64,000 bases of DNA from Agarivorans sp. Toyoura001 (GTDB taxonomy: Bacteria; Pseudomonadota; Gammaproteobacteria; Enterobacterales; Celerinatantimonadaceae): assembly GCF_005405585.1 (NCBI RefSeq), contig NZ_BJEQ01000002.1:62001-126000 (forward strand), given 5' to 3'. A program made the position numbers and the translations under genes. Numbering within the stretch: position 1 is the first letter of the stretch; each line of letters begins with the position of its first letter. Shown in pieces: positions 1 to 64,000 of the stretch. The notes under the pieces are model-generated. The model saw only the letters and a list, made by a program, of their open reading frames with translations, had not been told where the DNA came from and made no database searches.

Positions 1-52
1 TGTCCAAGCTGCTATTTAACGATGCAGTAGCGAGCGATTTTGCAGTGGTCAT
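1..52 (-). CDS. Partial CDS, 5' end only (possibly cyclopropane-fatty-acyl synthase)
   Basis: An ATG at 50-52 read leftwards opens a frame that stays open for 17 codons to the window edge. It is preceded by AAGGA at a good ribosome-binding distance and starts 22 bp after the DUF1365 gene stops, so it is very likely the next gene of the operon. The visible N-terminus is Ser/Thr/Ala-rich and not diagnostic. In ECF/ChrR-linked operons of this kind the gene after DUF1365 is often a cyclopropane-fatty-acid synthase or related methyltransferase; that identity is inference from gene order only. Confidence 0.5.
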   Translation of the reverse strand, partial: MTTAKSLATASLNSSLD

Positions 53-74
53 AAGTTTTCCTTAACAGCAAATA

Positions 75-809
75 TCAGTGAGTTTTGTCGCTGGCTGGAT
101 GACCATAAAATGGAACTTTTTTCATCCATAACTTCAATGCCTGCCAATAAATTCCCCCTACTACTTTAAGAGTGAGCAAAGGATATGACTTAATAACGCG
201 ACTAAGGCTAGAAGAGTTTAATGGCTGCTTAATTAAATTTACTCCAGCGCTAAATTCTTTCTGTTGCCGCCAGCAGTTAATCACCACAGTAACCTGTTGT
301 TCTACTAGCTTTACTTGCCAGTTGTAGCGCATATCCATTGGGTTGAACGGAGATACGTGAAAGGCTTTATCATGGTCTTCTAGAGTGTTTAAATCTAACC
401 AATATTGGTGTTTTTCTTTCCATGGGGTATTGGTAACTTCGGCCAGCATGTAATCAAACTTGTCGCCATCACCATAAAGCACAAAATTAACCGGGCTAAA
501 ATACCAACCAAGGCAACGAAACTGCCCCATTAGCACTACTTGTTTAGCGCTATAATCTGGCTGAAAACGCTGCTGAGCGGCCAAGGCTTTATCGCGAATG
601 CTGCCCGGTTGCTTGCCTAAATAGTCGCCTTCACGGAGCCGAAACCACGGCAGGAAGCGGCTGAAGTTTTTTAGCTGATTACGAACGGCTTGCTCCTCAG
701 CTAAATCTATCCATGCATAATAGAGCTTGTAGTTAAAGCCATGCTTACGTGGCACAAAACGCTGATGAAAGGTATCGCCAAAGGCAATAGAAGAGTGTTT
801 TACGTCCAT
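75..809 (-). CDS. DUF1365 family protein
   Basis: A 244-residue protein of the DUF1365 family, recognised from the N-terminal run with [17 protein letters not shown] and the [12 protein letters not shown] and [15 protein letters not shown] motifs. The biochemical function of the family is not established; it is typically found beside a FAD amine oxidase and a cyclopropane-fatty-acid synthase, which suggests membrane-lipid modification. The ATG at 809 has GGAG seven bases upstream and lies 10 bp after the FAD oxidase stop, so it is translated as part of the same leftward operon that begins at the NTF2-like gene. Confidence 0.88.
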
Positions 810-819
810 CGTTTACTCC

Positions 820-2073
820 TCACAAATCGATGCCAAACTTACGACATACTTCCACCGCTGAACGCACACCATCTTCATGAAAACCGTTATGCCAATAAGC
901 GCCACAAAAGTAACTGTTATGCTGGCCATTAATCAGTTCACGTTGCTGCTGCGCGCCAAACCCTTCAACCGAAAACACCGGGTGCATATAGTTAAAGCGC
1001 TTAATCACTTTATCTTCAGCAATCGGCTCCAGTGGATTCAAGGTGACACAAAACTGCGGCGCATCCTCTAAACCCTGCAAACGATTCATATCGTAGGTAA
1101 CACTGGCCAGTCGGTCATTCCTATCGCCGCTAGGCGGTAGTAGGTAGTTCCAACTAGCACGAGCACGATGAATGCTTGGCAGCAGACGCTCGTCGGTATG
1201 TAGGATGACTTCATTACTTTGATATTTGAGTTTACCTAATACCTCTCGCTCATCAGTACTGGCTTCTGCGCCTAATACCGACAATGCTTGGTCACTATGG
1301 CAGGCAAACACTACGGCATCGCCCTGCCATGTCCACCCATCGCTGGTTTCAATGCTTACCCCTTCGTCGCCTCGTTGAATACTGGTGACTTGGCTGTTCA
1401 AGCGAATGTTATCTTCTAAGCCCGCAAGTAGCGGTTTTATATATTGCTTGGAACCACCTGGAACAACATGCCATTGCGGGCGATTAGCAACATCTAACAA
1501 GCCGTGGTTTACAAAAAAACGAGCAAAAAACTGCATTGGAAATTGGTTAATACCGTTTAGTGAAGACGACCAAATCGCCGCCCCCATGGGCAGCAAATAG
1601 TTTTCTTGAAACATTCTGGAAAAGCGGTGCTCTTGTAAAAACTGCCCCAAGCTTACCGAGGTATCTATGTCTACCGCTGCTTTAGCTAGCTTGTTAAAAC
1701 GCAAAATTTCGTTAATGAATTTATAGAAGCTAGGTTTAAGCAAGTTGCTACGTTGGGCAAACATAGTGTTTAGATCGTGCCCATTGTATTGTAAGTTAAG
1801 CTCTGGATTAACCACGCTAAAGCTCATTTCAGTAGGCTGAGCGTGAATACCTAACTTGTCCAGCAACTTATTAAACAAGGGGTAGGTACGGTCGTTAAAC
1901 ACAATAAAACCGGTATCTACCGCGTACTCTTTACCTTCTATTTCAATTTGATTGGTCGCGGTATGCCCGCCAAGATAATCATTTTGTTCCAGTAAGGTGA
2001 CATCGTGTTGTTCTTTTAATAAGTGGGCGCAGGTCATGCCTGATATGCCCGCTCCAATAACTGCTATTTTCAT
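820..2073 (-). CDS. FAD-dependent amine oxidase-like protein (COG2907 type)
   Basis: A 417-residue flavoprotein. The N-terminus has the dinucleotide-binding beta-alpha-beta with GAGISG at residues 7-12, followed by the acidic residue at the end of strand 2 and the GGHT motif typical of this oxidase group; the C-terminus has YFCGAYWHNGFHEDGVRSA, the second flavin-contacting segment. Substrate unknown. It lies third in a leftward operon (NTF2-like, SDR, this gene, DUF1365) next to an ECF sigma/ChrR pair; in other bacteria such genes are part of the singlet-oxygen or photo-oxidative response, and I infer the same here from the shared promoter motif. Confidence 0.88.
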   Translation of the reverse strand: MKIAVIGAGISGMTCAHLLKEQHDVTLLEQNDYLGGHTATNQIEIEGKEYAVDTGFIVFNDRTYPLFNKLLDKLGIHAQPTEMSFSVVNPELNLQYNGHDLNTMFAQRSNLLKPSFYKFINEILRFNKLAKAAVDIDTSVSLGQFLQEHRFSRMFQENYLLPMGAAIWSSSLNGINQFPMQFFARFFVNHGLLDVANRPQWHVVPGGSKQYIKPLLAGLEDNIRLNSQVTSIQRGDEGVSIETSDGWTWQGDAVVFACHSDQALSVLGAEASTDEREVLGKLKYQSNEVILHTDERLLPSIHRARASWNYLLPPSGDRNDRLASVTYDMNRLQGLEDAPQFCVTLNPLEPIAEDKVIKRFNYMHPVFSVEGFGAQQQRELINGQHNSYFCGAYWHNGFHEDGVRSAVEVCRKFGIDL

Positions 2074-2077
2074 CTAT

Positions 2078-2800
2078 CTATGCTCCTTCCTTGTGAGCTA
2101 AACGGCGACAGAGAGATTGTTGCCAAGATACTGGCAAACAATTCAAAAAGTGTAATATTCCGCTGAATACACCAGGGAAATTAATACTTGTTTTACCCTT
2201 TGCTAAACCCTTCATAATGTATTGGCTAGCCTGCTCTGAACTAATCATATTGGGCATGGCAAAGGCATTTTTATCGGTGAGAGGGGTTTTAACAAAACCT
2301 GGTTGCACACAATGCACACTCACCTGTTTGGCGGCTAAATCGGTACCAAGCGCCTGAGATAAGTAGTGTATTGCCGCTTTGCTGCTACCATAGGCGCCAG
2401 CTTGGCTAAACGGCAGTAAATGCGCCAAACTGCCTACCAAGGCTAGTTGGGAGCCAGGTTTTAGCTGCCCCCACACACCATCTAAACAGTTGGCAACGGT
2501 AAGCACATTGGCTTGCCATACGCGGCTAAACAATTCAGCGTCAAAGCACTCTGGGTCTAGGTATTCGCAGTTACCGGCACACAAAACAATTAAGTCCATG
2601 GCTGGTAACTCACTCAAGCTGGCTCTCACTTTCGCTAAATCAGCTAACTCTAGCGGCAAAGCTGTGATGCCTTTGTCTGTTAATTCTTGCAAGCGCTCTT
2701 TATTTCGCCCTTGCCCCCATACTTGGTGACCTTTGGCGGCATAATCTAACGCCAACTGTTTACCAATGCCCGAGCTAGCCCCAGTGATAAGAATATTCAT
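2078..2800 (-). CDS. Short-chain dehydrogenase/reductase
   Basis: A 240-residue classical SDR. It shows the TGASSGIG cofactor motif at residues 6-13, the CAG segment after strand 4, and the catalytic Tyr-x-x-x-Lys in AYGSSKAA with an upstream serine in VGSLAH. NAD(P)H-dependent oxidoreduction of an unknown substrate is expected. The start codon overlaps the stop of the NTF2-like gene (ATGA), and the next gene begins 4 bp after its end, indicating translational coupling in the operon. Confidence 0.9.
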   Translation of the reverse strand: MNILITGASSGIGKQLALDYAAKGHQVWGQGRNKERLQELTDKGITALPLELADLAKVRASLSELPAMDLIVLCAGNCEYLDPECFDAELFSRVWQANVLTVANCLDGVWGQLKPGSQLALVGSLAHLLPFSQAGAYGSSKAAIHYLSQALGTDLAAKQVSVHCVQPGFVKTPLTDKNAFAMPNMISSEQASQYIMKGLAKGKTSINFPGVFSGILHFLNCLPVSWQQSLCRRLAHKEGA

Positions 2801-3237
2801 TGGGCTAGACCATTTTTTAACTTTTTAGACAACCAGCCAATCACCGGAATATGGTCATGCAACATGGCGCTCACATCGTAGTAATCGCGATGGTAATAGA
2901 TTTTTTCATCAAACTTGAGGTGGCTTATTCCGTCTAGCGCAATTAAGCGACCGTTTCCGAGTTTAGGATGAGCAAACTGCATTTGCCAAGTAAGGCTGAA
3001 TTCGCCATCTGCAATCAAACGCGAGGAAAAAATAAACTCGCATTTATCGGTATTCACTAATAGATGCTCGAAATACTGACTTAAGTCTGCAATGCCGTGT
3101 AGATGATGCAGAGGGTCAATAAACTCCACATTGTCGGTGTAAATCTCGGATAAACGCGCCACTTGGGCCATGCCAAGCTCAGAGTAAAACTGTTCTAGCT
3201 GCTGGACGATTGGGGGCATCGACGCTGAAGTTTTCAT
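2797..3237 (-). CDS. NTF2-like (SnoaL-type) protein, first gene of the ECF-linked operon
   Basis: A 146-residue protein with the cone-shaped NTF2/SnoaL fold signature: an N-terminal helix with LEQFYSEL, an IYTDNVEFIDPLHHLHG segment and a C-terminal DYYDVSAML strand. Proteins like this may bind or isomerise small hydrophobic molecules; no specific reaction can be assigned. It is the promoter-proximal gene of the leftward operon, and an ECF-type promoter motif lies about 60-85 bp upstream. The ATG at 3237 has a weak AAGGA-like element (AAAAGGAT) just upstream. Confidence 0.8.
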   Translation of the reverse strand: MKTSASMPPIVQQLEQFYSELGMAQVARLSEIYTDNVEFIDPLHHLHGIADLSQYFEHLLVNTDKCEFIFSSRLIADGEFSLTWQMQFAHPKLGNGRLIALDGISHLKFDEKIYYHRDYYDVSAMLHDHIPVIGWLSKKLKNGLAQ

Positions 3238-3295
3238 GAAAAATCCTTTTAGCTAAAAAAATCTAAGCATTTGTTTCTATTGTTGTTAATCATAG

Positions 3296-3321
3296 TACGT
3301 GAAAGATAATAAGAAAGATCA
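3296..3321 (-). promoter_or_regulatory. Candidate ECF (RpoE/ChrR-type) promoter of the leftward operon
   Basis: Read leftwards the stretch contains TGATCT (3321-3316), 16 nt, then CGTA (3299-3296). This matches the TGATCC/CGTA promoter style reported for sigma factors paired with ChrR anti-sigmas. Its distance to the NTF2-like start (about 60 bp) is suitable. Confidence 0.6.
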
Positions 3322-3388
3322 TTCATCTTTTTTTGCACTCTATACGTAATACAAAACAACTAAGTAGTTTTTAGGAGCTGATCCGCTT

Positions 3389-3997
3389 ATGCCTCAGTTG
3401 TACCCATTGATGATTTGCAGTGAACACTACATGCCCGAGCGATACGCAAGAATACGTGGCCAGGGGTCTGTGTTCATTGCCAGTTTACGGGCAGCAGAGA
3501 AAGCCGGTGGAATGTGGTTAGCCTTTCAAGACAGCAATGGAAACAGCGCAGTTAAGCAAGGTGATATTGTAAGTTTTGCGCAAATTAGCCATATAGATTG
3601 GTTGAGCCAAGCGGAGATTGTGGTTGAATGTAAAGTGCTAAATTGGGGTCAGGTTTGCGCGAATGCTCTAGCGTTTAGTAATGAATGGATGGCCCCTTGT
3701 ATAAGGGCTGAATCTTTAGAGCTTTGGCCAAATCTCTATAAACAAAGAAATACCCATGCATTACAACTCGCCCTAGAAAAAATCAACTTACAGTATCCAG
3801 AACTCAAAGCCTCTGACCTGCAGGAAAATATAAGTAGCGAATGTGTAAAGCAGCTTTGTTGGCGCTGGTTAGAGCTACTTCCCCTGCCTATTAATACCAA
3901 GCAGCGCTTGCTTAAGTCCCCTTCTGCATCTTTGTGTATACGTTATTTAGGTTTTATTTTGAGACAAAGTGATCGTTTTAATCATCTACCCCGTTAA
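3389..3997 (+). CDS. LON substrate-binding-domain-like protein
   Basis: A 202-residue protein whose N-terminus (YPLMICSEHYMPERYARI, residues 5-22) matches the opening strand and helix of the ATP-dependent protease LON N-terminal substrate-binding domain; no ATPase or protease domain follows, as in the stand-alone LON-domain family. The C-terminal half is helical with no motif I recognise. AGGAG lies upstream of the ATG. It sits between the ECF-controlled operon and the ECF sigma gene; its stop codon overlaps the candidate sigma promoter. Function unknown; a role in the same stress response is only suggested by position. Confidence 0.75.
   Translation: MPQLYPLMICSEHYMPERYARIRGQGSVFIASLRAAEKAGGMWLAFQDSNGNSAVKQGDIVSFAQISHIDWLSQAEIVVECKVLNWGQVCANALAFSNEWMAPCIRAESLELWPNLYKQRNTHALQLALEKINLQYPELKASDLQENISSECVKQLCWRWLELLPLPINTKQRLLKSPSASLCIRYLGFILRQSDRFNHLPR
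3970..3995 (+). promoter_or_regulatory. Candidate ECF autoregulatory promoter of the sigma/anti-sigma pair
   Basis: TGATCG at 3970-3975, 16 nt, then CGTT at 3992-3995. The spacing is identical to the candidate promoter of the divergent operon and the hexamer differs by one base, so positive autoregulation of the sigma factor is likely. It overlaps the end of the LON-domain gene. Confidence 0.5.
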
Positions 3998-4029
3998 TCA
4001 GTTATCAATCCGACAACGATTTTGGCAAT

Positions 4030-4656
4030 ATGGAAATACAACGCTCAGTATCGACAATCGGTGGAACAACAACACGCATGGCTACTCAGGTTTCCCAGCC
4101 CAATAAAGACGATGGTATCGCCCTGTTATTGGCAAACATTGCAAGTAAGCAGTGTAAGCGCAGTTACGACACCTTGTTCCGCGAAGTTGCTCCACGCTTA
4201 CTTAATTTGGCGCGTAAGCAGTTTGTAGATGAATCCTTGGCACTTGAAATGGTGCAAGAAACCATGCTCAAACTATGGCTAAAAGCGGGTTTATACGACG
4301 CCTCCAAAGGCAATGCGATGACGTGGATATTTTCGGTGTCGCGGAACGTGAAGTTTGACTTAATGCGCAAAGGCAAGCACCAGCAAAGCTGGGTGCAAGG
4401 CGACGACCTTTGGCCAATTCTCACTGAAGAAGAAGACTCAGACAAAATATCTTCTGAGGATCAAGAGTTAGTGAGTAATGAACTCAAAGAGCTAATAGAA
4501 CGTTTGCCAGAAGAACAAGCTGATATTGTTCGGCGGGTCTACCTACATGGTGAGTCTCAACAACAAGTATCGGAAATATTGAATTTACCGCTTGGCACTG
4601 TGAAAAGTCGCCTTAGATTAGCGCTGAAAAAAATGAAGGAGGTTTTAGATGACTAG
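4030..4656 (+). CDS. ECF RNA polymerase sigma factor (RpoE-like, ChrR partner)
   Basis: A sigma-70 family factor with only regions 2 and 4. Region 2 spans roughly residues 45-115 (LFREVAPRLLNLARK, followed by EMVQETMLKLWLKA and MTWIFSVSRNVKFDLMRK); region 4 spans roughly 150-205 with the helix-turn-helix QQQVSEILNLPLGTVKSRLRL split across its two helices. It directs transcription of a stress regulon when released by the zinc anti-sigma encoded immediately downstream. The 208-residue frame starts at 4030; an in-frame ATG at 4078 gives 192 residues and is equally possible because neither has a strong ribosome-binding site. Its 3' end overlaps the anti-sigma gene by 8 nt. Confidence 0.93.
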   Translation: MEIQRSVSTIGGTTTRMATQVSQPNKDDGIALLLANIASKQCKRSYDTLFREVAPRLLNLARKQFVDESLALEMVQETMLKLWLKAGLYDASKGNAMTWIFSVSRNVKFDLMRKGKHQQSWVQGDDLWPILTEEEDSDKISSEDQELVSNELKELIERLPEEQADIVRRVYLHGESQQQVSEILNLPLGTVKSRLRLALKKMKEVLDD

Positions 4657-5326
4657 CATTCAATTTCATCCAGTTGAGGAGACTCTCAACCTATATGCCG
4701 CTGGCCAATTAGACCCCGCTATGAGCATTATGGTAAGTGCCCATTTGGAATACTGCACCGAGTGTAGACAACGGGTGCACGCCATTGAACAAAAAATGGC
4801 CGCTCAGTTAGAAGATACCCAACCTGCAGCCATGAGCAATGATCTGGATTCGATGCTGCAAATGATTATGCAGCAAAGTGCTGAAACAGTGATTGAGCCT
4901 AGCCAGCCAAGGCTGCAAGAAGAAATCAGTTTAGGGGATAAACGTTTTCCATTGCCACGTGCATTGCAGGCTCATCCGCAACACATTGGCCCCTGGGGAC
5001 GCTTACCGGGTAAAATTCAACGAGCCCGTGTAGATGCTGTTAGTGACAGTAAAATGAACTTTATTTACATGGATCAAGATAGTGCCTTGCCAGAGCATAC
5101 TCATCAAGGTCAAGAGATAACCTTGGTACTAGCTGGCACCTTTATTGATGATGCAGGTAGCTATGTTCCGGGTGATTTTATTATTCAAAATACTGAGAAT
5201 AAACACACCCCGCGCACTGCAGCTAACCAAGATTGCCTATGTTTAACCTTGTTAGATGCGCCACTGCATTTTACTTCGGGACTGGCATCTTTACTTAACC
5301 CATTTAGCCAGTTGTTTTTTAAGTAA
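4649..5326 (+). CDS. chrR: ChrR-type zinc anti-sigma factor with C-terminal cupin domain
   Basis: A 225-residue anti-sigma factor. The N-terminal anti-sigma domain carries His7, His32, Cys36 and Cys39 (HLEYCTEC), matching the His6/His31/Cys35/Cys38 zinc site of Rhodobacter ChrR. The C-terminal half is a cupin with EHTHQGQE and a later conserved His (NKHTPRTA), the part needed for the response to singlet oxygen in the characterised system. AAGGAGG precedes the ATG, and the gene overlaps the sigma gene by 8 nt, so the pair is translated together. It should hold the sigma factor inactive in the cytoplasm. Confidence 0.92.
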   Translation: MTSIQFHPVEETLNLYAAGQLDPAMSIMVSAHLEYCTECRQRVHAIEQKMAAQLEDTQPAAMSNDLDSMLQMIMQQSAETVIEPSQPRLQEEISLGDKRFPLPRALQAHPQHIGPWGRLPGKIQRARVDAVSDSKMNFIYMDQDSALPEHTHQGQEITLVLAGTFIDDAGSYVPGDFIIQNTENKHTPRTAANQDCLCLTLLDAPLHFTSGLASLLNPFSQLFFK

Positions 5327-5362
5327 AACTCAAGCCAAGCACTGGCAAACGTAAATCTTTAT

Positions 5363-5389
5363 AAAGGCCCTTATCTAAGGGCCTTTTTT
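5363..5389 (+). terminator. Rho-independent terminator after chrR
   Basis: A perfect 10-bp stem (AAAGGCCCTT pairing with AAGGGCCTTT) with a 4-nt loop ATCT, followed by a run of T. Placed 37 bp after the chrR stop. Confidence 0.9.
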
Positions 5390-5591
5390 ATTGGCTGTTT
5401 GCCACTTACCACTCAAACCAAGCATCTTCGTGTATTACAGCAACGGTAAACCACAATGCCGGCGTTCCTCATCGAATGCTGACTTACTCCTCCCCCTCAA
5501 TTTAGTTGATAGATACGCGTTCGCTTAACTATCTGTATTTTTTAAATAAAAGAATACTAATGTTGAGTTGCTCTCTATTTAGATCCAAATG

Positions 5592-5638
5592 TGGTTGACT
5601 AAATCAACCAATATAAATATAGTAGATAAAATCAACCA
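5592..5638. promoter_or_regulatory. Two copies of a palindromic operator before the DUF2798 gene
   Basis: Site 1 (5592-5610) is TGGTTGA, 5 nt, TCAACCA. Site 2 (5620-5638) matches it at 15 of 19 positions and keeps the right arm AAATCAACCA intact. The centres are 28 bp apart and site 2 ends 18 bp before the DUF2798 start, a position suited to repression. The rest of 5390-5591 holds nothing I can identify. The cognate regulator is not evident in the window. Confidence 0.5.
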
Positions 5639-5656
5639 TATGCAAATAGGTACAAA

Positions 5657-6157
5657 TTGAACAACGAAATGAGCACACCAATAACAGCAGCCGTAACGGC
5701 AGACGCTAAATCCAACCCACTGTTCTACAAAATTTTAGTCGTGCTCGCCATGATGTCTGTTATCGCGGGTACCCTGACTGGCGTGATGACTTATATACAG
5801 GTGGGATACAGCGACTCCTTTGTAGTGATTTGGTTAGAGGCATTTCTTACTACCGCCGTTATTTTGATGCCGGTTGGTCTAGTAATGATGAGCCTAGTGA
5901 GCAAGTTAATCGCCAAGCTACTGCCACATATAGCAGAGTCTGCACGTAACCCGATTGTTGGAGTGATCATGGCAGTCATCATGGAATCGATTATGGCTTT
6001 TACTACCACCGCTAAAAATATCGGCTTTGCTAATAGATCAGAATTTGCCAGCGCGTGGCTAGAGGTTTTTTTAGTCGCACTGCCGGTAGGTTTAAGCCTT
6101 ATGCTGATTATTTCAATGACAGTCAAACCTAAAATTGAAAAATTCTTAAAAAGCTAA
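5657..6157 (+). CDS. DUF2798 family membrane protein
   Basis: A 166-residue membrane protein with four predicted hydrophobic helices arranged as two similar halves: each half has a short helix (VVLAMMSVIAGTLTGV; VGVIMAVIMESIMAF) followed by a WLEAFL/WLEVFL element and a second helix rich in P-V-G-L. This internal repeat is typical of DUF2798. Function unknown. I take the TTG at 5657 as start because AGG lies six bases upstream; an in-frame ATG at 5669 is the alternative. A DUF3861 gene follows 22 bp later and is probably co-transcribed; both may be controlled by the paired palindromes upstream. Confidence 0.8.
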   Translation: MNNEMSTPITAAVTADAKSNPLFYKILVVLAMMSVIAGTLTGVMTYIQVGYSDSFVVIWLEAFLTTAVILMPVGLVMMSLVSKLIAKLLPHIAESARNPIVGVIMAVIMESIMAFTTTAKNIGFANRSEFASAWLEVFLVALPVGLSLMLIISMTVKPKIEKFLKS

Positions 6158-6179
6158 ACAACCTTAGAGTGAGAAAAGT

Positions 6180-6476
6180 ATGACGACACGTACCAGAAAA
6201 GAAAATGGCTACCGTATCACTATTGAAGAACTCGATACTGAAGCGCCTAAAACCATGGTATTCGAATACCAAGACAGAGAAGACTTGTTTACGGTTGTAG
6301 AAAAACTAAAGCAAGGCAGTGGCTTAGAAGAAAACATCGCCACCAAAGTGGGTGTAGCCTTGCGTTTATTAGGGCCGGTTATGATGCAAAATCGTAAACA
6401 CGATTTGTTCATCGATTTTATGCCACACTTCAAAGCATTTATGCATAAACTGAAAGCAACGGTAAAAGCCAGTTAA
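6180..6476 (+). CDS. DUF3861 family protein
   Basis: A 98-residue cytoplasmic protein with the DUF3861 pattern: a strand NGYRITIEEL at the start, FEYQDREDLFTVVEKLK in the middle and a GVALRLLGPVMMQNRKHDLF helix. Structures are known for the family but no function. It begins 22 bp after the DUF2798 gene with GTGAG a few bases before the ATG. Confidence 0.85.
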   Translation: MTTRTRKENGYRITIEELDTEAPKTMVFEYQDREDLFTVVEKLKQGSGLEENIATKVGVALRLLGPVMMQNRKHDLFIDFMPHFKAFMHKLKATVKAS

Positions 6477-6596
6477 GTAGGGCTAAAGTAAACTTCGCTG
6501 AGCCGCCCTTTAACTAACGCTGGCAAGCATTATTATTTACCTTGCACGCGGTAAGGTAAACAAGCTTATTCGACATGGATAGAGGATATATACTTT

Positions 6597-7592
6597 ATGA
6601 AAAACAAGTGTGCACTTGCCTTAGCGATGCTGTTGTCTGTGGTATCGATTCAGACCAATGCAAAAGAGTGTGGCAGCGTAAGCATTGCCGATATGAACTG
6701 GAATTCAGCAAGCCTGATGGCGCATATTGACCAGTTTATATTAGAACATGGCTTTGGCTGTGAAGCCGAATTGATACCTGGAGATAGCGTTCCAACAGGG
6801 ATATCAATGATAGAAAAAGGCTACCCAGATATCGCGCCGGAGCTTTGGACCAATGGTATTAAGGAAGCCTTAGACAAAGGTGTTGCCGATAAGCGTTTAC
6901 GCTACGCCGGTAACTCCTTAACAGACGGCGGTGAAGAAGGTTTTTGGGTTGCCGACTTCTTGGTAGAGAAGCACCCAGAGCTTGCCACCATTGAGGGGGT
7001 GATTAAACACGCAAACTTATTCAAACATCCGGAAGATGATGAAAAATCTGCGTTTTATGGCTGTCCGGCAGGATGGACCTGTCAAATAACCTCAGAGCAT
7101 TTGTTCAATGCATTAGCGCTTGAGAAGCATGGTTTTGAGATGATAGATCCTGGTTCAGGTGCCGCTTTAGCTGGTGAACTGGCTAAAGCCTATGAACGCA
7201 AAAAGCCATGGTTTGGTTATTACTGGTCACCCACCCCAGTGTTGGGTAAATACACCATGGTAAAAGTTGATTTTGGCAGTGGCACAGACCTAGATGAATA
7301 CCGCAACTGTACTACCCAGCCAGACTGTGAGTCACCTAAAGTCACTATGTACCCGCCCTCGCCAGTGCATTCGGTTACCACGGAATCATTTGCTAAAAGT
7401 GAACCTTTAGCCTTTGAATATCTGGGTCAGCGAGGTTTTAGCAACCAACAAATGAGCCTTTTACTGGCTTGGATGGAAGACAACCAGGCTGACGCAGAAG
7501 AGGCGATGTATTACTTTTTTGAACATCATCCTGAGCTTTGGCAAGTTTGGCTCTCAGAAGACGTAGCAAACAAAGTAGCAGCGGCTTTATAG
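6597..7592 (+). CDS. Glycine betaine/choline-type ABC transporter binding protein (ProX/OpuAC family)
   Basis: A 331-residue periplasmic protein with a cleavable signal peptide (residues 1-22, ending NAKE) and the OpuAC fold. The family landmarks are the VSIADMNWNSASLMAHID opening, the DIAPELWTNGI segment, the YGCPAGWTCQ loop and the aromatic-rich KPWFGYYWSPTPVLGKY ligand region, which points to a quaternary ammonium ligand. No ABC permease or ATPase gene adjoins it, so it must work with a transporter encoded elsewhere. AGAGGAT lies before the ATG; a terminator follows. Confidence 0.88.
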   Translation: MKNKCALALAMLLSVVSIQTNAKECGSVSIADMNWNSASLMAHIDQFILEHGFGCEAELIPGDSVPTGISMIEKGYPDIAPELWTNGIKEALDKGVADKRLRYAGNSLTDGGEEGFWVADFLVEKHPELATIEGVIKHANLFKHPEDDEKSAFYGCPAGWTCQITSEHLFNALALEKHGFEMIDPGSGAALAGELAKAYERKKPWFGYYWSPTPVLGKYTMVKVDFGSGTDLDEYRNCTTQPDCESPKVTMYPPSPVHSVTTESFAKSEPLAFEYLGQRGFSNQQMSLLLAWMEDNQADAEEAMYYFFEHHPELWQVWLSEDVANKVAAAL

Positions 7593-7600
7593 CATTAATC

Positions 7601-7638
7601 AAAAAGGCCGAAGCACATGTAAGCCTTCGGGCCTTTTT
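7601..7638 (+). terminator. Terminator after the betaine-binding protein gene
   Basis: AAAAAGGCCGAAG and CTTCGGGCCTTTTT form a stem with one bulged base around a short loop, ending in a T run. Confidence 0.8.
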
Positions 7639-7694
7639 CTAGAGTACTTGAGCCTTAAACGCTCTGTTTGAGGCTGCTAATAGGTTTTAAGAAA

Positions 7695-8654
7695 TTAACC
7701 AGAAATAAATTCACGCATTCTCTGCTGTACAACATCTACCAGCAAATCCGGTTGAAACTTAGAGATAAAGCGATCACAGCCTACCTTTTCTACCATGGCT
7801 TCATTAAAGCTGCCACTTAAAGACGTATTCAAGGCAATGAACAAATCACTCATACGCTCATCCCCCCGCACTTCTGCGGTTAAACGGTAACCATCCATTT
7901 CGGGCATTTCGGCATCGGTAATCATTAACAAAATTTCGTCGTACACCGATTTACCTTCATCGGCCCAGCCCTTAAGCATGTTTAGCGCTTGAAGGCCATT
8001 TTCGGCTTCAATAATTTCCATGCCCAATTGGCCTAGGGTGGCTTTCACTTGACCACGTGCCGTAGAGGAATCATCAACCACCAACACCCGTTTTCCACTT
8101 AATAGATGAGAGACATCTTTATCTAAGGCTTCTTCAGAAATGGCGATGTTGTAAGAAACAATTTCAGCGAGTACTTTCTCAACATCAATAATTTCTACAA
8201 TGCGACTGGCATCTTCATGATCGATTCGAGTGATGGCCGTGAGGTAATTACTGCGCCCTACCGAGGTAGGCGGCGGTAAAATATCCTTCCACGAGGTATT
8301 CACAATATGCATAACCTCGCCCACCATAAAGCCCTGCACCGAGCGGTTATATTCGGTAATAATTAAGTTACAGTCGACCTTGGCTTCTTCTTTAGCCGGT
8401 GGCATTTTAACTGCGGCACGTAAATCGATAACCGGAATAGAATGACCGCGTAAGTTAACCACGCCTGAAACATGAGCATGAGATCCTGGTAAGCGGTTCA
8501 TATTCGGTAGTTTAACTACCTCTTTCACCTTAAAAACATTAATTGCAAACAACTGCATTGAGTTGAGTTTAAAAATTAATAATTCTAAACGGTTTTCGCC
8601 CACGAGCTGGGTTCGTTGATCCACTGAGGCTAAAACACTAGACATACTACTCAA
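7695..8654 (-). CDS. cheV: Chemotaxis coupling protein CheV (CheW-receiver fusion)
   Basis: A 319-residue protein with a CheW domain (about residues 20-165, with LPGSHAHVSGVVNLRG and VIDLRAAV) joined to a response-regulator receiver domain (about 187-315). The receiver keeps the acidic pair in VLVVDDSSTARG and the phosphoacceptor Asp in MITDAEMPEMDGYRL. CheV couples chemoreceptors to CheA and is modulated by phosphorylation. It stands alone here, as is usual for cheV genes scattered away from the main chemotaxis cluster. Confidence 0.95.
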   Translation of the reverse strand: MSSMSSVLASVDQRTQLVGENRLELLIFKLNSMQLFAINVFKVKEVVKLPNMNRLPGSHAHVSGVVNLRGHSIPVIDLRAAVKMPPAKEEAKVDCNLIITEYNRSVQGFMVGEVMHIVNTSWKDILPPPTSVGRSNYLTAITRIDHEDASRIVEIIDVEKVLAEIVSYNIAISEEALDKDVSHLLSGKRVLVVDDSSTARGQVKATLGQLGMEIIEAENGLQALNMLKGWADEGKSVYDEILLMITDAEMPEMDGYRLTAEVRGDERMSDLFIALNTSLSGSFNEAMVEKVGCDRFISKFQPDLLVDVVQQRMREFISG

Positions 8655-8762
8655 CCTATTCCATGTTAGTTAATTACTTCATTATAGACCTGTCATGCTA
8701 TGCAGCAAAAACACAACAGTCCGTAACACTTTGTTTTAGCGGGCTAGCACACAGAACTGTAC

Positions 8763-8837
8763 TTATACATCGTTAAACCACTCCAACAAGCCTACAACAA
8801 AAAGCCACATTACTGCTGCAATTAGTAGCATTTTCAT
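8763..8837 (-). CDS. Possible 24-residue membrane microprotein
   Basis: A short leftward frame with ATG at 8837 and TAA at 8763. It encodes one hydrophobic helix (MLLIAAVMWLFVVGLL) followed by EWFND. AGAGG lies about nine bases before the ATG. It is transcribed away from trhO and towards the cheV promoter region. Small single-helix proteins are common, but nothing here proves expression. Confidence 0.35.
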   Translation of the reverse strand: MKMLLIAAVMWLFVVGLLEWFNDV

Positions 8838-8899
8838 TACAATGAGCCTCTTTTAACCATGCTTCGGGATTACGCCCCGGTAGGCACAAGGAAGTTAAC

Positions 8900-9889
8900 A
8901 TGAGCCAAATTACCATTTGCGCCCTATACAAATTTGTTCGATTAAACAATTACCTAGAGCTACAAACTCCACTGCTAGCCTTGATGAAACAACACCAAGT
9001 ACGCGGTACCTTACTGCTGGCCGAAGAAGGCATTAACGGCACCATCGCAGGGCCAGACCAATCCATAGAAACTGTATTACAGTGGCTAAAGTCTGATCCT
9101 CGTCTGAGCCAAATCGTGGATAAGCGCTCGTTTAGCTCCGAGCAACCCTTTAATCGTTCACGAGTAAAGCTCAAAAAAGAAATTGTTACCATGGGTGTGG
9201 AAGGCATTGACCCTAACCATGTAGTGGGCTCTTACGTTAAACCCAGCGATTGGAATCAACTGATTGCCGACCCAGAAGTATTGGTGGTAGATACTCGCAA
9301 CGACTACGAAGTACAACTGGGCAGTTTTAAGCATGCGGTTAACCCAAATACTGAAACCTTTCGTGAATTTCCGGCTTACGTAGCCGAAGAGATGGATCCA
9401 CAAAAACACAAAAAAGTAGCGATGTTTTGTACTGGTGGGATCCGTTGTGAAAAATCAACCGCCTACTTAAAAGAACAAGGTTTTGATGAGGTTTATCATT
9501 TAGAAGGCGGCATTCTTAAATACTTAGAAGAAGTGCCACAACAAGAGTCGTTATGGGAAGGTGACTGCTTTGTATTTGATGAGCGTGTCACCGTAGACCA
9601 CCAACTACAACCGGGTGAATACCAATTGTGTAGCGGCTGTCGTATGCCTATATCTCCGGCCGACATGCAAAGCGAAAAATTTGAGCAAGGTGTGAGCTGC
9701 CCACATTGTTACGATAGCTTAAGTGACGAGCAAAAAAGCCGCTTTAGAGAGCGAGAAAAACAAGTACAGTTAGCTAAGCAACGTGGGGAACAACATGTTG
9801 GAATGGAAGCAGCTCAACATAGTGAGCAGCGTCGCCAGCAAAAGCAGAAGTTACGCGAAGATCAACGCGCGACGAAGAACCCCAAATAA
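8900..9889 (+). CDS. trhO: tRNA uridine(34) hydroxylase TrhO (YceA), rhodanese family
   Basis: A 329-residue cytoplasmic enzyme that hydroxylates uridine 34 in the anticodon of a subset of tRNAs, an early step to 5-carboxymethoxyuridine. It has the N-terminal YceA ferredoxin-like domain ([13 protein letters not shown], residues about 38-50), a rhodanese domain (about 125-220) with the active-site loop in [12 protein letters not shown], and a C-terminal zinc-ribbon-like cysteine set (LCSGCRMP and SCPHCYD). The highly charged tail is usual. Length is typical of the family. Confidence 0.95.
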
Positions 9890-9895
9890 TATGAT

Positions 9896-9913
9896 GGGGC
9901 GGTTAAACGCCCC
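9896..9913. terminator. Hairpin between convergent trhO and methyltransferase genes
   Basis: GGGGCG, 6 nt (GTTAAA), CGCCCC: a short GC-rich stem between two convergent genes. There is no clear T run on either side, so it may be a weak terminator only. Confidence 0.45.
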
Positions 9914-9920
9914 CAATCAA

Positions 9921-10445
9921 CTAATTGACTTTTAAGCGGTTATTAACATCGCGGCTTTGACGAATTAACTCATCTCCACTCTTAAACACATCAGATTTAG
10001 CAAGGCGGTCGTAGAGCACCACATTCACGGTTGCTGCCAAATTCAAACAACCTTGAGTGGGGACATACACCACGTCATCAGCTTTATCCACCAGATCTTG
10101 GCTAATAGAGCCGTCTTCGGGGCCAAAGATATATAAAGCCTGTTCAGGATGAGTGAAGTCTGGCAAGGGTGTTGCCCCTTCGGCCAATTCAATACAGACT
10201 ATTTTTAGCCCTGCGGCTTGCTCTGCAAGGTCATCAACTCCTCTTAGTGGAATATTCAAACTTTGGTTTTTGGTATCGGTATTAAAACGCGCGGCGCGCG
10301 CGTAGCGCTGCCCTGTATAAAACACCTCAGACGTACCAAAACAACCTGCTGCACGCATTACTGAACCAACATTACTGGGGCTTTTGGGGTTAACCAAACC
10401 AATTTTAACTGTATCTTGAGACATAACTAGAACCGAAATAAGCAC
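9921..10445 (-). CDS. TrmH/SpoU family RNA methyltransferase
   Basis: A small SPOUT-class methyltransferase of about 170 residues. The three knotted-fold motifs are visible: NPKSPSNVGSVMRAAGCFG (motif 1, with the Asn and Arg), YIFGPEDGSIS (motif 2, cofactor loop) and GCLNLAATVNVVLYDRL (motif 3, substituting for the usual SLNVSVA). It should use S-adenosylmethionine to 2'-O-methylate a structured RNA; the target is unknown. The GTG at 10445 has AAGG six bases upstream; ATG at 10424 (MSQDTVK) is an alternative start without a good ribosome-binding site. Confidence 0.88.
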   Translation of the reverse strand: MLISVLVMSQDTVKIGLVNPKSPSNVGSVMRAAGCFGTSEVFYTGQRYARAARFNTDTKNQSLNIPLRGVDDLAEQAAGLKIVCIELAEGATPLPDFTHPEQALYIFGPEDGSISQDLVDKADDVVYVPTQGCLNLAATVNVVLYDRLAKSDVFKSGDELIRQSRDVNNRLKVN

Positions 10446-10537
10446 TAAGCGCCTTGCATACCATTAACACTACAAGGCTAACAATTACCGAGAATTGTAC
10501 TCGATATTTTCTATTTTCCTACTGCTGTTAAGGCAGT

Positions 10538-11002
10538 TTACTTAGGTGAATCTGCCCAAGGGTTTAGCGGTTTGCCCTCATCTTGAACATCGCTCTCTTG
10601 TGGCTTAGGCCATGTTGCTTTGGGTTTGGCCTTAAAACTTCTCTTAGGCTTAGGTTTTGGCTTGTTTTGCACCTGCTTCTCTGCGGTAATATCAATCACT
10701 ACTGGAGCACGAGGCTTTTGGTCTAAGGGCACTAAGCGGTCACGCGGAGGTAAAGCATATTGCTTGTCATCTGGCCGCGGAAGATGTTTAAAGCGGTACA
10801 TATAAAACGCTTCAACTTTCTCTCTCGCCCAAGTGGTTTTACGTAAAAACTTAAGGCAAGACTGAGGGGTAGGATTGTTTTTAAAACAGTTCATATTCAT
10901 GGCATAGGCCAGTGTTTCCCAGCCATAATGTTCAACTATCTCATCCAGCAGCACTTCAAGCTTGAGGCCATGCAAGGGGTTATTTTGCTGTATTTCTTTC
11001 AT
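10538..11002 (-). CDS. VF530 family DNA-binding protein
   Basis: A 154-residue protein whose first 65 residues match the VF530 family (DUF2132): [21 protein letters not shown] is split by the LGLKLE/LLDEIV helices, then [26 protein letters not shown]. The C-terminal 70 residues are a Lys/Pro-rich, low-complexity tail ([15 protein letters not shown]), longer than in the basic family and consistent with nucleic-acid contact. Role unknown. Confidence 0.85.
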
Positions 11003-11091
11003 ACGTAGATCCTAAAGCCTAAACAGAAACGGTTTGCTGGTTTCGATTATAAAGGCAAATCGTTCAAAAAGGTGCATCAAACTTTAAACTC

Positions 11092-11949
11092 TCACAAGCT
11101 TGTTTTTTGCAGGCGTTCGTTTAACGCTAAGGCCGCAATAATAATTGCGGCGCCAATACTTAATCGCAATACGTCAGCGTCATGATTCCAAATCAGCAAA
11201 TTTACCGCTATTCCAGCAGGGATAAGTAAGTTGTTCGCCACCGCTAAAGCGCCGATGTTCACCAAGGTAGCGCCTTTGTTCCAAGCAAAATAACCGAAGC
11301 CAGAAGCTATAATGCCAAGGTAAACAAGTACCCCCCACTGAATATTAGTCGAGGGTAACTTATTGGTATTACCCAACATAACAAAAGCGATGATGGCCAC
11401 AATCAAGGCTCCAATAAAGAACCAAGCAAACACGGTTTGTTGCGCAAGCTGCTGAGATTGCCTAGCCATTAAACGTTTGTATGCCACTTGCCCAGATGCA
11501 AAACACAGGTTGGCCCCTTGAACCAACAAGAAACCAGTGACAAAACCTTGGTCGATGCCTTCATACCTAATCGCCACCGCGCCTAGGGTGGCAATAAAAG
11601 CACTTAATAAGAATTGAGAGTTAAAGCGGCGCTCAAAGGCATCATTGACCAAAGTAACGTAAATCGGCGTCATAACAGTAAATAACAGCACTTCCGGTAC
11701 CGACAAGTACAAAAATGACTGATAGTAAAACCCGTACATGCAGCCCAATTGGATAGCTCCAATCAGCATCAATTTAATCGCGAGCGAAGGACTTACTTGC
11801 GAGGGTTTAAGAAAGGGTATGAAGACCAAGGTCGCCAAGCCCACTCGCATTAGAACTGAAAACCAAGCGTCGACTTGCCCCGCTAAGTACACTCCTATCA
11901 AACTAAAAGAAAAGGCCCACAACAAGGTAATAGACAAAAGATATGACAT
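11092..11949 (-). CDS. EamA/DMT-superfamily membrane transporter
   Basis: A 285-residue inner-membrane protein with ten hydrophobic helices forming two EamA repeats (roughly residues 1-130 and 140-280). The second repeat shows the usual GxxxxxxGYFAWNKG signature near the end. Members export or import metabolites such as amino acids; the substrate cannot be predicted. The charged cytoplasmic tail ends ALNERLQKTSL. Confidence 0.9.
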   Translation of the reverse strand: MSYLLSITLLWAFSFSLIGVYLAGQVDAWFSVLMRVGLATLVFIPFLKPSQVSPSLAIKLMLIGAIQLGCMYGFYYQSFLYLSVPEVLLFTVMTPIYVTLVNDAFERRFNSQFLLSAFIATLGAVAIRYEGIDQGFVTGFLLVQGANLCFASGQVAYKRLMARQSQQLAQQTVFAWFFIGALIVAIIAFVMLGNTNKLPSTNIQWGVLVYLGIIASGFGYFAWNKGATLVNIGALAVANNLLIPAGIAVNLLIWNHDADVLRLSIGAAIIIAALALNERLQKTSL

Positions 11950-12062
11950 AACAACTCAAGCAGATAATCAAAAACTAGAGTGTAATGTTTATCGTCAGGA
12001 AGCCAAGATAATTTAAAGAGGATGAAAGTACCAAAACTTCATATATTAAATGGGCCTATGTA

Positions 12063-12096
12063 AGTACGCTAAAAAAGTCCTTGTACAAAGCGTACT
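12063..12096. repeat. Inverted repeat between two leftward genes
   Basis: AGTACGCT and AGCGTACT flank an 18-nt centre. It lies just after the beta-barrel gene (which stops at 12111) and could act as its terminator, although no long T run follows in that direction. Confidence 0.4.
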
Positions 12097-12110
12097 CAAA
12101 AGCTCACGAA

Positions 12111-12764
12111 CTAGAAGCGATAGTCAAAAGATATTGTGTAAGCATTACTATGTGGCAATGAGAAACTGGTTTTTTCGCCGTTCTCCCAATGAATATCATT
12201 GGAGTAACTCTTAAACATATGCCTGTACTGAATATCCACCGACAAGTTATCCACTATCTTATATTGCATACCAATTTGTAAACCGTAGGTGAAATCGGTT
12301 TGACTCGCTTGATGTGAGTAACTTGAAACACCGCCACCCAGAGGTTTTTCTTCTAACCAAAACTTCCCTTTATTATGAACAGCACCAACGGTGGCGCCTC
12401 CAAATACAGAAAACTTATCACTGATTGACTGAATATAATCATAAGACAATAGATACTCGTTTTGGGCCAACTCTAGCTGTGTATCGATTCGACTAGGGTG
12501 TTGACCTAAGTGGCTGCGATAAACATTTGCATCGCTCATATAATTGATCGTAGCCGTTAAACGATGGTTTTCGTTTAGATATACACCACCTCTTAGGTGC
12601 ATTGCTGCACGACCAGCGTTAGCAGAGCGATTACCAAATTCAGAGTCTGATGCTTCCACCTTAACATTTTGGTAGCCCCCACCCGCTCCAACAAAAAATT
12701 CAGCAGCAAAAGCGGATGGAATAGATAAGGTAGATAGGCTGAATGCCAATAGTGTTTTTTTCAT
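12111..12764 (-). CDS. Outer-membrane beta-barrel protein
   Basis: A 217-residue protein with signal peptide (MKKTLLAFSLSTLSIPSAFA, residues 1-20) followed by alternating beta strands and the C-terminal aromatic residue typical of outer-membrane barrels (SFDYRF). The strand pattern (FFVGAGGGYQNVKVE, FSVFGGATVGAVHNKG, TDFTYGLQIGMQYKI) suggests an eight-stranded OmpA/OmpW-like porin. I start at the ATG at 12764 rather than the upstream extension to 12818 because this gives a clean signal peptide. A divergent LysR gene begins 147 bp away and may regulate it. Confidence 0.82.
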   Translation of the reverse strand: MKKTLLAFSLSTLSIPSAFAAEFFVGAGGGYQNVKVEASDSEFGNRSANAGRAAMHLRGGVYLNENHRLTATINYMSDANVYRSHLGQHPSRIDTQLELAQNEYLLSYDYIQSISDKFSVFGGATVGAVHNKGKFWLEEKPLGGGVSSYSHQASQTDFTYGLQIGMQYKIVDNLSVDIQYRHMFKSYSNDIHWENGEKTSFSLPHSNAYTISFDYRF

Positions 12765-12910
12765 AGTAATGCTCGAAGTCTCAGTAAATTCGAAGCGCAT
12801 TATTGTTATTACTGACACCTTGATCTAATAAGTAAAACAAATTTCAATAATAAGCTAAGCTTATCAAGGTAGAATCAACAATAAGAAAACAAGGTGGCAA
12901 TGGCGCCCAG

Positions 12911-13888
12911 ATGAATAGAGATTTACGATCAATGAGTGTAATGAATAAAAATTCCTATCAACAGCTAGACCTAAACCTACTAAAAACGTTTTTAGTGCTG
13001 TTTGATGAACAGAATATGCGTAAAGCTTCGGAACGCTTATTTGTCTCTCAGCCAGCGATCAGTCAAGCCTTGTCTAAGCTACGAAACCACTTTGGCGATG
13101 AGCTGTTTGTTAAAGTGCATGGAGGTTTAAAGGCTACCGCGTTTTCTGAAGAGCTAATACAGCTTATTCAGCCCCACATGTCGGGTTTAGAAAATGCCTT
13201 AAATCGAAACAATGAGCTAGACCTATCGACACTAGACCAAACTATCAATATTGCTCTATCTCCTGTGGTAATGACTTGCTTATCTGGCGCTTTATATAGA
13301 GCCGTTTCAAAACAAGCGCCAAACTCAAGATTAGTACTTACAAGTTGGTCAAGCTCAACCCTAGAGGATATACAAAAAGGTCGAATTTTGGCTGGGGTAA
13401 ATTATGATGTAAGCCACCCCAAAGAAGTGTATAGCCAACACATGATCGAACTAGAAGGGAGAGTGATAGTTAGGCAGGATCATCCATTGAAAAAATCGCT
13501 AGCAACACTTAAAGACATATCGGAATACGAAATTGCTTCCTTGTTTATTCCTGGCTGGAATGATGATTTTAGCTTAGCCGCCGAAGCTATGAAAAGAGAG
13601 GGCTTACCTGCGAAGATAGGCTTTCGCTCCGAAGTGGTAATGGCACTTATTGATGTCGTATTACATACCAATATGTTTATGCCTCACTCTAACCTTTTTC
13701 CTCAGCATCTATATCCAAGTTTGAGAACCATTAACGTATTGATTAACGGCGAGACATTTAAAGAACCGGTACTAAGCTACAGCCATGTAAAAAACCGAAA
13801 CAGCCCAATGATGACTTGGCTACAAGGCTTGATAAAAAATGCGCTTGAAGCTCAAGTATCATTAAACACTAGGAAAAATAATTTTTAG
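12911..13888 (+). CDS. LysR-type transcriptional regulator
   Basis: A 325-residue LysR regulator. The N-terminal winged helix-turn-helix (about residues 17-80) reads DLNLLKTFLVLFDEQNMRKA, then SERLFVSQPAISQALSKLR, the standard DNA-recognition helix. The ligand domain follows (about 105-310), in the LeuO/NodD-like subgroup judging by LFVKVHGGLKAT. It is divergent from the beta-barrel gene. Possible alternative starts at 12932 and 12941 trim the N-terminus before the conserved LDLNLL. Confidence 0.92.
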   Translation: MNRDLRSMSVMNKNSYQQLDLNLLKTFLVLFDEQNMRKASERLFVSQPAISQALSKLRNHFGDELFVKVHGGLKATAFSEELIQLIQPHMSGLENALNRNNELDLSTLDQTINIALSPVVMTCLSGALYRAVSKQAPNSRLVLTSWSSSTLEDIQKGRILAGVNYDVSHPKEVYSQHMIELEGRVIVRQDHPLKKSLATLKDISEYEIASLFIPGWNDDFSLAAEAMKREGLPAKIGFRSEVVMALIDVVLHTNMFMPHSNLFPQHLYPSLRTINVLINGETFKEPVLSYSHVKNRNSPMMTWLQGLIKNALEAQVSLNTRKNNF

Positions 13889-13977
13889 TTAAAGCCTAAC
13901 TTTCATCTTGGGATGGGTTCATATTCTGCTAATTATCTGCCACAGTAACGCTCTAATTTTTGCTGAGGTTAATCACC

Positions 13978-14877
13978 ATGTTTTACAGCCCATCAGAGGC
14001 ATTTTCGGCCTATCTTGCGATGCCAGAGCGACTGCCTGAAAGTGTTCCTGTTTCACATACCCAACAACTCGATAGCATTACGGATTTAGTCGACGATATT
14101 GATGTATTTTTGTTTGATGCTTACGGCGTGCTAAATGTGGGTGGAACCGCCATTGAAGGGGCTAAAGAGCAAATAGCTAAACTGCGAAGGGCTGGCAAGA
14201 AAGTGATGGTAGTAACCAATGCTGCCACTCAAAACAAACAGCAATTGTTCGATAAGTTTGTCGGCTTGGGTTTCGACTTTAGTGACCAAGAAATTGTAAA
14301 TAGCCGTGAAGTACTGTTGCAGTACATGGACTTACAGAGCTCAACAAGCTTAGGTGTTATAACACTGCCTGAGTTTCGTTTAGATACCCAGCGACCTTGT
14401 GTTTACCCAGAAGACGATAACTTTTGGCAAGCGGACGAGTTTTTGTTTTTAAGCGGCCAAGCTTGGAATGAGGAGCGTCACCAGCGGTTTATAGCAGAAC
14501 TACAAAACAAGCCACGTACAGTTTGGGTAGGAAATTCAGACCTGATCGCACCGCTAGAAAATGGGGTATCTCAAGAGCCAGGTAGTTACACCTTAACCCT
14601 ACCGGATGAGATCTATCCTCAGATACGTTGCTTTGGTAAACCCTACGCGCCGATTTTTGAAGAAGCACTGAGTCGAATTAAACACCAACTTGGAGATGTT
14701 GCACCACAGCGCATTGCGATGATTGGTGATACCTTGCACACCGACATACTTGGTGGCAACGCGATGGGATTTAAAAGTGTACTTGTCACTCAGTATGGGT
14801 TCTTACGCGGTTTAGATGTGGAACAGCATATCCAGCGCAGCAAAATACGGCCTCATTACCAACTGGCTTCTATCTAA
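13978..14877 (+). CDS. HAD superfamily subclass IIA hydrolase
   Basis: A 299-residue HAD phosphatase-like protein. Motif I is FLFDAYGVLNVGG, motif II VTNAATQNK, and motif III/IV MIGDTLHTDILGGNAMG; the cap domain lies between. The second acidic residue of the usual Asp-x-Asp motif I is Tyr, as in a hypothetical subclass (DxWG/DxYG type) related to NagD-like enzymes, so the catalytic mechanism may be altered or the enzyme specialised. The ATG at 13978 has GAGG nine bases upstream. The 3' end overlaps the convergent gene by 4 nt. Confidence 0.85.
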   Translation: MFYSPSEAFSAYLAMPERLPESVPVSHTQQLDSITDLVDDIDVFLFDAYGVLNVGGTAIEGAKEQIAKLRRAGKKVMVVTNAATQNKQQLFDKFVGLGFDFSDQEIVNSREVLLQYMDLQSSTSLGVITLPEFRLDTQRPCVYPEDDNFWQADEFLFLSGQAWNEERHQRFIAELQNKPRTVWVGNSDLIAPLENGVSQEPGSYTLTLPDEIYPQIRCFGKPYAPIFEEALSRIKHQLGDVAPQRIAMIGDTLHTDILGGNAMGFKSVLVTQYGFLRGLDVEQHIQRSKIRPHYQLASI

Positions 14878-15284
14878 TATGTTGCAGGTTTCTCTGGCTT
14901 TGATTGCGTAAGAAAAGCCTGCAAATCTTGGCATTTTTGCTGGCGTTGAGAACTATCCATTTGTCCCCACTCTTGCTCGGCAACATGCACTAAATCAGAC
15001 ACAACTGAGTCCATGGTTTTATCCATGGTGGCGGCAAGGTCGGCAACTTCGATACGGCCTTGTTTAATACTATCTTGATAACTTACTCGCCACTTTTGAT
15101 AATCAGAACTCAAGCTTTTATTCCCCGCCACATTGGCGCAAAACCCACTCAAAGAATGGTAAATAATAGACTGGGCAAATAAATGCTGAGACTCACTCAC
15201 TTTTGACTTGGGAAATGCCGCAAGTGACGCACTAATAAGCAAGCTAAAACTACATACCGTAGCAATAACAAAATGTTTGTTCAT
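14874..15284 (-). CDS. Hypothetical exported protein
   Basis: A 136-residue protein of unknown function with a signal peptide (MNKHFVIATVCSFSLLISASLA). The mature part is helical and has two cysteines (GFCANV and KCQDLQ) likely to form a disulfide in the periplasm. I start at ATG 15284 because AAGGA sits seven bases upstream and the signal peptide begins there; the frame is open further to 15356. It lies 97 bp downstream (in its own direction) of the giant sensor kinase gene's stop and may be its neighbour in one transcript. Confidence 0.72.
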   Translation of the reverse strand: MNKHFVIATVCSFSLLISASLAAFPKSKVSESQHLFAQSIIYHSLSGFCANVAGNKSLSSDYQKWRVSYQDSIKQGRIEVADLAATMDKTMDSVVSDLVHVAEQEWGQMDSSQRQQKCQDLQAFLTQSKPEKPATY

Positions 15285-15380
15285 AAAGTTTTCCTTACTT
15301 ATGCTGAAAAAACACACTTCATCTACACTAGGTGATTCAGAGTAATCTTGCTGCACTATGTGTTGTTAAGATGATGTAAA

Positions 15381-18300
15381 TCAACTCAAACTTTGTTGCA
15401 GAGCCGCTAACTTAACGGCAGCCTCTTCAAAGTCATATTCAGCCGCCGCTCGATTAATACTCACTAACTGTTTTTTTATCTGTTCGGGGAACGCTAACTC
15501 TACCAATTCATCAATCCGCTCAACCGCATCGGCGTCGCACTCTTCTAACTGAAAACTGAGCTGAGCAAACTCAGATTTAAGTTGTGCGATATTTTTATCG
15601 AACAATGAGCTATCGTCAGTGGCTGAAGGGCGGTTTGCATTAGGCAACAATAGAGCTATCTCCCCCAAAGCCAAATGCAGTTGGGTAGCAAGGTTAGCGA
15701 GCAATGTTTGAATGCGCTCAACGCTGTTTTCAAAACTATCCCCTAATTCGCCTTGCTTAATCGAGTTAGCTACAGCTTCCAACTCTGCGGCTGCATCTTG
15801 TAAGGCTAACGCACCAATATTCCCAGAGTTCCCCTTTAAGGTATGAACAAGTCGAGTGGCGAGCTCCCAATCTAACTCGCCAACGGCGACTTCAAATTCT
15901 TCGACAAATTGCTGCTGACTATTGCTAAATTTTGTTAGCAGCTTCAGATATAAGCCGCTATTACCATTACAGGTAGCTAGACCAGCGACTTGATTAATCA
16001 GTTCAGGGTTCAGGCTTTGGGCTACCGCCATGTCACTGGTTACAAGCTGATCACCGGAAACACCTGCCCCTTTAATACCAGACGCTTGAATCCACTGAGC
16101 CATAGTAGTGATCATGGTTTCTACATCAATCGGTTTACTAATGTAATCATTCATACCAGCGCTAATCACTTTTTCTCGGTCACCACTCATGGCGTTGGCG
16201 GTCATGGCAATCACCACTATTTCCAAATCAAATTCGCGGATCTTTTGAGTCGCAGAGTAACCATCCATTACTGGCATTTGAATATCCATCAATACCCCGT
16301 CGTAGCGATTAACACGCAGTTTATCTATCGCTATTTGGCCATTTTCAGCTAAGTCACAACTCACATCAATACTGTTAAGTAGCTCTAGGGCTAAGTCTTG
16401 ATTCAGCTCGTTGTCTTCAACCAGTAACACATGGGCTCCACGCAGTTTACGCTTGGCGTCACTCAACTTATCACTGAGTTTTGCAACCGGTCTATACAAC
16501 TCGATGTCTCGTCCGCTAATTCGCGCAATGGCGTTAAATACTTCCGAGGCGGTAATCGGTTTGGATAAATAAGCACTGACCCCGGCGTTTTCACTTTGTT
16601 GCTTGAACCGAGCGTGGTCATAGGCTGAAACAATAATGAAACCAATAGGATGGCTACCTGCTTCTTGGCGAATTGCTTCGCAAGTTGCGACTCCGTCCAT
16701 ATCAGGCATATTCCAATCAACAATCGCCACATCAAACAGCTCTGGTTGCTTCGCGACCAACTGTTGAGCTTCGGCTCCTGAGTGCACAACGCTGACAATT
16801 GGGCCAAAAGAAGAAACAATTGAAGCCATGATATCGGCGGCACTTTCATTATCATCTACCACCAATATTTGCATATCGCCTAATCTGCTAGCACCCAAGG
16901 CATTACGTAAACTAGGGCGACTATGGTTGAGCTGAAACCATGCGGTAAACACAAACTCAGTGCCCTCGCCTAACACGCTATTTATCCATATTTCGCCTTC
17001 CATTAGCTCAACCAAACGCTTGCAAATGGTTAAACCTAATCCGGTGCCACCATATTCTCGGGTGGTAGACGTATCCGCCTGAGTGAAAGATTGAAACAGC
17101 TTTAGTTGCTGCTCGGGTGAAATACCAATACCACTGTCTTTTACTGAAAACTGCAATTTGGCTTGGTCGCTTGCTTGCTCCAGTAATTTCACTGTAAATA
17201 CAATCTCACCCTGATCAGTGAACTTAATCGCATTGCTGGCCAAGTTAGTAAAAATTTGCCCTAAACGAAGCGGGTCACCCATCAAATTATTAGGCACTTG
17301 GGGCTCAACCATAGTGACAACTTCAATGCCCTTTTCTTGCGCTTTAAGCTCAATTAAATTCAGTTGGTTTTGCAGAATATCTTGAATACAAATATCCAAG
17401 CTTTCCATGTCTAACTTGCCCGCTTCAATTTTTGAAAAATCGAGAATGTCATTGATAATGCCAAGTAACGAAGCCGCAGCATGTGATACTTTGTTTAAGT
17501 AACTGCGCGTTTTTCGGTCCAAGTCAGCATTTAGCGCGAGATGCGTCATGCCAATAATGGCGTTCATCGGCGTACGAATTTCGTGGCTCATATTGGCTAA
17601 AAAGTCAGACTTAGCGCGATTAGCATGATCAGCTTGGTCAATGGCGAGGGTTAGCTGAGTATTAAGCTCTTTAAGTTCACTAATGTCGTAACACCAAAAT
17701 AATACCGCTTTGTGTTCTTTAAATTCGGTATTGAGATAATTGGCTAAGCCGGTAAAACGTGAACCATCGGTACGTTTAAAATCAATCTCCTGATTAACCA
17801 CCGGTTCGCCTTTACTCAGCTGTTCATAACAAGCCTCTCGCTGAGACTTGTCATTGTAGATATCGCCAACATTAAAATTGTCTAAGTCTTCGGCTTCTAC
17901 GCCAAACATGTCGCGAGCGGTTTTGTTGGAGAAAAAGGTCTGGTCATTGGCAACAATAGCCACGCCTATCGGTGCGGAGTTGAGCATGTCAAACAACAGT
18001 TGCTCGCGAGCTTGTAGTTTTAACTCAGCCTGCTCGCGCGCCTTAATATGGGTTGCTAGTCGGCGGTTCCAAAATAGCGTTAGTACCACCAATACTAACG
18101 CTCCTAACCCCACCTGCCACACCAAGCTATAGTCGATTTTCTCAACCACTTTATGCGGCGCCCATTTAGATACAACAGTGTCTTTTTGCTGCTGGGTGAC
18201 TGCAGCAATGGCTTTACTCACAATGGACTGTAATAAAGGCTGGGTTTTAAGCACATATAAGGTAGAAGAGACATTTTTGTCAAAATCTCCTGCCACCGAT

Positions 18301-20777
18301 AAATTGGCGTACCCACGGTGATGGATAATATAGTTAAGCACCAACACGGTATCTACCATGCCGTCAATTTCACCTTGCTCAACCAACTCAATGCCTTGCT
18401 CGGTATTATTGGGAAATATCCAATCTACATCTAAGTGGCGCTCCACAATCTCGTCGGTTTGTGAGGCGCCTTTAATTATGCCAATGGTTTTCCCTTCTAA
18501 TTGGTTGAAGGAATCAATTAAATTTCCACCTTTACGCCCTACGTAACTCACCTCACTTTTGGTTATAGGTAAGGTAGCGGTGTAATCCAACTCTAAATGG
18601 GTATTGCCAAAAGCTGCCGAAGCCAGCAACACCTCGCGTTGATGAATCAAGTCTAACGACTGCTCCCAAGATTCAACCTCCACCGGCTCAAACACAATCC
18701 CGGTACTGGCAGAAATAAGCTGTAGGTAATCAGCAACAATACCAATGTACTGGCCGTCACTATCAAATGCTTCGTAAGGCAACGCTGCTGGGTCAACCGC
18801 TACTTTTACCAATGGATTTTCAAGTATCCATTGCTGCTCTGCTGCAGTTAAGTTAAGCAGTTGCCCAGATAAACCATGCCGTTCGTAGGCCAACCTCATA
18901 TCGGCCAACTCCGATTCACTTAACATGGTGAATTGGCTTAAGTCTGGCACGCTGGCAGAGATAATCGCTTCTGGGGTATTGGTTTCGGTATAAAACGTAA
19001 TATTACCCACTTTATCGGTGCTGCCGTTTTGTACCAAAAAGCTCTCTTTTGACAGGCGGCTAAGATTACTCACCTGCATAAAATCTACGCTTTGTAATTC
19101 ACCATCTCGCTCTTGAAGCTGCAAGATGACCTGATTCGGTGAATCAGAACTGACGGTCACTCCTTGAATGTTTGAGTTTTTATAAAACACTCTAAGAATG
19201 TTTCTTAGCTGTTTGATATCGTTATTAAAAATGTAAGGTGCAACAACATCGGCGATGAGGTTACCCCGCTTTATCTGGTTGATGAAGCTAGACGCCATGT
19301 AAAGCTCAACCAGTTGCGCATAACTGTCGCTTTGTTTTAACCCACCAAGCGCTTGATTAAAAAAATCTCGTATACGCTCATCTCTAAACGCTACTTTATA
19401 GCCCACTTCAGACTGAACAAAAATATCGTGAAATTGGTAATCAACCACTAAGCCATTGGTAGATTCACCGTAACTAACCGCCCACTTAACCAACGCTTCA
19501 TCGGCCACCAGAATATCGGCCTCTCCAGCAAAAAACTCAGCTAACGACTGCTCTTGAACCACATGTTCTCGATAACTAGAGGACGGCTTTTCTGAGTTAT
19601 TGATTTGCGAGGAATACAAACGTTTTGAACCATCAAACCCCGTTACACTATATTCGCTAAGCTGGCTGGGGCGAGTCAGTTCCAAGTCATCGATAGCGCG
19701 GCTTACTGCCACATTGTTAAACACCACAATGTCATCGGAATAAAACAGCCCTTCAACTTCTTCAAGCACCCCTGCTGAAAAATCTAATGCTTGGTCTTCA
19801 TTGAGGATTTCTTCGCCACGAAAGGTAGGCAACTGTTCAATATTACCTAACTGGTAACCCATTGAAGAAAACACCCGCCGAACTATTTCATACTCTAAGC
19901 CAGCTTCCGAGCTTTGGTCATACATGTACGGAGCACGCCCATAACCAAAGGCGCCATTCATAATATTTTGCGATGAGCTGTCCTTAAGCCATTGCCCTGA
20001 AATGCGATTGCGGGTTTTTATATCGATAGACTTAAGGGTTTTATCAATTACAGACAACAAAATAGGAGATTGCTTTGCTAAGCCTAGAGATATTGGGATG
20101 TTTTTACGCCCAGTGACCACGATGTTCTTTTTGATCTTGTTTAAACGCAGTTTATTTTTTAGATATAGCGAAGAACTCAGCTCGCCAATGGTAGCATCAA
20201 CCTCCCCCTTCTCCACCGCTCGCAAACAATGTGACAACTCGGTATAAGATTTAAGTGTAATGGTGGGGTAACGCTGTTTTAACCAGGCGGTTTGCTCAAA
20301 ACCTTCTACTACCGCTAAGGTTTTTCCCGATAACTCGTCCAAGGAGCCAAGCACCGGCGTATTGCTTTGGGTAAACAGATACTCGGTATGTAATAGGTAG
20401 GGTTCAGAAAAATTTACATAACTGGTTTTTTCTTGGTCAAAAAACATCATTGGAATAATGTCGAACCGCTGCTGCTTAAAGCCTTGCAACATCTCCAACC
20501 ACGGTAAGCCGATTTGGTAGGTAAAGGTTAAGCCGCTTAGCTTGGCAATTTCGTTTAGGTAGTCACGTGAAATACCCTCATATTCACCCGCATCATTAAC
20601 AAAGGCATAAGGGTAAAAGTTAACATCGGCCACCACAGAAATAGCCGATTGCTGGTCAATCCATTGCTGCTCTTCTTGACTAAAATTGAGCTCGTTTGCA
20701 CTTGCCTGACCAAGCGCTAAAACAAACAAGGTAAGTGCAATCCTTAGCACTAAAATGCGGGTCCACATAAATAGCAT
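15381..20777 (-). CDS. BvgS-like hybrid sensor histidine kinase with multiple periplasmic binding domains
   Basis: A 1,798-residue membrane kinase. After a signal segment (1-28) come a solute-binding-family-3 domain (about 35-268), a second related region (about 275-500), a poorly recognisable segment (500-640) and another solute-binding domain (about 655-880). One transmembrane helix (about 884-903) leads to a PAS domain (about 925-1045), a dimerisation domain with the autophosphorylated His1065 in NMSHEIRTPMN, an ATPase domain with GTGLGLTICKRL, two receiver domains (phosphoacceptors Asp1354 and Asp1498) and an Hpt domain with His1645 in LVHTLKGNSGN. It should sense small solutes in the periplasm and run a phosphorelay; no DNA-binding partner is adjacent. 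Confidence 0.95.
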   Translation of the reverse strand: MLFMWTRILVLRIALTLFVLALGQASANELNFSQEEQQWIDQQSAISVVADVNFYPYAFVNDAGEYEGISRDYLNEIAKLSGLTFTYQIGLPWLEMLQGFKQQRFDIIPMMFFDQEKTSYVNFSEPYLLHTEYLFTQSNTPVLGSLDELSGKTLAVVEGFEQTAWLKQRYPTITLKSYTELSHCLRAVEKGEVDATIGELSSSLYLKNKLRLNKIKKNIVVTGRKNIPISLGLAKQSPILLSVIDKTLKSIDIKTRNRISGQWLKDSSSQNIMNGAFGYGRAPYMYDQSSEAGLEYEIVRRVFSSMGYQLGNIEQLPTFRGEEILNEDQALDFSAGVLEEVEGLFYSDDIVVFNNVAVSRAIDDLELTRPSQLSEYSVTGFDGSKRLYSSQINNSEKPSSSYREHVVQEQSLAEFFAGEADILVADEALVKWAVSYGESTNGLVVDYQFHDIFVQSEVGYKVAFRDERIRDFFNQALGGLKQSDSYAQLVELYMASSFINQIKRGNLIADVVAPYIFNNDIKQLRNILRVFYKNSNIQGVTVSSDSPNQVILQLQERDGELQSVDFMQVSNLSRLSKESFLVQNGSTDKVGNITFYTETNTPEAIISASVPDLSQFTMLSESELADMRLAYERHGLSGQLLNLTAAEQQWILENPLVKVAVDPAALPYEAFDSDGQYIGIVADYLQLISASTGIVFEPVEVESWEQSLDLIHQREVLLASAAFGNTHLELDYTATLPITKSEVSYVGRKGGNLIDSFNQLEGKTIGIIKGASQTDEIVERHLDVDWIFPNNTEQGIELVEQGEIDGMVDTVLVLNYIIHHRGYANLSVAGDFDKNVSSTLYVLKTQPLLQSIVSKAIAAVTQQQKDTVVSKWAPHKVVEKIDYSLVWQVGLGALVLVVLTLFWNRRLATHIKAREQAELKLQAREQLLFDMLNSAPIGVAIVANDQTFFSNKTARDMFGVEAEDLDNFNVGDIYNDKSQREACYEQLSKGEPVVNQEIDFKRTDGSRFTGLANYLNTEFKEHKAVLFWCYDISELKELNTQLTLAIDQADHANRAKSDFLANMSHEIRTPMNAIIGMTHLALNADLDRKTRSYLNKVSHAAASLLGIINDILDFSKIEAGKLDMESLDICIQDILQNQLNLIELKAQEKGIEVVTMVEPQVPNNLMGDPLRLGQIFTNLASNAIKFTDQGEIVFTVKLLEQASDQAKLQFSVKDSGIGISPEQQLKLFQSFTQADTSTTREYGGTGLGLTICKRLVELMEGEIWINSVLGEGTEFVFTAWFQLNHSRPSLRNALGASRLGDMQILVVDDNESAADIMASIVSSFGPIVSVVHSGAEAQQLVAKQPELFDVAIVDWNMPDMDGVATCEAIRQEAGSHPIGFIIVSAYDHARFKQQSENAGVSAYLSKPITASEVFNAIARISGRDIELYRPVAKLSDKLSDAKRKLRGAHVLLVEDNELNQDLALELLNSIDVSCDLAENGQIAIDKLRVNRYDGVLMDIQMPVMDGYSATQKIREFDLEIVVIAMTANAMSGDREKVISAGMNDYISKPIDVETMITTMAQWIQASGIKGAGVSGDQLVTSDMAVAQSLNPELINQVAGLATCNGNSGLYLKLLTKFSNSQQQFVEEFEVAVGELDWELATRLVHTLKGNSGNIGALALQDAAAELEAVANSIKQGELGDSFENSVERIQTLLANLATQLHLALGEIALLLPNANRPSATDDSSLFDKNIAQLKSEFAQLSFQLEECDADAVERIDELVELAFPEQIKKQLVSINRAAAEYDFEEAAVKLAALQQSLS

Positions 20778-21049
20778 CGTTCACCAATGTATATGTTTTA
20801 TCACTAAATTAAACAGCCTAGATATCTGCTAGTAGGCAAAAAGAAAAGACTCATTTGCTATTAATGATAGTAGACCATGAAGTGAAAGCAGGTGATTTAT
20901 GAGTGAGGGTTTTGACTTAGCTCCAGCTTTAAACACACTGAGGCATTTTGTCGTAAACAACCATAAAACTGTCATTTATGACTAAAGATATCCTCTGCTC
21001 TGCTCTGCTCATTATACTAAATCAAACTAATAACACGGCGAGCCAAACC

Positions 21050-21589
21050 ATGAACATGTGCGCAGAGATAACACTTTTAGACGAAATATTAGCGCCCTAT
21101 AAGACACAAATAGGCGAAGACTATTTGGCTTATAAAAACCATGTATTACGTATGCTTAACATTTGCTTTTACTTAGCCAATCCGGATCAACAACAGACCC
21201 AAAAACTGATTATTGCTGCGGCTTTTCACGATATAGGTTTGTGGACCAATAACACGGTGGATTATTTGCCGCCTTCTTTGATTCATGCAGAGCGTTACCT
21301 ACAACAGCAAAACCTAGGCGAATGGTCGGAAGAGATTGCACTTATCATCGATCAGCACCATAAAGTGAGAGCGTTTACTGATCCTCGTTACCCGTTGGTA
21401 GAATACTTTCGACAGGCCGATTTAGTGGATTTTTCTTTAGGTCTTGTCAAACATGGGGTGCCAGTGAATTTTATAAAGCAACTTAAGCAAACATTGCCTA
21501 ATCACGGCTTTCATAAAATGTTATTAAGACGCACTTGGCAGCGAATTAAACAACAACCATTTAGCCCTGCACCAATGATGAAGTGGTAA
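21050..21589 (+). CDS. HD-domain protein (putative metal-dependent phosphohydrolase)
   Basis: A protein of about 179 residues with the HD metal-binding set: His in YKNHVLRM, the HD doublet in AAAFHDIGLW, later histidines in DQHHKV and the terminal Asp in FRQADLVDF. HD proteins hydrolyse phosphate esters such as nucleotides; the substrate is not predictable. I chose ATG 21050 (MNMCAEITLLDE) since the extension back to 20978 has no ribosome-binding site and is not HD-like, but the longer form cannot be excluded. Confidence 0.82.
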   Translation: MNMCAEITLLDEILAPYKTQIGEDYLAYKNHVLRMLNICFYLANPDQQQTQKLIIAAAFHDIGLWTNNTVDYLPPSLIHAERYLQQQNLGEWSEEIALIIDQHHKVRAFTDPRYPLVEYFRQADLVDFSLGLVKHGVPVNFIKQLKQTLPNHGFHKMLLRRTWQRIKQQPFSPAPMMKW

Positions 21590-21644
21590 AAAAAGCATGG
21601 CTATACAGCTGCCATGCTTAACATCTAAAGCCTAAGGTTAAGGC

Positions 21645-24488
21645 TTAATTCACTGGAGTAAACTTAATCCAATTAAGGTTAAAGTTACCTTGAAGAATAT
21701 TAATACGCAGAGTTTGGCTGCCACCGCTAATCACAACGTTATTGGTGGTTTGGCTTTGCCAGTTTTGCCACCCTCCCGTTGCGCTTACGCTGGTAATACC
21801 AACAATTTGCTGACCAGCCAACTCAAGGTTATAGCTACCGCCACCAGGGCTTGAAGCAACTCGAACATCAACAGTATAAGTGCCAGCGGCTAAATCTACG
21901 CTGTACTCTAACCATTCGCCCGCTGCCGTCCAACCTACGTTGTAACCGCCACCTACATCAGAGGTCATTTGCAAATCAACATCGTCACTACGGTAGCTGC
22001 CACCCGCATTGCCACTAGTGGTATCGTAGAACTGGGTGTAGTCCTCAGCTTGTACAAGCACTTCGCTTGGCGTGCTAGGATTACCGCCGCCAGTATCACC
22101 ACCGGTGCTGCTACCGCTGTATAGCTTGTACCAATCAAGCAAGGTATCGTTTTGGCCTACATCGCTTTCCAATACAAACTTCAACGCGCTAGCATTGCTG
22201 GCTAAGCTGAAGGTGACTGTTTGCACTGTACGAGTAATACCACTAAAGGTAGCTGTAGCCACTTTTTGCGCGTCAGCATAAATGCTGATACCTGCAGCAG
22301 TGTTATTGCTTGAAGAGCCGTTGATCACCAAGCTATAGTCGCCAGCAGATAAATTACTGCTGTTTACCGTTACCGATTCAGAGTTTCCATAAAGGATTAC
22401 GCCTGCATACGGCGAGGTAATAGGCTGACGATAAGAAGGTGAAATAACACCATCTTCAAATTGCGCCTGTTCAAGCAACTCACCATCAACCGGTGGATTA
22501 GTTGGGTTACCGCCACCATCGTTAGCGCTAACCGTAACGGTTACCGTGCCGTTAGCACTAGCTTGACCATCACTAATGGTGTAACCAAAGCTGTCGCTGC
22601 CAACAAAACCACCATTAGGCGTGTAACTCAGTGCATTGCCAACTTGGCTAACACTGCCGTTACCCGCTTGGGTATAGCTAGTCAGTGATAATGCATCACC
22701 ATCGGCATCACTGTCGTTTTGCAATACTGAAATACTTACCGCAGTATCTTGAGTTGTTGAAGCACTATCGTTGTTGGCTGTTGGTGGGTTATTGCCACCA
22801 GATGGTGGAGGCGTCACCACGTCACATTCACCCGCAGGACAAATAATTCGGTAGTTACCACTTAACGCTAAGAAACCAAACATGTACAAGGTACCGTCGT
22901 AATAGCGGTATTTACCACTTGGTACCGGGGTATCCCAAAGCGCTTGAACAAATTCCCAAGAACGCTGATTGTCTGAGGCCAAACTCGCCACAGCATTCAT
23001 CGATACTAAACCAGGAGAATGATCAGAGTTGTTTTCGTATGGTGTGCCATTTAGCTCATACAAGCTTGAGTAGGAGTCTATACCTTCACCCTTGAAGAAG
23101 CTCTGTAAAGCATTTACATAGGTGGTTTGCCATGGGTCATTCTGCCACCAAGCAAAGTCCATTGCGGCATTACCTACAGTGCGCCAAGCGTCGTATTGGA
23201 AAGTATCTTTCCAATGTTGAAAATCGCCATGTGGTGTGCCGTCAAAGTAAGCGTAATCAGGACTTAAGCCATTTGCCGGATTAACGGTAGACTTTAAGAA
23301 AGCTCGGCTGGTCACAGCTAAATCAGCCCAAAAACTGTTGTTGTTATCGGCCCAACGTGCCCATAGCTCATAAAAAGCGGGCAGGTGATAAGACGGATCA
23401 GTCCAGTTTCTGTCGGTAGGCGTGGCAGGAGAGAATACAATTTGTTTTTCAGCATGGTTAAACAAGCTGAACTCTTCTAACTGGCCTTGGTTGTTATAAC
23501 GCGTCTCACCATTGCCATACATGTCTTTCAAGATCTGGTTAGCTTGTTCACGATAGTTAAAAATACCACTACCGTCACCCCATAAGTTTGAAGCAAAGAA
23601 CAGCGCAGTTACAAAGTATTCTTCACCATCTGGCGCAGGGTTAGCATCTTGAATGTTTCCTGAAGTACTCACCTTCCAGGCAAAATAACCTTTGTTATTA
23701 CCTGATTTATTGAGCGAGTAAGTGTGGGCCCACTTCCATAGTTTATTGAAATCATCTTGGCGACCCATTTGCACCGCCATCATCATCCCGTAAGACATAC
23801 CTTCACTGCGTACGTCGTTATTACCCACATCCCAGATGTAAGCCATATCGTTACCTACTGGGATGAAAATGGCTTTATCGGCAGTATCACTACTATGGAA
23901 TAGTTGGTCGTAAACAGCTTGAACTTTGGCATCTACTTCGGCAGCAGAGTATCCTAATTCTTGGAACATATTACGATACACGCCAGTGTCGTAGGCACCG
24001 GCACTTGGTAGCGCTGGCGCACCAGGAAGTGCCGCTATGTCACCCACTCGGTGTAACTCGTACCAATCTAAAAAGGTATCGTTACTGCCATTATCGGTTT
24101 CAAGCTTAAATTGTAAGGTTGAGTTAGTAGGTTGGCTATCAAGCTTAAAGGTAATGCTGTTAACTGATGCACTGGTTCCTGAAAACTCAGTCGCCCCTAG
24201 CTTTTTCCCATCCAAGTAAACACTGATGCCAGCGGCATTATTCGCACTGCTGGCTCCGCGAATATCTAGCCTAAACTGCCCAGGTACATTACTCAGTTGG
24301 GCTTGGGCTTCTACTCCATCGTTATTAGCATAAGCCGCAACGCCGTTAAATGGGCTGTCGATAGTTCCGGAGTAACCCGGCAATAAGCTGCCATTTTCTA
24401 ACTCAAATTTTTGCAATAACTCGGCTGAGCAAAGCGGCGACAATAGCCCTAAGCTCAGCACCGTTAGCACTGTTTTGTTAAAGATCAT
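21645..24488 (-). CDS. Secreted modular GH8 enzyme (exo-oligoxylanase/xylanase-like), copy 1
   Basis: A 947-residue secreted enzyme. Modules in order: signal peptide (1-22), a CBM35-like beta-sandwich (about 23-150), GH8 catalytic domain (about 165-545), a cadherin/VCBS-type Ig domain (about 560-655), a second CBM35-like module (about 670-795) and a C-terminal CBM6 (about 810-947). The GH8 part carries the catalytic acid in RSEGMSYGMMMAVQMGR, the APDGEEYF strand and FQYDAWR with the likely base, and resembles reducing-end-xylose-releasing exo-oligoxylanase more than endoglucanases from memory of that sequence. It is a tandem paralogue of the gene at 24857-27406 in the first 545 residues. Start at ATG 24488 by AGGA spacing and by match to the paralogue. 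Confidence 0.88.
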   Translation of the reverse strand: MIFNKTVLTVLSLGLLSPLCSAELLQKFELENGSLLPGYSGTIDSPFNGVAAYANNDGVEAQAQLSNVPGQFRLDIRGASSANNAAGISVYLDGKKLGATEFSGTSASVNSITFKLDSQPTNSTLQFKLETDNGSNDTFLDWYELHRVGDIAALPGAPALPSAGAYDTGVYRNMFQELGYSAAEVDAKVQAVYDQLFHSSDTADKAIFIPVGNDMAYIWDVGNNDVRSEGMSYGMMMAVQMGRQDDFNKLWKWAHTYSLNKSGNNKGYFAWKVSTSGNIQDANPAPDGEEYFVTALFFASNLWGDGSGIFNYREQANQILKDMYGNGETRYNNQGQLEEFSLFNHAEKQIVFSPATPTDRNWTDPSYHLPAFYELWARWADNNNSFWADLAVTSRAFLKSTVNPANGLSPDYAYFDGTPHGDFQHWKDTFQYDAWRTVGNAAMDFAWWQNDPWQTTYVNALQSFFKGEGIDSYSSLYELNGTPYENNSDHSPGLVSMNAVASLASDNQRSWEFVQALWDTPVPSGKYRYYDGTLYMFGFLALSGNYRIICPAGECDVVTPPPSGGNNPPTANNDSASTTQDTAVSISVLQNDSDADGDALSLTSYTQAGNGSVSQVGNALSYTPNGGFVGSDSFGYTISDGQASANGTVTVTVSANDGGGNPTNPPVDGELLEQAQFEDGVISPSYRQPITSPYAGVILYGNSESVTVNSSNLSAGDYSLVINGSSSNNTAAGISIYADAQKVATATFSGITRTVQTVTFSLASNASALKFVLESDVGQNDTLLDWYKLYSGSSTGGDTGGGNPSTPSEVLVQAEDYTQFYDTTSGNAGGSYRSDDVDLQMTSDVGGGYNVGWTAAGEWLEYSVDLAAGTYTVDVRVASSPGGGSYNLELAGQQIVGITSVSATGGWQNWQSQTTNNVVISGGSQTLRINILQGNFNLNWIKFTPVN

Positions 24489-24715
24489 TCCTTTTATCCT
24501 CATATCTTGTGTCTGCATAGTGAGCAAGTGCCAAAATATTATTTGGCTAAACCTGCTATTTAGCTCATCAGTTGGAAGAGCTAGCTGTTATTAGTTTTAT
24601 ATGCCGCACAGACCATAGCAGCGACTAAGAAACCGCCAAGAGAAAATGGCAACTAACGTTAGACACAAAAGAAAGATCGTACAAAAAACATCCGAAAGTG
24701 TGACCGACATTAACA

Positions 24716-24735
24716 AATTGTTAACGCTAACAATT
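24716..24735. promoter_or_regulatory. LacI-type operator upstream of GH8 copy 1
   Basis: AATTGTTA, 4 nt (ACGC), TAACAATT: a perfect 8-bp-arm palindrome matching the TGTTAnCGnTAACA form recognised by many LacI-family repressors. Its centre lies about 238 bp before the GH8 copy 1 start. Confidence 0.65.
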
Positions 24736-24807
24736 AGCATTCCAAATCTAGAAGTAAGGATTTTAAGGTATTTTAAAGCGGTATTGTGTTAAATAAAAAT
24801 AACAAGG

Positions 24808-24831
24808 GAGGCCGCGGCCTCCCTTTGTTTA
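24808..24831 (-). terminator. Terminator after GH8 copy 2
   Basis: GGGAGGCCGCGGCCTCCC forms a 9-bp self-complementary stem, with AAC/TTTG flanks and TTGTTTAATAA following. For the leftward gene copy 2 (ending at 24857) the hairpin comes 32 bp past the stop, followed by TTGTTATTTTT in its reading direction. Confidence 0.7.
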
Positions 24832-24856
24832 ATAACATAGTTGTTACAGCTTTATG

Positions 24857-27406
24857 TTAGTTACATACCGTACCATTCACGGTAACTAACTCTGCTGGCG
24901 TATTCACTACACCTTTGTTACCTTGCATTCCAAAGCTCACCGTTTGACCCGGTTGAATAGTAGAATTCCAAGATAATGAGCTAGCGGTGTACGCGTCAGT
25001 ACCAACAAGTTGGGTATTCCAACTGTTGGTCACTGTTGAGCCGTTTGCATAAGCCCAGTTCACTTCCCAGCCATTAATTGCCGCGCTGCCATTGTTAGCA
25101 ATTGTAATACTGGCAACAAAGCCACTATTCCATTCATTATCAATGCTATAGCTACAACTAGCGCCACTACCTGCACTCGTCACAGTAATGCTAGAGGTGA
25201 AACTATCGCTGCCACCATTAGCATCAGTTACCGTTAACTTTGCTTGGTAAGTTCCTGCGCTGGCGTAACTATGGCTAGCAGCTGCACCGGTTGAGCCATT
25301 GGTATCGCCAAAGTCCCAGCTAAAACTTAAGCTGTCATTGTCTACATCGTTAGAGCATGCAGCATCAAAACTCACAGTTTGGCCAACAGTTGCTGCTTCA
25401 CTACTAACACTAAAACATGCGCTTGGCGGATTATTTACGCTAGAATCTTGCACCACAATTGTCACATTAGCGCTGGCGATTTCTTCGCCATCAGTAATAG
25501 TGTAACTAAAGCTATCTTCGCCAAAAAATTCACTATTAGGCGTGTAATTTAAGGTATCACCCACTTGGCTTACTGCACCATTATTTGGCTGAGTAAAGCT
25601 AGCAATGCTTAGGCTATCGCCGTCTAGGTCTCTATCATTGTTTAGCACCGCTACCGTTACTGGCGTATCCTGCTGGGTGCTTGCGCTATCGTTAACAGCC
25701 ACTGGTGGGCGGTTACCCACTGGCGGAGGAGTTACCGCATCACACTCTCCTGCTGGGCAGATAATTTGGTAATTACCACTCAGTGCCAACATACCAAACA
25801 TATACAAAGTGCCATCGTAATAACGCCATTTACCACTTGGTACTGGCGTATCCCATAGCGCTTGTACAAACTCCCAAGAGCGTTGGTTATCTGATGCCAA
25901 ACTGGCCATCGCATTCATTGCCACCAAACCCGGTGAATGGTCAGAGTTGCCTTGATAAGGTGTGCCATTTAACTCATACAAGCTTGAGTAGGAATCAATA
26001 CCTTCACCTTTAAAAAAGGTTTGTAAACTATTCACATAAGTGGTTTGCCATGGGTCATTGTTCCACCAAGCAAAGTCCATGGCCGCATTACCCACGGTGC
26101 GCCATGCATCGTATTGGAAGGTCACTTTATGCGCTTGAAACTCGCCATGTGGGCGACCATCAAAATAAGCATAATCAGGACTCAAGCCATTCTCTGCATT
26201 CACTGTGGTTTTTAGAAACGCGCGGCTAGTAAGCGCTAAGTCAGCCCAAAAGCTGTTGTTGTTATCCGCCCAACGCGCCCATAACTCGTAAAACGCAGGC
26301 AAGTGGTAAGAAGGGTCTGTCCAATTTCTATCGCTTGGCGTGGCAGGAGAAAATACAATTTGTTTGTCTTCATGGCTAAACAAACTGAACTCTTCTAACT
26401 GGCCTTGGTTGTTGTAGCGAGTTTGGCCGTTACCGTACATATCTTTTAAGATTTGGTTGGCTTGCTCACGGTAGTTGTAAATACCGCTTCCATCGCCCCA
26501 GCGATTAGAGGCAAAAAACAGCGCGGTAGCGAAGTATTCTTCACCATCTGGTGCAGGGTTGGCATCTTGCACATTACCCGCAGTACTCACTTTCCAGGCA
26601 AAGTAACCTTTGTTATTGCCTGATTTATTGAGTGAATAGGTATGGGCCCACTTCCATAATTTGTTGAAGTCTTCTTGACGGCCCATTTGTACCGCCATCA
26701 TCATGCCGTAAGACATTCCTTCACTGCGCACATCGTTATTACCGACATCCCAGATATAGGCCATATCATTGCCAACTGGGATGAAAATAGCTTGATTGGT
26801 CGTATCGGTGCTGTGGAATAACTGGTCGTAAACCGCTTGTACTTTGGCATCCACTTCGGCTTTAGAATAGCCGAGTTCTTGGAACAAATTTCGGTAAATA
26901 CCGCTCTCATAAGCGCCAGTATTTGGTAATACAGGAGCAGCAGGAAGCGACGCTATATCTCCAACACGGTGCAATTCAAACCAATCTAAATAGGTGTCAT
27001 TGCTACCGTTATCGCTTTCTAACTTAAACTGTAAGGTTGATGAGCTGGTTTGTGCATCTAACTTGAAGTTGATACTGCTTACCGATGCGGCCGTACCCGA
27101 AAACTCGGTAGAGCCGAGTTTTTTGTCGCCCAAATACACACTAATACCTGCGGCATTATTGGCACTACTCGCCCCGCGAATATCGAGCCTAAACTGCCCT
27201 GGAACATTACTTAATTGAGCTTGAACCTCTACGCCATCGTTATTAGCATAAGCAGCAATACCATTAAATGGGCTATCGATGGCACTTGAGTAACCTGGCA
27301 GTAAGCTGCCATTTTCTAACTCAAATTTTTGTAAGACTTCAGCTGAGCTTAGTGGCGATATTAATGCAGCGCTCAACACAGCAAGTCCGTAAGGTTTAAA
27401 GATCAT
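24857..27406 (-). CDS. Secreted modular GH8 enzyme (exo-oligoxylanase/xylanase-like), copy 2
   Basis: An 849-residue secreted enzyme. Order of modules: signal peptide (1-22), CBM35-like module (23-150), GH8 domain (about 165-545) with the same RSEGMSYGMMMAVQMGR, APDGEEYF and FQYDAWR motifs as copy 1, an Ig/VCBS-type domain (about 560-655), a PKD domain (about 660-745, with DVDNDSLSFSWDFGD) and a C-terminal CBM2 (about 750-849) with cysteines at both ends. The loop SDHSPGL aligns with the Leu-His-Pro loop that closes the aglycone side in characterised GH8 exo-oligoxylanase. It should act on xylan-derived chains outside the cell, held to cellulose or xylan by CBM2. Copies 1 and 2 share their N-terminal two thirds but not their C-terminal modules. 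Confidence 0.88.
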   Translation of the reverse strand: MIFKPYGLAVLSAALISPLSSAEVLQKFELENGSLLPGYSSAIDSPFNGIAAYANNDGVEVQAQLSNVPGQFRLDIRGASSANNAAGISVYLGDKKLGSTEFSGTAASVSSINFKLDAQTSSSTLQFKLESDNGSNDTYLDWFELHRVGDIASLPAAPVLPNTGAYESGIYRNLFQELGYSKAEVDAKVQAVYDQLFHSTDTTNQAIFIPVGNDMAYIWDVGNNDVRSEGMSYGMMMAVQMGRQEDFNKLWKWAHTYSLNKSGNNKGYFAWKVSTAGNVQDANPAPDGEEYFATALFFASNRWGDGSGIYNYREQANQILKDMYGNGQTRYNNQGQLEEFSLFSHEDKQIVFSPATPSDRNWTDPSYHLPAFYELWARWADNNNSFWADLALTSRAFLKTTVNAENGLSPDYAYFDGRPHGEFQAHKVTFQYDAWRTVGNAAMDFAWWNNDPWQTTYVNSLQTFFKGEGIDSYSSLYELNGTPYQGNSDHSPGLVAMNAMASLASDNQRSWEFVQALWDTPVPSGKWRYYDGTLYMFGMLALSGNYQIICPAGECDAVTPPPVGNRPPVAVNDSASTQQDTPVTVAVLNNDRDLDGDSLSIASFTQPNNGAVSQVGDTLNYTPNSEFFGEDSFSYTITDGEEIASANVTIVVQDSSVNNPPSACFSVSSEAATVGQTVSFDAACSNDVDNDSLSFSWDFGDTNGSTGAAASHSYASAGTYQAKLTVTDANGGSDSFTSSITVTSAGSGASCSYSIDNEWNSGFVASITIANNGSAAINGWEVNWAYANGSTVTNSWNTQLVGTDAYTASSLSWNSTIQPGQTVSFGMQGNKGVVNTPAELVTVNGTVCN

Positions 27407-27746
27407 TCCTTTATCCTCAAAATAGTGGTTAACATGAGCGGTAAAAGCCTGCTAAAACGCGATAAGCGCCCCCACAAATACCCTCTCAAAAATGTAAGTA
27501 ATTTTGCTGTTGTTAGATTTTTATGCAGCCAGAACCATAGCAGCTGAGCGACAAAGCCCAAGTTAAAATGTAATTTATCATTAGAGAGTGTGGGAAATTG
27601 TACACATTTGGATTGAAACTGTGAGCAAGCTTTCAAAAATGTGAGCGCTAACAAACCTCCGTAAACAACACTCCAAAGAGGTTTATGTGCATCGAATTAC
27701 TATCGTCATGCTAACTAGCGTTAGCAAACTCATTCAGAGTGAGTGT
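27407..27746. other. Intergenic region upstream of GH8 copy 2
   Basis: The leader of GH8 copy 2 and the 3' flank of the pirin gene. It holds a LacI-type operator (27640-27653) and, at 27709-27726, TGCTAAC, 4 nt, GTTAGCA, a perfect palindrome with the half-sites in the opposite arrangement. No ORF here is credible. Confidence 0.5.
27640..27653. promoter_or_regulatory. LacI-type operator upstream of GH8 copy 2
   Basis: TGTGAGCGCTAACA differs at one position from the perfect palindrome TGTTAGCGCTAACA found before the GH11 gene. The centre is about 240 bp before the start codon, within 3 bp of the equivalent distance in copy 1. Confidence 0.6.
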
Positions 27747-28457
27747 TTATGCACTCGGCAAATCAAACCAAAGCGCTTCTAAAGAATAATTTTCTGTCGT
27801 GATAGTTAGCGCTTGCTCTCCTGATACCCCTACTCCATCACCAGGTCGAACCGTGTGGGCAGAACCAGAAAGCTGCTGCAAATTTGCCGCGCCACTTATT
27901 ACCTGCAAATAACCACAGGCTTTCATCACTTCAAGCTCAAAAGATTGATCTGGTGCTAGCACCAAACGATAAAGGGCTGCGTCTTGCTGCATCACCAATG
28001 AGCCATCGCGGCCGTCTGGTGTCACTAACGCGGTAAGCATTGAATCTTGCTGGATAGTAGCCTGCTGATAACGGGGGGCTAATCCATTGTGTTGTGGCTT
28101 TATCCAAATTTGTAGAAACTCCAAGGCATCAGAGCTACTGGCATTGTATTCGGAGTGACTGACACCAGTGCCTGCGCTCATCACTTGAATGTCTCCAGCT
28201 GGCACCTGGTACTTATTACCCATACTATCGATATGCTCAACCGCACCTTTGGTAACGTAAGAGATAATTTCCATATCGCGATGTTGGTGAGTATCAAATC
28301 CTTTACCAGGCGCGACTTGGTCCTGGTTTATCACCCGTAGCACTGAATATCCCATATGCTGAGGATCATGATAATTAGCAAATGAAAAGCTGTGTTGGCT
28401 TTTAAGCCATCCCAAGTCTGCAGATCCACGCTCATGCGCAGCTCGAAAATAATGCAT
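27747..28457 (-). CDS. Pirin family protein
   Basis: A 236-residue bicupin of the pirin/YhhW group. The N-terminal cupin contains the metal-binding set HQHRDMEI and, further on, SHSEYN (two His, one His and a Glu), and the family hallmark LGWLKSQHSFSFANYHDP is represented near residue 15-30. Some members are quercetin 2,3-dioxygenases; the natural substrate is unknown. I start at ATG 28457 (MHYFRAAHERG), preceded by GAGGAG; the open frame extends to 28517. Confidence 0.9.
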   Translation of the reverse strand: MHYFRAAHERGSADLGWLKSQHSFSFANYHDPQHMGYSVLRVINQDQVAPGKGFDTHQHRDMEIISYVTKGAVEHIDSMGNKYQVPAGDIQVMSAGTGVSHSEYNASSSDALEFLQIWIKPQHNGLAPRYQQATIQQDSMLTALVTPDGRDGSLVMQQDAALYRLVLAPDQSFELEVMKACGYLQVISGAANLQQLSGSAHTVRPGDGVGVSGEQALTITTENYSLEALWFDLPSA

Positions 28458-28627
28458 AGTTAACGCTACTCCTCTTTTGCCCGCAATATTCGCTAAGGCT
28501 TTGCTATTTATACGCATTTACCAACAAAAACGTTTTAAACAGCCTAAGTATTTTTGGTTCCTCTTTGCCTAGACCAGATTTATCTCAATCACTATTCAAG
28601 TAATTATGGGTGTAGCACTCATTTTTT

Positions 28628-28642
28628 GATATTATTTAAGCG
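28628..28642 (+). promoter_or_regulatory. Possible extended -10 promoter of the RsgA leader transcript
   Basis: TGATATTAT at 28628-28635 has the TGnTATnnT form of an extended -10 element; the -35 position is poor. It would start a transcript near 28642, upstream of the leader peptide at 28670. Confidence 0.35.
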
Positions 28643-28669
28643 ATTTTTAGTCAATAGCGAGGATACAAA

Positions 28670-28711
28670 ATGATTGTAATCAACACTCCACGGGCTCAGG
28701 AACAAGCGTAA
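28670..28711 (+). CDS. 13-residue leader peptide upstream of the RsgA paralogue
   Basis: ATG at 28670 with GAGGAT seven bases upstream encodes MIVINTPRAQEQA and ends in a double TAA (28709-28714). It is short, has a good ribosome-binding site and lies directly before a set of mutually exclusive hairpins, as transcription-attenuation leader peptides do. Codons CCA CGG GCT (Pro-Arg-Ala) lie inside the first pairing segment, so ribosome position there would control folding. Confidence 0.55.
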   Translation: MIVINTPRAQEQA

Positions 28712-28773
28712 TAACTCTCTCCTGCTCAGCCCGGTAATCACCGGGGCGTAATAACGACCCCTATATTATTTTT
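28691..28773 (+). promoter_or_regulatory. Attenuator-like set of four pairing segments before the RsgA paralogue
   Basis: Segment 1 CGGGCT (28691-28696, inside the leader peptide) pairs with segment 2 AGCCCG (28728-28733). Segment 2 also pairs, as CCCGGT (28730-28735), with segment 3 ACCGGG (28740-28745) around loop AATC. Segment 3, as GGGGCG (28743-28748), pairs with segment 4 CGACCCC (28755-28761, one bulged A) followed by TATATTATTTTT. So 1:2 plus 3:4 gives a terminator and 2:3 an antiterminator. The T run is interrupted, so termination may be partial. Confidence 0.5.
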
Positions 28774-28804
28774 ACATAGCACCAGTGTGCTTGGGGTAAT
28801 CTCA

Positions 28805-29857
28805 ATGGGTAATTCTTTTTCTCTATCTCAACTTGGATGGAAACCCTTTTTTCAACAACAACTTACTTTAGACGAACTTGATTCGTGTATACCTGCTCGC
28901 GTATTTGAGCAACACCGCAGTGAATACGTGGTAGCAACTGAAACTGCCATGCAACGTATTAGCATTACACCTAACATGCCTAAGATGGCAGTGGGTGACT
29001 GGCTACTGTTAGATGAAAACAATGGCGAGCCTAGGTTTTGTAAACACTTAGATCCGGCGACCTTATTTAGTCGAAAGGCAGTAGGTACACGCGCTGAATT
29101 GCAGCTAATTGCCGCTAACGTAGATACGGTGTTTATTGTTTGTTCCTTAAACAACAACTTTAACCTAAGTCGTATAGAACGCTATTTAGCAATGGCTAAC
29201 GACGCTAACGTTGACCCAGTAGTAGTGTTAAGTAAAGCCGATACTTGCAACGACGTACCGCACTATGTTCAACAGGTACAACTGTTAGACCCCATGTTAC
29301 TGGTTGAAGCAGTAAATGCGCTTGATACTCAAGACGTTGCCAAACTAGAGCCCTGGTGTAAACAAGGCCAAACAGTGGCGTTTATGGGATCTTCTGGTGT
29401 TGGTAAATCAACCTTAATCAATACCCTGTTAGGTGAGCAAAGCAGTGAAACCGCAGCCATTAGAGAAGCTGATAGTAAAGGTCGTCACACCACTACTGCT
29501 CGCGCTATGCATTTAATGACCAAAGGCGGATTATTGCTAGATACACCGGGCATGCGAGAGTTACAACTTAGCGATTGTGAAGAGGGGGTAAACGCCACCT
29601 TTAATGACATCACTGAATTAGCTCAACAGTGCAAGTTTGGTGATTGCCAACACAACAGCGAACCTGGCTGCCAAGTTAGGCTGGCGATTAACAAGGGTGA
29701 ATTAGAAGAGCGCCGACTGATTAATTATCAAAAGCTAATGCGCGAACAGCAGTTTAACGCCGCTAGCATTGCTGAAAGGCGATTTGCCGATAAAGAACTA
29801 GGAAAGTTCTACCGACGAGTTCAAAACAGTAGCAAGCAGTTTAAACAGGGCGGTTAA
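28805..29857 (+). CDS. rsgA: RsgA-family ribosome small-subunit-dependent GTPase (second-type paralogue)
   Basis: A 350-residue circularly permuted GTPase. Order: N-terminal OB-fold (about 20-100), GTPase domain with G4 (VVLSKAD) before G1 (GSSGVGKSTLIN), a G2 region (GRHTTTAR) and G3 (DTPGMREL), then a C-terminal zinc motif Cys-x4-Cys-x-His-x5-Cys (CKFGDCQHNSEPGC). RsgA releases late-maturation factors from the 30S subunit. The N-terminus is not the E. coli YjeQ type, so this is probably a second paralogue. Start is the ATG at 28805, preceded by GGGG; the open frame runs upstream to 28787. It is preceded by a leader peptide and attenuator-like hairpins. Confidence 0.9.
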   Translation: MGNSFSLSQLGWKPFFQQQLTLDELDSCIPARVFEQHRSEYVVATETAMQRISITPNMPKMAVGDWLLLDENNGEPRFCKHLDPATLFSRKAVGTRAELQLIAANVDTVFIVCSLNNNFNLSRIERYLAMANDANVDPVVVLSKADTCNDVPHYVQQVQLLDPMLLVEAVNALDTQDVAKLEPWCKQGQTVAFMGSSGVGKSTLINTLLGEQSSETAAIREADSKGRHTTTARAMHLMTKGGLLLDTPGMRELQLSDCEEGVNATFNDITELAQQCKFGDCQHNSEPGCQVRLAINKGELEERRLINYQKLMREQQFNAASIAERRFADKELGKFYRRVQNSSKQFKQGG

Positions 29858-29864
29858 CCCAACC

Positions 29865-29894
29865 AAAGCGATAGCAGCTTGCTATCGCTTTTTC
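29865..29894 (+). terminator. Terminator after the RsgA paralogue
   Basis: AAAGCGATAGC, 5 nt, GCTATCGCTTT followed by TTC: an 11-bp perfect stem 8 bp after the stop codon. Confidence 0.9.
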
Positions 29895-30002
29895 TTGATA
29901 CAAATATAAATAACCCTATTAAAACTGTGCTTTAACGCTGATTTTTTCTTTTTGCTGTTAGCTAAAATTAGCTAATATTCAATGCGCTAAAGGGGTTAGC
30001 CT

Positions 30003-31415
30003 ATGAAACGAGTATTACTCAGTGTCTGTTTGTTGGCGGGAGGAAATGCCCAAGCAGCGAATAACGCCATTCCTTCGCCGCAACGTTGGTTAGACAGTGT
30101 TGAAAACGAACTTGCACCCTTTTGGCTTCATCAAGATGCTGCTGGTGAGCCCATGGGCAACTTCCCTACCTTTCGCTGTAACGACGGATCTTTGTATCAA
30201 GCTGTAGATCCTTGCAACGATTTAGCCTTTGCACCCGATTGGATGAAACCTCATCTCGCTGAAAGCTACACGCGAATGCAAGCGCGACATACTTTTGTAT
30301 ATGGCGTTATTTTTCACTTAACCGGCGATAAACAAGCCTTAGAGCTGGCTAAAGCAGGCGTAGATTATTTACGCAATCATTTACTCGAAGAGCAAGGCTC
30401 GGTGGTTAGCGTAACTGAAAACGGCCAATCTAAATTCTCTGCCAAGCAGCGTACCACCCAAGATTTAGCCTATGCCCAGCTTGGTATGGCCTTTTATTAT
30501 TACTTAAGTGGCGACACACAGGTGCTTGCCGATTTACTTAAAGTTAAGGATTATATTTTTAAACAATACTGGGATGAGCAAGCTCAACGACTTCGCTGGG
30601 TAAACGCGCCGTCTAATAATGGCAGTGGTGAAGAGATAGAGTTAGTGGCTCAATTGGATCAAATCAATGCGTATATGTTGCTGATTGCTCCACTGTTACC
30701 AGAGCCACACAAAAGCCAATGGGATGCTGATTTAGGTAAACTGTTAGACACCATAATGAGTCAGTTTTTACGCCCTCAAGATCATCGATTTTGGGGGACT
30801 AAACACGGTGCAGATTACCAACTCGACTCCTCTCGCCATAACGATTATGGGCACACCGCTAAATCGTGGTGGATGAGTTGGCTAGCCGCTGAGTATTTAG
30901 GTAAACAGCAACTTGCCAAACTAAGCCAACAAGGCTTACAAGACACCTTAGCCGCAGCGTTTATTGAGCAAGGCGACGGCGGTTGGCGGCGGCTCCCTAA
31001 TGGCGCGCCCGCTATCTGGTGGGAATATGCTGAACTCGACCAATCGGCAGCCAGTTTAGCCTTGGTAGACCCCAATGCTCAGCAGTATTTAGTTAGCACT
31101 TATCCGCAATGGTTTGACCGTTTTGTTGCCAAAGATGGTGGCACCTACCCGGTGGCTAATCAAGGGCTGAAAATACATCTTTGGAAAAGTGATTATCACG
31201 CGTTGGAGCACGCATTAGTCGCCTACCTCACCAGCGCCCAACTGAGCGGAGAAAGTGCTCGTTTATACTTTGCCATGCCCGCCGACCAAGCTGTATTGCG
31301 CCAGCCTTATTTCTATTATGCCAAAGAGAGTAAAGCTGAAGCGTTAAAGAGCTGGCAAGGCTTAGCCATTAGCCAAGTCACGTATAAAAATATAGGAATT
31401 AAACAGGCTAAATAG
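30003..31415 (+). CDS. Secreted AGE-family (N-acylglucosamine 2-epimerase-like) protein
   Basis: A 470-residue protein with a short signal peptide (ending GNAQA, residue 18) and the (alpha/alpha)6-barrel pattern of the AGE/mannose-isomerase superfamily, including the conserved helices QARHTFVYGVIFHLTGDKQ (split), DLAYAQLGMAFYYYLSGD and HNDYGHTAKSWWM with a His. Known AGE enzymes are cytoplasmic; export here suggests work on a periplasmic or extracellular sugar, consistent with the hemicellulase neighbours. Two direct copies of TTAGCTAA (29958-29965, 29968-29975) precede it. Confidence 0.75.
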   Translation: MKRVLLSVCLLAGGNAQAANNAIPSPQRWLDSVENELAPFWLHQDAAGEPMGNFPTFRCNDGSLYQAVDPCNDLAFAPDWMKPHLAESYTRMQARHTFVYGVIFHLTGDKQALELAKAGVDYLRNHLLEEQGSVVSVTENGQSKFSAKQRTTQDLAYAQLGMAFYYYLSGDTQVLADLLKVKDYIFKQYWDEQAQRLRWVNAPSNNGSGEEIELVAQLDQINAYMLLIAPLLPEPHKSQWDADLGKLLDTIMSQFLRPQDHRFWGTKHGADYQLDSSRHNDYGHTAKSWWMSWLAAEYLGKQQLAKLSQQGLQDTLAAAFIEQGDGGWRRLPNGAPAIWWEYAELDQSAASLALVDPNAQQYLVSTYPQWFDRFVAKDGGTYPVANQGLKIHLWKSDYHALEHALVAYLTSAQLSGESARLYFAMPADQAVLRQPYFYYAKESKAEALKSWQGLAISQVTYKNIGIKQAK

Positions 31416-31429
31416 CCAATAAATCAAAA

Positions 31430-31450
31430 GCCGAGCAAATTCTGCTCGGC
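31430..31450 (+). terminator. GC-rich hairpin after the AGE-family gene
   Basis: GCCGAGCA, 5 nt, TGCTCGGC: an 8-bp perfect stem 14 bp after the stop. The following bases (GAATACT) do not form a T run, so termination may need help. Confidence 0.55.
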
Positions 31451-31899
31451 GAATACTGTCTGAACTTAGGCATTTAAGTGGCCACTTAGACACTCATGTT
31501 TTTTCACTCCCAATTATGCAAAACCTTCATTAAACACATTATTATCACTAAAGTGAAAAATTGTTAATCCATGCGAAATTTTGCACATTATTTTCTCTCT
31601 CTATTGCCCTTCACTTTTAATATTGATTAGCTAAAGCCCCGATATGAGCGGTCAATGAATCAAAACTTCATCTTTAAAACATCATAACTCAATAATAGTA
31701 ATCCTCGCTTTTTCGTGAAGCAGATCGAAGTTTAATCCCGCCCTACCCGCTTTGTTCAAGTTAAAGCTCCACCCATAGGCTTGACCCATTCAAGTCTCAG
31801 GGCTTTAATCTGCAAGCGTTTAAAAATCACTCACATCAAGAGTGAGCTTGGACTTTAATTACCTAAACCAAAATATTTGGGCCTAAAATCAAGCAAAAA

Positions 31900-31913
31900 T
31901 GTTAGCGCTAACA
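31900..31913. promoter_or_regulatory. Perfect LacI-type operator upstream of the GH11 gene
   Basis: TGTTAGCGCTAACA is a perfect 14-bp palindrome and the best example of the operator family in this window. It lies about 268 bp before the GH11 start; the operator-to-start distance resembles those of the two GH8 genes. Confidence 0.7.
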
Positions 31914-32096
31914 AAACACATGAAGTGAATAGTGTAAACAATGACTAAATAATGTCTCACCGCAAACGGTGAGCTGGACAGCCACAAGTAGCGTAACTAC
32001 GAAATAAAGCGGTGTTCGCAGCTGTATTACTTCACCTAAAGGGGGAGGAGGCTCAATCCAATTTAGTTAAACACTAAATCGAAGCGTTGTAGATAA

Positions 32097-33353
<1,257 letters not shown>

Positions 33354-33375
33354 ACTCGGCGAGTTAGCATGACTC

Positions 33376-33402
33376 AAAGAAACGGCCTATGGCCGTTTCT
33401 TT
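33376..33402 (+). terminator. Terminator after the GH11 gene
   Basis: AAAGAAACGGCC, TAT loop, GGCCGTTTCTTT: a perfect 12-bp stem with a T-rich 3' arm, 22 bp after the stop. Confidence 0.9.
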
Positions 33403-33454
33403 ATTAATGTTTATTAAGCATTTCACAAACAAGCAAAATAATAAGGCGTGCTGA

Positions 33455-34405
33455 ATGCGCTTACTAAAAACAGCAGTATTAATCATCCCTAGCACTGTTC
33501 TCACCTTGGTACTTTTTTTAAGTCCCGCAAAACACACCGGCTGTAACAGAGAGGTCGAACAAGACATCAGCGAACTGGAAGATGACCTAAAACAGCTGCG
33601 TCAAAAACTACACCTAGCGGAAGTCCAATTACAACAAGTTAGCCATTCACCGCAGCAAGCAGAGCTTTTACTTACCCACTGTGAGCCAACTACTGGCAAT
33701 ATTACCGTCCAGGCAAACCTACCAAGCAATGCCCAACCAAACGCTGCACAAACAGATAAGGCCGCTATTGGTATAAAGACTAATGCCACAAGCAACCAAG
33801 CGGCCAGCGATACGGTTGCTGCCTTACGCCAGCTCGCAAGTAATAGCCCGTTTGACGTAGAAGAGCAAATAAACACCTTGCTGCTTAGCGAACATCCCAA
33901 TGATCAGGCTGCGCTCTCTCGCATCATTTATGAATGGCGCCAAGAGCCACAAAGCTTGCCTGACTATTTAGTTTCTGCCATTTACGACAACGGACATGAC
34001 GATAATCTTCGTAGAATAAGTGCTCAAGTATTAGCCCAACGTGGTGACTATAGTTTGCTTGAAGACTACGTAGCCGAGCAATCAGAAGCCATTAACAGCA
34101 ACCAAGATCAACAGCGAAGCCAAGCCTTATATGCCCTTTCACAAACCAATAATTATTTGGCTGTACCGTTAATCCACCCCTTACTTAACGATCCTAACGC
34201 ATCGATTAGAGCCGATGCCTTAATGGCCTTACGAGCTACGGGTAATGGTTCTCATGTGGCGTTTGCCCAAGAGTTGGTGGGTGATAGTAATCAACAAATA
34301 AGCGCGTTAGCCAAAGAAGTGGTGAACCTACTTAATCAGCTACCAGAAGATGCAAGACAACGAGTCAGCCAAGATGATATTAAACAAAACACTCCGGACT
34401 TATAG
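33455..34405 (+). CDS. Membrane-anchored HEAT-repeat protein
   Basis: A 316-residue protein with an N-terminal anchor or signal (residues 8-24), a coiled-coil-like stretch (about 34-62, ELEDDLKQLRQKLHLAEV), a low-complexity Asn/Ala/Thr linker (about 80-120) and a C-terminal domain of HEAT-like helical repeats (about 130-305; PNASIRADALMALRATG is one clear repeat). Such repeats mediate protein-protein contact. Function unknown. AAGG lies nine bases before the ATG. It is separated from the GH11 gene by a terminator. Confidence 0.75.
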   Translation: MRLLKTAVLIIPSTVLTLVLFLSPAKHTGCNREVEQDISELEDDLKQLRQKLHLAEVQLQQVSHSPQQAELLLTHCEPTTGNITVQANLPSNAQPNAAQTDKAAIGIKTNATSNQAASDTVAALRQLASNSPFDVEEQINTLLLSEHPNDQAALSRIIYEWRQEPQSLPDYLVSAIYDNGHDDNLRRISAQVLAQRGDYSLLEDYVAEQSEAINSNQDQQRSQALYALSQTNNYLAVPLIHPLLNDPNASIRADALMALRATGNGSHVAFAQELVGDSNQQISALAKEVVNLLNQLPEDARQRVSQDDIKQNTPDL

Positions 34406-34531
34406 TGCACAAAGCGCACACTTTGCGTCACTTTTAACGGTTAGTTAATTCAACTAGCCAAGATGAGTTCTTTATCTCGTCGGCTACTATATATTGCGCC
34501 ACCTTTTGCCAACGTGACTACATTTGCCGCC

Positions 34532-35182
34532 ATGAATGCCCCCTTATACCTTGCTCTCTTTGCTTGCTTTACTTTATGGGCCTGCACACTAAATGCTGAA
34601 GAGCGCCAAAGCGCTAGCGAAAAACATATTGAAGATCCCACTCAAATTGTAACGCGCGCAGGCGTGGGTTATGACGGAGAGCTTACCGTTAATGCCTCAA
34701 TAGGTTTAGACGATAGCCGCATGTTACGCGGTAAAGTGAATGCTAGCGGTGACGATTGGTACTTAGGAGGATCGTGGTTATTTGAAAAAGGCATTGTTAA
34801 TTTATATGTAGACGGCAATACCGATCGCATTAGTTACAATTTGGGCACCTATGTGCCGTTATCAGAGTTTGGTGTGAATACCGGAAAATGGATGGTTTTT
34901 CCAACGGGCGGAGTGTCGGTGATTGATCCTAAAAACACCAGTGAGCTCAACTATGGTGGTTATCTTGGTGGTTTTGCCATTCGTCCCTTTAATGAACAAT
35001 GGTCGCTAGTATCGTGGTTAGGTACAACGGTCGCATCTAATAATTATCAATCAATTTGGGGTGGCATTGGTGCAAGCTATCGCATCAACCGAGAACAAAG
35101 TATTCGTGGAAATGTCAATTTATCCAACGACGATTATGGCCATAACACCACTTCAAGCATTTCTTATACTTATCAGTTTTAA
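34532..35182 (+). CDS. Putative outer-membrane beta-barrel protein
   Basis: A 216-residue protein with a signal peptide (MNAPLYLALFACFTLWACTLNA) and a mature part of alternating beta strands ending in an aromatic residue (SISYTYQF), as in outer-membrane barrels. No family is recognised. The frame is open from 34463 (MSSLSRR); I chose 34532 because it begins a proper signal peptide, but neither start has a strong ribosome-binding site. A strong terminator follows immediately. Confidence 0.65.
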   Translation: MNAPLYLALFACFTLWACTLNAEERQSASEKHIEDPTQIVTRAGVGYDGELTVNASIGLDDSRMLRGKVNASGDDWYLGGSWLFEKGIVNLYVDGNTDRISYNLGTYVPLSEFGVNTGKWMVFPTGGVSVIDPKNTSELNYGGYLGGFAIRPFNEQWSLVSWLGTTVASNNYQSIWGGIGASYRINREQSIRGNVNLSNDDYGHNTTSSISYTYQF

Positions 35183-35188
35183 GCCACA

Positions 35189-35218
35189 AAAAAGCCAAGC
35201 GAGGTTGCTTGGCTTTTT
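35189..35218 (+). terminator. Terminator after the 34.5-35.2 kb barrel gene
   Basis: AAAAAGCCAAGC, 6 nt, GCTTGGCTTTTT: a 12-bp perfect stem; because of its A and T flanks it can also serve the leftward metS transcript. Confidence 0.9.
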
Positions 35219-35241
35219 GTTTCAAAGTGTTGTGTTTAGTC

Positions 35242-35337
35242 TTACTTGGCCTTCATAGCTCTAGCGATACAAAAAGCCGCCCCACCCCAAGTAAACCCTA
35301 AACCAACAACCATCATAATAATTGCACTTAGTTCCAT
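35242..35337 (-). CDS. metS: MetS-type small subunit of an NSS-family transporter
   Basis: A 31-residue frame beginning at ATG 35337, with AGGAG eight bases upstream, four bases after the sodium symporter gene ends. It encodes one hydrophobic helix (ELSAIIMMVVGLGFTWGGAA) followed by a basic tail (RAMKAK). This length, GFTWGG motif and placement match the MetS small subunit that is required by MetP-type methionine/alanine importers in other bacteria. Confidence 0.85.
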   Translation of the reverse strand: MELSAIIMMVVGLGFTWGGAAFCIARAMKAK

Positions 35338-35341
35338 GTTA

Positions 35342-36823
35342 TTACTCCTGTGTTGCTGGTGCAGTAGGTAGTTTTCTTACTATGATAGATAGCACTACCA
35401 TAATCGCAACGAGCCCCCAACCAAAGGTCATTAAATCAAATTGATTGTAGCCACCATAGCCTTCTGATATCAAAGAGATAAAGTTGGTCACTAAAATAAC
35501 CAACAAAATGGCCGGGCTAACAAAACGTAAACACACATTAAACCAAGCCCCAATACGGAACTCTGAGCGTTGATTACTGTATTCACGTAAATCGGGTAAC
35601 CCTTTCAGCATCCAACCCACTATGATGAGCTCAAGGAAACAACTACCAAGAATACCCACGTTATTCATGAAGTAGTCAACCACATCTAATAACAATAAGC
35701 CGCCATTGGTAGTAAAGGCTAAAGAAACAAATAGGGCTACGCCGCATACTGCTGTAGCCGCCTTTTTACGGCCACAACCAAACTTGTCAATTACCGACGA
35801 TGTTACCGCTTCAATAATAGAAATCATTGAGCTTAAACCCGCTACCGTTAGGGCTAAGAAAAATAATGGCCCTAAGATATAAGGAGCAGGCAAGAGATTA
35901 ATAGCAGTAGGAATAGTAACAAAAGCTAAGCCTACGCCAGCTTTTACCACTTCGGTAATAGCAACACCTTGCTGATCAGCCATGTAACCCAAAATACCGA
36001 AAATCATGATGCCAGCCATAATCGAGAAACCGCAGTTAATTAACACGGTCATGAAGGCGTTATTGGCAATATCGGAATCTTTTGGCAGGTAACTAGAGTA
36101 AGCCAGCATAATGGCAAACCCGACACTTAGGGTGAAAAAGATTTGCCCGTAAGCGGCAGACCACACCGATGCGTCTAAGATTTTGCTAAAATCAGGTTTA
36201 AATAGGTAGTTCAAACCTTCTACCGCTCCAGGTAAAAAGGCCATTCGAACAATTAATCCCAACACCATAACAAATAGCAAAGGCATCATTATTTTGCTGG
36301 CGCGCTCAATACCACCTTTAACCCCGGTAAATACCGCTGAATAGGTAATTAGCCAAGCAATCACTACCGGGACTAAAATATGCAGCTGAACACTCCCCAA
36401 ATTGCTAGGGCTGTTGTCGCCCAACTTTAGGTATTCGCTAAAGAAGAAGGTATTGGGATCTGCACCCCAGCTTTGGGTAAATGAAAATCCAAGATAAGAA
36501 ATAGACCAACCAATTACGGCAACGTAATACACCGCAATCGCAAACGCGATAAATACTTGAAACCAACCCAACCACTCTAATCTTCGCCCTAGTTTTGCAA
36601 ACACTTGAGGGGCTGCACCACGCATTTTATGGCCAAGGCTGAACTCCATGATCATAAATGGAATGCCCGCCGATAACATAGCGAACAGATAAGGAATAAA
36701 AAATGCCCCACCGCCGTTCTCATACGCCATATAAGGGAAGCGCCAAATGTTGCCTAATCCAATTGCTGAACCCACGGCGGCCATAATAAAGCCAACCCGG
36801 GAGCCCCACTGCTCTCTTTGCAT
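35342..36823 (-). CDS. Sodium-dependent NSS-family transporter (MetP-like)
   Basis: A 493-residue inner-membrane symporter of the neurotransmitter:sodium symporter (SNF) family with twelve predicted helices. The opening REQWGSRVGFIMAAVGSAIG continues into NIWRFPY, the classical unwound helix 1 sodium and substrate site; GIPFMIMEFSLGH follows in helix 2. It imports a small amino acid with sodium. The adjacent metS-type gene supports a MetP-like methionine/alanine importer. The start has GAGGAG at a good distance. Confidence 0.92.
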   Translation of the reverse strand: MQREQWGSRVGFIMAAVGSAIGLGNIWRFPYMAYENGGGAFFIPYLFAMLSAGIPFMIMEFSLGHKMRGAAPQVFAKLGRRLEWLGWFQVFIAFAIAVYYVAVIGWSISYLGFSFTQSWGADPNTFFFSEYLKLGDNSPSNLGSVQLHILVPVVIAWLITYSAVFTGVKGGIERASKIMMPLLFVMVLGLIVRMAFLPGAVEGLNYLFKPDFSKILDASVWSAAYGQIFFTLSVGFAIMLAYSSYLPKDSDIANNAFMTVLINCGFSIMAGIMIFGILGYMADQQGVAITEVVKAGVGLAFVTIPTAINLLPAPYILGPLFFLALTVAGLSSMISIIEAVTSSVIDKFGCGRKKAATAVCGVALFVSLAFTTNGGLLLLDVVDYFMNNVGILGSCFLELIIVGWMLKGLPDLREYSNQRSEFRIGAWFNVCLRFVSPAILLVILVTNFISLISEGYGGYNQFDLMTFGWGLVAIMVVLSIIVRKLPTAPATQE

Positions 36824-37472
36824 AATTATCTCCTCAATACCTTCAGGGGAGAGTAAAACTTAGGCACTCAACATACCGCTCTACTTTCCTTGTACAAAAT
36901 ACTCTTTACATCTAGCTATTCGGAATTTAACAGCACCGATAACTAATAGAGAACAATGCTACAAAACAAAGAACTAACAAAATAGAGCAACCCACAGGCA
37001 CATTGATTTAAATCATTAATTTTATTTGGTTTTTTCACTAACAAGTCAAACAAAAAACAGCATTTAACTTTGCCAAAAACGAATACAAAAGAGTTAATAA
37101 CCACGTATAAACCAAAGAGCAAACACTACCTCTACCAAGAAAATAAAATACAAACAAATACTCTACCCGCCCATCCGTATTTAGCTTAATCCTCCAAACT
37201 GATTTCACATCCTCATGTAAATCCAAAACAAACAACTTTTAAGCGATACATTCAGCGATGAAGATAATGTTGCTTTGTCTGTAACGCTAACCATAAACAA
37301 ACCAGCACGGTCTCCTTCCTTAGAAATGCTCTTTACGCCCAACTCTAACTCGCAAAAATGTAGAAAACTGATGAAACAAATCATCCCCTAATTAAGAAGT
37401 GTTACCATCGCTAACAAACGACTTGAATGAGAAAATGCTCGCTTATAAGGGCATTTAGTATAGGACATAACG
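36824..37472. other. AT-rich intergenic region between divergent metP-like and SMP-30 genes
   Basis: About 650 bp without a credible ORF. Near the SMP-30 side it contains AACGCTAAC (37283-37291) and TGTTA-7 nt-TAACA with CGCTAACA (37400-37416), degenerate relatives of the LacI-type operators in front of the GH8 and GH11 genes. The remainder shows only AT-rich promoter-like sequence. Confidence 0.4.
37400..37416. promoter_or_regulatory. Degenerate LacI-type operator before the SMP-30 gene
   Basis: TGTTA, 7 nt, TAACA: the arms of the operator found at 31900, with the right half-site CGCTAACA intact but 3 nt of extra spacing. It lies 57 bp before the start codon. Confidence 0.35.
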
Positions 37473-38381
37473 ATGAACAGTAACCCCAAGGTAGAATGTA
37501 TCTGGCCAGCTCAAGCCCGTTTAGGTGAAGGGGTTATCTGGATTGAGCAAGAACAAGCCTTGTATTGGGTCGACATATTAAAAGAAAGCCTACACCGTTT
37601 TCATCCAGCCAGCGGCCAACAGCAAACCTGGTCACAAAAACCGATGATTAGCGCTATTTTGCCCACTCAAATACCGGGTGAACAGAGTACTTTTGTCGCC
37701 ACTTATGCCGACGGCATAAAGCTGCTAAGCAATAACATCAGCTACCCGTTAATCGACCCAGAACCTCAGCTACCTAATAATCGCCTTAATGATGCTTGGG
37801 TAGCGCCAAACGGCGACCTTTGGTTAGGTTCAATGGATTGCCAACTCAAACAAGATTCAGGCTCGTTTTACCGCTTAAGTCCAGATCTCAAACTAAGCTC
37901 GCTGGCTGGCAAGTATTGGGTGACCAATGGTCCAACGTTTAGCCCTTCTCAAGCTTATGGCTACTTTGTAGACACTGAAAATTTCTGCATCTTACGCAGT
38001 AAACTGGCTGAAGATGGTAGTCTCATTAAATTGGAAAACTGGCTAGAAATAGATCGCAGCTTTGGTAACCCCGATGGCATCACCATCGATGCCGAACAGC
38101 ATATTTGGGTGGCTCACTACAATGGCGCACAAGTAAGCCGTTATACGCCAGAAGGAAAACTCGAACGACAAATAGCGATTCCAGCACTTAATGTGACCAA
38201 GTGTGCTTTTGGCGGCCCCGATTTAAGCACACTCTATATAGTAACCGCTAGCGAAGGCATGAGTGAGCAACAACTCCGAGACTACCCGCTAAGTGGCGGT
38301 GTATTTGCTGTTGAGCTTGAAGATGTAAGCGGAGTGGCTACGCCGACCTTTGCCATGACAAGTTGGCCTAGCGATCTATAA
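37473..38381 (+). CDS. SMP-30/gluconolactonase family sugar lactonase
   Basis: A 302-residue six-bladed beta-propeller hydrolase. The metal-binding residues of the family can be seen: Glu in ARLGEGVIW (residue about 19), Asn in NNRLNDAW (about 105), and Asn/Asp in FGNPDGITID (about 197-203). No signal peptide, so cytoplasmic. It probably hydrolyses an aldonolactone such as xylono- or arabinonolactone made in oxidative pentose breakdown; the neighbouring xylanases support that choice but the sequence does not decide between sugars. Confidence 0.9.
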   Translation: MNSNPKVECIWPAQARLGEGVIWIEQEQALYWVDILKESLHRFHPASGQQQTWSQKPMISAILPTQIPGEQSTFVATYADGIKLLSNNISYPLIDPEPQLPNNRLNDAWVAPNGDLWLGSMDCQLKQDSGSFYRLSPDLKLSSLAGKYWVTNGPTFSPSQAYGYFVDTENFCILRSKLAEDGSLIKLENWLEIDRSFGNPDGITIDAEQHIWVAHYNGAQVSRYTPEGKLERQIAIPALNVTKCAFGGPDLSTLYIVTASEGMSEQQLRDYPLSGGVFAVELEDVSGVATPTFAMTSWPSDL

Positions 38382-38432
38382 ATTATAAGGCTGAGGCAAA
38401 GGCGTCAGCCCATTTAATAAGGTAAAGAATAA

Positions 38433-38849
38433 TTAGATATTTTCGCAATCTTTATAATTTTTTAGTTTACCCACGAAACCGTTTTTCCCTTCGAGATTAA
38501 CTAACAAGCCAAATCCGTATTTAAGTGCCTCGTTTTCATCTTCACAGACTTCTCTAAGAGCCAATTTTGTAATAGTTGAAGCTGCTTGTGGGCTCCACTC
38601 AATACGGTTATTAGTTATATTAAACTCGTAAACTATTACATCGCTCGATAGATAGCAGCCACCCTCTAGATCGTTATCCTTATAACGAACCAAAGAACAG
38701 CTATCAACAATCTTCTGACGGATAGTTTCTTTATGTGGAGCATTCAATTCCGTGTGGTAAGTAGCAACAACTTCTTCCACTGTAGGCCCTGTCATTGCAC
38801 AACCGTTCAAACCAAGTACCGCAACAACACAAAAAATTACATTTTTCAT
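38433..38849 (-). CDS. Small putative lipoprotein
   Basis: A 138-residue protein with a lipoprotein signal (VVAVLGLNGCAM; lipidated Cys at residue 17) and no recognised domain. It has four further cysteines (SCSLVRY, GGCYLSS, EVCEDEN, KDCENI), probably forming two disulfides. Its DNA looks more AT-rich than the flanking SMP-30 gene. Orientation is opposite to both neighbours. Confidence 0.7.
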   Translation of the reverse strand: MKNVIFCVVAVLGLNGCAMTGPTVEEVVATYHTELNAPHKETIRQKIVDSCSLVRYKDNDLEGGCYLSSDVIVYEFNITNNRIEWSPQAASTITKLALREVCEDENEALKYGFGLLVNLEGKNGFVGKLKNYKDCENI

Positions 38850-38957
38850 ACTTCATCCCTGAAAACCACTAAGCCGGGATTTAAGCATTTAGTATTATAA
38901 AAATCAATAAGATGTGAAACTACATATCAAATTAGAAAAAATCGTAAATAAAACAAA

Positions 38958-38971
38958 TATTAGCGCTTAGC
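38958..38971. promoter_or_regulatory. Weak LacI-type operator before the GH53 gene
   Basis: TATTAGCGCTTAGC matches the 14-bp operator at 31900 in 10 of 14 positions including the central TTAGCGCT. It is 63 bp before the start codon. Confidence 0.3.
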
Positions 38972-39033
38972 TCACAACATCTATCAACAAGAATTGCCAA
39001 TATCCTCATTAGTTTATCTTGTTTGAGTTGACG

Positions 39034-40935
39034 ATGACCAAGTTGTTTAACGTCCCTTATTTACTGTTATTGCCCTTTATTGTCACTGCTTGCCAAAGCA
39101 GTGACACATCTCAATCCGCTGCATTCAAAAACAACGTAGGCCTTAGCACCAATATAAATACATCGACTTACTATAACGAGTTTATCAACGGCGTAGATAT
39201 CTCCTCATTATTAGAAATTGAAGCTAAAGGTGTGACGTTTTACAACCAACAAGGTCAAGCCGAGGATATTTTCAAGATCCTCAGTAATCATCAAATTAAC
39301 TGGGTGCGGATCCGGCTGTGGAATAAGCCCACTAACGTTTATTGGTCTGAACAAGTTAGCCCCAACGGCAAAAAGATAGTTGGCGCTATTGGTGGTGGAA
39401 ACAATGATTTAACCACCGCTATTACTTTGGCTAAGCGGGCCAAAGCCCACAATATGAAAGTACTAGTCAATTTTCATTACAGTGATTTTTGGGCCGATCC
39501 GGGTAATCAAAAGATGCCCGGCGAATGGCTACAGCTAACTCCCTTAGAGCGTGAACAAGCCCTTTACACATTTACTCACCAAAGCTTGCTCAACATGCAG
39601 CAGCACGCCGTTTTTCCCGACATGGTGCAAATTGGCAACGAAATTGATAACGGTTTAGTGTGGCCACAAGGTAAAAACATCACTAGCCCAGCGGCGATTA
39701 GCTTGCTTAAGCAAGGTATTCAAGCAAGCAGAGATGCAGCACTACAAGCCCAAACTTCACTGCCCATCATGCTGCATTTGGCCGACGGCACTAACCTCAA
39801 TAAATACCTCACTACTGTTGATGCCTTTACGCAAGCCAAGCTCGATTACGATATTATCGGCGTATCTTATTACCCATACTGGCACGGCAGCATTGAGGAT
39901 TTGCAAGTCAACCTAAATACTATCAGCCAGCGCTACAATAAAAGAGTATTAGTTGCCGAAACAGCTTACGCCTATACCTTAGAAAATTTTGATAGCACCG
40001 ATAATATTTTTGGTGAGCAGCAACAAATTGATGGCGGCTTCTTAGCCACAGAAAAAGGACAAGCCAACGCATTAAACGCGGTAATAAATAGTGTTGCAAA
40101 TGTCCCTGAACAAAAAGGCGTAGGCGTATTTTACTGGGAGCCAGCTTGGTTACGGGGGGGGTGGATAAGTGATGCCGGCAATGCGTGGGAAAACCAAGCA
40201 CTTTTTAACATCAATGGTCAGGTACTCCCATCTATTGACGCTTTTTCTAGCGAGAGCAAACCCCAAGCAGCCCTCGCTAAGCTAGTCAAAACTGAAGATC
40301 TTGAGTTGAGCTTCTTCCGCAATCAACACATCCAATTACCGACTACTGTTATGGCTATTTTTAGCGATGATTCTGTTAAACAGGTGAACGTAACTTGGCC
40401 ATTTGAGCAGCAGCCCAAATCCTTAGCGCCAGGAATACATCAGTTAACAGGCAGCACTCTTAATGGCCAACCCGTTCACGCTCGAGTGCTTGTTTCTGAG
40501 AATGAAAATTTCCTGGCTAACCCCAGCTTTGAAAGTGGCAATTTATTGCCTTGGCATACACCTTCCCCCATAGCCATTAAGGTCAGTGACAAGCAGGCTT
40601 TTAACGGTGATTATGCGCTTAACTACTGGGCCGAGTCAGACCTTAACACCACAATAGCGCTAAAACTTACCAACCTTCCTCCCGGCCTCTATGAATTAAG
40701 TGTTCAAGTTATGGGAAGCCCACTAAAACAAGACACTATTGCTCTACGGGCGGTAACGCCAAAAGCCGAACGCAGCGTACAAATAGAGCCTAAAGGATGG
40801 AACAATTGGCAACGCTATAGCACCCAGCCCATCAAAGTAGAAAATGGAGAGTTAAACTTAAATCTAGATCTAGATTTAGCGGCAGACAGCTGGGGCTGGA
40901 TAGATGATTTCCAGTTAATTAGAGTAATCGACTAG
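39034..40935 (+). CDS. GH53 endo-beta-1,4-galactanase lipoprotein with carbohydrate-binding module
   Basis: A 633-residue lipoprotein (lipobox in LLLPFIVTACQSS). The GH53 domain (about 45-395) has WVRIRLWNKPTN, NFHYSDFWADPGNQKMP, the acid/base Glu in QIGNEIDNGLVWPQG and the nucleophile Glu in VLVAETAYAY. An Ig-like bacterial domain (about 415-490) and a CBM61-like beta-sandwich (about 495-633, starting NPSFESGNLLPW) follow. It cuts beta-1,4-galactan side chains of pectin at the cell surface. Start at ATG 39034 gives the lipoprotein signal directly. Confidence 0.92.
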   Translation: MTKLFNVPYLLLLPFIVTACQSSDTSQSAAFKNNVGLSTNINTSTYYNEFINGVDISSLLEIEAKGVTFYNQQGQAEDIFKILSNHQINWVRIRLWNKPTNVYWSEQVSPNGKKIVGAIGGGNNDLTTAITLAKRAKAHNMKVLVNFHYSDFWADPGNQKMPGEWLQLTPLEREQALYTFTHQSLLNMQQHAVFPDMVQIGNEIDNGLVWPQGKNITSPAAISLLKQGIQASRDAALQAQTSLPIMLHLADGTNLNKYLTTVDAFTQAKLDYDIIGVSYYPYWHGSIEDLQVNLNTISQRYNKRVLVAETAYAYTLENFDSTDNIFGEQQQIDGGFLATEKGQANALNAVINSVANVPEQKGVGVFYWEPAWLRGGWISDAGNAWENQALFNINGQVLPSIDAFSSESKPQAALAKLVKTEDLELSFFRNQHIQLPTTVMAIFSDDSVKQVNVTWPFEQQPKSLAPGIHQLTGSTLNGQPVHARVLVSENENFLANPSFESGNLLPWHTPSPIAIKVSDKQAFNGDYALNYWAESDLNTTIALKLTNLPPGLYELSVQVMGSPLKQDTIALRAVTPKAERSVQIEPKGWNNWQRYSTQPIKVENGELNLNLDLDLAADSWGWIDDFQLIRVID

Positions 40936-41083
40936 TTAACATAAACCCCTTTAATTATTAACTTTATTAGTAATTGAAGTGCCGGGTTATCAATGATTTA
41001 ATAAGCGCCATTTACCTCTTCCTAAAGTTGAAGCATGAGCGTTTCAGCTACAGGTAATCAACGATTAATACATGGAGTTTTAG

Positions 41084-42820
41084 ATGAAGAACGTTCTTAT
41101 CGCCGGTGGTTTACTGGCTATTGGTGCTGGAGCCGGCGGATATTGGTATTCACAACAGGCAGACCAAACAACAGCCGACAGCGGCGTATTGGCTTATGTG
41201 CCTGCCGATACGGCTATATTCTCAGCCAGCCTTAAGCCGTTTCCGGTGAAAAACTACATCAACTCTTTATCTGGATCTTACCAAAGCTTGCCAGTAGACG
41301 CCTTTGACGATGCTGACATTAGCGATCCTCGTGGTAAGTTCTTTGTCGCGTTATTCAAAAGCTACAGCGAGGCACTTAAAGACGGCCAAGCCTTTGTAGA
41401 TACCTTTGGTTTAGCCGATGAAATACGCAGCTACATGTATACCCTTGGCGCCGTGCCAGTGATTAAAGTTGAAGTGGCTAAGCCAGACGCCATTTGGGCG
41501 TGGTTAGACAATGCCGAGCAACAAAGTGGCTTCAGCCATAAAGCTGCAAACTTAAAAGGGCTAGATTACCGCACTTACCCATTAAGTGATGAAGGTGACC
41601 AAGACAGCGCTGAGCTAGTGGTAGCGGTAAATAATGGCTTGTTAACCATTACCCTTAATACTTCACTTAACGATAGTGAACTGTTAGAAATGGCCTTAGG
41701 AATGACTCCGGCTAGCCAATCAATTGCCGATACGACACTGATTCAAGACAGCTTAACTAAACACAACTTTATCGACGACGGCATTGGTTTTATAAACCAC
41801 CAAGTAATTGCTAAAGCGTTAACCACCAGCGACGGCAATTTATTGGCCAAACACCTGACTAAAATTACCCAAGCCAGCGGTGATGAGAATGCCTTAGCAG
41901 ATTTACGCACTCCTGCCTGTGACCAAGAATTTAGTGCCATTGTTAGCAACTGGCCTAAAACCGTTATGGGTTTTGACAACTTGAGCATTACCGAGCAAGA
42001 AAGCAGTTTTGGCGCGCGCATGGTTGTTGAGAGTAATAACAACGTATTGCTTAAGGCTTATCAATCGATGAGTGGTTTTATTCCTTCTTACGCTTCAAAC
42101 ACCGAAGATGCTGTTTTCAGTATGGCCTACGGGATTGATGTAAACCAACTAGTCCCCTCGCTACTGTCGGTATGGGAAGAAATGCTCCAGCCAAGTTACC
42201 AATGTGCGCCTCTACAAGAGATGCAAATGGCCATGGAACAGCAAAACCCTGGCATGGTGGGCATGATGACGGGCATGGCAAACGGCTTAAAAGGCGTTGG
42301 CATGGCAGTATTTAGTTACAAACTAGCCGATATAAGCCGCCCAGAAGATCTGGAAAGCCTAGACGCGATTTTAAGTGTATCGGCAGATAACCCAGCAGTG
42401 TTGTTTGAAATGGCTAAGCAATTCTCACCACAATTGGCCAGCATCACCTTACCTGCAGACGGAACCCCGGTTGATCTAACAGGCCTATTACCCATTCCGC
42501 CAAGCATGAACATTCAGCCTCAACTCGCCCTTAAAGGTAACCACCTTGTATTGTTTAACGGCGAACGTGCAGCCGAAGTTAGTGAACAACTTGCAGCAGA
42601 GCCGGTGGCTAACAATGGCTTAATCAGCATGTACATTGATTACCAGCAAATGTTTGAACCGATCATAAGCGGCATTGAAATGAGCGGTGAAGAAGTACCA
42701 GAAGAGTTATTAGACTTAAAGGACTACCGCATTAAAGCGCAAATGAATATGGCTGTGAATGACCAAGGTATTATCTTTGGCTCAAGCATGACTAGCCAAG
42801 CAGATAGCGCAACTAACTAA
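41084..42820 (+). CDS. DUF3352-like exported protein of unknown function
   Basis: A 578-residue protein with an N-terminal anchor (residues 4-22, GGLLAIGAGAGGYWY) and then a long soluble region beginning VLAYVPADTAIFSASL, the phrase typical of DUF3352-like proteins, which contain repeated sandwich modules (PADTAIF..., ISRPEDLESLDA..., PEDLESL). Function unknown; probably periplasmic, membrane-tethered. GGAG lies eight bases before the ATG. A hairpin follows the stop. Confidence 0.7.
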   Translation: MKNVLIAGGLLAIGAGAGGYWYSQQADQTTADSGVLAYVPADTAIFSASLKPFPVKNYINSLSGSYQSLPVDAFDDADISDPRGKFFVALFKSYSEALKDGQAFVDTFGLADEIRSYMYTLGAVPVIKVEVAKPDAIWAWLDNAEQQSGFSHKAANLKGLDYRTYPLSDEGDQDSAELVVAVNNGLLTITLNTSLNDSELLEMALGMTPASQSIADTTLIQDSLTKHNFIDDGIGFINHQVIAKALTTSDGNLLAKHLTKITQASGDENALADLRTPACDQEFSAIVSNWPKTVMGFDNLSITEQESSFGARMVVESNNNVLLKAYQSMSGFIPSYASNTEDAVFSMAYGIDVNQLVPSLLSVWEEMLQPSYQCAPLQEMQMAMEQQNPGMVGMMTGMANGLKGVGMAVFSYKLADISRPEDLESLDAILSVSADNPAVLFEMAKQFSPQLASITLPADGTPVDLTGLLPIPPSMNIQPQLALKGNHLVLFNGERAAEVSEQLAAEPVANNGLISMYIDYQQMFEPIISGIEMSGEEVPEELLDLKDYRIKAQMNMAVNDQGIIFGSSMTSQADSATN

Positions 42821-42836
42821 TTAAAAAAGAAACTAA

Positions 42837-42860
42837 AAAGGCTCGCCACGGCGAGCCTTT
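42837..42860 (+). terminator. Hairpin after the DUF3352-like gene
   Basis: AAAGGCTCGCC, 2 nt, GGCGAGCCTTT followed by CCG: a stable stem with only three T after it, so a moderate terminator. Confidence 0.65.
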
Positions 42861-42960
42861 CCGAACAAAAATATACAAATAAAAACAATTAATTGTGTAA
42901 CCACCCCAACAAATTGATAATACCCTCATTAGAGTAATAGCACTAATAAATGGACTTAGT

Positions 42961-43860
42961 ATGATAACAAATCTACTTTTCTCTGTTCTTTCTGGGCAGT
43001 TTGAACTTTTTGCTGGGTATGAGCTGCGCCGTGGTGATAACGATAAGAAAAAAATATGGGGAGGTTCTTCACACCCTGATACTTATAGTCACGTTGAAGA
43101 GCTACAACTTATACTTAAGAAAGTAGGTACATATGTAGCCAAAGTTGATGGTGATTTTGGGGGCAAAACGGATCTTGCTCTTAAGCTATTTCAAAGCAAT
43201 GCGAAAACTATTCCTTACCGCATTAAAAACGGCTCTACCGTTACAGTTAAACCAACATTTCATGAAGCTGTATCGGGTAAAACAACGAAAGCTACTAGGC
43301 GAGAATTAGCTATTTGGAGTAGCAATACTTATCAAGCTACGGGTGATTTGATTCGCCTAAAAGCGACTACTTACTCAAATATTGAGCTAAACCCTAGTTT
43401 TAAATTATTAAGAAATCAACATGTTACAAAAGGTGAGTTTGTTGTATCTGTTTCATTACTGCCTTATATAAAGACTATGAACATCGAAGCTAAAAAGTTA
43501 GGGTTAAAGATCGTCATAAACCAATCATTAAGACAGTTAGGAATTCCACCTAAAGGTGCTGTTGTTACACCCGCAAAGCGTAGCCAACATTACATTGGTC
43601 ACGCTGTAGATGTTAACATTGTGGATGGCAGCAATTGGAACACTAGTGCCACTTTTAAAGCCCAAAAAGCTACTAATTCAGCGAAGCTTTTTATTGCAGC
43701 CATGAAAAAAGCAGGCTTACGTTGGGGAGGAGATTTCTCAAAAATGGACTCTCCACATTTTGACAGAAAACTTGATGCCTCAACATTTGAGTACGAAGCA
43801 AAGCACTTTTTTAACCAAACCTCTAACTCAAACAATCATATATTACCGTTAGTGATATAA
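42961..43860 (+). CDS. M15-family peptidase with peptidoglycan-binding-like N-terminus
   Basis: A 299-residue protein. Residues about 40-110 form a peptidoglycan-binding-type domain (VEELQLILKKVGTYVAKVDG, split, then FGGKTDLALKLFQ). Residues about 165-275 are a D-Ala-D-Ala/L-Ala-D-Glu peptidase of the M15 zinc class: His and Asp in SQHYIGHAVDVN and the third ligand in DSPHFDR. No clear signal peptide is present. The pattern is that of phage endolysin-like or secreted-effector cell-wall hydrolases. Its DNA is visibly more AT-rich than the flanks. A lipoprotein gene follows 15 bp later. Confidence 0.8.
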   Translation: MITNLLFSVLSGQFELFAGYELRRGDNDKKKIWGGSSHPDTYSHVEELQLILKKVGTYVAKVDGDFGGKTDLALKLFQSNAKTIPYRIKNGSTVTVKPTFHEAVSGKTTKATRRELAIWSSNTYQATGDLIRLKATTYSNIELNPSFKLLRNQHVTKGEFVVSVSLLPYIKTMNIEAKKLGLKIVINQSLRQLGIPPKGAVVTPAKRSQHYIGHAVDVNIVDGSNWNTSATFKAQKATNSAKLFIAAMKKAGLRWGGDFSKMDSPHFDRKLDASTFEYEAKHFFNQTSNSNNHILPLVI

Positions 43861-43875
43861 ATTAAGGATGACTAA

Positions 43876-44325
43876 ATGAATAAGGCAACGTTGATTGGGT
43901 TAATTCTGGCATGTGTGGCGTGCAGTGGACAAGCCGTAACCACTATCAAAACAACAGAACAAAACCTATGTGATGACTATAGGCAAGGATTTGCAATTGC
44001 AATCATAGGTAACTCCACAGCAGATGGTTCAGAATGGTATGCAGATTGGTCAGCGTACCTAAATGACTTCATCACAAATAATAAAGAGACCTTTAAAGTT
44101 TATCGAGAAAGCCAATTAGATAACATTGAGTTACCCATCTACAGTGTGGCATTCAGTAAACAATCGAGAACCAGTTATTTACTTCATGAAACTATCGAAC
44201 CCCAGTATTATGAGTATGTCGCAGCAGACTACCTAAGAGCCTCTATCGCTGATCATGTGGCACCTTTTAAGCCATTAACGCATGAAATTGATTTAGTTAA
44301 ACAGTTATGTGATTCGTTAAAATAG
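43876..44325 (+). CDS. Small exported protein or lipoprotein paired with the M15 peptidase
   Basis: A 149-residue protein with a signal peptide (IGLILACVACSGQA) whose VAC could be a lipobox. Two further cysteines (NLCDDY near the N-terminus and KQLCDSL near the end) probably form a disulfide. No domain is recognised. AAGGA precedes the ATG, and the gene starts 15 bp after the peptidase, so the two are co-translated. It may act in the periplasm on the peptidase or as its inhibitor; this is inference. Confidence 0.65.
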   Translation: MNKATLIGLILACVACSGQAVTTIKTTEQNLCDDYRQGFAIAIIGNSTADGSEWYADWSAYLNDFITNNKETFKVYRESQLDNIELPIYSVAFSKQSRTSYLLHETIEPQYYEYVAADYLRASIADHVAPFKPLTHEIDLVKQLCDSLK

Positions 44326-44344
44326 ACAGCACAAAATAGCTAAG

Positions 44345-45022
44345 TCACTTTAGCCGATGATACACCCGCTCTGGTCTGCCTACTGCACCGTAAGCCACTT
44401 CTGGGCTTAACTCATTACAACTCACTAAGTATTCCAAATATCGCCTTGCCGTAGTTCGACTACTGCCAATTTCTTTACCCGCTAGCTCAGCGGTTAACGC
44501 CGGATGCTCGGTAAATAAGCCGCGTACTTTATCTAAGGTGACCGCGTCTACCCCCTTAGGTAAACGCTTCTTACTTTCTGCCGTGGCGCCTTCGCTCATC
44601 GGCATTAACTTATCTACGTCTTGCTGCTCAAAAGAGCTATTTTGGTCAAGCCTACGCAGATAGTTTTTGTAGTTATTCAGTGATTCCTGCAGCCGCGGAA
44701 AAACCACCGGTTTAAGAATGTAATCAAACACGCCATTGCGCAGGGCTTCTTGCAAAGTGGATGCTTCTTTGGCGGCGGTAAGTAGCATGACATCAATCGC
44801 CAAATCTTGGCTGCGAATATATTTAAGTAACTCTAAACCAGTACCATCTGGCATGTAGACATCCAGTAACAATAATTGTGGAGGCTTGGCATTAATGTGA
44901 ATCATTGCGTCAGCAATACTCAAGGCGATACCCGAGACGTCAAAGTCACTAACTCGCTGCAAATACTGGCGATGAATTTCAGCAATACCCGCGTCGTCTT
45001 CAACAATAAGAACCTGAATCAA
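44345..45022 (-). CDS. CitB-family response regulator of a tricarboxylate-sensing system
   Basis: A 225-residue response regulator with a receiver domain (residues 1-120; phosphoacceptor Asp in LLLLDVYMPDGTGLELL) and a C-terminal helix-turn-helix (about 165-215, EIGSSRTTARRYLEYL), as in DcuR/CitB/DpiA regulators. It pairs with the histidine kinase directly upstream, 4 bp apart. By position, divergent from tctCBA, it should activate that transporter when citrate-like acids are sensed. Confidence 0.92.
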   Translation of the reverse strand: MIQVLIVEDDAGIAEIHRQYLQRVSDFDVSGIALSIADAMIHINAKPPQLLLLDVYMPDGTGLELLKYIRSQDLAIDVMLLTAAKEASTLQEALRNGVFDYILKPVVFPRLQESLNNYKNYLRRLDQNSSFEQQDVDKLMPMSEGATAESKKRLPKGVDAVTLDKVRGLFTEHPALTAELAGKEIGSSRTTARRYLEYLVSCNELSPEVAYGAVGRPERVYHRLK

Positions 45023-45026
45023 ATTG

Positions 45027-46640
45027 CTACTCCTGCTTTAACTGCTTGGGAATATATACGGTAAAACGTGTTCCCGATTGATCACTACTAAACTCTACAT
45101 TTCCCCGTAAAATCTGCACCGTTTCTTTCACCAAATATAATCCAATACCGTGGTCGCCTTGGGTTTTGGTGGTAACGCCCTGCTTGTAAATATTGGGCTG
45201 TAAAGCATCTTGAATACCACCGGCAAAATCTTCCACTTCAATGATGATATCGTTACCTAAATCAGTCATTGATAATGTTACGGCTTGTTGATTCTCACTA
45301 TGCCGAGTGGCCTCAAAGGCGTTATCCAGCAAATTAGCTACTATGGTAACGATTTGCTCTGAACCACAATGTTCGGGTAAATCTCGTAAACTGCTATCAG
45401 GGTCAATGCTTAAGGCTAGCCCCAGCTCTCTCGCCCGATGAAACTTACCTAAAATACAACCCGCAATCACCGAATCATCTACCGCTTCAATTAAAAAGTG
45501 AATCAATTCTTGGAATTGATCATTGGCTTGGCCAATAAACGCTAGGGCTTTGTCACCTTCTCCCAACTGGATTAAACCCGCAATGGTATTGAGCTGATTA
45601 GCATGCTCGTGGTTTTGCACCCGCAAGGCTTCGGAATGGGCTTTAATTTGCGAGAGTTGTTTGGTCAGCAGGGTAATTTCATCCTTACGACGAAAACTCG
45701 ATACCATGCCAATAAAGCGTTGATTGTGATCATTCATTGGCACCCGGTTAGCAATCACCAAGTGGCCATTGAGTAGCAGCTCTACATCGCTTTGCGCCTG
45801 TGGTTGATCAAGCAACTCCACCATATCGCTATCGGGCAACCAATCACGCAAGGCCATGCCTACGGGGTTGGTTGGCTGGCCGAGTTCATCTTTACCCAAT
45901 AAGCGCATCGCATTGGCATTTACGTTAGTAATAATGCCTTCACGGTTAATCGCTATAACGCCTTCGCGAATGGTATTCAAGGTCGCTTGCAACTCGGCAT
46001 ATAGGCGGGTCATTTGTTCAGGTTCAAAACCTAACAATGTATCTTTAATCCGTTGAGCCAGCCACCAGCCAATTAACATATTTAGCGATAATACCCCCAT
46101 CACTAACAGCGCCATAAAGTGTAAATAAGGTTGTAGCTGCACATCTATTTTTTCTAGCAAGTAACCCACAGAGACAATGCCAATAATCTCATTTTGGCTA
46201 TTGCGCACCGGTACTTTTCCGCGCACCGATACCCCTAAAGATCCTTTGGCTTGAGACACATATTCTTGGCCAAGTACCAAAGCAGCGTGGTTGTCTCCCC
46301 CAACCATGGGTTTGCCTATCCGTTCACTTTTAGGGTGGGCTAAGCGAATACCCTTGGCGTCTCCCACCACAATAAAGCTGGCGCCCATGGTGCGGCGCAA
46401 TTCTTCGGCTAAGGTTTGCAGGCTAGCGCTATCTTTGCGTGCAACCGCGCTCACTACATCGGGCAGTTTAGCCACCACTCTAGCAACATCTAGCGCTCGC
46501 TCACCCTTGTCTTGGTATTCAGAATCACTGACATACCAATAGCTAGTCACCACCACAATGCTCAGCTGAATCAAGCTGTAGATCAGCATTATCAACAGTA
46601 ATCTTGCGCGGTAGCTGGGTAAGCGAGCTTGTTGATACAT
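45027..46640 (-). CDS. CitA/DcuS-family sensor histidine kinase
   Basis: A 537-residue membrane kinase: transmembrane helix 1 (about 11-32), a periplasmic Cache-type sensor domain (about 33-172, with a site of the GxxRxxHP kind in IRLAHPKSERIGKPM), helix 2 (about 175-195), a PAS domain (about 215-330), a dimerisation helix with HEHANQLNTIAGLIQLG (His about 346), and an ATPase domain with NLLDNAFEA and GDHGIGLYLV. It senses a carboxylic acid outside the membrane. Followed by its regulator in one operon and divergent from tctC. Confidence 0.93.
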   Translation of the reverse strand: MYQQARLPSYRARLLLIMLIYSLIQLSIVVVTSYWYVSDSEYQDKGERALDVARVVAKLPDVVSAVARKDSASLQTLAEELRRTMGASFIVVGDAKGIRLAHPKSERIGKPMVGGDNHAALVLGQEYVSQAKGSLGVSVRGKVPVRNSQNEIIGIVSVGYLLEKIDVQLQPYLHFMALLVMGVLSLNMLIGWWLAQRIKDTLLGFEPEQMTRLYAELQATLNTIREGVIAINREGIITNVNANAMRLLGKDELGQPTNPVGMALRDWLPDSDMVELLDQPQAQSDVELLLNGHLVIANRVPMNDHNQRFIGMVSSFRRKDEITLLTKQLSQIKAHSEALRVQNHEHANQLNTIAGLIQLGEGDKALAFIGQANDQFQELIHFLIEAVDDSVIAGCILGKFHRARELGLALSIDPDSSLRDLPEHCGSEQIVTIVANLLDNAFEATRHSENQQAVTLSMTDLGNDIIIEVEDFAGGIQDALQPNIYKQGVTTKTQGDHGIGLYLVKETVQILRGNVEFSSDQSGTRFTVYIPKQLKQE

Positions 46641-46833
46641 CGAAACATTTCCTTGTTAACTCAATCCAGCTTAGCACGAGCACACTCGCCTATTCCCGTG
46701 AACAATATGAACTTAATCACCAATATGGACTTTAAAGCCATTACTTGGCTTTCATTCCCAAATGGCAGCGATTGATTAACATTAATTCAACATTATTTGC
46801 CAGCAAGCCGTTTTCAGTTTTGGCAACTATCAC

Positions 46834-46850
46834 TTCCAGCAACGCTGGAA
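46834..46850. promoter_or_regulatory. Palindrome just upstream of tctC
   Basis: TTCCAGC, 3 nt, GCTGGAA, ending 25 bp before the tctC ATG. It could be the operator of the CitB-type regulator or an mRNA hairpin close to the ribosome-binding site. Confidence 0.45.
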
Positions 46851-46875
46851 ACCCTATGCAACAAGGAGAGCAAGC

Positions 46876-47844
46876 ATGTTAGCCAAGATTAAGTTGGTAA
46901 AAACATTAATAGGGGCCGCTGTATTGGCCACCGGCCTAAGTGGTGCCGTACAAGCAGATGAAGTTCACTTTCTTATTCCCGGCGGTGCCGGTGGTGGCTG
47001 GGATGGCACAGCACGTGGTACCGGTGAAGCTTTAATGAAATCTGGCATTATCGATAAAGTGTCTTATCAAAACATGAGCGGCGGCGGTGGCGGCAAAGCG
47101 ATTGCCCATTTAATCGAAACCGCTAAAACCCAAGAACATACCTTAATGGTGAATTCCACGCCGATCGTGGTGCGCTCACTAACCGGGGTATTCCCACAAT
47201 CATTTCGCGATTTAACCCCCATTGCTGCCACCATTGCAGATTACGGTGCGCTGATTGTTCGCAAAGATTCAAAATATACTCACTGGGACCAAATTGTTGC
47301 CGACTTCAAAGAGAACCCCAACAAAGTAAAAGTAGCAGGTGGTAGCGCCCGAGGTAGCTTAGACCACCTAATAGCAGCTGCAGCCATTAAAAACGAAGGC
47401 TTAGATCCCATGAAGCTTCGCTACGTTGCTTACGACGCTGGCGGTAAAGCTATGGCAGGTTTGCTCTCTGGTGAAACGGCGCTGTTATCAACCGGTTTGG
47501 GCGAAGCGCTTGATATGGCCAAAAATGACCAAGTACGCATTCTAGCCATTACCGCTGAGAAACGGGTAAAAGACGCGCCAGAAGTGCCTACCCTAAAAGA
47601 AATGGGCAACGATACGGTATTTGCTAACTGGCGTGGCTTCTTTGCCGCTCCTGGCACCAGTGAAGCGCAAGCTGAAAAGTTTTCCGACATGCTAAAAGAG
47701 ATGTACGCCACTGGCGAATGGGAAACCGTGCGCTCACGTAATGGTTGGGTAAACAACTTTGTGCCTTACGGCCAGTTCTTCGGTTTCTTAGAACAACAAG
47801 AGAAAACCGTAGGCAGCCTGATGAAAGAACTTGGTTTCTTATAA
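46876..47844 (+). CDS. tctC: TctC tricarboxylate transporter binding protein
   Basis: A 322-residue periplasmic protein with a signal peptide (ending VQADE, residue about 27) and the Bug/TctC fold: VHFLIPGGAGGGWDGTARGTG at the ligand-binding first loop (split here across the GG), VVRSLTGVFPQSFRDLTPIA, and GGSARGSLDHLIAA. It captures citrate or a related tricarboxylate for the TctA/TctB membrane proteins. AAGGAG lies eight bases before the ATG. A partial terminator separates it from tctB. Confidence 0.93.
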   Translation: MLAKIKLVKTLIGAAVLATGLSGAVQADEVHFLIPGGAGGGWDGTARGTGEALMKSGIIDKVSYQNMSGGGGGKAIAHLIETAKTQEHTLMVNSTPIVVRSLTGVFPQSFRDLTPIAATIADYGALIVRKDSKYTHWDQIVADFKENPNKVKVAGGSARGSLDHLIAAAAIKNEGLDPMKLRYVAYDAGGKAMAGLLSGETALLSTGLGEALDMAKNDQVRILAITAEKRVKDAPEVPTLKEMGNDTVFANWRGFFAAPGTSEAQAEKFSDMLKEMYATGEWETVRSRNGWVNNFVPYGQFFGFLEQQEKTVGSLMKELGFL

Positions 47845-47903
47845 TTTCATAAGCCAGCAACTCCCTTGCTGCTTTCTTTGCTTACCGCAGTAATAGGCTA
47901 AGC

Positions 47904-47934
47904 ACCGGTGTCGAGTTCGGCACCGGTATTTTTC
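47904..47934 (+). terminator. Intercistronic hairpin between tctC and tctB
   Basis: ACCGGTG...CACCGGT with an inner CGA/TCG pair and a following ATTTTT. Such a partial terminator would make the binding protein more abundant than the membrane subunits. Confidence 0.65.
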
Positions 47935-47950
47935 AAACTTGGAGCTAACA

Positions 47951-48415
47951 ATGCAAATTAGCAATCAACGAATTGGCGGCCTCATTTTTCTGCTGTTCTC
48001 TTTGTTTTATGGCTACTTTAGCTACGACATAGCGCTATTCCCCGGCGCTGAGTATGAGCCCTTCACCCCGCGTACTTTGCCTCAGTTTTTAGCGCTGAGC
48101 GGGGTGATATGTTCGGTAATTTTGGTAATCACTGGTGGGGCAGATTTTCGAGCCAGTATTAAGCATTTAGTTTGGCAACCTGTGGCTAAGCTGCTGGCGG
48201 CCATGTTCGCTTATGGACTACTGGTGAATTGGTTGGGTTTTGTATTAGCCACCATTATTTTTCTGGTGGTCAGCTTTCGCATTATGGGCGAAACCAAACA
48301 CAAGAAGGCTGCCGCAATAGCCGTGATCTTCACCCTAGTGTTTTGGGCGCTATTAACCCAAATATTAGATATTTATTTAGAACCTGGGCAGCTATGGCAC
48401 TGGTTTAATGGCTGA
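47951..48415 (+). CDS. tctB: TctB small membrane subunit of tricarboxylate transporter
   Basis: A 154-residue membrane protein with four hydrophobic helices, the size and layout of TctB, the small subunit of the tripartite tricarboxylate transporter. It follows tctC and precedes tctA by 25 bp. The start ATG 47951 is preceded by GGAG; the frame is open to 47939. Confidence 0.9.
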   Translation: MQISNQRIGGLIFLLFSLFYGYFSYDIALFPGAEYEPFTPRTLPQFLALSGVICSVILVITGGADFRASIKHLVWQPVAKLLAAMFAYGLLVNWLGFVLATIIFLVVSFRIMGETKHKKAAAIAVIFTLVFWALLTQILDIYLEPGQLWHWFNG

Positions 48416-48440
48416 GCGTAAGCGAATCAAGGAGTAAACG

Positions 48441-49994
48441 ATGTTAGACGGAATTTTAGCAGGGCTTGGCACCGCAGTAATGCCAATGAATCTGATGATG
48501 GTAGTGGTGGGTTGCTTAGTCGGCACCTTTATTGGCATGTTGCCAGGCCTCGGCCCCATTACAGCTATTGCCTTGATGATCCCGCTCACTTATAGCTTAG
48601 AGCCTTCTTCGGGTTTAATTTTGATGGCGGGTGTCTACTACGGGGCCATTTTTGGCGCTTCTTCGTCTTCCATTTTAATCAATGCGCCGGGTTGTAGCGC
48701 AACTGTGGTCACCGCTTTTGATGGCAACCCATTGGCTAAAAAAGGCCAAGCAGGTAAAGCGCTAGCGGTGGCGGCTTACGCTTCGTTCACGGGCGGTACT
48801 CTAGGCGCAATAATGCTGCTGATTGCCGCGCCTGCGTTAGCCTCAGTATCTTTAAGTTTTCAAAGCGCAGACTACTTCGCACTCATGGTATTGGGCTTGT
48901 CGGCGGTGGCTGCATTCTCGGGCAAAGGCCAAGTGCTTAAAGCGATTATGATGACGATTCTCGGTTTAATGCTCGCTACAGTAGGTACCGATAGAAGTGA
49001 GGGCGTAGAGCGCTTCACCTTTGGTCAGCTAGATCTCATCGACGGTTTCAGCTTCTTGCTACTGGCCATGGCAACTTTTGCCTTAGCCGAAACGTTAATG
49101 TCGGTGCTTAAACCTGAAAACCCAAACAACAGTGCCACTGAGCAAAAAATGATGTCGGAGCTGGGTAGCCTTAAGCTCACTAAAGAAGAAGTAAAAAGCG
49201 TGGCCGCGCCTACTTTACGCTCCTCTTTCTTAGGCTTTTTTGTGGGCGTATTGCCCGGTGCTGGCGCAACTATCGCGTCGTTTCTAGCCTATGGTGTAGA
49301 GCGTAACTTAGCCAAACCAGAAGATAAAAAACAATTTGGCGAAGGTTCACTCAAAGGGCTCGCCGCGCCAGAGTCGGCTAATAACGCAGCCTCAACGGGC
49401 TCGTTTGTGCCACTGTTAACACTGGGTATTCCAGGTTCGGGCACAACTGCAGTATTACTCGGTGCGCTGATTGCTTACGGGATTCAGCCAGGGCCTAGAA
49501 TGTACATTGAGCACCCAGATTTATTCTGGTCAATCATCATCTCTATGTACTTTGGTAACGTGATACTGCTTATTCTTAACTTGCCACTCATCCCCTACTT
49601 AGCCAAGTTATTGAATATACCGAGACCTTACCTCATACCGATGATTTTGCTGTTTTCTATCACCGGCGTGTACTTAGTATCTTTCAACAGCATGGACATC
49701 ATGATAATGGTGGCGGTGTGTATGGCGGCCTTGGGTTTGCGCTTACTTAGCTTCCCTATGGCGCCCATGTTGCTGGGCTTTATTCTTGGCGGAATGTTAG
49801 AAGACAACCTGCGCCGAGCACTGCTGATTGGCGATGGCGAACTGAGCTTTTTGTGGGAACGACCGCTCACTCTAACCTTTATTAGCATCGCCGCGCTTGT
49901 ATTATTTAGTCCTTTACTACGACCAATTTGGGAGCGCAGTAAAGCAAGAGCCGAATACGAACAAGCGAAACGTAAAGCGGCAACAAAAATATAG
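48441..49994 (+). CDS. tctA: TctA large membrane subunit of tricarboxylate transporter
   Basis: A 517-residue membrane protein with about twelve helices and duplicated TctA motifs: GTFIGMLPGLGPITAIALM in the first half and FFVGVLPGAGATIASFLAYG in the second, plus ESANNAASTGSFVPLLTLGIPGS (split) in the loop. It is the sodium/proton-driven translocation subunit, acting with TctC and TctB to import citrate-like acids. Confidence 0.93.
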   Translation: MLDGILAGLGTAVMPMNLMMVVVGCLVGTFIGMLPGLGPITAIALMIPLTYSLEPSSGLILMAGVYYGAIFGASSSSILINAPGCSATVVTAFDGNPLAKKGQAGKALAVAAYASFTGGTLGAIMLLIAAPALASVSLSFQSADYFALMVLGLSAVAAFSGKGQVLKAIMMTILGLMLATVGTDRSEGVERFTFGQLDLIDGFSFLLLAMATFALAETLMSVLKPENPNNSATEQKMMSELGSLKLTKEEVKSVAAPTLRSSFLGFFVGVLPGAGATIASFLAYGVERNLAKPEDKKQFGEGSLKGLAAPESANNAASTGSFVPLLTLGIPGSGTTAVLLGALIAYGIQPGPRMYIEHPDLFWSIIISMYFGNVILLILNLPLIPYLAKLLNIPRPYLIPMILLFSITGVYLVSFNSMDIMIMVAVCMAALGLRLLSFPMAPMLLGFILGGMLEDNLRRALLIGDGELSFLWERPLTLTFISIAALVLFSPLLRPIWERSKARAEYEQAKRKAATKI

Positions 49995-50013
49995 CTCAAT
50001 GATGTTAAGTAAT

Positions 50014-50053
50014 ATTGGGATGCCCACTCCCCTCGATATCAGGGCATCCCAAT
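50014..50053. repeat. 12-bp-arm inverted repeat after tctA
   Basis: ATTGGGATGCCC, 16 nt, GGGCATCCCAAT. A perfect long stem 20 bp after the tctA stop, without T run. It may protect the 3' end of the transcript before the true terminator at 50086. Confidence 0.6.
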
Positions 50054-50085
50054 TCCCTGATTAATTCCAGCATATTCAGCAAATA

Positions 50086-50113
50086 AAAAAGGATGGCCTA
50101 AGCCATCCTTTTT
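50086..50113. terminator. Bidirectional terminator between tctA and sstT
   Basis: AAAAAGGATGGC, 4 nt, GCCATCCTTTTT. Perfect 12-bp stem with A and T runs on the two sides; serves the convergent tctA and sstT genes. Confidence 0.9.
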
Positions 50114-50159
50114 ACTAAACAATTAACTGACGATGTTAGCCTTTACGCATAAATAGCGC

Positions 50160-51383
50160 TTAAGCTTTTTCCTCTGCAGCCTTACAGCATGCAGCAGTAA
50201 ACAATACATCGGTAGAGCTGTTTAATGCCGTTTCGGCAGAGTCTTGCAATACGCCGATAATAAAGCCTACAGCAACCACTTGCATGGCCACATCGTTAGA
50301 TACTCCAAATAAGCTACACGCTAATGGAATAAGCAATAACGACCCACCAGCAACACCCGAGGCACCACAAGCAGACACCGCCGCTACTACGCTCAGTAAC
50401 AATGCCGTAGCAAAATCGACTTGAATACCTAAGGTATGCACAGCCGCTAGCGATAACACGGTAATGGTAATTGCAGCACCAGCCATGTTAATAGTGGCAC
50501 CAAGTGGGATAGACACCGAGTAAGTATCTTCATCCAATTTTAAGCGTCGAGCTAGATCCATGTTTACAGGAATATTAGCCGCTGAGCTGCGAGTGAAGAA
50601 GGCGGTAACGCCACTTTCACGTAAACACTTAAATACCAACGGGTAAGGGTTACGACGGATTTTGTAGAACACCAAAATTGGGTTCATCACCAAGGCAATT
50701 AATAACATAGAGCCAATGAGTACCAACAATAGTTGGCTGTAGCCTAGCAATACCGAGAAGCCGGTTTGCGCAATAGTGTTTGCCACCAAGCCAAAAATAC
50801 CAATTGGGGCTAAACGAATAACAAAACGCACAATGCTTGATACGCCCGCAGCCACGTCATTAAACAAGGTTTTGGTGGTGTCAGATGCGCTATGCATGGC
50901 AATACCTAAACCAATTGCCCACGCTAAAATGCCAATGTAGTTGCCATTCATAATGGCGCTAATCGGGTTATCTACCACTTTAAACAACAGAGTATGTAAT
51001 ACCTCGCCAATGCCTTGCGGAGGATTAGCCGAGGTTTCGGTGCTCACTAGCACTAACTCAGTAGGGAACATAAAGCTCATGGCTACCGCCGTTAACGACG
51101 CGGCAAAAGTACCAAATAAATATAAATAGATAATCGGACGAAGCTGAGTATTTTGGCCACGTTTATGGCTAGCTACCGAAGCCGCCACCAACACAAAAAC
51201 CAATACCGGTGCTACGGCTTTTAAAGCGCCAACAAAAAGGCTACCTAACATGCCAATAGACGTAGCCGCACTAGGTGCTAAAACGGCCAAAATGCTACCG
51301 GCGATAATACCGATAAGGATCTGCAGCACTAAACTGCCTTGGGTAATAAATTGTAATATGCTGTTGTTTGATTGTTGTTTCAT
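50160..51383 (-). CDS. sstT: Serine/threonine:sodium symporter SstT
   Basis: A 407-residue inner-membrane protein of the dicarboxylate/amino acid:cation (SDF) family. Diagnostic parts are the helical hairpin with [18 protein letters not shown] and the [15 protein letters not shown] sodium/substrate motif, plus a late hydrophobic [14 protein letters not shown] hairpin tip. SstT imports serine and threonine with sodium. Length is typical of the family. Confidence 0.93.
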
Positions 51384-51808
51384 GCTTCTTATGGTCCTTT
51401 AGTGAAGCTATATAATTGGCGAAGGCGTAACCTTATAGGATGAAACACCATAATCACAGACAATAACCACATTAAATTGACACATCGCAAAAACTTTTCA
51501 CTCACCTAGGTTGTACAAGCAATATACAAGTAAGGTTTACACCTAAAAGCCCAACATTTTTAGCTATTGCTCAACTGACTTAGTGTTGCAACTTGTCCTT
51601 AAGCTCAGTATTTACTTACACTTTGATCAGCTGTTCAGGTTTTTGTGGCAATTTTGCAAGCCGTCATTGGCTAAACAAACAGGCGCTTAAGCTAAATTAA
51701 GCACCAAAAGAGAAATATCAAATACAAATAAAACTTGAACAATTTTTTATCAAGGCGTATAACTTGACGAATCGTCACATTGTGACGAAGTGTCAATAAC
51801 GAGAACAA
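51384..51808. other. Intergenic region between divergent sstT and the TetR gene
   Basis: About 425 bp, AT-rich, without a credible ORF. The right end carries two 13-bp operator copies (51765-51777 and 51783-51795) directly before the TetR gene; the rest has no structure I could identify. Confidence 0.5.
51765..51795. promoter_or_regulatory. Paired operators in front of the TetR gene
   Basis: TGACGAATCGTCA (51765-51777, palindromic) and TGACGAAGTGTCA (51783-51795), centres 18 bp apart, ending 13 bp before the TetR ATG. The same pair with the same 18-bp spacing occurs before the exporter operon at 52718, so these are very probably the sites of the TetR protein itself. Confidence 0.75.
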
Positions 51809-52561
51809 ATGAATACCAAAACCAGAAAAGCCCAAGAAATTGCTAACCGTGAAGAGTTGTTGCTCGATATTGCCTTAGAGCTGATGGCTGAAACCGGCTT
51901 TGCTGGCCTAACAATGGATAAAATCACCCAGCGTTCGCAGTATTCAAAAGGCACCGTGTATAACCACTTTGCCTGTAAAGAAGATGTATTGTGTGCTTTA
52001 TGCTGTCGCTCTATGCGTTTACAAATAGAGCTATACCAACGGATTAATGATTTTGCTGGTAGCACTCGAGAGAAGATGATTGCAATGGCCTATGGCTACC
52101 GTTTGTTTAATCGTCTTTACCCCACTCTGTCGATGGTAGTGTTAAGTATGAAAACACCTAACATCATGGAGAAAACCTCGAGTATTCGCAGTACCAGCGT
52201 AAGTGAACACGAAAACAAAATTGTCGGTATTGCGGTTAAGTTGATTGAAGAAGCTGTTGCTTTAGGTGACATACCAGCCAGCCAAAATGTAGATGCCAAT
52301 GCCGCTACATTTGCCGCTTGGTCGATGGCCTTTGGCACCAATGCGCTAAGCAGCGCAGTGGTACATAAATCCAGCAAGTTTTGCTCTGCTGGCTTCGACA
52401 GCCAATACGCATTGCTATACAACGTAAATTTGTTGTGTGACGGGTTAAATTGGAAACCCTTGTCTAATCAACAAGATTACTTAGCCACTTGGCAGCGAAT
52501 AGGCCAAGAGCTATATGCCAAAGAGTTGGCCATGCTGGAGCAAAACGAAACGCTGTATTAA
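51809..52561 (+). CDS. TetR/AcrR-family repressor
   Basis: A 250-residue regulator with the N-terminal TetR helix-turn-helix (residues about 12-58: MAETGFAGLTMDKI, then SQYSKGTVYNHFACKEDVL) and a C-terminal helical ligand domain. It is longer than a minimal TetR protein. Operators of matching sequence lie both before its own gene and before the downstream exporter operon, so it should repress both and release them on binding a hydrophobic inducer; the inducer is unknown. Confidence 0.92.
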   Translation: MNTKTRKAQEIANREELLLDIALELMAETGFAGLTMDKITQRSQYSKGTVYNHFACKEDVLCALCCRSMRLQIELYQRINDFAGSTREKMIAMAYGYRLFNRLYPTLSMVVLSMKTPNIMEKTSSIRSTSVSEHENKIVGIAVKLIEEAVALGDIPASQNVDANAATFAAWSMAFGTNALSSAVVHKSSKFCSAGFDSQYALLYNVNLLCDGLNWKPLSNQQDYLATWQRIGQELYAKELAMLEQNETLY

Positions 52562-52678
52562 GCGCTTTACGCAAACCAGCAATTAGCGAATAAAGATTTG
52601 TAAGTTCTAAGAGTAAAAGTGCCAAGTTGTTCTACTGTTGTTAAGTGGAATAATAAACGCACGCATTTAGATTCAATT

Positions 52679-52705
52679 AAAGCCGCCGATTACTGCGGTT
52701 TTTTT
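52679..52705 (+). terminator. Terminator between the TetR gene and the exporter operon
   Basis: AAAGCCGC, 8 nt, GCGGTTTT with one G-U pair and a run of seven T. It separates the TetR gene from the exporter operon, which must therefore use its own promoter. Confidence 0.75.
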
Positions 52706-52717
52706 AAGCAAAGGAAG

Positions 52718-52748
52718 TGACGATTCGTCAATTTTAGACAAATCGTCA
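52718..52748. promoter_or_regulatory. Paired TetR operators in front of the RND exporter operon
   Basis: TGACGATTCGTCA (52718-52730) and AGACAAATCGTCA (52736-52748), 18 bp apart, the same layout as before the TetR gene. The first matches the operator consensus fully apart from the centre, the second at 11 of 13 positions. Confidence 0.75.
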
Positions 52749-52796
52749 TAATTCACTCTAACCAATTGAATGGTGCAATTGGTAAAGGACAGGGCT

Positions 52797-55112
52797 ATGG
52801 AAAAGAAATTTTTTAATCAAGTGATTGCCAGACCTTGGCTAACACTCATGTTATTAATGTTAGCCGTTGTAGCAATGAGCTCTGGCGGACGCTTTCTTAC
52901 CTTTGTAGGCGATTACCGCATTTTCTTTGGTGAGGACAACCCTCAGCTGCAAGAATTTGAAAGCATGCAAAAGGTGTTTAATAAAACCGATTCGGTCACC
53001 TTTGTTATCTCTCCCAACGAAGGCGATGTATTCAACCCGCAATCTCTCACTCTCATTAAAGAGCTTACCGACGACTCTTGGCTTATTCCCAACTCTACAC
53101 GGGTCGACTCCATCACCAACTTTCAACATACCGAAGCCGTAGAAGATGACCTTTGGGTAGAAGACTTATTGCTAGAGCTAGATATGTTAGATGCTGAAAA
53201 AGTATCTAAAATTGAGCAAGTTAGCCTAAGTGAACAACTACTAGAAAACCGTTTAATTAGCCTAGATGGTCGCGTAGCAGTAGTGGCTGCAACCATCACC
53301 ATCTCTGAAGATGATATGCAGGCCGAGGTACCTAAAACCTCGCAATTTGTACGTGAGCTACAAGCCAAGTATCAGCAAGCCTACCCAGAACATAAAATCT
53401 TGCTCTCTGGCATGATCATGATGAACAACAGCTTCATTGAGCAAAGCCAAAAAGACATGTCCACTTTAGTGCCGCTAATGTTCTTGCTAATTTTAGTAAT
53501 GCTAGCCATTTTGCTGCGCTCGGTATTAGGCATGCTAGCTACCCTAGTGGTGATTGTAGTGACTATTGCCAGCACCATGGGCATGGCCGGTTGGATGGGT
53601 TTTGCACTCAATACCGTTACGGTAAATGTGCCCACCATGGTGATGACCTTAGCAGTGGCCGATTGTGTGCACGTTATCGCCTCAATGCTCTACGAGATGC
53701 GCCAAGGTAAATCTAAAAAAGAAGCCCTCGCCTTTAGTTTAAAAATAAACAACCGCGCTATCTTCCTTACTAGTGCCACCACCGCGATTGGTTTCTTAAC
53801 CTTAAACTTCTCAGATTCACCGCCGTTTCAAGCCTTAGGCACCATTGTGGCGGTGGGTGTAATGCTGGCCTATGTGTATGCACTTACCATATTGCCTGCT
53901 CTGCTTAACATTCTGCCCATTAAACAAACGCCGAGCATTAGCAGCCGCTCAAACTACGACCGCTTAGCAAACTTCGTGATTGATTCTCGCAAGTGGTTAA
54001 TGCCGGTTACGGTAGTTATGATTATTGGCTTCTTGGCCATGATCCCGCGCAACCAGCTAAACGACGTGGCTACGGAGTACTTCAGCAAGCAGGTGGACTT
54101 TCGTCAATCCACAGACTTTATGGAGGAAAATATATCCGGGATTACCACCATTTCTTATGAAATAAGAAGTGGCGAAAGCAGCGGCATTAACCAGCCTCAC
54201 TACATGCAAAAAGTGGCTGACTTTAGCGCTTGGTTACGCCAACAACCAGAGATCGACAACGTAAATAGCATCTCCGACATTATGCGTCGTTTAAACAAAA
54301 ACATGCATGGCGACGACCCAAGCTATTACCTAGTGCCCGAAGAGCGCGAACTCTCTGCCCAGTATTTATTAATGTATGAAATGAGTTTGCCCTACGGCTT
54401 AGATTTAAATAACCAAATCAATGTAGATAAATCGGCAACACGCTTAACCATTACCACCAAAAATATGGGCTCTATCGGCATGATAGCGCTAGAGCAACGC
54501 TCCTTAGATTGGTGGCAACAAAATGCGCCCGAGTACCGAGTAATCGCCGCCAGCCCTAACTTAATGTTTGCTCACATTGGCGAGCGCAATATGCCGCAAG
54601 CCCTCAAAGGTGCATTTTGGGCACTGGTGCTTATCTCGGTGTTAATTGGTATTTCGCTACGTTCACTGCGGCTCACCTTTATTAGCTTGCTACCTAACCT
54701 AGTACCAGCAGGCATTGGCTTTGGTATTTGGGCACTAATCGATGGCAACATAAACCTTGGTTTGTCGATTGTTATTAGCGTTACCTTAGGCATTGTGGTC
54801 GACGACACCGTACACTTCCTTACCAAGTACCAATATGCCCGCAAGCAAGGTAAATCTGCCGAAGACGCAGTGCGCTACGCCTTTGTAACCGTAGGCAAAG
54901 CACTGGCTATTACCACCGCGGTATTGGTAGTTGGCTTCTCAGTATTAATTGGTTCAACCTTTACTATTAACTCCAATATGGGGCTACTTACTTCTATTAT
55001 TATTGCCGTAGCCTTAATCATCGATTTCTTACTACTACCATTACTCTTGATTAGTTTTGACCGTGCAAAGGGAGCAGAAAATGCAGCAGCACTTCAACAA
55101 AAAACCGCTTAG
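52797..55112 (+). CDS. RND/MMPL-family exporter
   Basis: A 771-residue inner-membrane protein of the RND superfamily, MMPL/SSD-like type: two sets of a lone helix, a large periplasmic domain and five helices. The first set includes VPLMFLLILVMLAILLRS and ADCVHVIASMLYEMRQGKSKKEAL (split); the second includes SLLPNLVPAGIGFGIWAL and VVDDTVHFLTKYQYARKQGK. It probably moves a hydrophobic molecule or lipid out of the inner membrane, together with the LolA-like and barrel proteins encoded next. ATG 52797 is preferred: AGGACAGGG precedes it; the frame is open to 52770. Confidence 0.9.
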   Translation: MEKKFFNQVIARPWLTLMLLMLAVVAMSSGGRFLTFVGDYRIFFGEDNPQLQEFESMQKVFNKTDSVTFVISPNEGDVFNPQSLTLIKELTDDSWLIPNSTRVDSITNFQHTEAVEDDLWVEDLLLELDMLDAEKVSKIEQVSLSEQLLENRLISLDGRVAVVAATITISEDDMQAEVPKTSQFVRELQAKYQQAYPEHKILLSGMIMMNNSFIEQSQKDMSTLVPLMFLLILVMLAILLRSVLGMLATLVVIVVTIASTMGMAGWMGFALNTVTVNVPTMVMTLAVADCVHVIASMLYEMRQGKSKKEALAFSLKINNRAIFLTSATTAIGFLTLNFSDSPPFQALGTIVAVGVMLAYVYALTILPALLNILPIKQTPSISSRSNYDRLANFVIDSRKWLMPVTVVMIIGFLAMIPRNQLNDVATEYFSKQVDFRQSTDFMEENISGITTISYEIRSGESSGINQPHYMQKVADFSAWLRQQPEIDNVNSISDIMRRLNKNMHGDDPSYYLVPEERELSAQYLLMYEMSLPYGLDLNNQINVDKSATRLTITTKNMGSIGMIALEQRSLDWWQQNAPEYRVIAASPNLMFAHIGERNMPQALKGAFWALVLISVLIGISLRSLRLTFISLLPNLVPAGIGFGIWALIDGNINLGLSIVISVTLGIVVDDTVHFLTKYQYARKQGKSAEDAVRYAFVTVGKALAITTAVLVVGFSVLIGSTFTINSNMGLLTSIIIAVALIIDFLLLPLLLISFDRAKGAENAAALQQKTA

Positions 55113-55899
55113 TATGTGGCTTAATCGTGCCGCAGTTATCTGTATTAGCCTGTTGTTTAGCCAACAAGCATTAGCAGAAACCGCAGAAGAAAAAGGCTTA
55201 CGCATCGCTCAAGAGCGCAAAGCCTTTGATTTAGGTTGGGTAGACTCTAAAGCCGATACAGAAATGGTGCTGTACAACGCGCAAGGCGATAAAAGCACCC
55301 GCTCTATTCGCATTCAATCTTTAGAAGTGGAAGGCGACGGCGACAAAGCCTTAAGTGTGTTTGACCACCCAGCCGACGTAAAAGGCACCGCCTTTTTAAG
55401 CTTTTCTCACGCCCTAGAGCCAGACGAGCAATGGTTATACCTACCTGCGTTAAAACGGGTAAAACGCATTGGTTCACGCAACAAATCGGGCCCTTACATG
55501 GGCAGTGAGTTTGCCTTTGAAGATCTAAGCTCATTTGAAGTAGAAAAATATACCTACACCTACCTGCGCGACGAAACCATTGCCGGCTTCGACAGCTATG
55601 TAGTGCAAAACGTTCCGGTAGATAAGTACTCAGGTTATACCAAGCAAATTACTTGGATGGACAAAGAAGCCTACCGCGTACACAAAGTAGAGTTTTACGA
55701 CCGTAAAGGTCAGCTACTTAAAAGTCTCACCATGAGTGATTACCAAGTGTATGCCGACAAACATTGGCGTCCTTCTAAAATGCTGATGGTGAACCACCAA
55801 ACCGATAAAAAGACCGAGATGTTTTGGAATAATTATCAGTTTAAAACCGGCGTAAAAGAATCAGACTTCAACAAGAACAAGCTTAAGCGAGCCCGCTAA
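55081..55899 (+). CDS. LolA-like outer-membrane lipoprotein-sorting family protein
   Basis: A 272-residue exported protein (signal peptide about residues 8-33, ending QQALA) with the open beta-barrel sheet of the outer-membrane lipoprotein-sorting family; IRIQSLEVEGDGDKALSVF and LKRVKRIGSRNKSGPYMGSEF are typical. Such proteins carry a lipid moiety across the periplasm. It starts inside the exporter gene (32-nt overlap) behind GGGAG and runs 1 nt into the barrel gene, so the three form one translationally coupled operon. Confidence 0.85.
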   Translation: MQQHFNKKPLSMWLNRAAVICISLLFSQQALAETAEEKGLRIAQERKAFDLGWVDSKADTEMVLYNAQGDKSTRSIRIQSLEVEGDGDKALSVFDHPADVKGTAFLSFSHALEPDEQWLYLPALKRVKRIGSRNKSGPYMGSEFAFEDLSSFEVEKYTYTYLRDETIAGFDSYVVQNVPVDKYSGYTKQITWMDKEAYRVHKVEFYDRKGQLLKSLTMSDYQVYADKHWRPSKMLMVNHQTDKKTEMFWNNYQFKTGVKESDFNKNKLKRAR

Positions 55900-57089
55900 T
55901 GAGAGCGACTAACTCTGCGCTTGCAACAGCGCTAAGCCTAGCCTTATTAAGCACAAACAGCGCAGCTATGGAGCTGCGCGGCAATGTGGCTGTGCAATAT
56001 CGTGGCTTTTTCGAGCAAGGTGCTTTTCCGGGCCAAGACCAGCAACACCAAGGCTCGATAAGTGCCGAGCCCGAGCTTTACTGGGAGTGGAACGATGGCA
56101 TCGACAGCATCACCTTTACGCCCTTTGCACGGGCCGATTCCATGGACTCTGAGCGCACTCACGCCGACATTCGCGAGCTTAAATGGCTACACCTAGCCGA
56201 CGAATACGAGCTCGAAATTGGCATCGCCAAAGTGTTTTGGGGCGTAACCGAAACCCAACACTTGGTAGATGTGATAAACCAAACCGACTTTATCGAATCG
56301 CCCGATGGTGACGAAAAGCTTGGCCAACCCATGCTGCACTTTAATACCTATCAAGACTCCGGCATTTGGGATGTATTCATTTTACCGGGCTTTAGAGAGC
56401 GAACCTTTGCCGGCGTAGATGGCCGCTTTCGCCCGCCATTACCGGTAGACCAAGATAACGCTCAGTATGAATCGGGCGCTAAAGACAAACATGTTGATCT
56501 AGCCCTGCGCTGGGCGCAAACCTTTGGCGACTGGGACGTAGGCACCGCCTACTTTCGTGGCACCAACCGCGACCCACTGCTTATTGCTAGCGCCGACGGC
56601 ACTAAACTTACCCCTTACTATGAGCAAATGGACCAACTTGGCGTAGATCTACAAGCCACCATTGGCGATTGGTTATGGAAGTTTGAAGGCTTATATCGCA
56701 ATACCAGCAGTAACAGTTACACCGCAGCCGTAGGTGGTTACGAATATACCCTAGTAGGTTTATTCGACAGCATTGCCGATTTAGGGCTACTTACCGAATA
56801 CAACTGGAATAGTGACGGCAAAGAGGCCACCTCAACCTTTCAAAACGATCTCTACCTAGGCGCTCGCTTAGTATTAAACGACGCACAAAGTACCGAGTTT
56901 TTGTTAGGTGGCGCGATAGACCTCGACTACAACACCAACGTAGTCACCCTAGAAGCCAGCCGCCGCTTTGGCGAAAACTGGAAAGGCGAGCTAGATCTTT
57001 GGTACATCGACGCTGATGACCTTGAAGACCCAACCTACGCCTTTAGCAAAGACAGCTTTGTACAAGTAAACATGGCCTACTTTTTCTAA
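55899..57089 (+). CDS. DUF1302-like outer-membrane beta-barrel protein
   Basis: A 396-residue exported protein with a signal peptide (ending NSAAM, residue about 24) followed by long amphipathic strands and a C-terminal aromatic residue (QVNMAYFF). ELKWLHLADEYELEIGIAKVFWGVTE is typical of DUF1302-like barrel proteins that accompany RND exporters. It is the third gene of the TetR-controlled operon, its ATG overlapping the TAA of the previous gene (TAATG). It presumably forms the outer-membrane part of the export route. Confidence 0.82.
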   Translation: MRATNSALATALSLALLSTNSAAMELRGNVAVQYRGFFEQGAFPGQDQQHQGSISAEPELYWEWNDGIDSITFTPFARADSMDSERTHADIRELKWLHLADEYELEIGIAKVFWGVTETQHLVDVINQTDFIESPDGDEKLGQPMLHFNTYQDSGIWDVFILPGFRERTFAGVDGRFRPPLPVDQDNAQYESGAKDKHVDLALRWAQTFGDWDVGTAYFRGTNRDPLLIASADGTKLTPYYEQMDQLGVDLQATIGDWLWKFEGLYRNTSSNSYTAAVGGYEYTLVGLFDSIADLGLLTEYNWNSDGKEATSTFQNDLYLGARLVLNDAQSTEFLLGGAIDLDYNTNVVTLEASRRFGENWKGELDLWYIDADDLEDPTYAFSKDSFVQVNMAYFF

Positions 57090-57112
57090 AAGCTAAACAA
57101 GAAAGGGATTGC

Positions 57113-57140
57113 AAAAAGCCCTCATTGTTGAGGGCTTTTT
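57113..57140 (+). terminator. Terminator of the RND exporter operon
   Basis: AAAAAGCCCTCA, 4 nt, TGAGGGCTTTTT: a perfect 12-bp stem 23 bp after the barrel gene. Confidence 0.92.
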
Positions 57141-57178
57141 GTTCGTGTTAGCAAACAAGTTAGTCGAAAAGTAGCGCA

Positions 57179-57257
57179 GCCTTAAGCGGACAAAAATTGT
57201 TGGCTAGAATTTGTGAGGAACGAATAAAAGCCAACGTTTTTCGTTCCGCTTAAAGGC
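57179..57257. repeat. Long imperfect palindrome, attC-like, at the end of the PHP-ATPase module
   Basis: Arms of about 27 and 29 nt (57179-57205 and 57229-57257) pair almost throughout: GCCTTAAGCGGAC with GTTCCGCTTAAAGGC (one extra A and a T bulge), AAAAATT with GTTTTTCG, and GTTGGCT with AGCCAAC. The loop is 23 nt. The element ends 1 bp before the stop codon of the 101-residue gene. The single-base bulges and placement resemble integron attC sites, but the terminal GTTRRRY boxes are not intact. Confidence 0.45.
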
Positions 57258-57258
57258 C

Positions 57259-57564
57259 TTAATAGCTTTCTTGTGCAACAACCTCTACAAATCCGTACTG
57301 TTCCATCTCTTGATGAACATCTAGCAGTTCACCATTTAATTGCTCAAGATATTCTTTTGCCACATGATAAAACAGATCTTTGTCAGTATCTTTTAAACTG
57401 ATTGAAAACACTCCTTTTTTCAATCGTTCGATTAAACAGTTAAATGCAGATTTGACAGCATTAGGATCATCACTTGATATAGGGATAGATATTTTAGGTT
57501 CTTCTAGAATATCAATGGAGTACTCATCTTCATTCTTAACCAGTTCTGCTTCAATTATTTCCAT
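57259..57564 (-). CDS. Small acidic protein encoded behind the PHP-ATPase
   Basis: A 101-residue protein without recognised domain: an acidic N-terminal strand region (MEIIEAELVKNEDEYSIDIL), a PISSDDPNAVKSAFNCLIER helix and an acidic, Glu-rich C-terminus. It starts inside the PHP-ATPase gene (14-nt overlap) behind GAGGGA, so the two are translated together. Its constant pairing with the ATPase suggests a regulatory or partner role. The frame is open further to 57606. Confidence 0.65.
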   Translation of the reverse strand: MEIIEAELVKNEDEYSIDILEEPKISIPISSDDPNAVKSAFNCLIERLKKGVFSISLKDTDKDLFYHVAKEYLEQLNGELLDVHQEMEQYGFVEVVAQESY

Positions 57565-59695
57565 AAATCTTCCCTCTTTCACCAAATGCATCCTGCCCAC
57601 CTTCAAGAGTTTTCATGCTAATTTTTTTCCAATCTAAAGTTTTTTCGGTATTTTCTAAACATATCAAACTATTTGAAAATGGATTTCCAGTATACGTAGC
57701 GTATCCATCTTTATCATGACATCTATAGATAGAGTTGTAAGGCAATGTCCTGACTGCGACGTTAGCATCATGAGTCGATATAAAAACCATTTTCCCTTGT
57801 ATTGCCTTGTCATTTATTAATGGGATGATGACATCATTAATATACTCATTACCAAGACTTCTCTCAGGTTCATCTAGTAGATAGATTTCTTTATCCTCTG
57901 CTAATTCACTATGTAAATTAAGCATCGAACATTCACCATTTGAAGGCGAGTAATCTTCGCCCGATAAGGTGAACCGCCTCCAAAATAGTAACAAATCAGA
58001 AAGACTTGATATTTTATCAATATCTACAATTGCATTTAACTCAGTAACCGAGTCAAATAAATCATCTGATGTAGCTTTATCATTTATGGAACGCATAACT
58101 CGAACAAATTCTTTTTGGTCTTGTTTTCGCATGCTTCTCATTGATAAGTATTTAGACTCATGTATGTTACCATTCTGAAACTGAAAGCTAGTTGCACATT
58201 TTAGCAGGCCTTTGTCAGGGCCAAGAACACCAACGTTTTCTACCTTGTCCTGAATGCTTTTATTGATATTTTCAATAATTTTTTCCGCATCCCGACCGAT
58301 GTTCAATCTATTAGTAGCAAATGTTTTAAAACCTGTATCACTTGGCTTACTTCTTTCCCCTGTTTTACGTGTAACTTCGTTTCGAAAACATTGCGATGCG
58401 CTATCAGTTAGTTTTGCACTCTTCCATTCAGAAAATAGCTCCCAAGAGCCGCTTTTTAATTTTGATGAAAGTGAATTCAAATTAGATATTAGGCTTTTGC
58501 GCTCTTCATCTGTCGTCACTTCATCTACTGGAGAATTAGTTTTTAAAAAGCTCACCATATCTTGCACTTGACTATGTGCTTTTATGTACTCATTAAACTT
58601 GCTGTCGGAATTTTCTGAAAGAAGCTTGGGAAGATCTTTAATCTTCATTTTTTTCGCGTTTTTGTTTTTGTTTTCTGAATTAAAAAATTCACGGTATTTA
58701 TAAAGGCTTGTAATGTCTGACTCTTTAGCTTTTCTAATGCGGATAATTTCATCGAGACAGGTATCTATAACTTGTAAATTTACAGATTCCTCAATGTTCT
58801 TTCCTTTAATATCGAATCTGTCAGCTAACTTGTCCGGTGCAGATTCGAATACAGAAGCCTTTATTCCACGATTAGAATATTGTTTAGCGATAGCTTCAAG
58901 AATTTTGGTTTTGCCAGTTCCTTTAGGGCCAAAGATAATATTAATATCATTAAAGGCTCGAATTTTAACCTTTGTTTCATCTTCGAAAGGTTGAAGCGTT
59001 AAAACCTCAGAATGCTTACGTTCTATAGCTGTATCTATAGCCGGTACATCTTTTTCGAGGAGCAAGCAAAAATGTTCAAAACTATCTACCGATAATCTCA
59101 ATTCAGGTAGTTTGACTACTTCTTCAGTGTACTTATCCCAATCTTGAATATCAGAGCCATAAATAGATGTGTGCCCGTGGGATATAAATATTCCTGCTGA
59201 TATACTATTTGTAGCTTCTTTAATCACTCGTTTAGTGTTTACCCCCAAGGATAAGAGTTTCTCAATACTTTCTTCACTCATGTCTGGCTTTTTGCCCAAA
59301 TAATGCGCCACATATAATGGCTCAAGATTTTCAAAAAACTCTACTGTTTGCTCAAGAGAAATCGTAAATTCATCCGCGGACTTCCCTTTTGTAAGGTCAT
59401 TTATTATTCCTGAAAATTCAACTTTCTTTTTAGGTGAAACAATCACAATAAGGTGGGATCTTTTCTCTTCATCAACAACGTCTAACTCGATACCGGGCCA
59501 AATTTGAACAGCACCATCAAGACCTTCTTCCATTTGATTGAACTGTTCTAAATCAAAAACATTGTGATTCGTGATAGCTATGATCTTCACATCTGTTGAT
59601 TGAACGATCTTAGAAAACTTTTCAGCGGATACCTCTCTAGTTGGTGCATCTCCCTGTTTAGTTTTTCTAGTATGAACGTGTATATCTATCTTCAC
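57551..59695 (-). CDS. PHP phosphoesterase-SMC/ABC-type ATPase fusion (candidate defence protein)
   Basis: A 714-residue protein. The N-terminal PHP domain (about 1-210) has His6 and His8 in DIHVHTRK, TNHN with His44 (Asn replaces the usual Asp before it), Glu70, His81 in RSHLIVIV and the later pair in ISHGHTS. It is fused to an SMC/RecF-like ATPase: Walker A GPKGTGKT at 256-263, a long insert (about 330-560), an ABC signature region near 583-590 (SNGECSML), Walker B with Asp608-Glu609 in YLLDEPERS and the H-loop His642 in STHDAN. Such PHP-ATPases occur in mobile defence loci; I recognise the TrlF-like layout but cannot fix the family. The DNA is AT-rich. Confidence 0.85.
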   Translation of the reverse strand: MKIDIHVHTRKTKQGDAPTREVSAEKFSKIVQSTDVKIIAITNHNVFDLEQFNQMEEGLDGAVQIWPGIELDVVDEEKRSHLIVIVSPKKKVEFSGIINDLTKGKSADEFTISLEQTVEFFENLEPLYVAHYLGKKPDMSEESIEKLLSLGVNTKRVIKEATNSISAGIFISHGHTSIYGSDIQDWDKYTEEVVKLPELRLSVDSFEHFCLLLEKDVPAIDTAIERKHSEVLTLQPFEDETKVKIRAFNDINIIFGPKGTGKTKILEAIAKQYSNRGIKASVFESAPDKLADRFDIKGKNIEESVNLQVIDTCLDEIIRIRKAKESDITSLYKYREFFNSENKNKNAKKMKIKDLPKLLSENSDSKFNEYIKAHSQVQDMVSFLKTNSPVDEVTTDEERKSLISNLNSLSSKLKSGSWELFSEWKSAKLTDSASQCFRNEVTRKTGERSKPSDTGFKTFATNRLNIGRDAEKIIENINKSIQDKVENVGVLGPDKGLLKCATSFQFQNGNIHESKYLSMRSMRKQDQKEFVRVMRSINDKATSDDLFDSVTELNAIVDIDKISSLSDLLLFWRRFTLSGEDYSPSNGECSMLNLHSELAEDKEIYLLDEPERSLGNEYINDVIIPLINDKAIQGKMVFISTHDANVAVRTLPYNSIYRCHDKDGYATYTGNPFSNSLICLENTEKTLDWKKISMKTLEGGQDAFGERGKIYGNN

Positions 59696-60010
59696 GAAAT
59701 TCCTTACTATGATTGAAAGCTAACAACTTATTAAAAGGAAAACTTCCTTGTTCAAACAAGGAACCTTTCCTCTTTCACGTATTTATAATACAAAGGCTAT
59801 CACCTTTCTTAAGTTACATCAGTTGCCTAGCTCCGAAATTAACAAAAATATCAACATGAAAGAATATAATCCTTTGGGGAAAGAGGGAATCACCTTGCTT
59901 TTTTTGGCTTTAGCTAACTGCTCTTTCTACCGTAGTACTCGCGCCAAATGTAGATGTAAGGCTTAAACTCAGCAGCGCTAAACACTACTGAACTTAAGCC
60001 ATACTCATCA
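59696..60010. other. Intergenic region before the PHP-ATPase module
   Basis: Contains the palindrome at 59744-59763 and otherwise AT-rich sequence. A 72-codon rightward frame (59748-59966) starts within the palindrome and has no ribosome-binding site or recognisable product, so I do not call it. The region is the promoter side of the leftward PHP-ATPase gene. Confidence 0.45.
59744..59763. promoter_or_regulatory. Palindrome upstream of the PHP-ATPase gene
   Basis: TTCCTTGTT, 2 nt, AACAAGGAA, with outer AAAGG and CCTTT that extend pairing. It sits 49-68 bp before the PHP-ATPase ATG, where an operator or a leader hairpin would be expected. Confidence 0.5.
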
Positions 60011-60706
60011 CTAAAAATACATACTGGCTTGCAACCACGTTACGGTATCTTTTTTAGACACTTTACTGTCTGCGGTATGCTCTACTTTAAACCCTACCGA
60101 TACGTTGTCTAACACCATGTAACCGCCACCCACTTCAATTTGCGGAACATAGTCTTTAGCACGAGTAATGTACGTAGCTTTAGGGTTTGCATATAACCAG
60201 TGGCCGTCGTCAAACGCATACATTGCATACAAACCTGCTTGTACCAAGGTAGAGTCTTTAAACTTTTCTTTACCGTCGTCGGTTTGCATTTCTACTTTGC
60301 TGCTCATATAACCACCGTACAGCATAGGAAATAGCGAAATGTTGTTAGTAACATCAAACTTGTACATTCCCCCTGCCATGGCGGTAGTGGTGTTTCTGTC
60401 ACCCATTACATCTACCGAGTACCCTAAACCGTCGTTCACTTTGAAGTAACGAAGACGGTAGTCATAATCGATTTTACCTTCAGCATCTTTTTTGTCGCCC
60501 GCTCCAAGGTCAGCAAAAATCATGTTGCCAGCCCCCCAACCAAAGGTGCTGTTTAACTGGGTACGGTCGCTAGAGCGAGACACACCTACCGAACTAAACG
60601 TGGCTGTTGGGTCTCCGTAGTTAACATCGCCATTGGCTACGTTGTCTTCGGCCATAGCCACCGTTGAAAGGCTTACAATGCTTAGGGCTAACAGTGTTTT
60701 TTTCAT
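60011..60706 (-). CDS. Outer-membrane beta-barrel protein
   Basis: A 231-residue protein with signal peptide (MKKTLLALSIVSLSTVAMA) and a barrel-like pattern of amphipathic strands ending in an aromatic residue (WLQASMYF). The fold resembles the smaller outer-membrane porin-like proteins, and the start resembles that of the barrel at 12.1-12.8 kb. AGGA precedes the ATG 60706 by eight bases; the open frame goes on to 60742. It is divergent from the LysR gene at 60938. Confidence 0.8.
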   Translation of the reverse strand: MKKTLLALSIVSLSTVAMAEDNVANGDVNYGDPTATFSSVGVSRSSDRTQLNSTFGWGAGNMIFADLGAGDKKDAEGKIDYDYRLRYFKVNDGLGYSVDVMGDRNTTTAMAGGMYKFDVTNNISLFPMLYGGYMSSKVEMQTDDGKEKFKDSTLVQAGLYAMYAFDDGHWLYANPKATYITRAKDYVPQIEVGGGYMVLDNVSVGFKVEHTADSKVSKKDTVTWLQASMYF

Positions 60707-60937
60707 AATATGTCCTGTAGATGTCTTTAAGTTGATGGACACACTTTAAACAGCCTTTAGAAAAACCTTAAACTCGCAGCTTAAAGCCTAGCTAATAGGT
60801 GAATAGCTAAACAGCCTCTTATTAGACGCTTAAATACCTAGAAATAACTCAAGCTTACTTTGCAGCTAACACTTGAATTGGTGAGAAATGTTGTTAGGCT
60901 GCAGCTAGTTTGTATCTAATTTGGAGACAATGAGATT

Positions 60938-61819
60938 ATGCGTGTTGAAGACTTGTCGTTATTTATCAAAGTGGTTGAATCAGGTAGTTTTAGCGCCGCT
61001 GCTCACTCATTAGACTTGCCTCGCGCCAACGTAAGCCGACGCATCAACGAATTAGAACAAGGCCTTAATACCCGCTTATTTGTTCGGACTACGCGTAAGT
61101 TAAATTTAACCAACCAAGGCCAGCAATACTACGAAAGTGTGCAAGATATAATGCGCCGCTTAATCGACGCAAACAGCGCCTTGCAAAGCCATACGTCTAC
61201 ACCTACAGGTCAGGTTAAAGTAGGGGTAAACGTGGGGAGCGATTATTATCTTATCGACATTACAAAGTCGTTTAAAAAACGCTACCCCGATATTGATATT
61301 GAAGTACGTTACTCTAACGAAAGTTACCAAGGGTTATTTGAACACGGCCTTGATATGGCGATGTACATTGGAGATTTAACCGACTCAAGTTTTGTGGCAA
61401 GAAAGCTTGGTGGTTTTACTAAAATAGTGGTGGCTAGCCCTGCTTACTTAAAAGCCCACAATACCCCCAAAACACCGCAAGACTTATTACAGCACAGTTG
61501 TATTGTGTATCGCCGTCACGATCAAAAATTGGAAAACCGCTGGCAATTTTCTAACCAAGACATAGAAGTAAACCATCATCACATTAGTAATAACTATACC
61601 CATATTGCTCAAGCGGTAGAAGCCGATTTAGGAGTTGCCTTACTGCCCTATATTTTGGCTTACCCGATGCTCGAAAATGGTAGCGTATGTCACTTAATGC
61701 CAGAGTACTTATCACCCGCCGAAGACGCTTGGATGGTTTATCCAAGCCGTAATGGTTTAACGCATGCTGCGCGTTTACTTCTAGAGCATATTATTTCGCG
61801 GATCCCAACCTACATCTAA
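60938..61819 (+). CDS. LysR-type transcriptional regulator of the efflux operon
   Basis: A 293-residue LysR regulator: the DNA-binding domain (about 1-62) shows MRVEDLSLFIKVVESGSFSA and LDLPRANVSRRINELEQGL, and the ligand domain follows (about 88-290). The PRANVSRRI recognition helix is that of the AaeR/YhaJ-like subgroup. The RND efflux genes start 101 bp downstream, so this is probably their regulator; it is also divergent from the barrel gene at 60.0-60.7 kb. Confidence 0.92.
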   Translation: MRVEDLSLFIKVVESGSFSAAAHSLDLPRANVSRRINELEQGLNTRLFVRTTRKLNLTNQGQQYYESVQDIMRRLIDANSALQSHTSTPTGQVKVGVNVGSDYYLIDITKSFKKRYPDIDIEVRYSNESYQGLFEHGLDMAMYIGDLTDSSFVARKLGGFTKIVVASPAYLKAHNTPKTPQDLLQHSCIVYRRHDQKLENRWQFSNQDIEVNHHHISNNYTHIAQAVEADLGVALLPYILAYPMLENGSVCHLMPEYLSPAEDAWMVYPSRNGLTHAARLLLEHIISRIPTYI

Positions 61820-61820
61820 T

Positions 61821-61839
61821 TGTCACGAAATTCGTGACA
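61821..61839. promoter_or_regulatory. Palindromic operator between the LysR gene and the RND operon
   Basis: TGTCACGAA, A, TTCGTGACA: a perfect 19-bp palindrome 82 bp before the adaptor ATG and directly after the LysR stop. The lack of a T run argues against a terminator, so an operator is more likely; which protein binds it is unknown. Confidence 0.6.
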
Positions 61840-61920
61840 CACATGTTCTCTATTGCTAGCAGATAGCCACAATTAAAGTGTTTACTATGCACGCTCTAAA
61901 TTTATCTTTCGGGGCAAGCT

Positions 61921-63003
61921 ATGAAACACTCCTATATCGCTATAGCGTTAAGCGCAACATTACTTAGCGCTTGTAGTAACGAACAACCAGCAGAAACCAT
62001 TCACACCAAGTTGCGTCCGGTTAAAGTTATTAACCTTAGCGCAGCTACCCTGCTGGAAAATCAACACTACAGTGGAGTGTTAAGCTCTAGCACCAGTTCA
62101 AAACTGGCCTTTCGTGTGCCGGGCACAATAGAAGAAGTGCTGGTTTCTAGCGGCGAATCGGTAACTAAAGGCCAGCTACTCGCCCGCCTAGACCCACATG
62201 ACTATCAAGTAAGCTTACTGGAGCTACAGGCAAAACTCGCCGAAGCGACTGCCGCGCAAACCTTGGCACACAATGAGTACCAGCGTGTAGAACGAGCCAC
62301 CAGAGACAACGCCATTGCTCCGGTAAACTTAAACCGAGCTTTAAGCGGTAAGCAACGTGCCGACGCCATGGTAGAAGTGGTAAATCAAAATATTCAACGC
62401 GCTAAAGATGCCCTGCGTTATACCGAGCTTCGCGCCCCGTTTGATGGTGTAATTGCTCAACGTTTTGTAGAAAACTTTGAACAAGCGGTACCGGCGCTAC
62501 GTGTATTTACCTTACATAAACCTGAGCAGTTAGAAGCGGTTATTGATGTACCAGAGAATCAAATTGCCAACTTTAAACTTGGTCAGAATGCCCAAATCAC
62601 TTGGCATAACCAAGATCAAAGCTTGCCAGCTGAGTTAACAGAAATTGCCACGGTGCCAGATTTAGTCAAGCAAACCTACACCGTAACCTTCACACTTAAT
62701 CAAGCCACTAAAGACATCTACCCAGGTAAGTCTATTCAGTTGGCGCTGGCTCAAGATGCCTCTCAGCAAACTCGCTTCTGCCTGCCTCATTCAGCTTTAT
62801 TGCTAGATGGTTCTAGAGCCAAAATTTACCGTGTCGAGCAGCAGCAAGTTAAAAGTGTTGCCATCGACATTGTTAACCAAACTCAACAGCAAGTGTGTGT
62901 ATCGGGCGACTTACGCCAACAAGACAAAATTATTGTGGCTGGAAGCCATTACCTTAAAGAAGGACAACAGGTAGGTGAATTGCTAGAAGTGAAGGGAGGT
63001 TAA
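61921..63003 (+). CDS. RND efflux periplasmic adaptor (membrane fusion protein)
   Basis: A 360-residue periplasmic adaptor with a lipoprotein signal (SATLLSACSN; Cys at about residue 18). Order of parts: beta-barrel edge (YSGVLSSSTSSKLAFRVPG), lipoyl half (IEEVLVSSGESVTKGQLLARLD), a helical hairpin (about 95-155), lipoyl half (LRAPFDGVIAQRFVE), beta-barrel domain and membrane-proximal end. It bridges the inner-membrane pump encoded next to an outer-membrane channel. It ends 1 bp before the pump gene starts. Confidence 0.93.
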   Translation: MKHSYIAIALSATLLSACSNEQPAETIHTKLRPVKVINLSAATLLENQHYSGVLSSSTSSKLAFRVPGTIEEVLVSSGESVTKGQLLARLDPHDYQVSLLELQAKLAEATAAQTLAHNEYQRVERATRDNAIAPVNLNRALSGKQRADAMVEVVNQNIQRAKDALRYTELRAPFDGVIAQRFVENFEQAVPALRVFTLHKPEQLEAVIDVPENQIANFKLGQNAQITWHNQDQSLPAELTEIATVPDLVKQTYTVTFTLNQATKDIYPGKSIQLALAQDASQQTRFCLPHSALLLDGSRAKIYRVEQQQVKSVAIDIVNQTQQQVCVSGDLRQQDKIIVAGSHYLKEGQQVGELLEVKGG

Positions 63004-63004
63004 T

Positions 63005-64000
63005 ATGAACTTAGCTGAATTTGCTATTAGGCAGCGCACCTTTGTGTGCTTTTTTACCGTGCTATGCATAATCGCCGGTATTGGTTCATACATTGGTTTA
63101 GGCAAACTAGAAGACCCGTCGTTCACCGTAAAAAGTGCGGTTGTGGTAACGCTATACCCTGGTGCCTCGGCGCAAGAGGTAGAGCAACAAGTTACCGACA
63201 AAATTGAAACCCGTTTACAAGAAATGGGCGCAGTGTGGAAGCTTCGCAGCTTATCTCGCCCTGGTAGCTCGATGATTTTTGTTGATCTAAAAGAAAACAC
63301 CGCATCAGAAGAGCTGCCCCAGCAATGGGACTTACTGCGCCGTAAAGTAAACGACGTAAAATTAGATCTCCCTGCCACTGCGCAAATTAGCATAGTGCAA
63401 GACGAGTTCTCAGAAGTGTACGGTATGTTGTTTGCGGTATATGGCGAAGGGGTAGAACCCGCCGAACTCAAACAACAAGCGAAAGAACTACAACGCCGAC
63501 TAAAAGCTGTCGACGGCATTAAAAAAGTTGAGCTACACGGTCTGCCACAACAAATCGTTACTATCGACTTACCTAATGAACGTTTAGCTGAAAACAACCT
63601 TTCTAGCCTACAGGTGTTTAACCAGCTTACTACCCAAAATATGGTGCTTGATTCAGGCAGTTTTAAAGTGGGTGAAGAACGCATTCGAGTGAGCCAAAAC
63701 GGTACATTCAGCAATGTTAATGACATTAAAAACTTACTGATTAAATCTGGTGTTGCCAATGTAGGTAGCGGCTTAATCCGCTTGGGCGACATCGCCGACA
63801 TTTACTTGGACTACCAAACACCCGCGCTATCGCAAAGCCGCTTTAACGGACAACCAGCGGTTACCATTGCAGTAAGCCCAGTGGACGGTATTAACGTAGT
63901 GGCCTTAGGCGATACCTTAAAACAAGTATTAAGTGACTACACCAGTGATCTGCCCGTTGGCAGCGAAATAGGCACGATTGCTTTTCAGCCTGATGAAGTA
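63005..64000 (+). CDS. RND efflux permease (AcrB/HAE-type), 5' part
   Basis: The first 332 codons of an RND pump, truncated by the window end. It starts with a transmembrane helix (RQRTFVCFFTVLCIIAGIGS), then LEDPSFTVKSAVVVTLYPGAS, the usual EDP motif, and the porter subdomains, including the LDSGSFKVGEERIRV and FNGQPAVTIAVSP segments. It should be a proton-driven exporter working with the adaptor just upstream. ATG 63005 is directly coupled to the previous stop. Confidence 0.93.
   Translation, partial: MNLAEFAIRQRTFVCFFTVLCIIAGIGSYIGLGKLEDPSFTVKSAVVVTLYPGASAQEVEQQVTDKIETRLQEMGAVWKLRSLSRPGSSMIFVDLKENTASEELPQQWDLLRRKVNDVKLDLPATAQISIVQDEFSEVYGMLFAVYGEGVEPAELKQQAKELQRRLKAVDGIKKVELHGLPQQIVTIDLPNERLAENNLSSLQVFNQLTTQNMVLDSGSFKVGEERIRVSQNGTFSNVNDIKNLLIKSGVANVGSGLIRLGDIADIYLDYQTPALSQSRFNGQPAVTIAVSPVDGINVVALGDTLKQVLSDYTSDLPVGSEIGTIAFQPDEV

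Follow-up and report, generated by a model that had tools for sequence, protein, structure and literature searches.

The window, a stretch of 64,000 nucleotides from Agarivorans sp. Toyoura001, carries an RsgA-type GTPase gene preceded by a short open reading frame (ORF) and a series of mutually complementary segments, and the question raised by this locus is whether, and in which direction, ribosomes on the short ORF govern production of the GTPase. The gene, here called rsgA2 (28805-29857, 350 aa from the ATG at 28805; all features described lie on the + strand), has a product that matches PF03193 with 166.6 bits (6.1e-49, cut-off 30) and TIGR00157 with 160.7 bits (cut-off 100), and by these curated domain cut-offs the predicted protein is an RsgA-family GTPase. 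Another RsgA is encoded elsewhere in the same genome, 35% identical to the rsgA2 product over residues 88-321, and the gene of the window is therefore a second, divergent copy, as had been proposed when it was called a paralogue from the sequence alone. A search of a defence-system library gave nothing beyond weak generic GTPase matches. E. coli RsgA is reported to help fold the decoding centre of the 30S subunit (PMC4436671), and a screen in which each E. coli protein was produced is reported to have revealed inhibition of phage T4 by RsgA in that host, through inactivation of ribosomes (PMC10475562).

A candidate -10 box, TATTAT, is located at 28630-28635 and can be seen by eye in five of six same-genus sequences; a sigma-70 promoter scan reported no site there. 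The leader ORF, MIVINTPRAQEQA (28670-28711), has 13 codons, starts with the ATG at 28670, ends with a first stop TAA at 28709-28711 that is followed in tandem by a second TAA at 28712-28714, and is preceded by the Shine-Dalgarno (SD) sequence GAGGAT (28659-28664), an SD-like sequence also preceding the leader in relatives. Its start motif, AUGANUGU (28670-28677), which reads Met-Ile-Val here, is conserved in the leaders of relatives. Segment 1, CGGGCTCAGGA (28691-28701), lies within the leader ORF and can pair with TCCTG..AGCCCG at 28720-28733 in segment 2 (28720-28735), the end of which, CCCGGT at 28730-28735, is also complementary to ACCGGG at 28740-28745 in segment 3 (28740-28749). Bases 28743-28749 of segment 3 can pair with segment 4, ACGACCCC (28754-28761), this 3:4 pairing falling inside 28743-28761. 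The leader, with its GAGGAT site and double stop, and the 1:2, 2:3 and 3:4 pairings had been described in a sequence-only reading of the window, and all are present and conserved in relatives. That four-segment description overlooked a fifth segment, TTGGGGT (28791-28797), in which GGGG at 28793-28796 is both the SD of rsgA2 and the complement of CCCC in segment 4; the partner of segment 4 may be either segment 3 or the SD. A T-rich run (28764-28774) is present downstream of 3:4, and in the same-genus alignment a small hairpin, AGCAC/GTGCT (28778-28791), is found between segments 4 and 5, its GCAC and GTGC core being aligned in 6/6 sequences. As a single sequence the fold of the window's leader is unremarkable (z = -1.58; 12 of 200 shuffles fold equally well), and the case therefore rests on comparison with relatives.

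Conservation of the leader among Gammaproteobacteria

Loci of rsgA2 were gathered from GTDB genomes (65 loci) and from genomes of the genus, the order and the class. The gene was found in six of seven genomes of the genus, in 48/295 order genomes and in 18/369 class genomes, and the best of the 48 gene-bearing order genomes were taken for leader comparison. Leader and segments are kept in all five other same-genus genomes that have rsgA2, and the same-genus genome without an rsgA2 match (E up to 1e-60) had no match to the leader pattern either. The 10-nt direct repeat GCGTAATAAC at 28706 and 28746 had been counted as part of the layout; it is present in the window and in none of the five same-genus relatives, and is therefore incidental.

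A leader was called where a short ORF of 9-26 codons follows an SD-like sequence and carries a stretch of 5 nt or more with complementarity to segment 2; of 112 RsgA-type loci, near-identical ones included, 66 have an SD-preceded ORF of this kind. Qualifying leaders occur among Photobacterium, Vibrio, Amphritea, Ferrimonas and Marinobacter, and also among Microbulbifer, Zooshikella, Pleionea and Parendozoicomonas. A further 18 of the 112 loci have a CCCGG..GGG stretch and no qualifying leader ORF; a leader was recognised by eye in seven of these (L074, L077, L085, L095, L112, L113 and L116) and in L114, one of the 28 loci without such a stretch, giving eight by-eye additions in total. The predicted leader is widespread though patchy in Gammaproteobacteria, being found by eye in 9/18 class genomes having rsgA2. 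In a tree of RsgA2 proteins (106 rows, the loci excluded including L022, L054, L058, L063, L064 and L065) rows with a leader occur on many branches, and nested among them is one group of nine rows that lack it, with Shewanella, Pseudoalteromonas and Aliivibrio. In a tree whose deep forks are open, this arrangement is no more than suggestive of an old leader that has been lost repeatedly.

Genomes were also searched with patterns of the leader. The strict pattern, applied with no gene information, matched 5/369 class genomes and a relaxed pattern matched 8/295 order genomes, the window's own genome being among the matches each time, and a reversed-pattern control gave 0 matches in the class and order searches. 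All matches of both searches lie directly upstream of rsgA2, and the element was found before no other gene in these 369 class and 295 order genomes. Within these searches, the patterns of which span the CGGG type of segment 1 only and not the TGGG, CACCCGG or GCAGGCC types, the element is tied to rsgA2 alone.

Pairing among the five segments

The covariation set consisted of 60 chosen leaders (58 five-segment and two three-segment), those left out because of a very long spacer or an upstream cut including L036, L041, L042, L048, L051, L076, L078-L080 and L092. Pair counts were made in Python on anchored segments, which were used because a MAFFT alignment of 19 leaders misaligned the segments. 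Representatives less than 85% identical over the segments were drawn from the 58 five-segment leaders (36, or 37 for 3:4), and the pairing of native partners was compared with that in 20000 permutations of partners among the representatives (swap test). Two ways of choosing segment 4 gave identical results in 29/58 leaders; the remaining choices were mostly shifted by 1-2 bases, with some elsewhere, and segment 4 of L093 still looks wrong.

Permutations as good as the native partners numbered 0/20000 for 1:2, 8/20000 for 2:3 and 28/20000 for 4:5 (36 representatives each), and 0/20000 for 3:4 (37 representatives, segment 4 chosen by 4:5). The controls 1:3 (9528/20000) and 2:5 (13914/20000) were null, as was 1:4 (9835/20000), a figure obtained with segment 4 wrongly placed in L005, L029 and L031 at least. 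Control 3:5 was not null, its 28/20000 being equal to 4:5, and shared ancestry or composition therefore drives part of the swap figures. Without Microbulbifer and Zooshikella (26 rows) the counts out of 20000 were 0 for 1:2, 10 for 3:4, 330 for 4:5, 4258 for 2:3 and 5 for control 3:5, the result for 2:3 being weak largely because this pairing hardly varies. Within Microbulbifer and Zooshikella (10-11 rows) they were 430 for 1:2, 1395 for 2:3, 350 for 4:5 and 14791 for 3:4, and 1723, 1132 and 14812 for the controls 1:3, 3:5 and 2:5. By the swap test, as a comparison of sequences, the predicted 1:2 pairing can be called proven and 3:4 supported, and 4:5 is beyond proof by this test alone. The covariation that had been proposed as a check on the segments is accordingly borne out for 1:2 and supported for 3:4.

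Sliding the segments against each other gave 71% paired in register for 1:2 against at most 48% slid, and 85% against at most 61% for 2:3. For 3:4 and 4:5, where the register is the best of those scanned, 67% were paired against at most 58% in other registers and 71% against at most 57%, respectively. Cells changed on both sides numbered 26 in register against at most 8 slid for 2:3; for 1:2 there were 34 in register, no excess over the slid arrangements (up to 37). An additional pairing, '0:5', of the leader start with the SD and start of rsgA2, is present in the minimum free energy (MFE) structures of L112, L113, L114 and L116 and gave 757/20000 in the swap test with that clade; it was rejected as a general feature, with 4620/20000 when the clade was left out.

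For segment 5 the GGG or AGG closest to the start codon had been taken, and the best anti-SD match before the gene overlaps it in 38/38 leaders examined. The segments vary in sequence yet remain complementary in Photobacterium, Vibrio, Amphritea, Microbulbifer, Zooshikella and others. Segments 3/4/5 are GGGG/CCCC/GGGG in the window, GGGTTTCC/GGAAACCC/AGGGTTT in Microbulbifer such as L039 and L040, and GGGATTC/GAATCCC/TTGGGAT in L112 and L116, and such whole-segment exchanges preserve the predicted 3:4:5 complementarity. For the putative 4:5 pairing, reliance is placed on its register, on segment exchange and on the position of the SD, though not on the swap test. A three-segment form, without segments 3 and 4, is found in Ferrimonas L015 and Marinobacter L068, a single clade of the RsgA2 tree; segment 2 stands directly opposite the SD in L015 (GCCCGGAC against GTCCGGGA) and also in L068. 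The number of segments is odd in either form, five or three, and covering segment 1 should therefore hide the SD in both.

These comparisons bear on whether the locus attenuates transcription, the mechanism first proposed, in which 3:4 would act as an intrinsic terminator and a ribosome stalled at codons 7-9 would allow read-through. Segments 1-4 do exist, and TATATTATTTTTA comes after 3:4 in the window; the T-rich run is, however, not kept within the genus, at least five T follow 3:4 in 6/36 representatives against about 10% in shuffled leaders, and a terminator scan reported none at 3:4, which was rejected as an intrinsic terminator. Attenuation of transcription would also leave segment 5 as the SD unexplained and has no counterpart in the two three-segment leaders without any 3:4, and we regard it as very improbable. 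The T-run not being conserved and the SD being segment 5, the locus is therefore read as a translational switch and not a terminator. The codons CCA CGG GCT (codons 7-9), which had been put forward as the ones sensed, vary between species, segment 2 changing to match, and there is therefore no conserved run of sensed codons.

Predicted direction of the switch and the start motif

With five segments, a ribosome on segment 1 would free segment 2 for segment 3, and thereby segment 4 for the SD, so that stalling should lower the GTPase. SD accessibility, taken as the probability of the SD G's being unpaired, was followed in folding models in which a ribosome was moved codon by codon along the leader, its footprint reaching from 15 nt upstream to 15 nt downstream of the first P-site base; the models leave co-transcriptional kinetics aside. 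Over 42 leaders the mean accessibility was 0.24 with no ribosome, 0.27, 0.28 and 0.24 with codons 1, 2 and 3 in the P site, 0.13 at codon 4 and 0.10-0.14 at codons 5-12, and the most exposed state was that with no ribosome or with codons 1-3 in 33/42 leaders and a later codon in 9/42. Between codons 2 and 6 the accessibility of native leaders changed by -0.169 on average; the change was negative in 37/42 leaders, 25 of which fell below -0.1, and exceeded +0.1 in no leader; the same difference was +0.008 in 252 dinucleotide shuffles that kept the SD, and 0/20000 resampled shuffle means were as low as the native value. When masks were measured from the leader start (38 leaders), SD exposure at edge 34 was lower than at edge 22 in 34 leaders and higher in four, and in the three-segment leaders it went from 0.24 with no mask to 0.02 at edge 34 (L015) and from 0.30 to 0.04 (L068).

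Some leaders, such as L034, L044 and L077, had little or no change of SD exposure in the model, and exposure was modest even in the predicted ON state (mean about 0.25). In the window the predicted accessibility was 0.04 without a ribosome, reached 0.26-0.28 with codon 2 or 3 in the P site and did not exceed about 0.1 from codon 5 onwards, the ribosome-free state being mostly closed because ACTCCA of the leader (28685-28690) can pair with TGGGGT (28792-28797). The models support a polarity in which the SD becomes less exposed once a ribosome covers segment 1. The original proposal that stalling raises the GTPase would be reversed in sign by segment 5 being the SD; what stands of it is a leader-peptide attenuator with alternating segments, and its mechanism and sign do not.

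The best explanation, and on balance a probable one, is that 28659-28805 is a ribosome-read translational attenuator of five alternating segments, the last of which is the SD of rsgA2, with leader translation turning the gene OFF and early failure turning it ON. With 1:2 and 3:4 formed, the SD would be free and rsgA2 translatable. A ribosome on segment 1 (P site from about codon 4 to the leader end) would allow 2:3 and 4:5 to form and hide the SD, and with no ribosome on the leader, or with a halt at codons 1-3, segment 1 would stay free and rsgA2 ON. Efficient leader translation would keep rsgA2 off, failed initiation or early elongation would switch it on, and a ribosome factor would be made when fully competent ribosomes are short. 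The standing given to this explanation is owed mainly to 1:2, the SD position and the SD-accessibility models. Its architecture and polarity are likely to be right; we infer that the leader is translated and the structures form in cells; and we suggest tentatively that the natural signal may be a failure to initiate on the leader or a ribosome halted within its first codons (AUGANUGU, Met-Ile-Val).

The same polarity would suit a peptide that stalls ribosomes over segment 1 through a recurrent x-[K/N]-T-x-R part and so lowers RsgA2 as feedback. Thr is found two residues before the segment-1 codon in 28/55 leaders, with two codons used (ACC 16, ACT 12), but it is replaced in half of the leaders and much of the remaining peptide varies, and such a feedback is unlikely.

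The start motif was compared in leaders selected without requiring it, and 65/66 match [A/G]UGANUGU, mostly Met-Ile-Val; among the motif-matching leaders one starts with GUG, and the sole exception to the motif is L020, AUGAUAGU. In 58 distinct leaders, picked with GT and Val at codon 3 required, codon 2 is ATT in 51, AGT in 5, AAT in 1 and ATA in 1, and codon 3 is GTA in 44, GTT in 7, GTG in 4 and GTC in 3. Codon 2 ends in U in 65/66 leaders and in C in none, and the triplet at nt 5-7 is UUG, GUG or AUG in 65/66. The preference for U, and never C, beside a varying middle base points to a constraint at the RNA or decoding level and not to a plain peptide one. In 50/58 leaders the distance between the A of AUG and the segment-1 [C/T/A]GG is 21 or 24 nt, and given a ribosome footprint of usual size the motif would end roughly at the last position, codon 3 in the P site, at which a ribosome still spares segment 1; the end of the motif is near the predicted ON/OFF boundary (codons 3-4). 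Codons 4-7 vary widely, and the leader peptides have no cognate-codon run.

A second minigene in the frame of the NUG at nt 5-7 was set aside, since by eye this frame meets an immediate stop in some leaders and continues in others.

A narrower form of the best explanation has an inducer, be it a drug, a metabolite or some stress, that stops the ribosome specifically with codon 3 of Met-Ile-Val in the P site. The parked ribosome would bar others from segment 1 and keep the gene ON, leader translation again meaning OFF when the inducer is absent. An inducer of this kind would be favoured by the window's SD exposure, which peaks at codons 2-3, by Val3 in 58/58 distinct leaders with all four codons used (Val having been required in their selection), by the GU at codon 3 kept in 66/66 leaders where it was not required, and by the 21/24 nt spacing of the segment-1 triplet, with which a codon-3 ribosome would end where segment 1 begins. 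The use of Ile, Ser or Asn at codon 2 with third base U, never C, is nevertheless more in keeping with a constraint on the RNA than with an arrest peptide, and an arrest peptide of three residues would be unusually short; we consider this form doubtful.

The regularity of codon 2 and of nt 5-7 would alternatively be accounted for if AUGANUGU were a protein- or RNA-binding element and the leader ORF no more than a loading site, the bound factor exerting the control and ribosomes being secondary. Against such a loading site, the leaders are SD-preceded and of 10-17 codons (filter 9-20), the segment-1 triplet keeps its distance from the start, and the third base of codon 3 varies, which together leave it quite unlikely.

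Comparison with known attenuators

Searches of Rfam gave no match at the gathering cut-off over the window and none at E up to 10 over 28600-28850, and the titles listed in searches of an open-access library included none describing the rsgA2 leader. To our knowledge, most known cases of a leader peptide that responds to ribosome behaviour concern resistance genes and amino-acid operons. Here such a leader precedes a ribosome-assembly GTPase, which raises the question of whether cells sense initiation-competent ribosomes and adjust 30S assembly. A speculative answer, possible although we would not back it, is that the leader is a cis-acting sensor of ribosome competence, failure over the first three codons, AUG-ANU-GUN, causing a second RsgA to be made that would mature small subunits or, at high level, idle them. 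If this reading is true, the leaders would form an attenuator family of reversed polarity, kept through segment exchange and through the change between five and three segments. A switch that is ON upon translation failure would fit the late 30S maturation role described for E. coli RsgA (PMC4436671), and the reported ribosome inactivation by RsgA (PMC10475562) would give a reason for OFF during normal translation. E. coli RsgA (YjeQ) has the same RsgA GTPase domain, and differs in that rsgA2 is a divergent second copy with its own putative attenuator.

Among known leaders, control of speF, the ornithine decarboxylase gene, involves an upstream leader ORF. The Salmonella speF mRNA is reported to take alternative conformations (PMC6386406). 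The likeness to the rsgA2 leader is one of description, and signal and target are different.

The trp and his attenuators have segments 1-4, with segment 1 in the leader ORF and 1:2, 2:3 and 3:4 as alternatives, and the rsgA2 leader resembles them in the position of segment 1 and in these alternative pairings. It differs from them in having no run of cognate codons and no conserved terminator U-tract, its last segment being an SD.

The ermC attenuator has four segments. Its leader translation corresponds to OFF, with the downstream ribosome-binding site sequestered (PMC5418344). The rsgA2 leader is like the ermC type in having a short SD-preceded leader ORF that contains segment 1, and in its predicted mutually exclusive structures, the last segment of which is the SD of the target gene (1:2 being firm and 4:5 less so). 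Unlike ermC, for which stalling induces, the rsgA2 leader has five or three segments, and stalling in segment 1 would repress; masking segment 1 hides the target SD in the models, whereas in an ermC-type attenuator, with an even number of segments, masking exposes it. No inducer is known for the rsgA2 leader, and its target is a ribosome-assembly GTPase, placed under a predicted SD-hiding logic opposite in sign to that of ermC.

Start region of the leader

In 65 of the 66 leaders, which were chosen among the 112 RsgA-type loci by an SD-like sequence and at least 5 nt complementary to segment 2, nucleotides 5-7 form a start-like NUG (UUG, GUG or AUG). This triplet, which in the window falls within 28670-28677, overlaps the start region of the leader in a different frame. 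In the clade formed by loci L112, L113, L114 and L116, the first bases of the leader could pair with the gene's SD and the region around its start codon, to which they are complementary. This would be a possible extra direct lock, which was not seen as a general feature outside these four loci.

Loci with a reduced leader or none

The leader-less RsgA2 group, with members from Shewanella, Pseudoalteromonas and Vibrio inusitatus, is nested among leader-bearing RsgA2 in the protein tree, where the Aliivibrio loci L027 and L091 fall into it as well. The leader has perhaps been replaced here by transcriptional control. The leaders of two further loci appear, judged from their sequence, to have decayed. 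By eye, L084 (genome G178) keeps an SD and MIVAMPH* and is missing the segments, and L046 (Microbulbifer mangrovi) retains a 2:3-like hairpin, with no leader ORF found.

Upstream sequences and neighbouring genes

In L014, L019, L023, L025 and L094, five loci of the leader-less group, the sequence directly upstream of the RsgA2 gene holds the end of a gene that resembles, by eye, one for an AraC-type regulator, together with a conserved stretch of the GTCGGAAATRTTCAAT type; these features prompt the idea that transcriptional control may have taken over from the leader. In the window, a pirin-type gene (27747-28517) is divergent from the leader and adjoins two adjacent long protein genes on the minus strand (21645-24527 and 24857-27406), the products of which are paralogous to each other and, from the appearance of the sequence, secreted and glycoside hydrolase-like.
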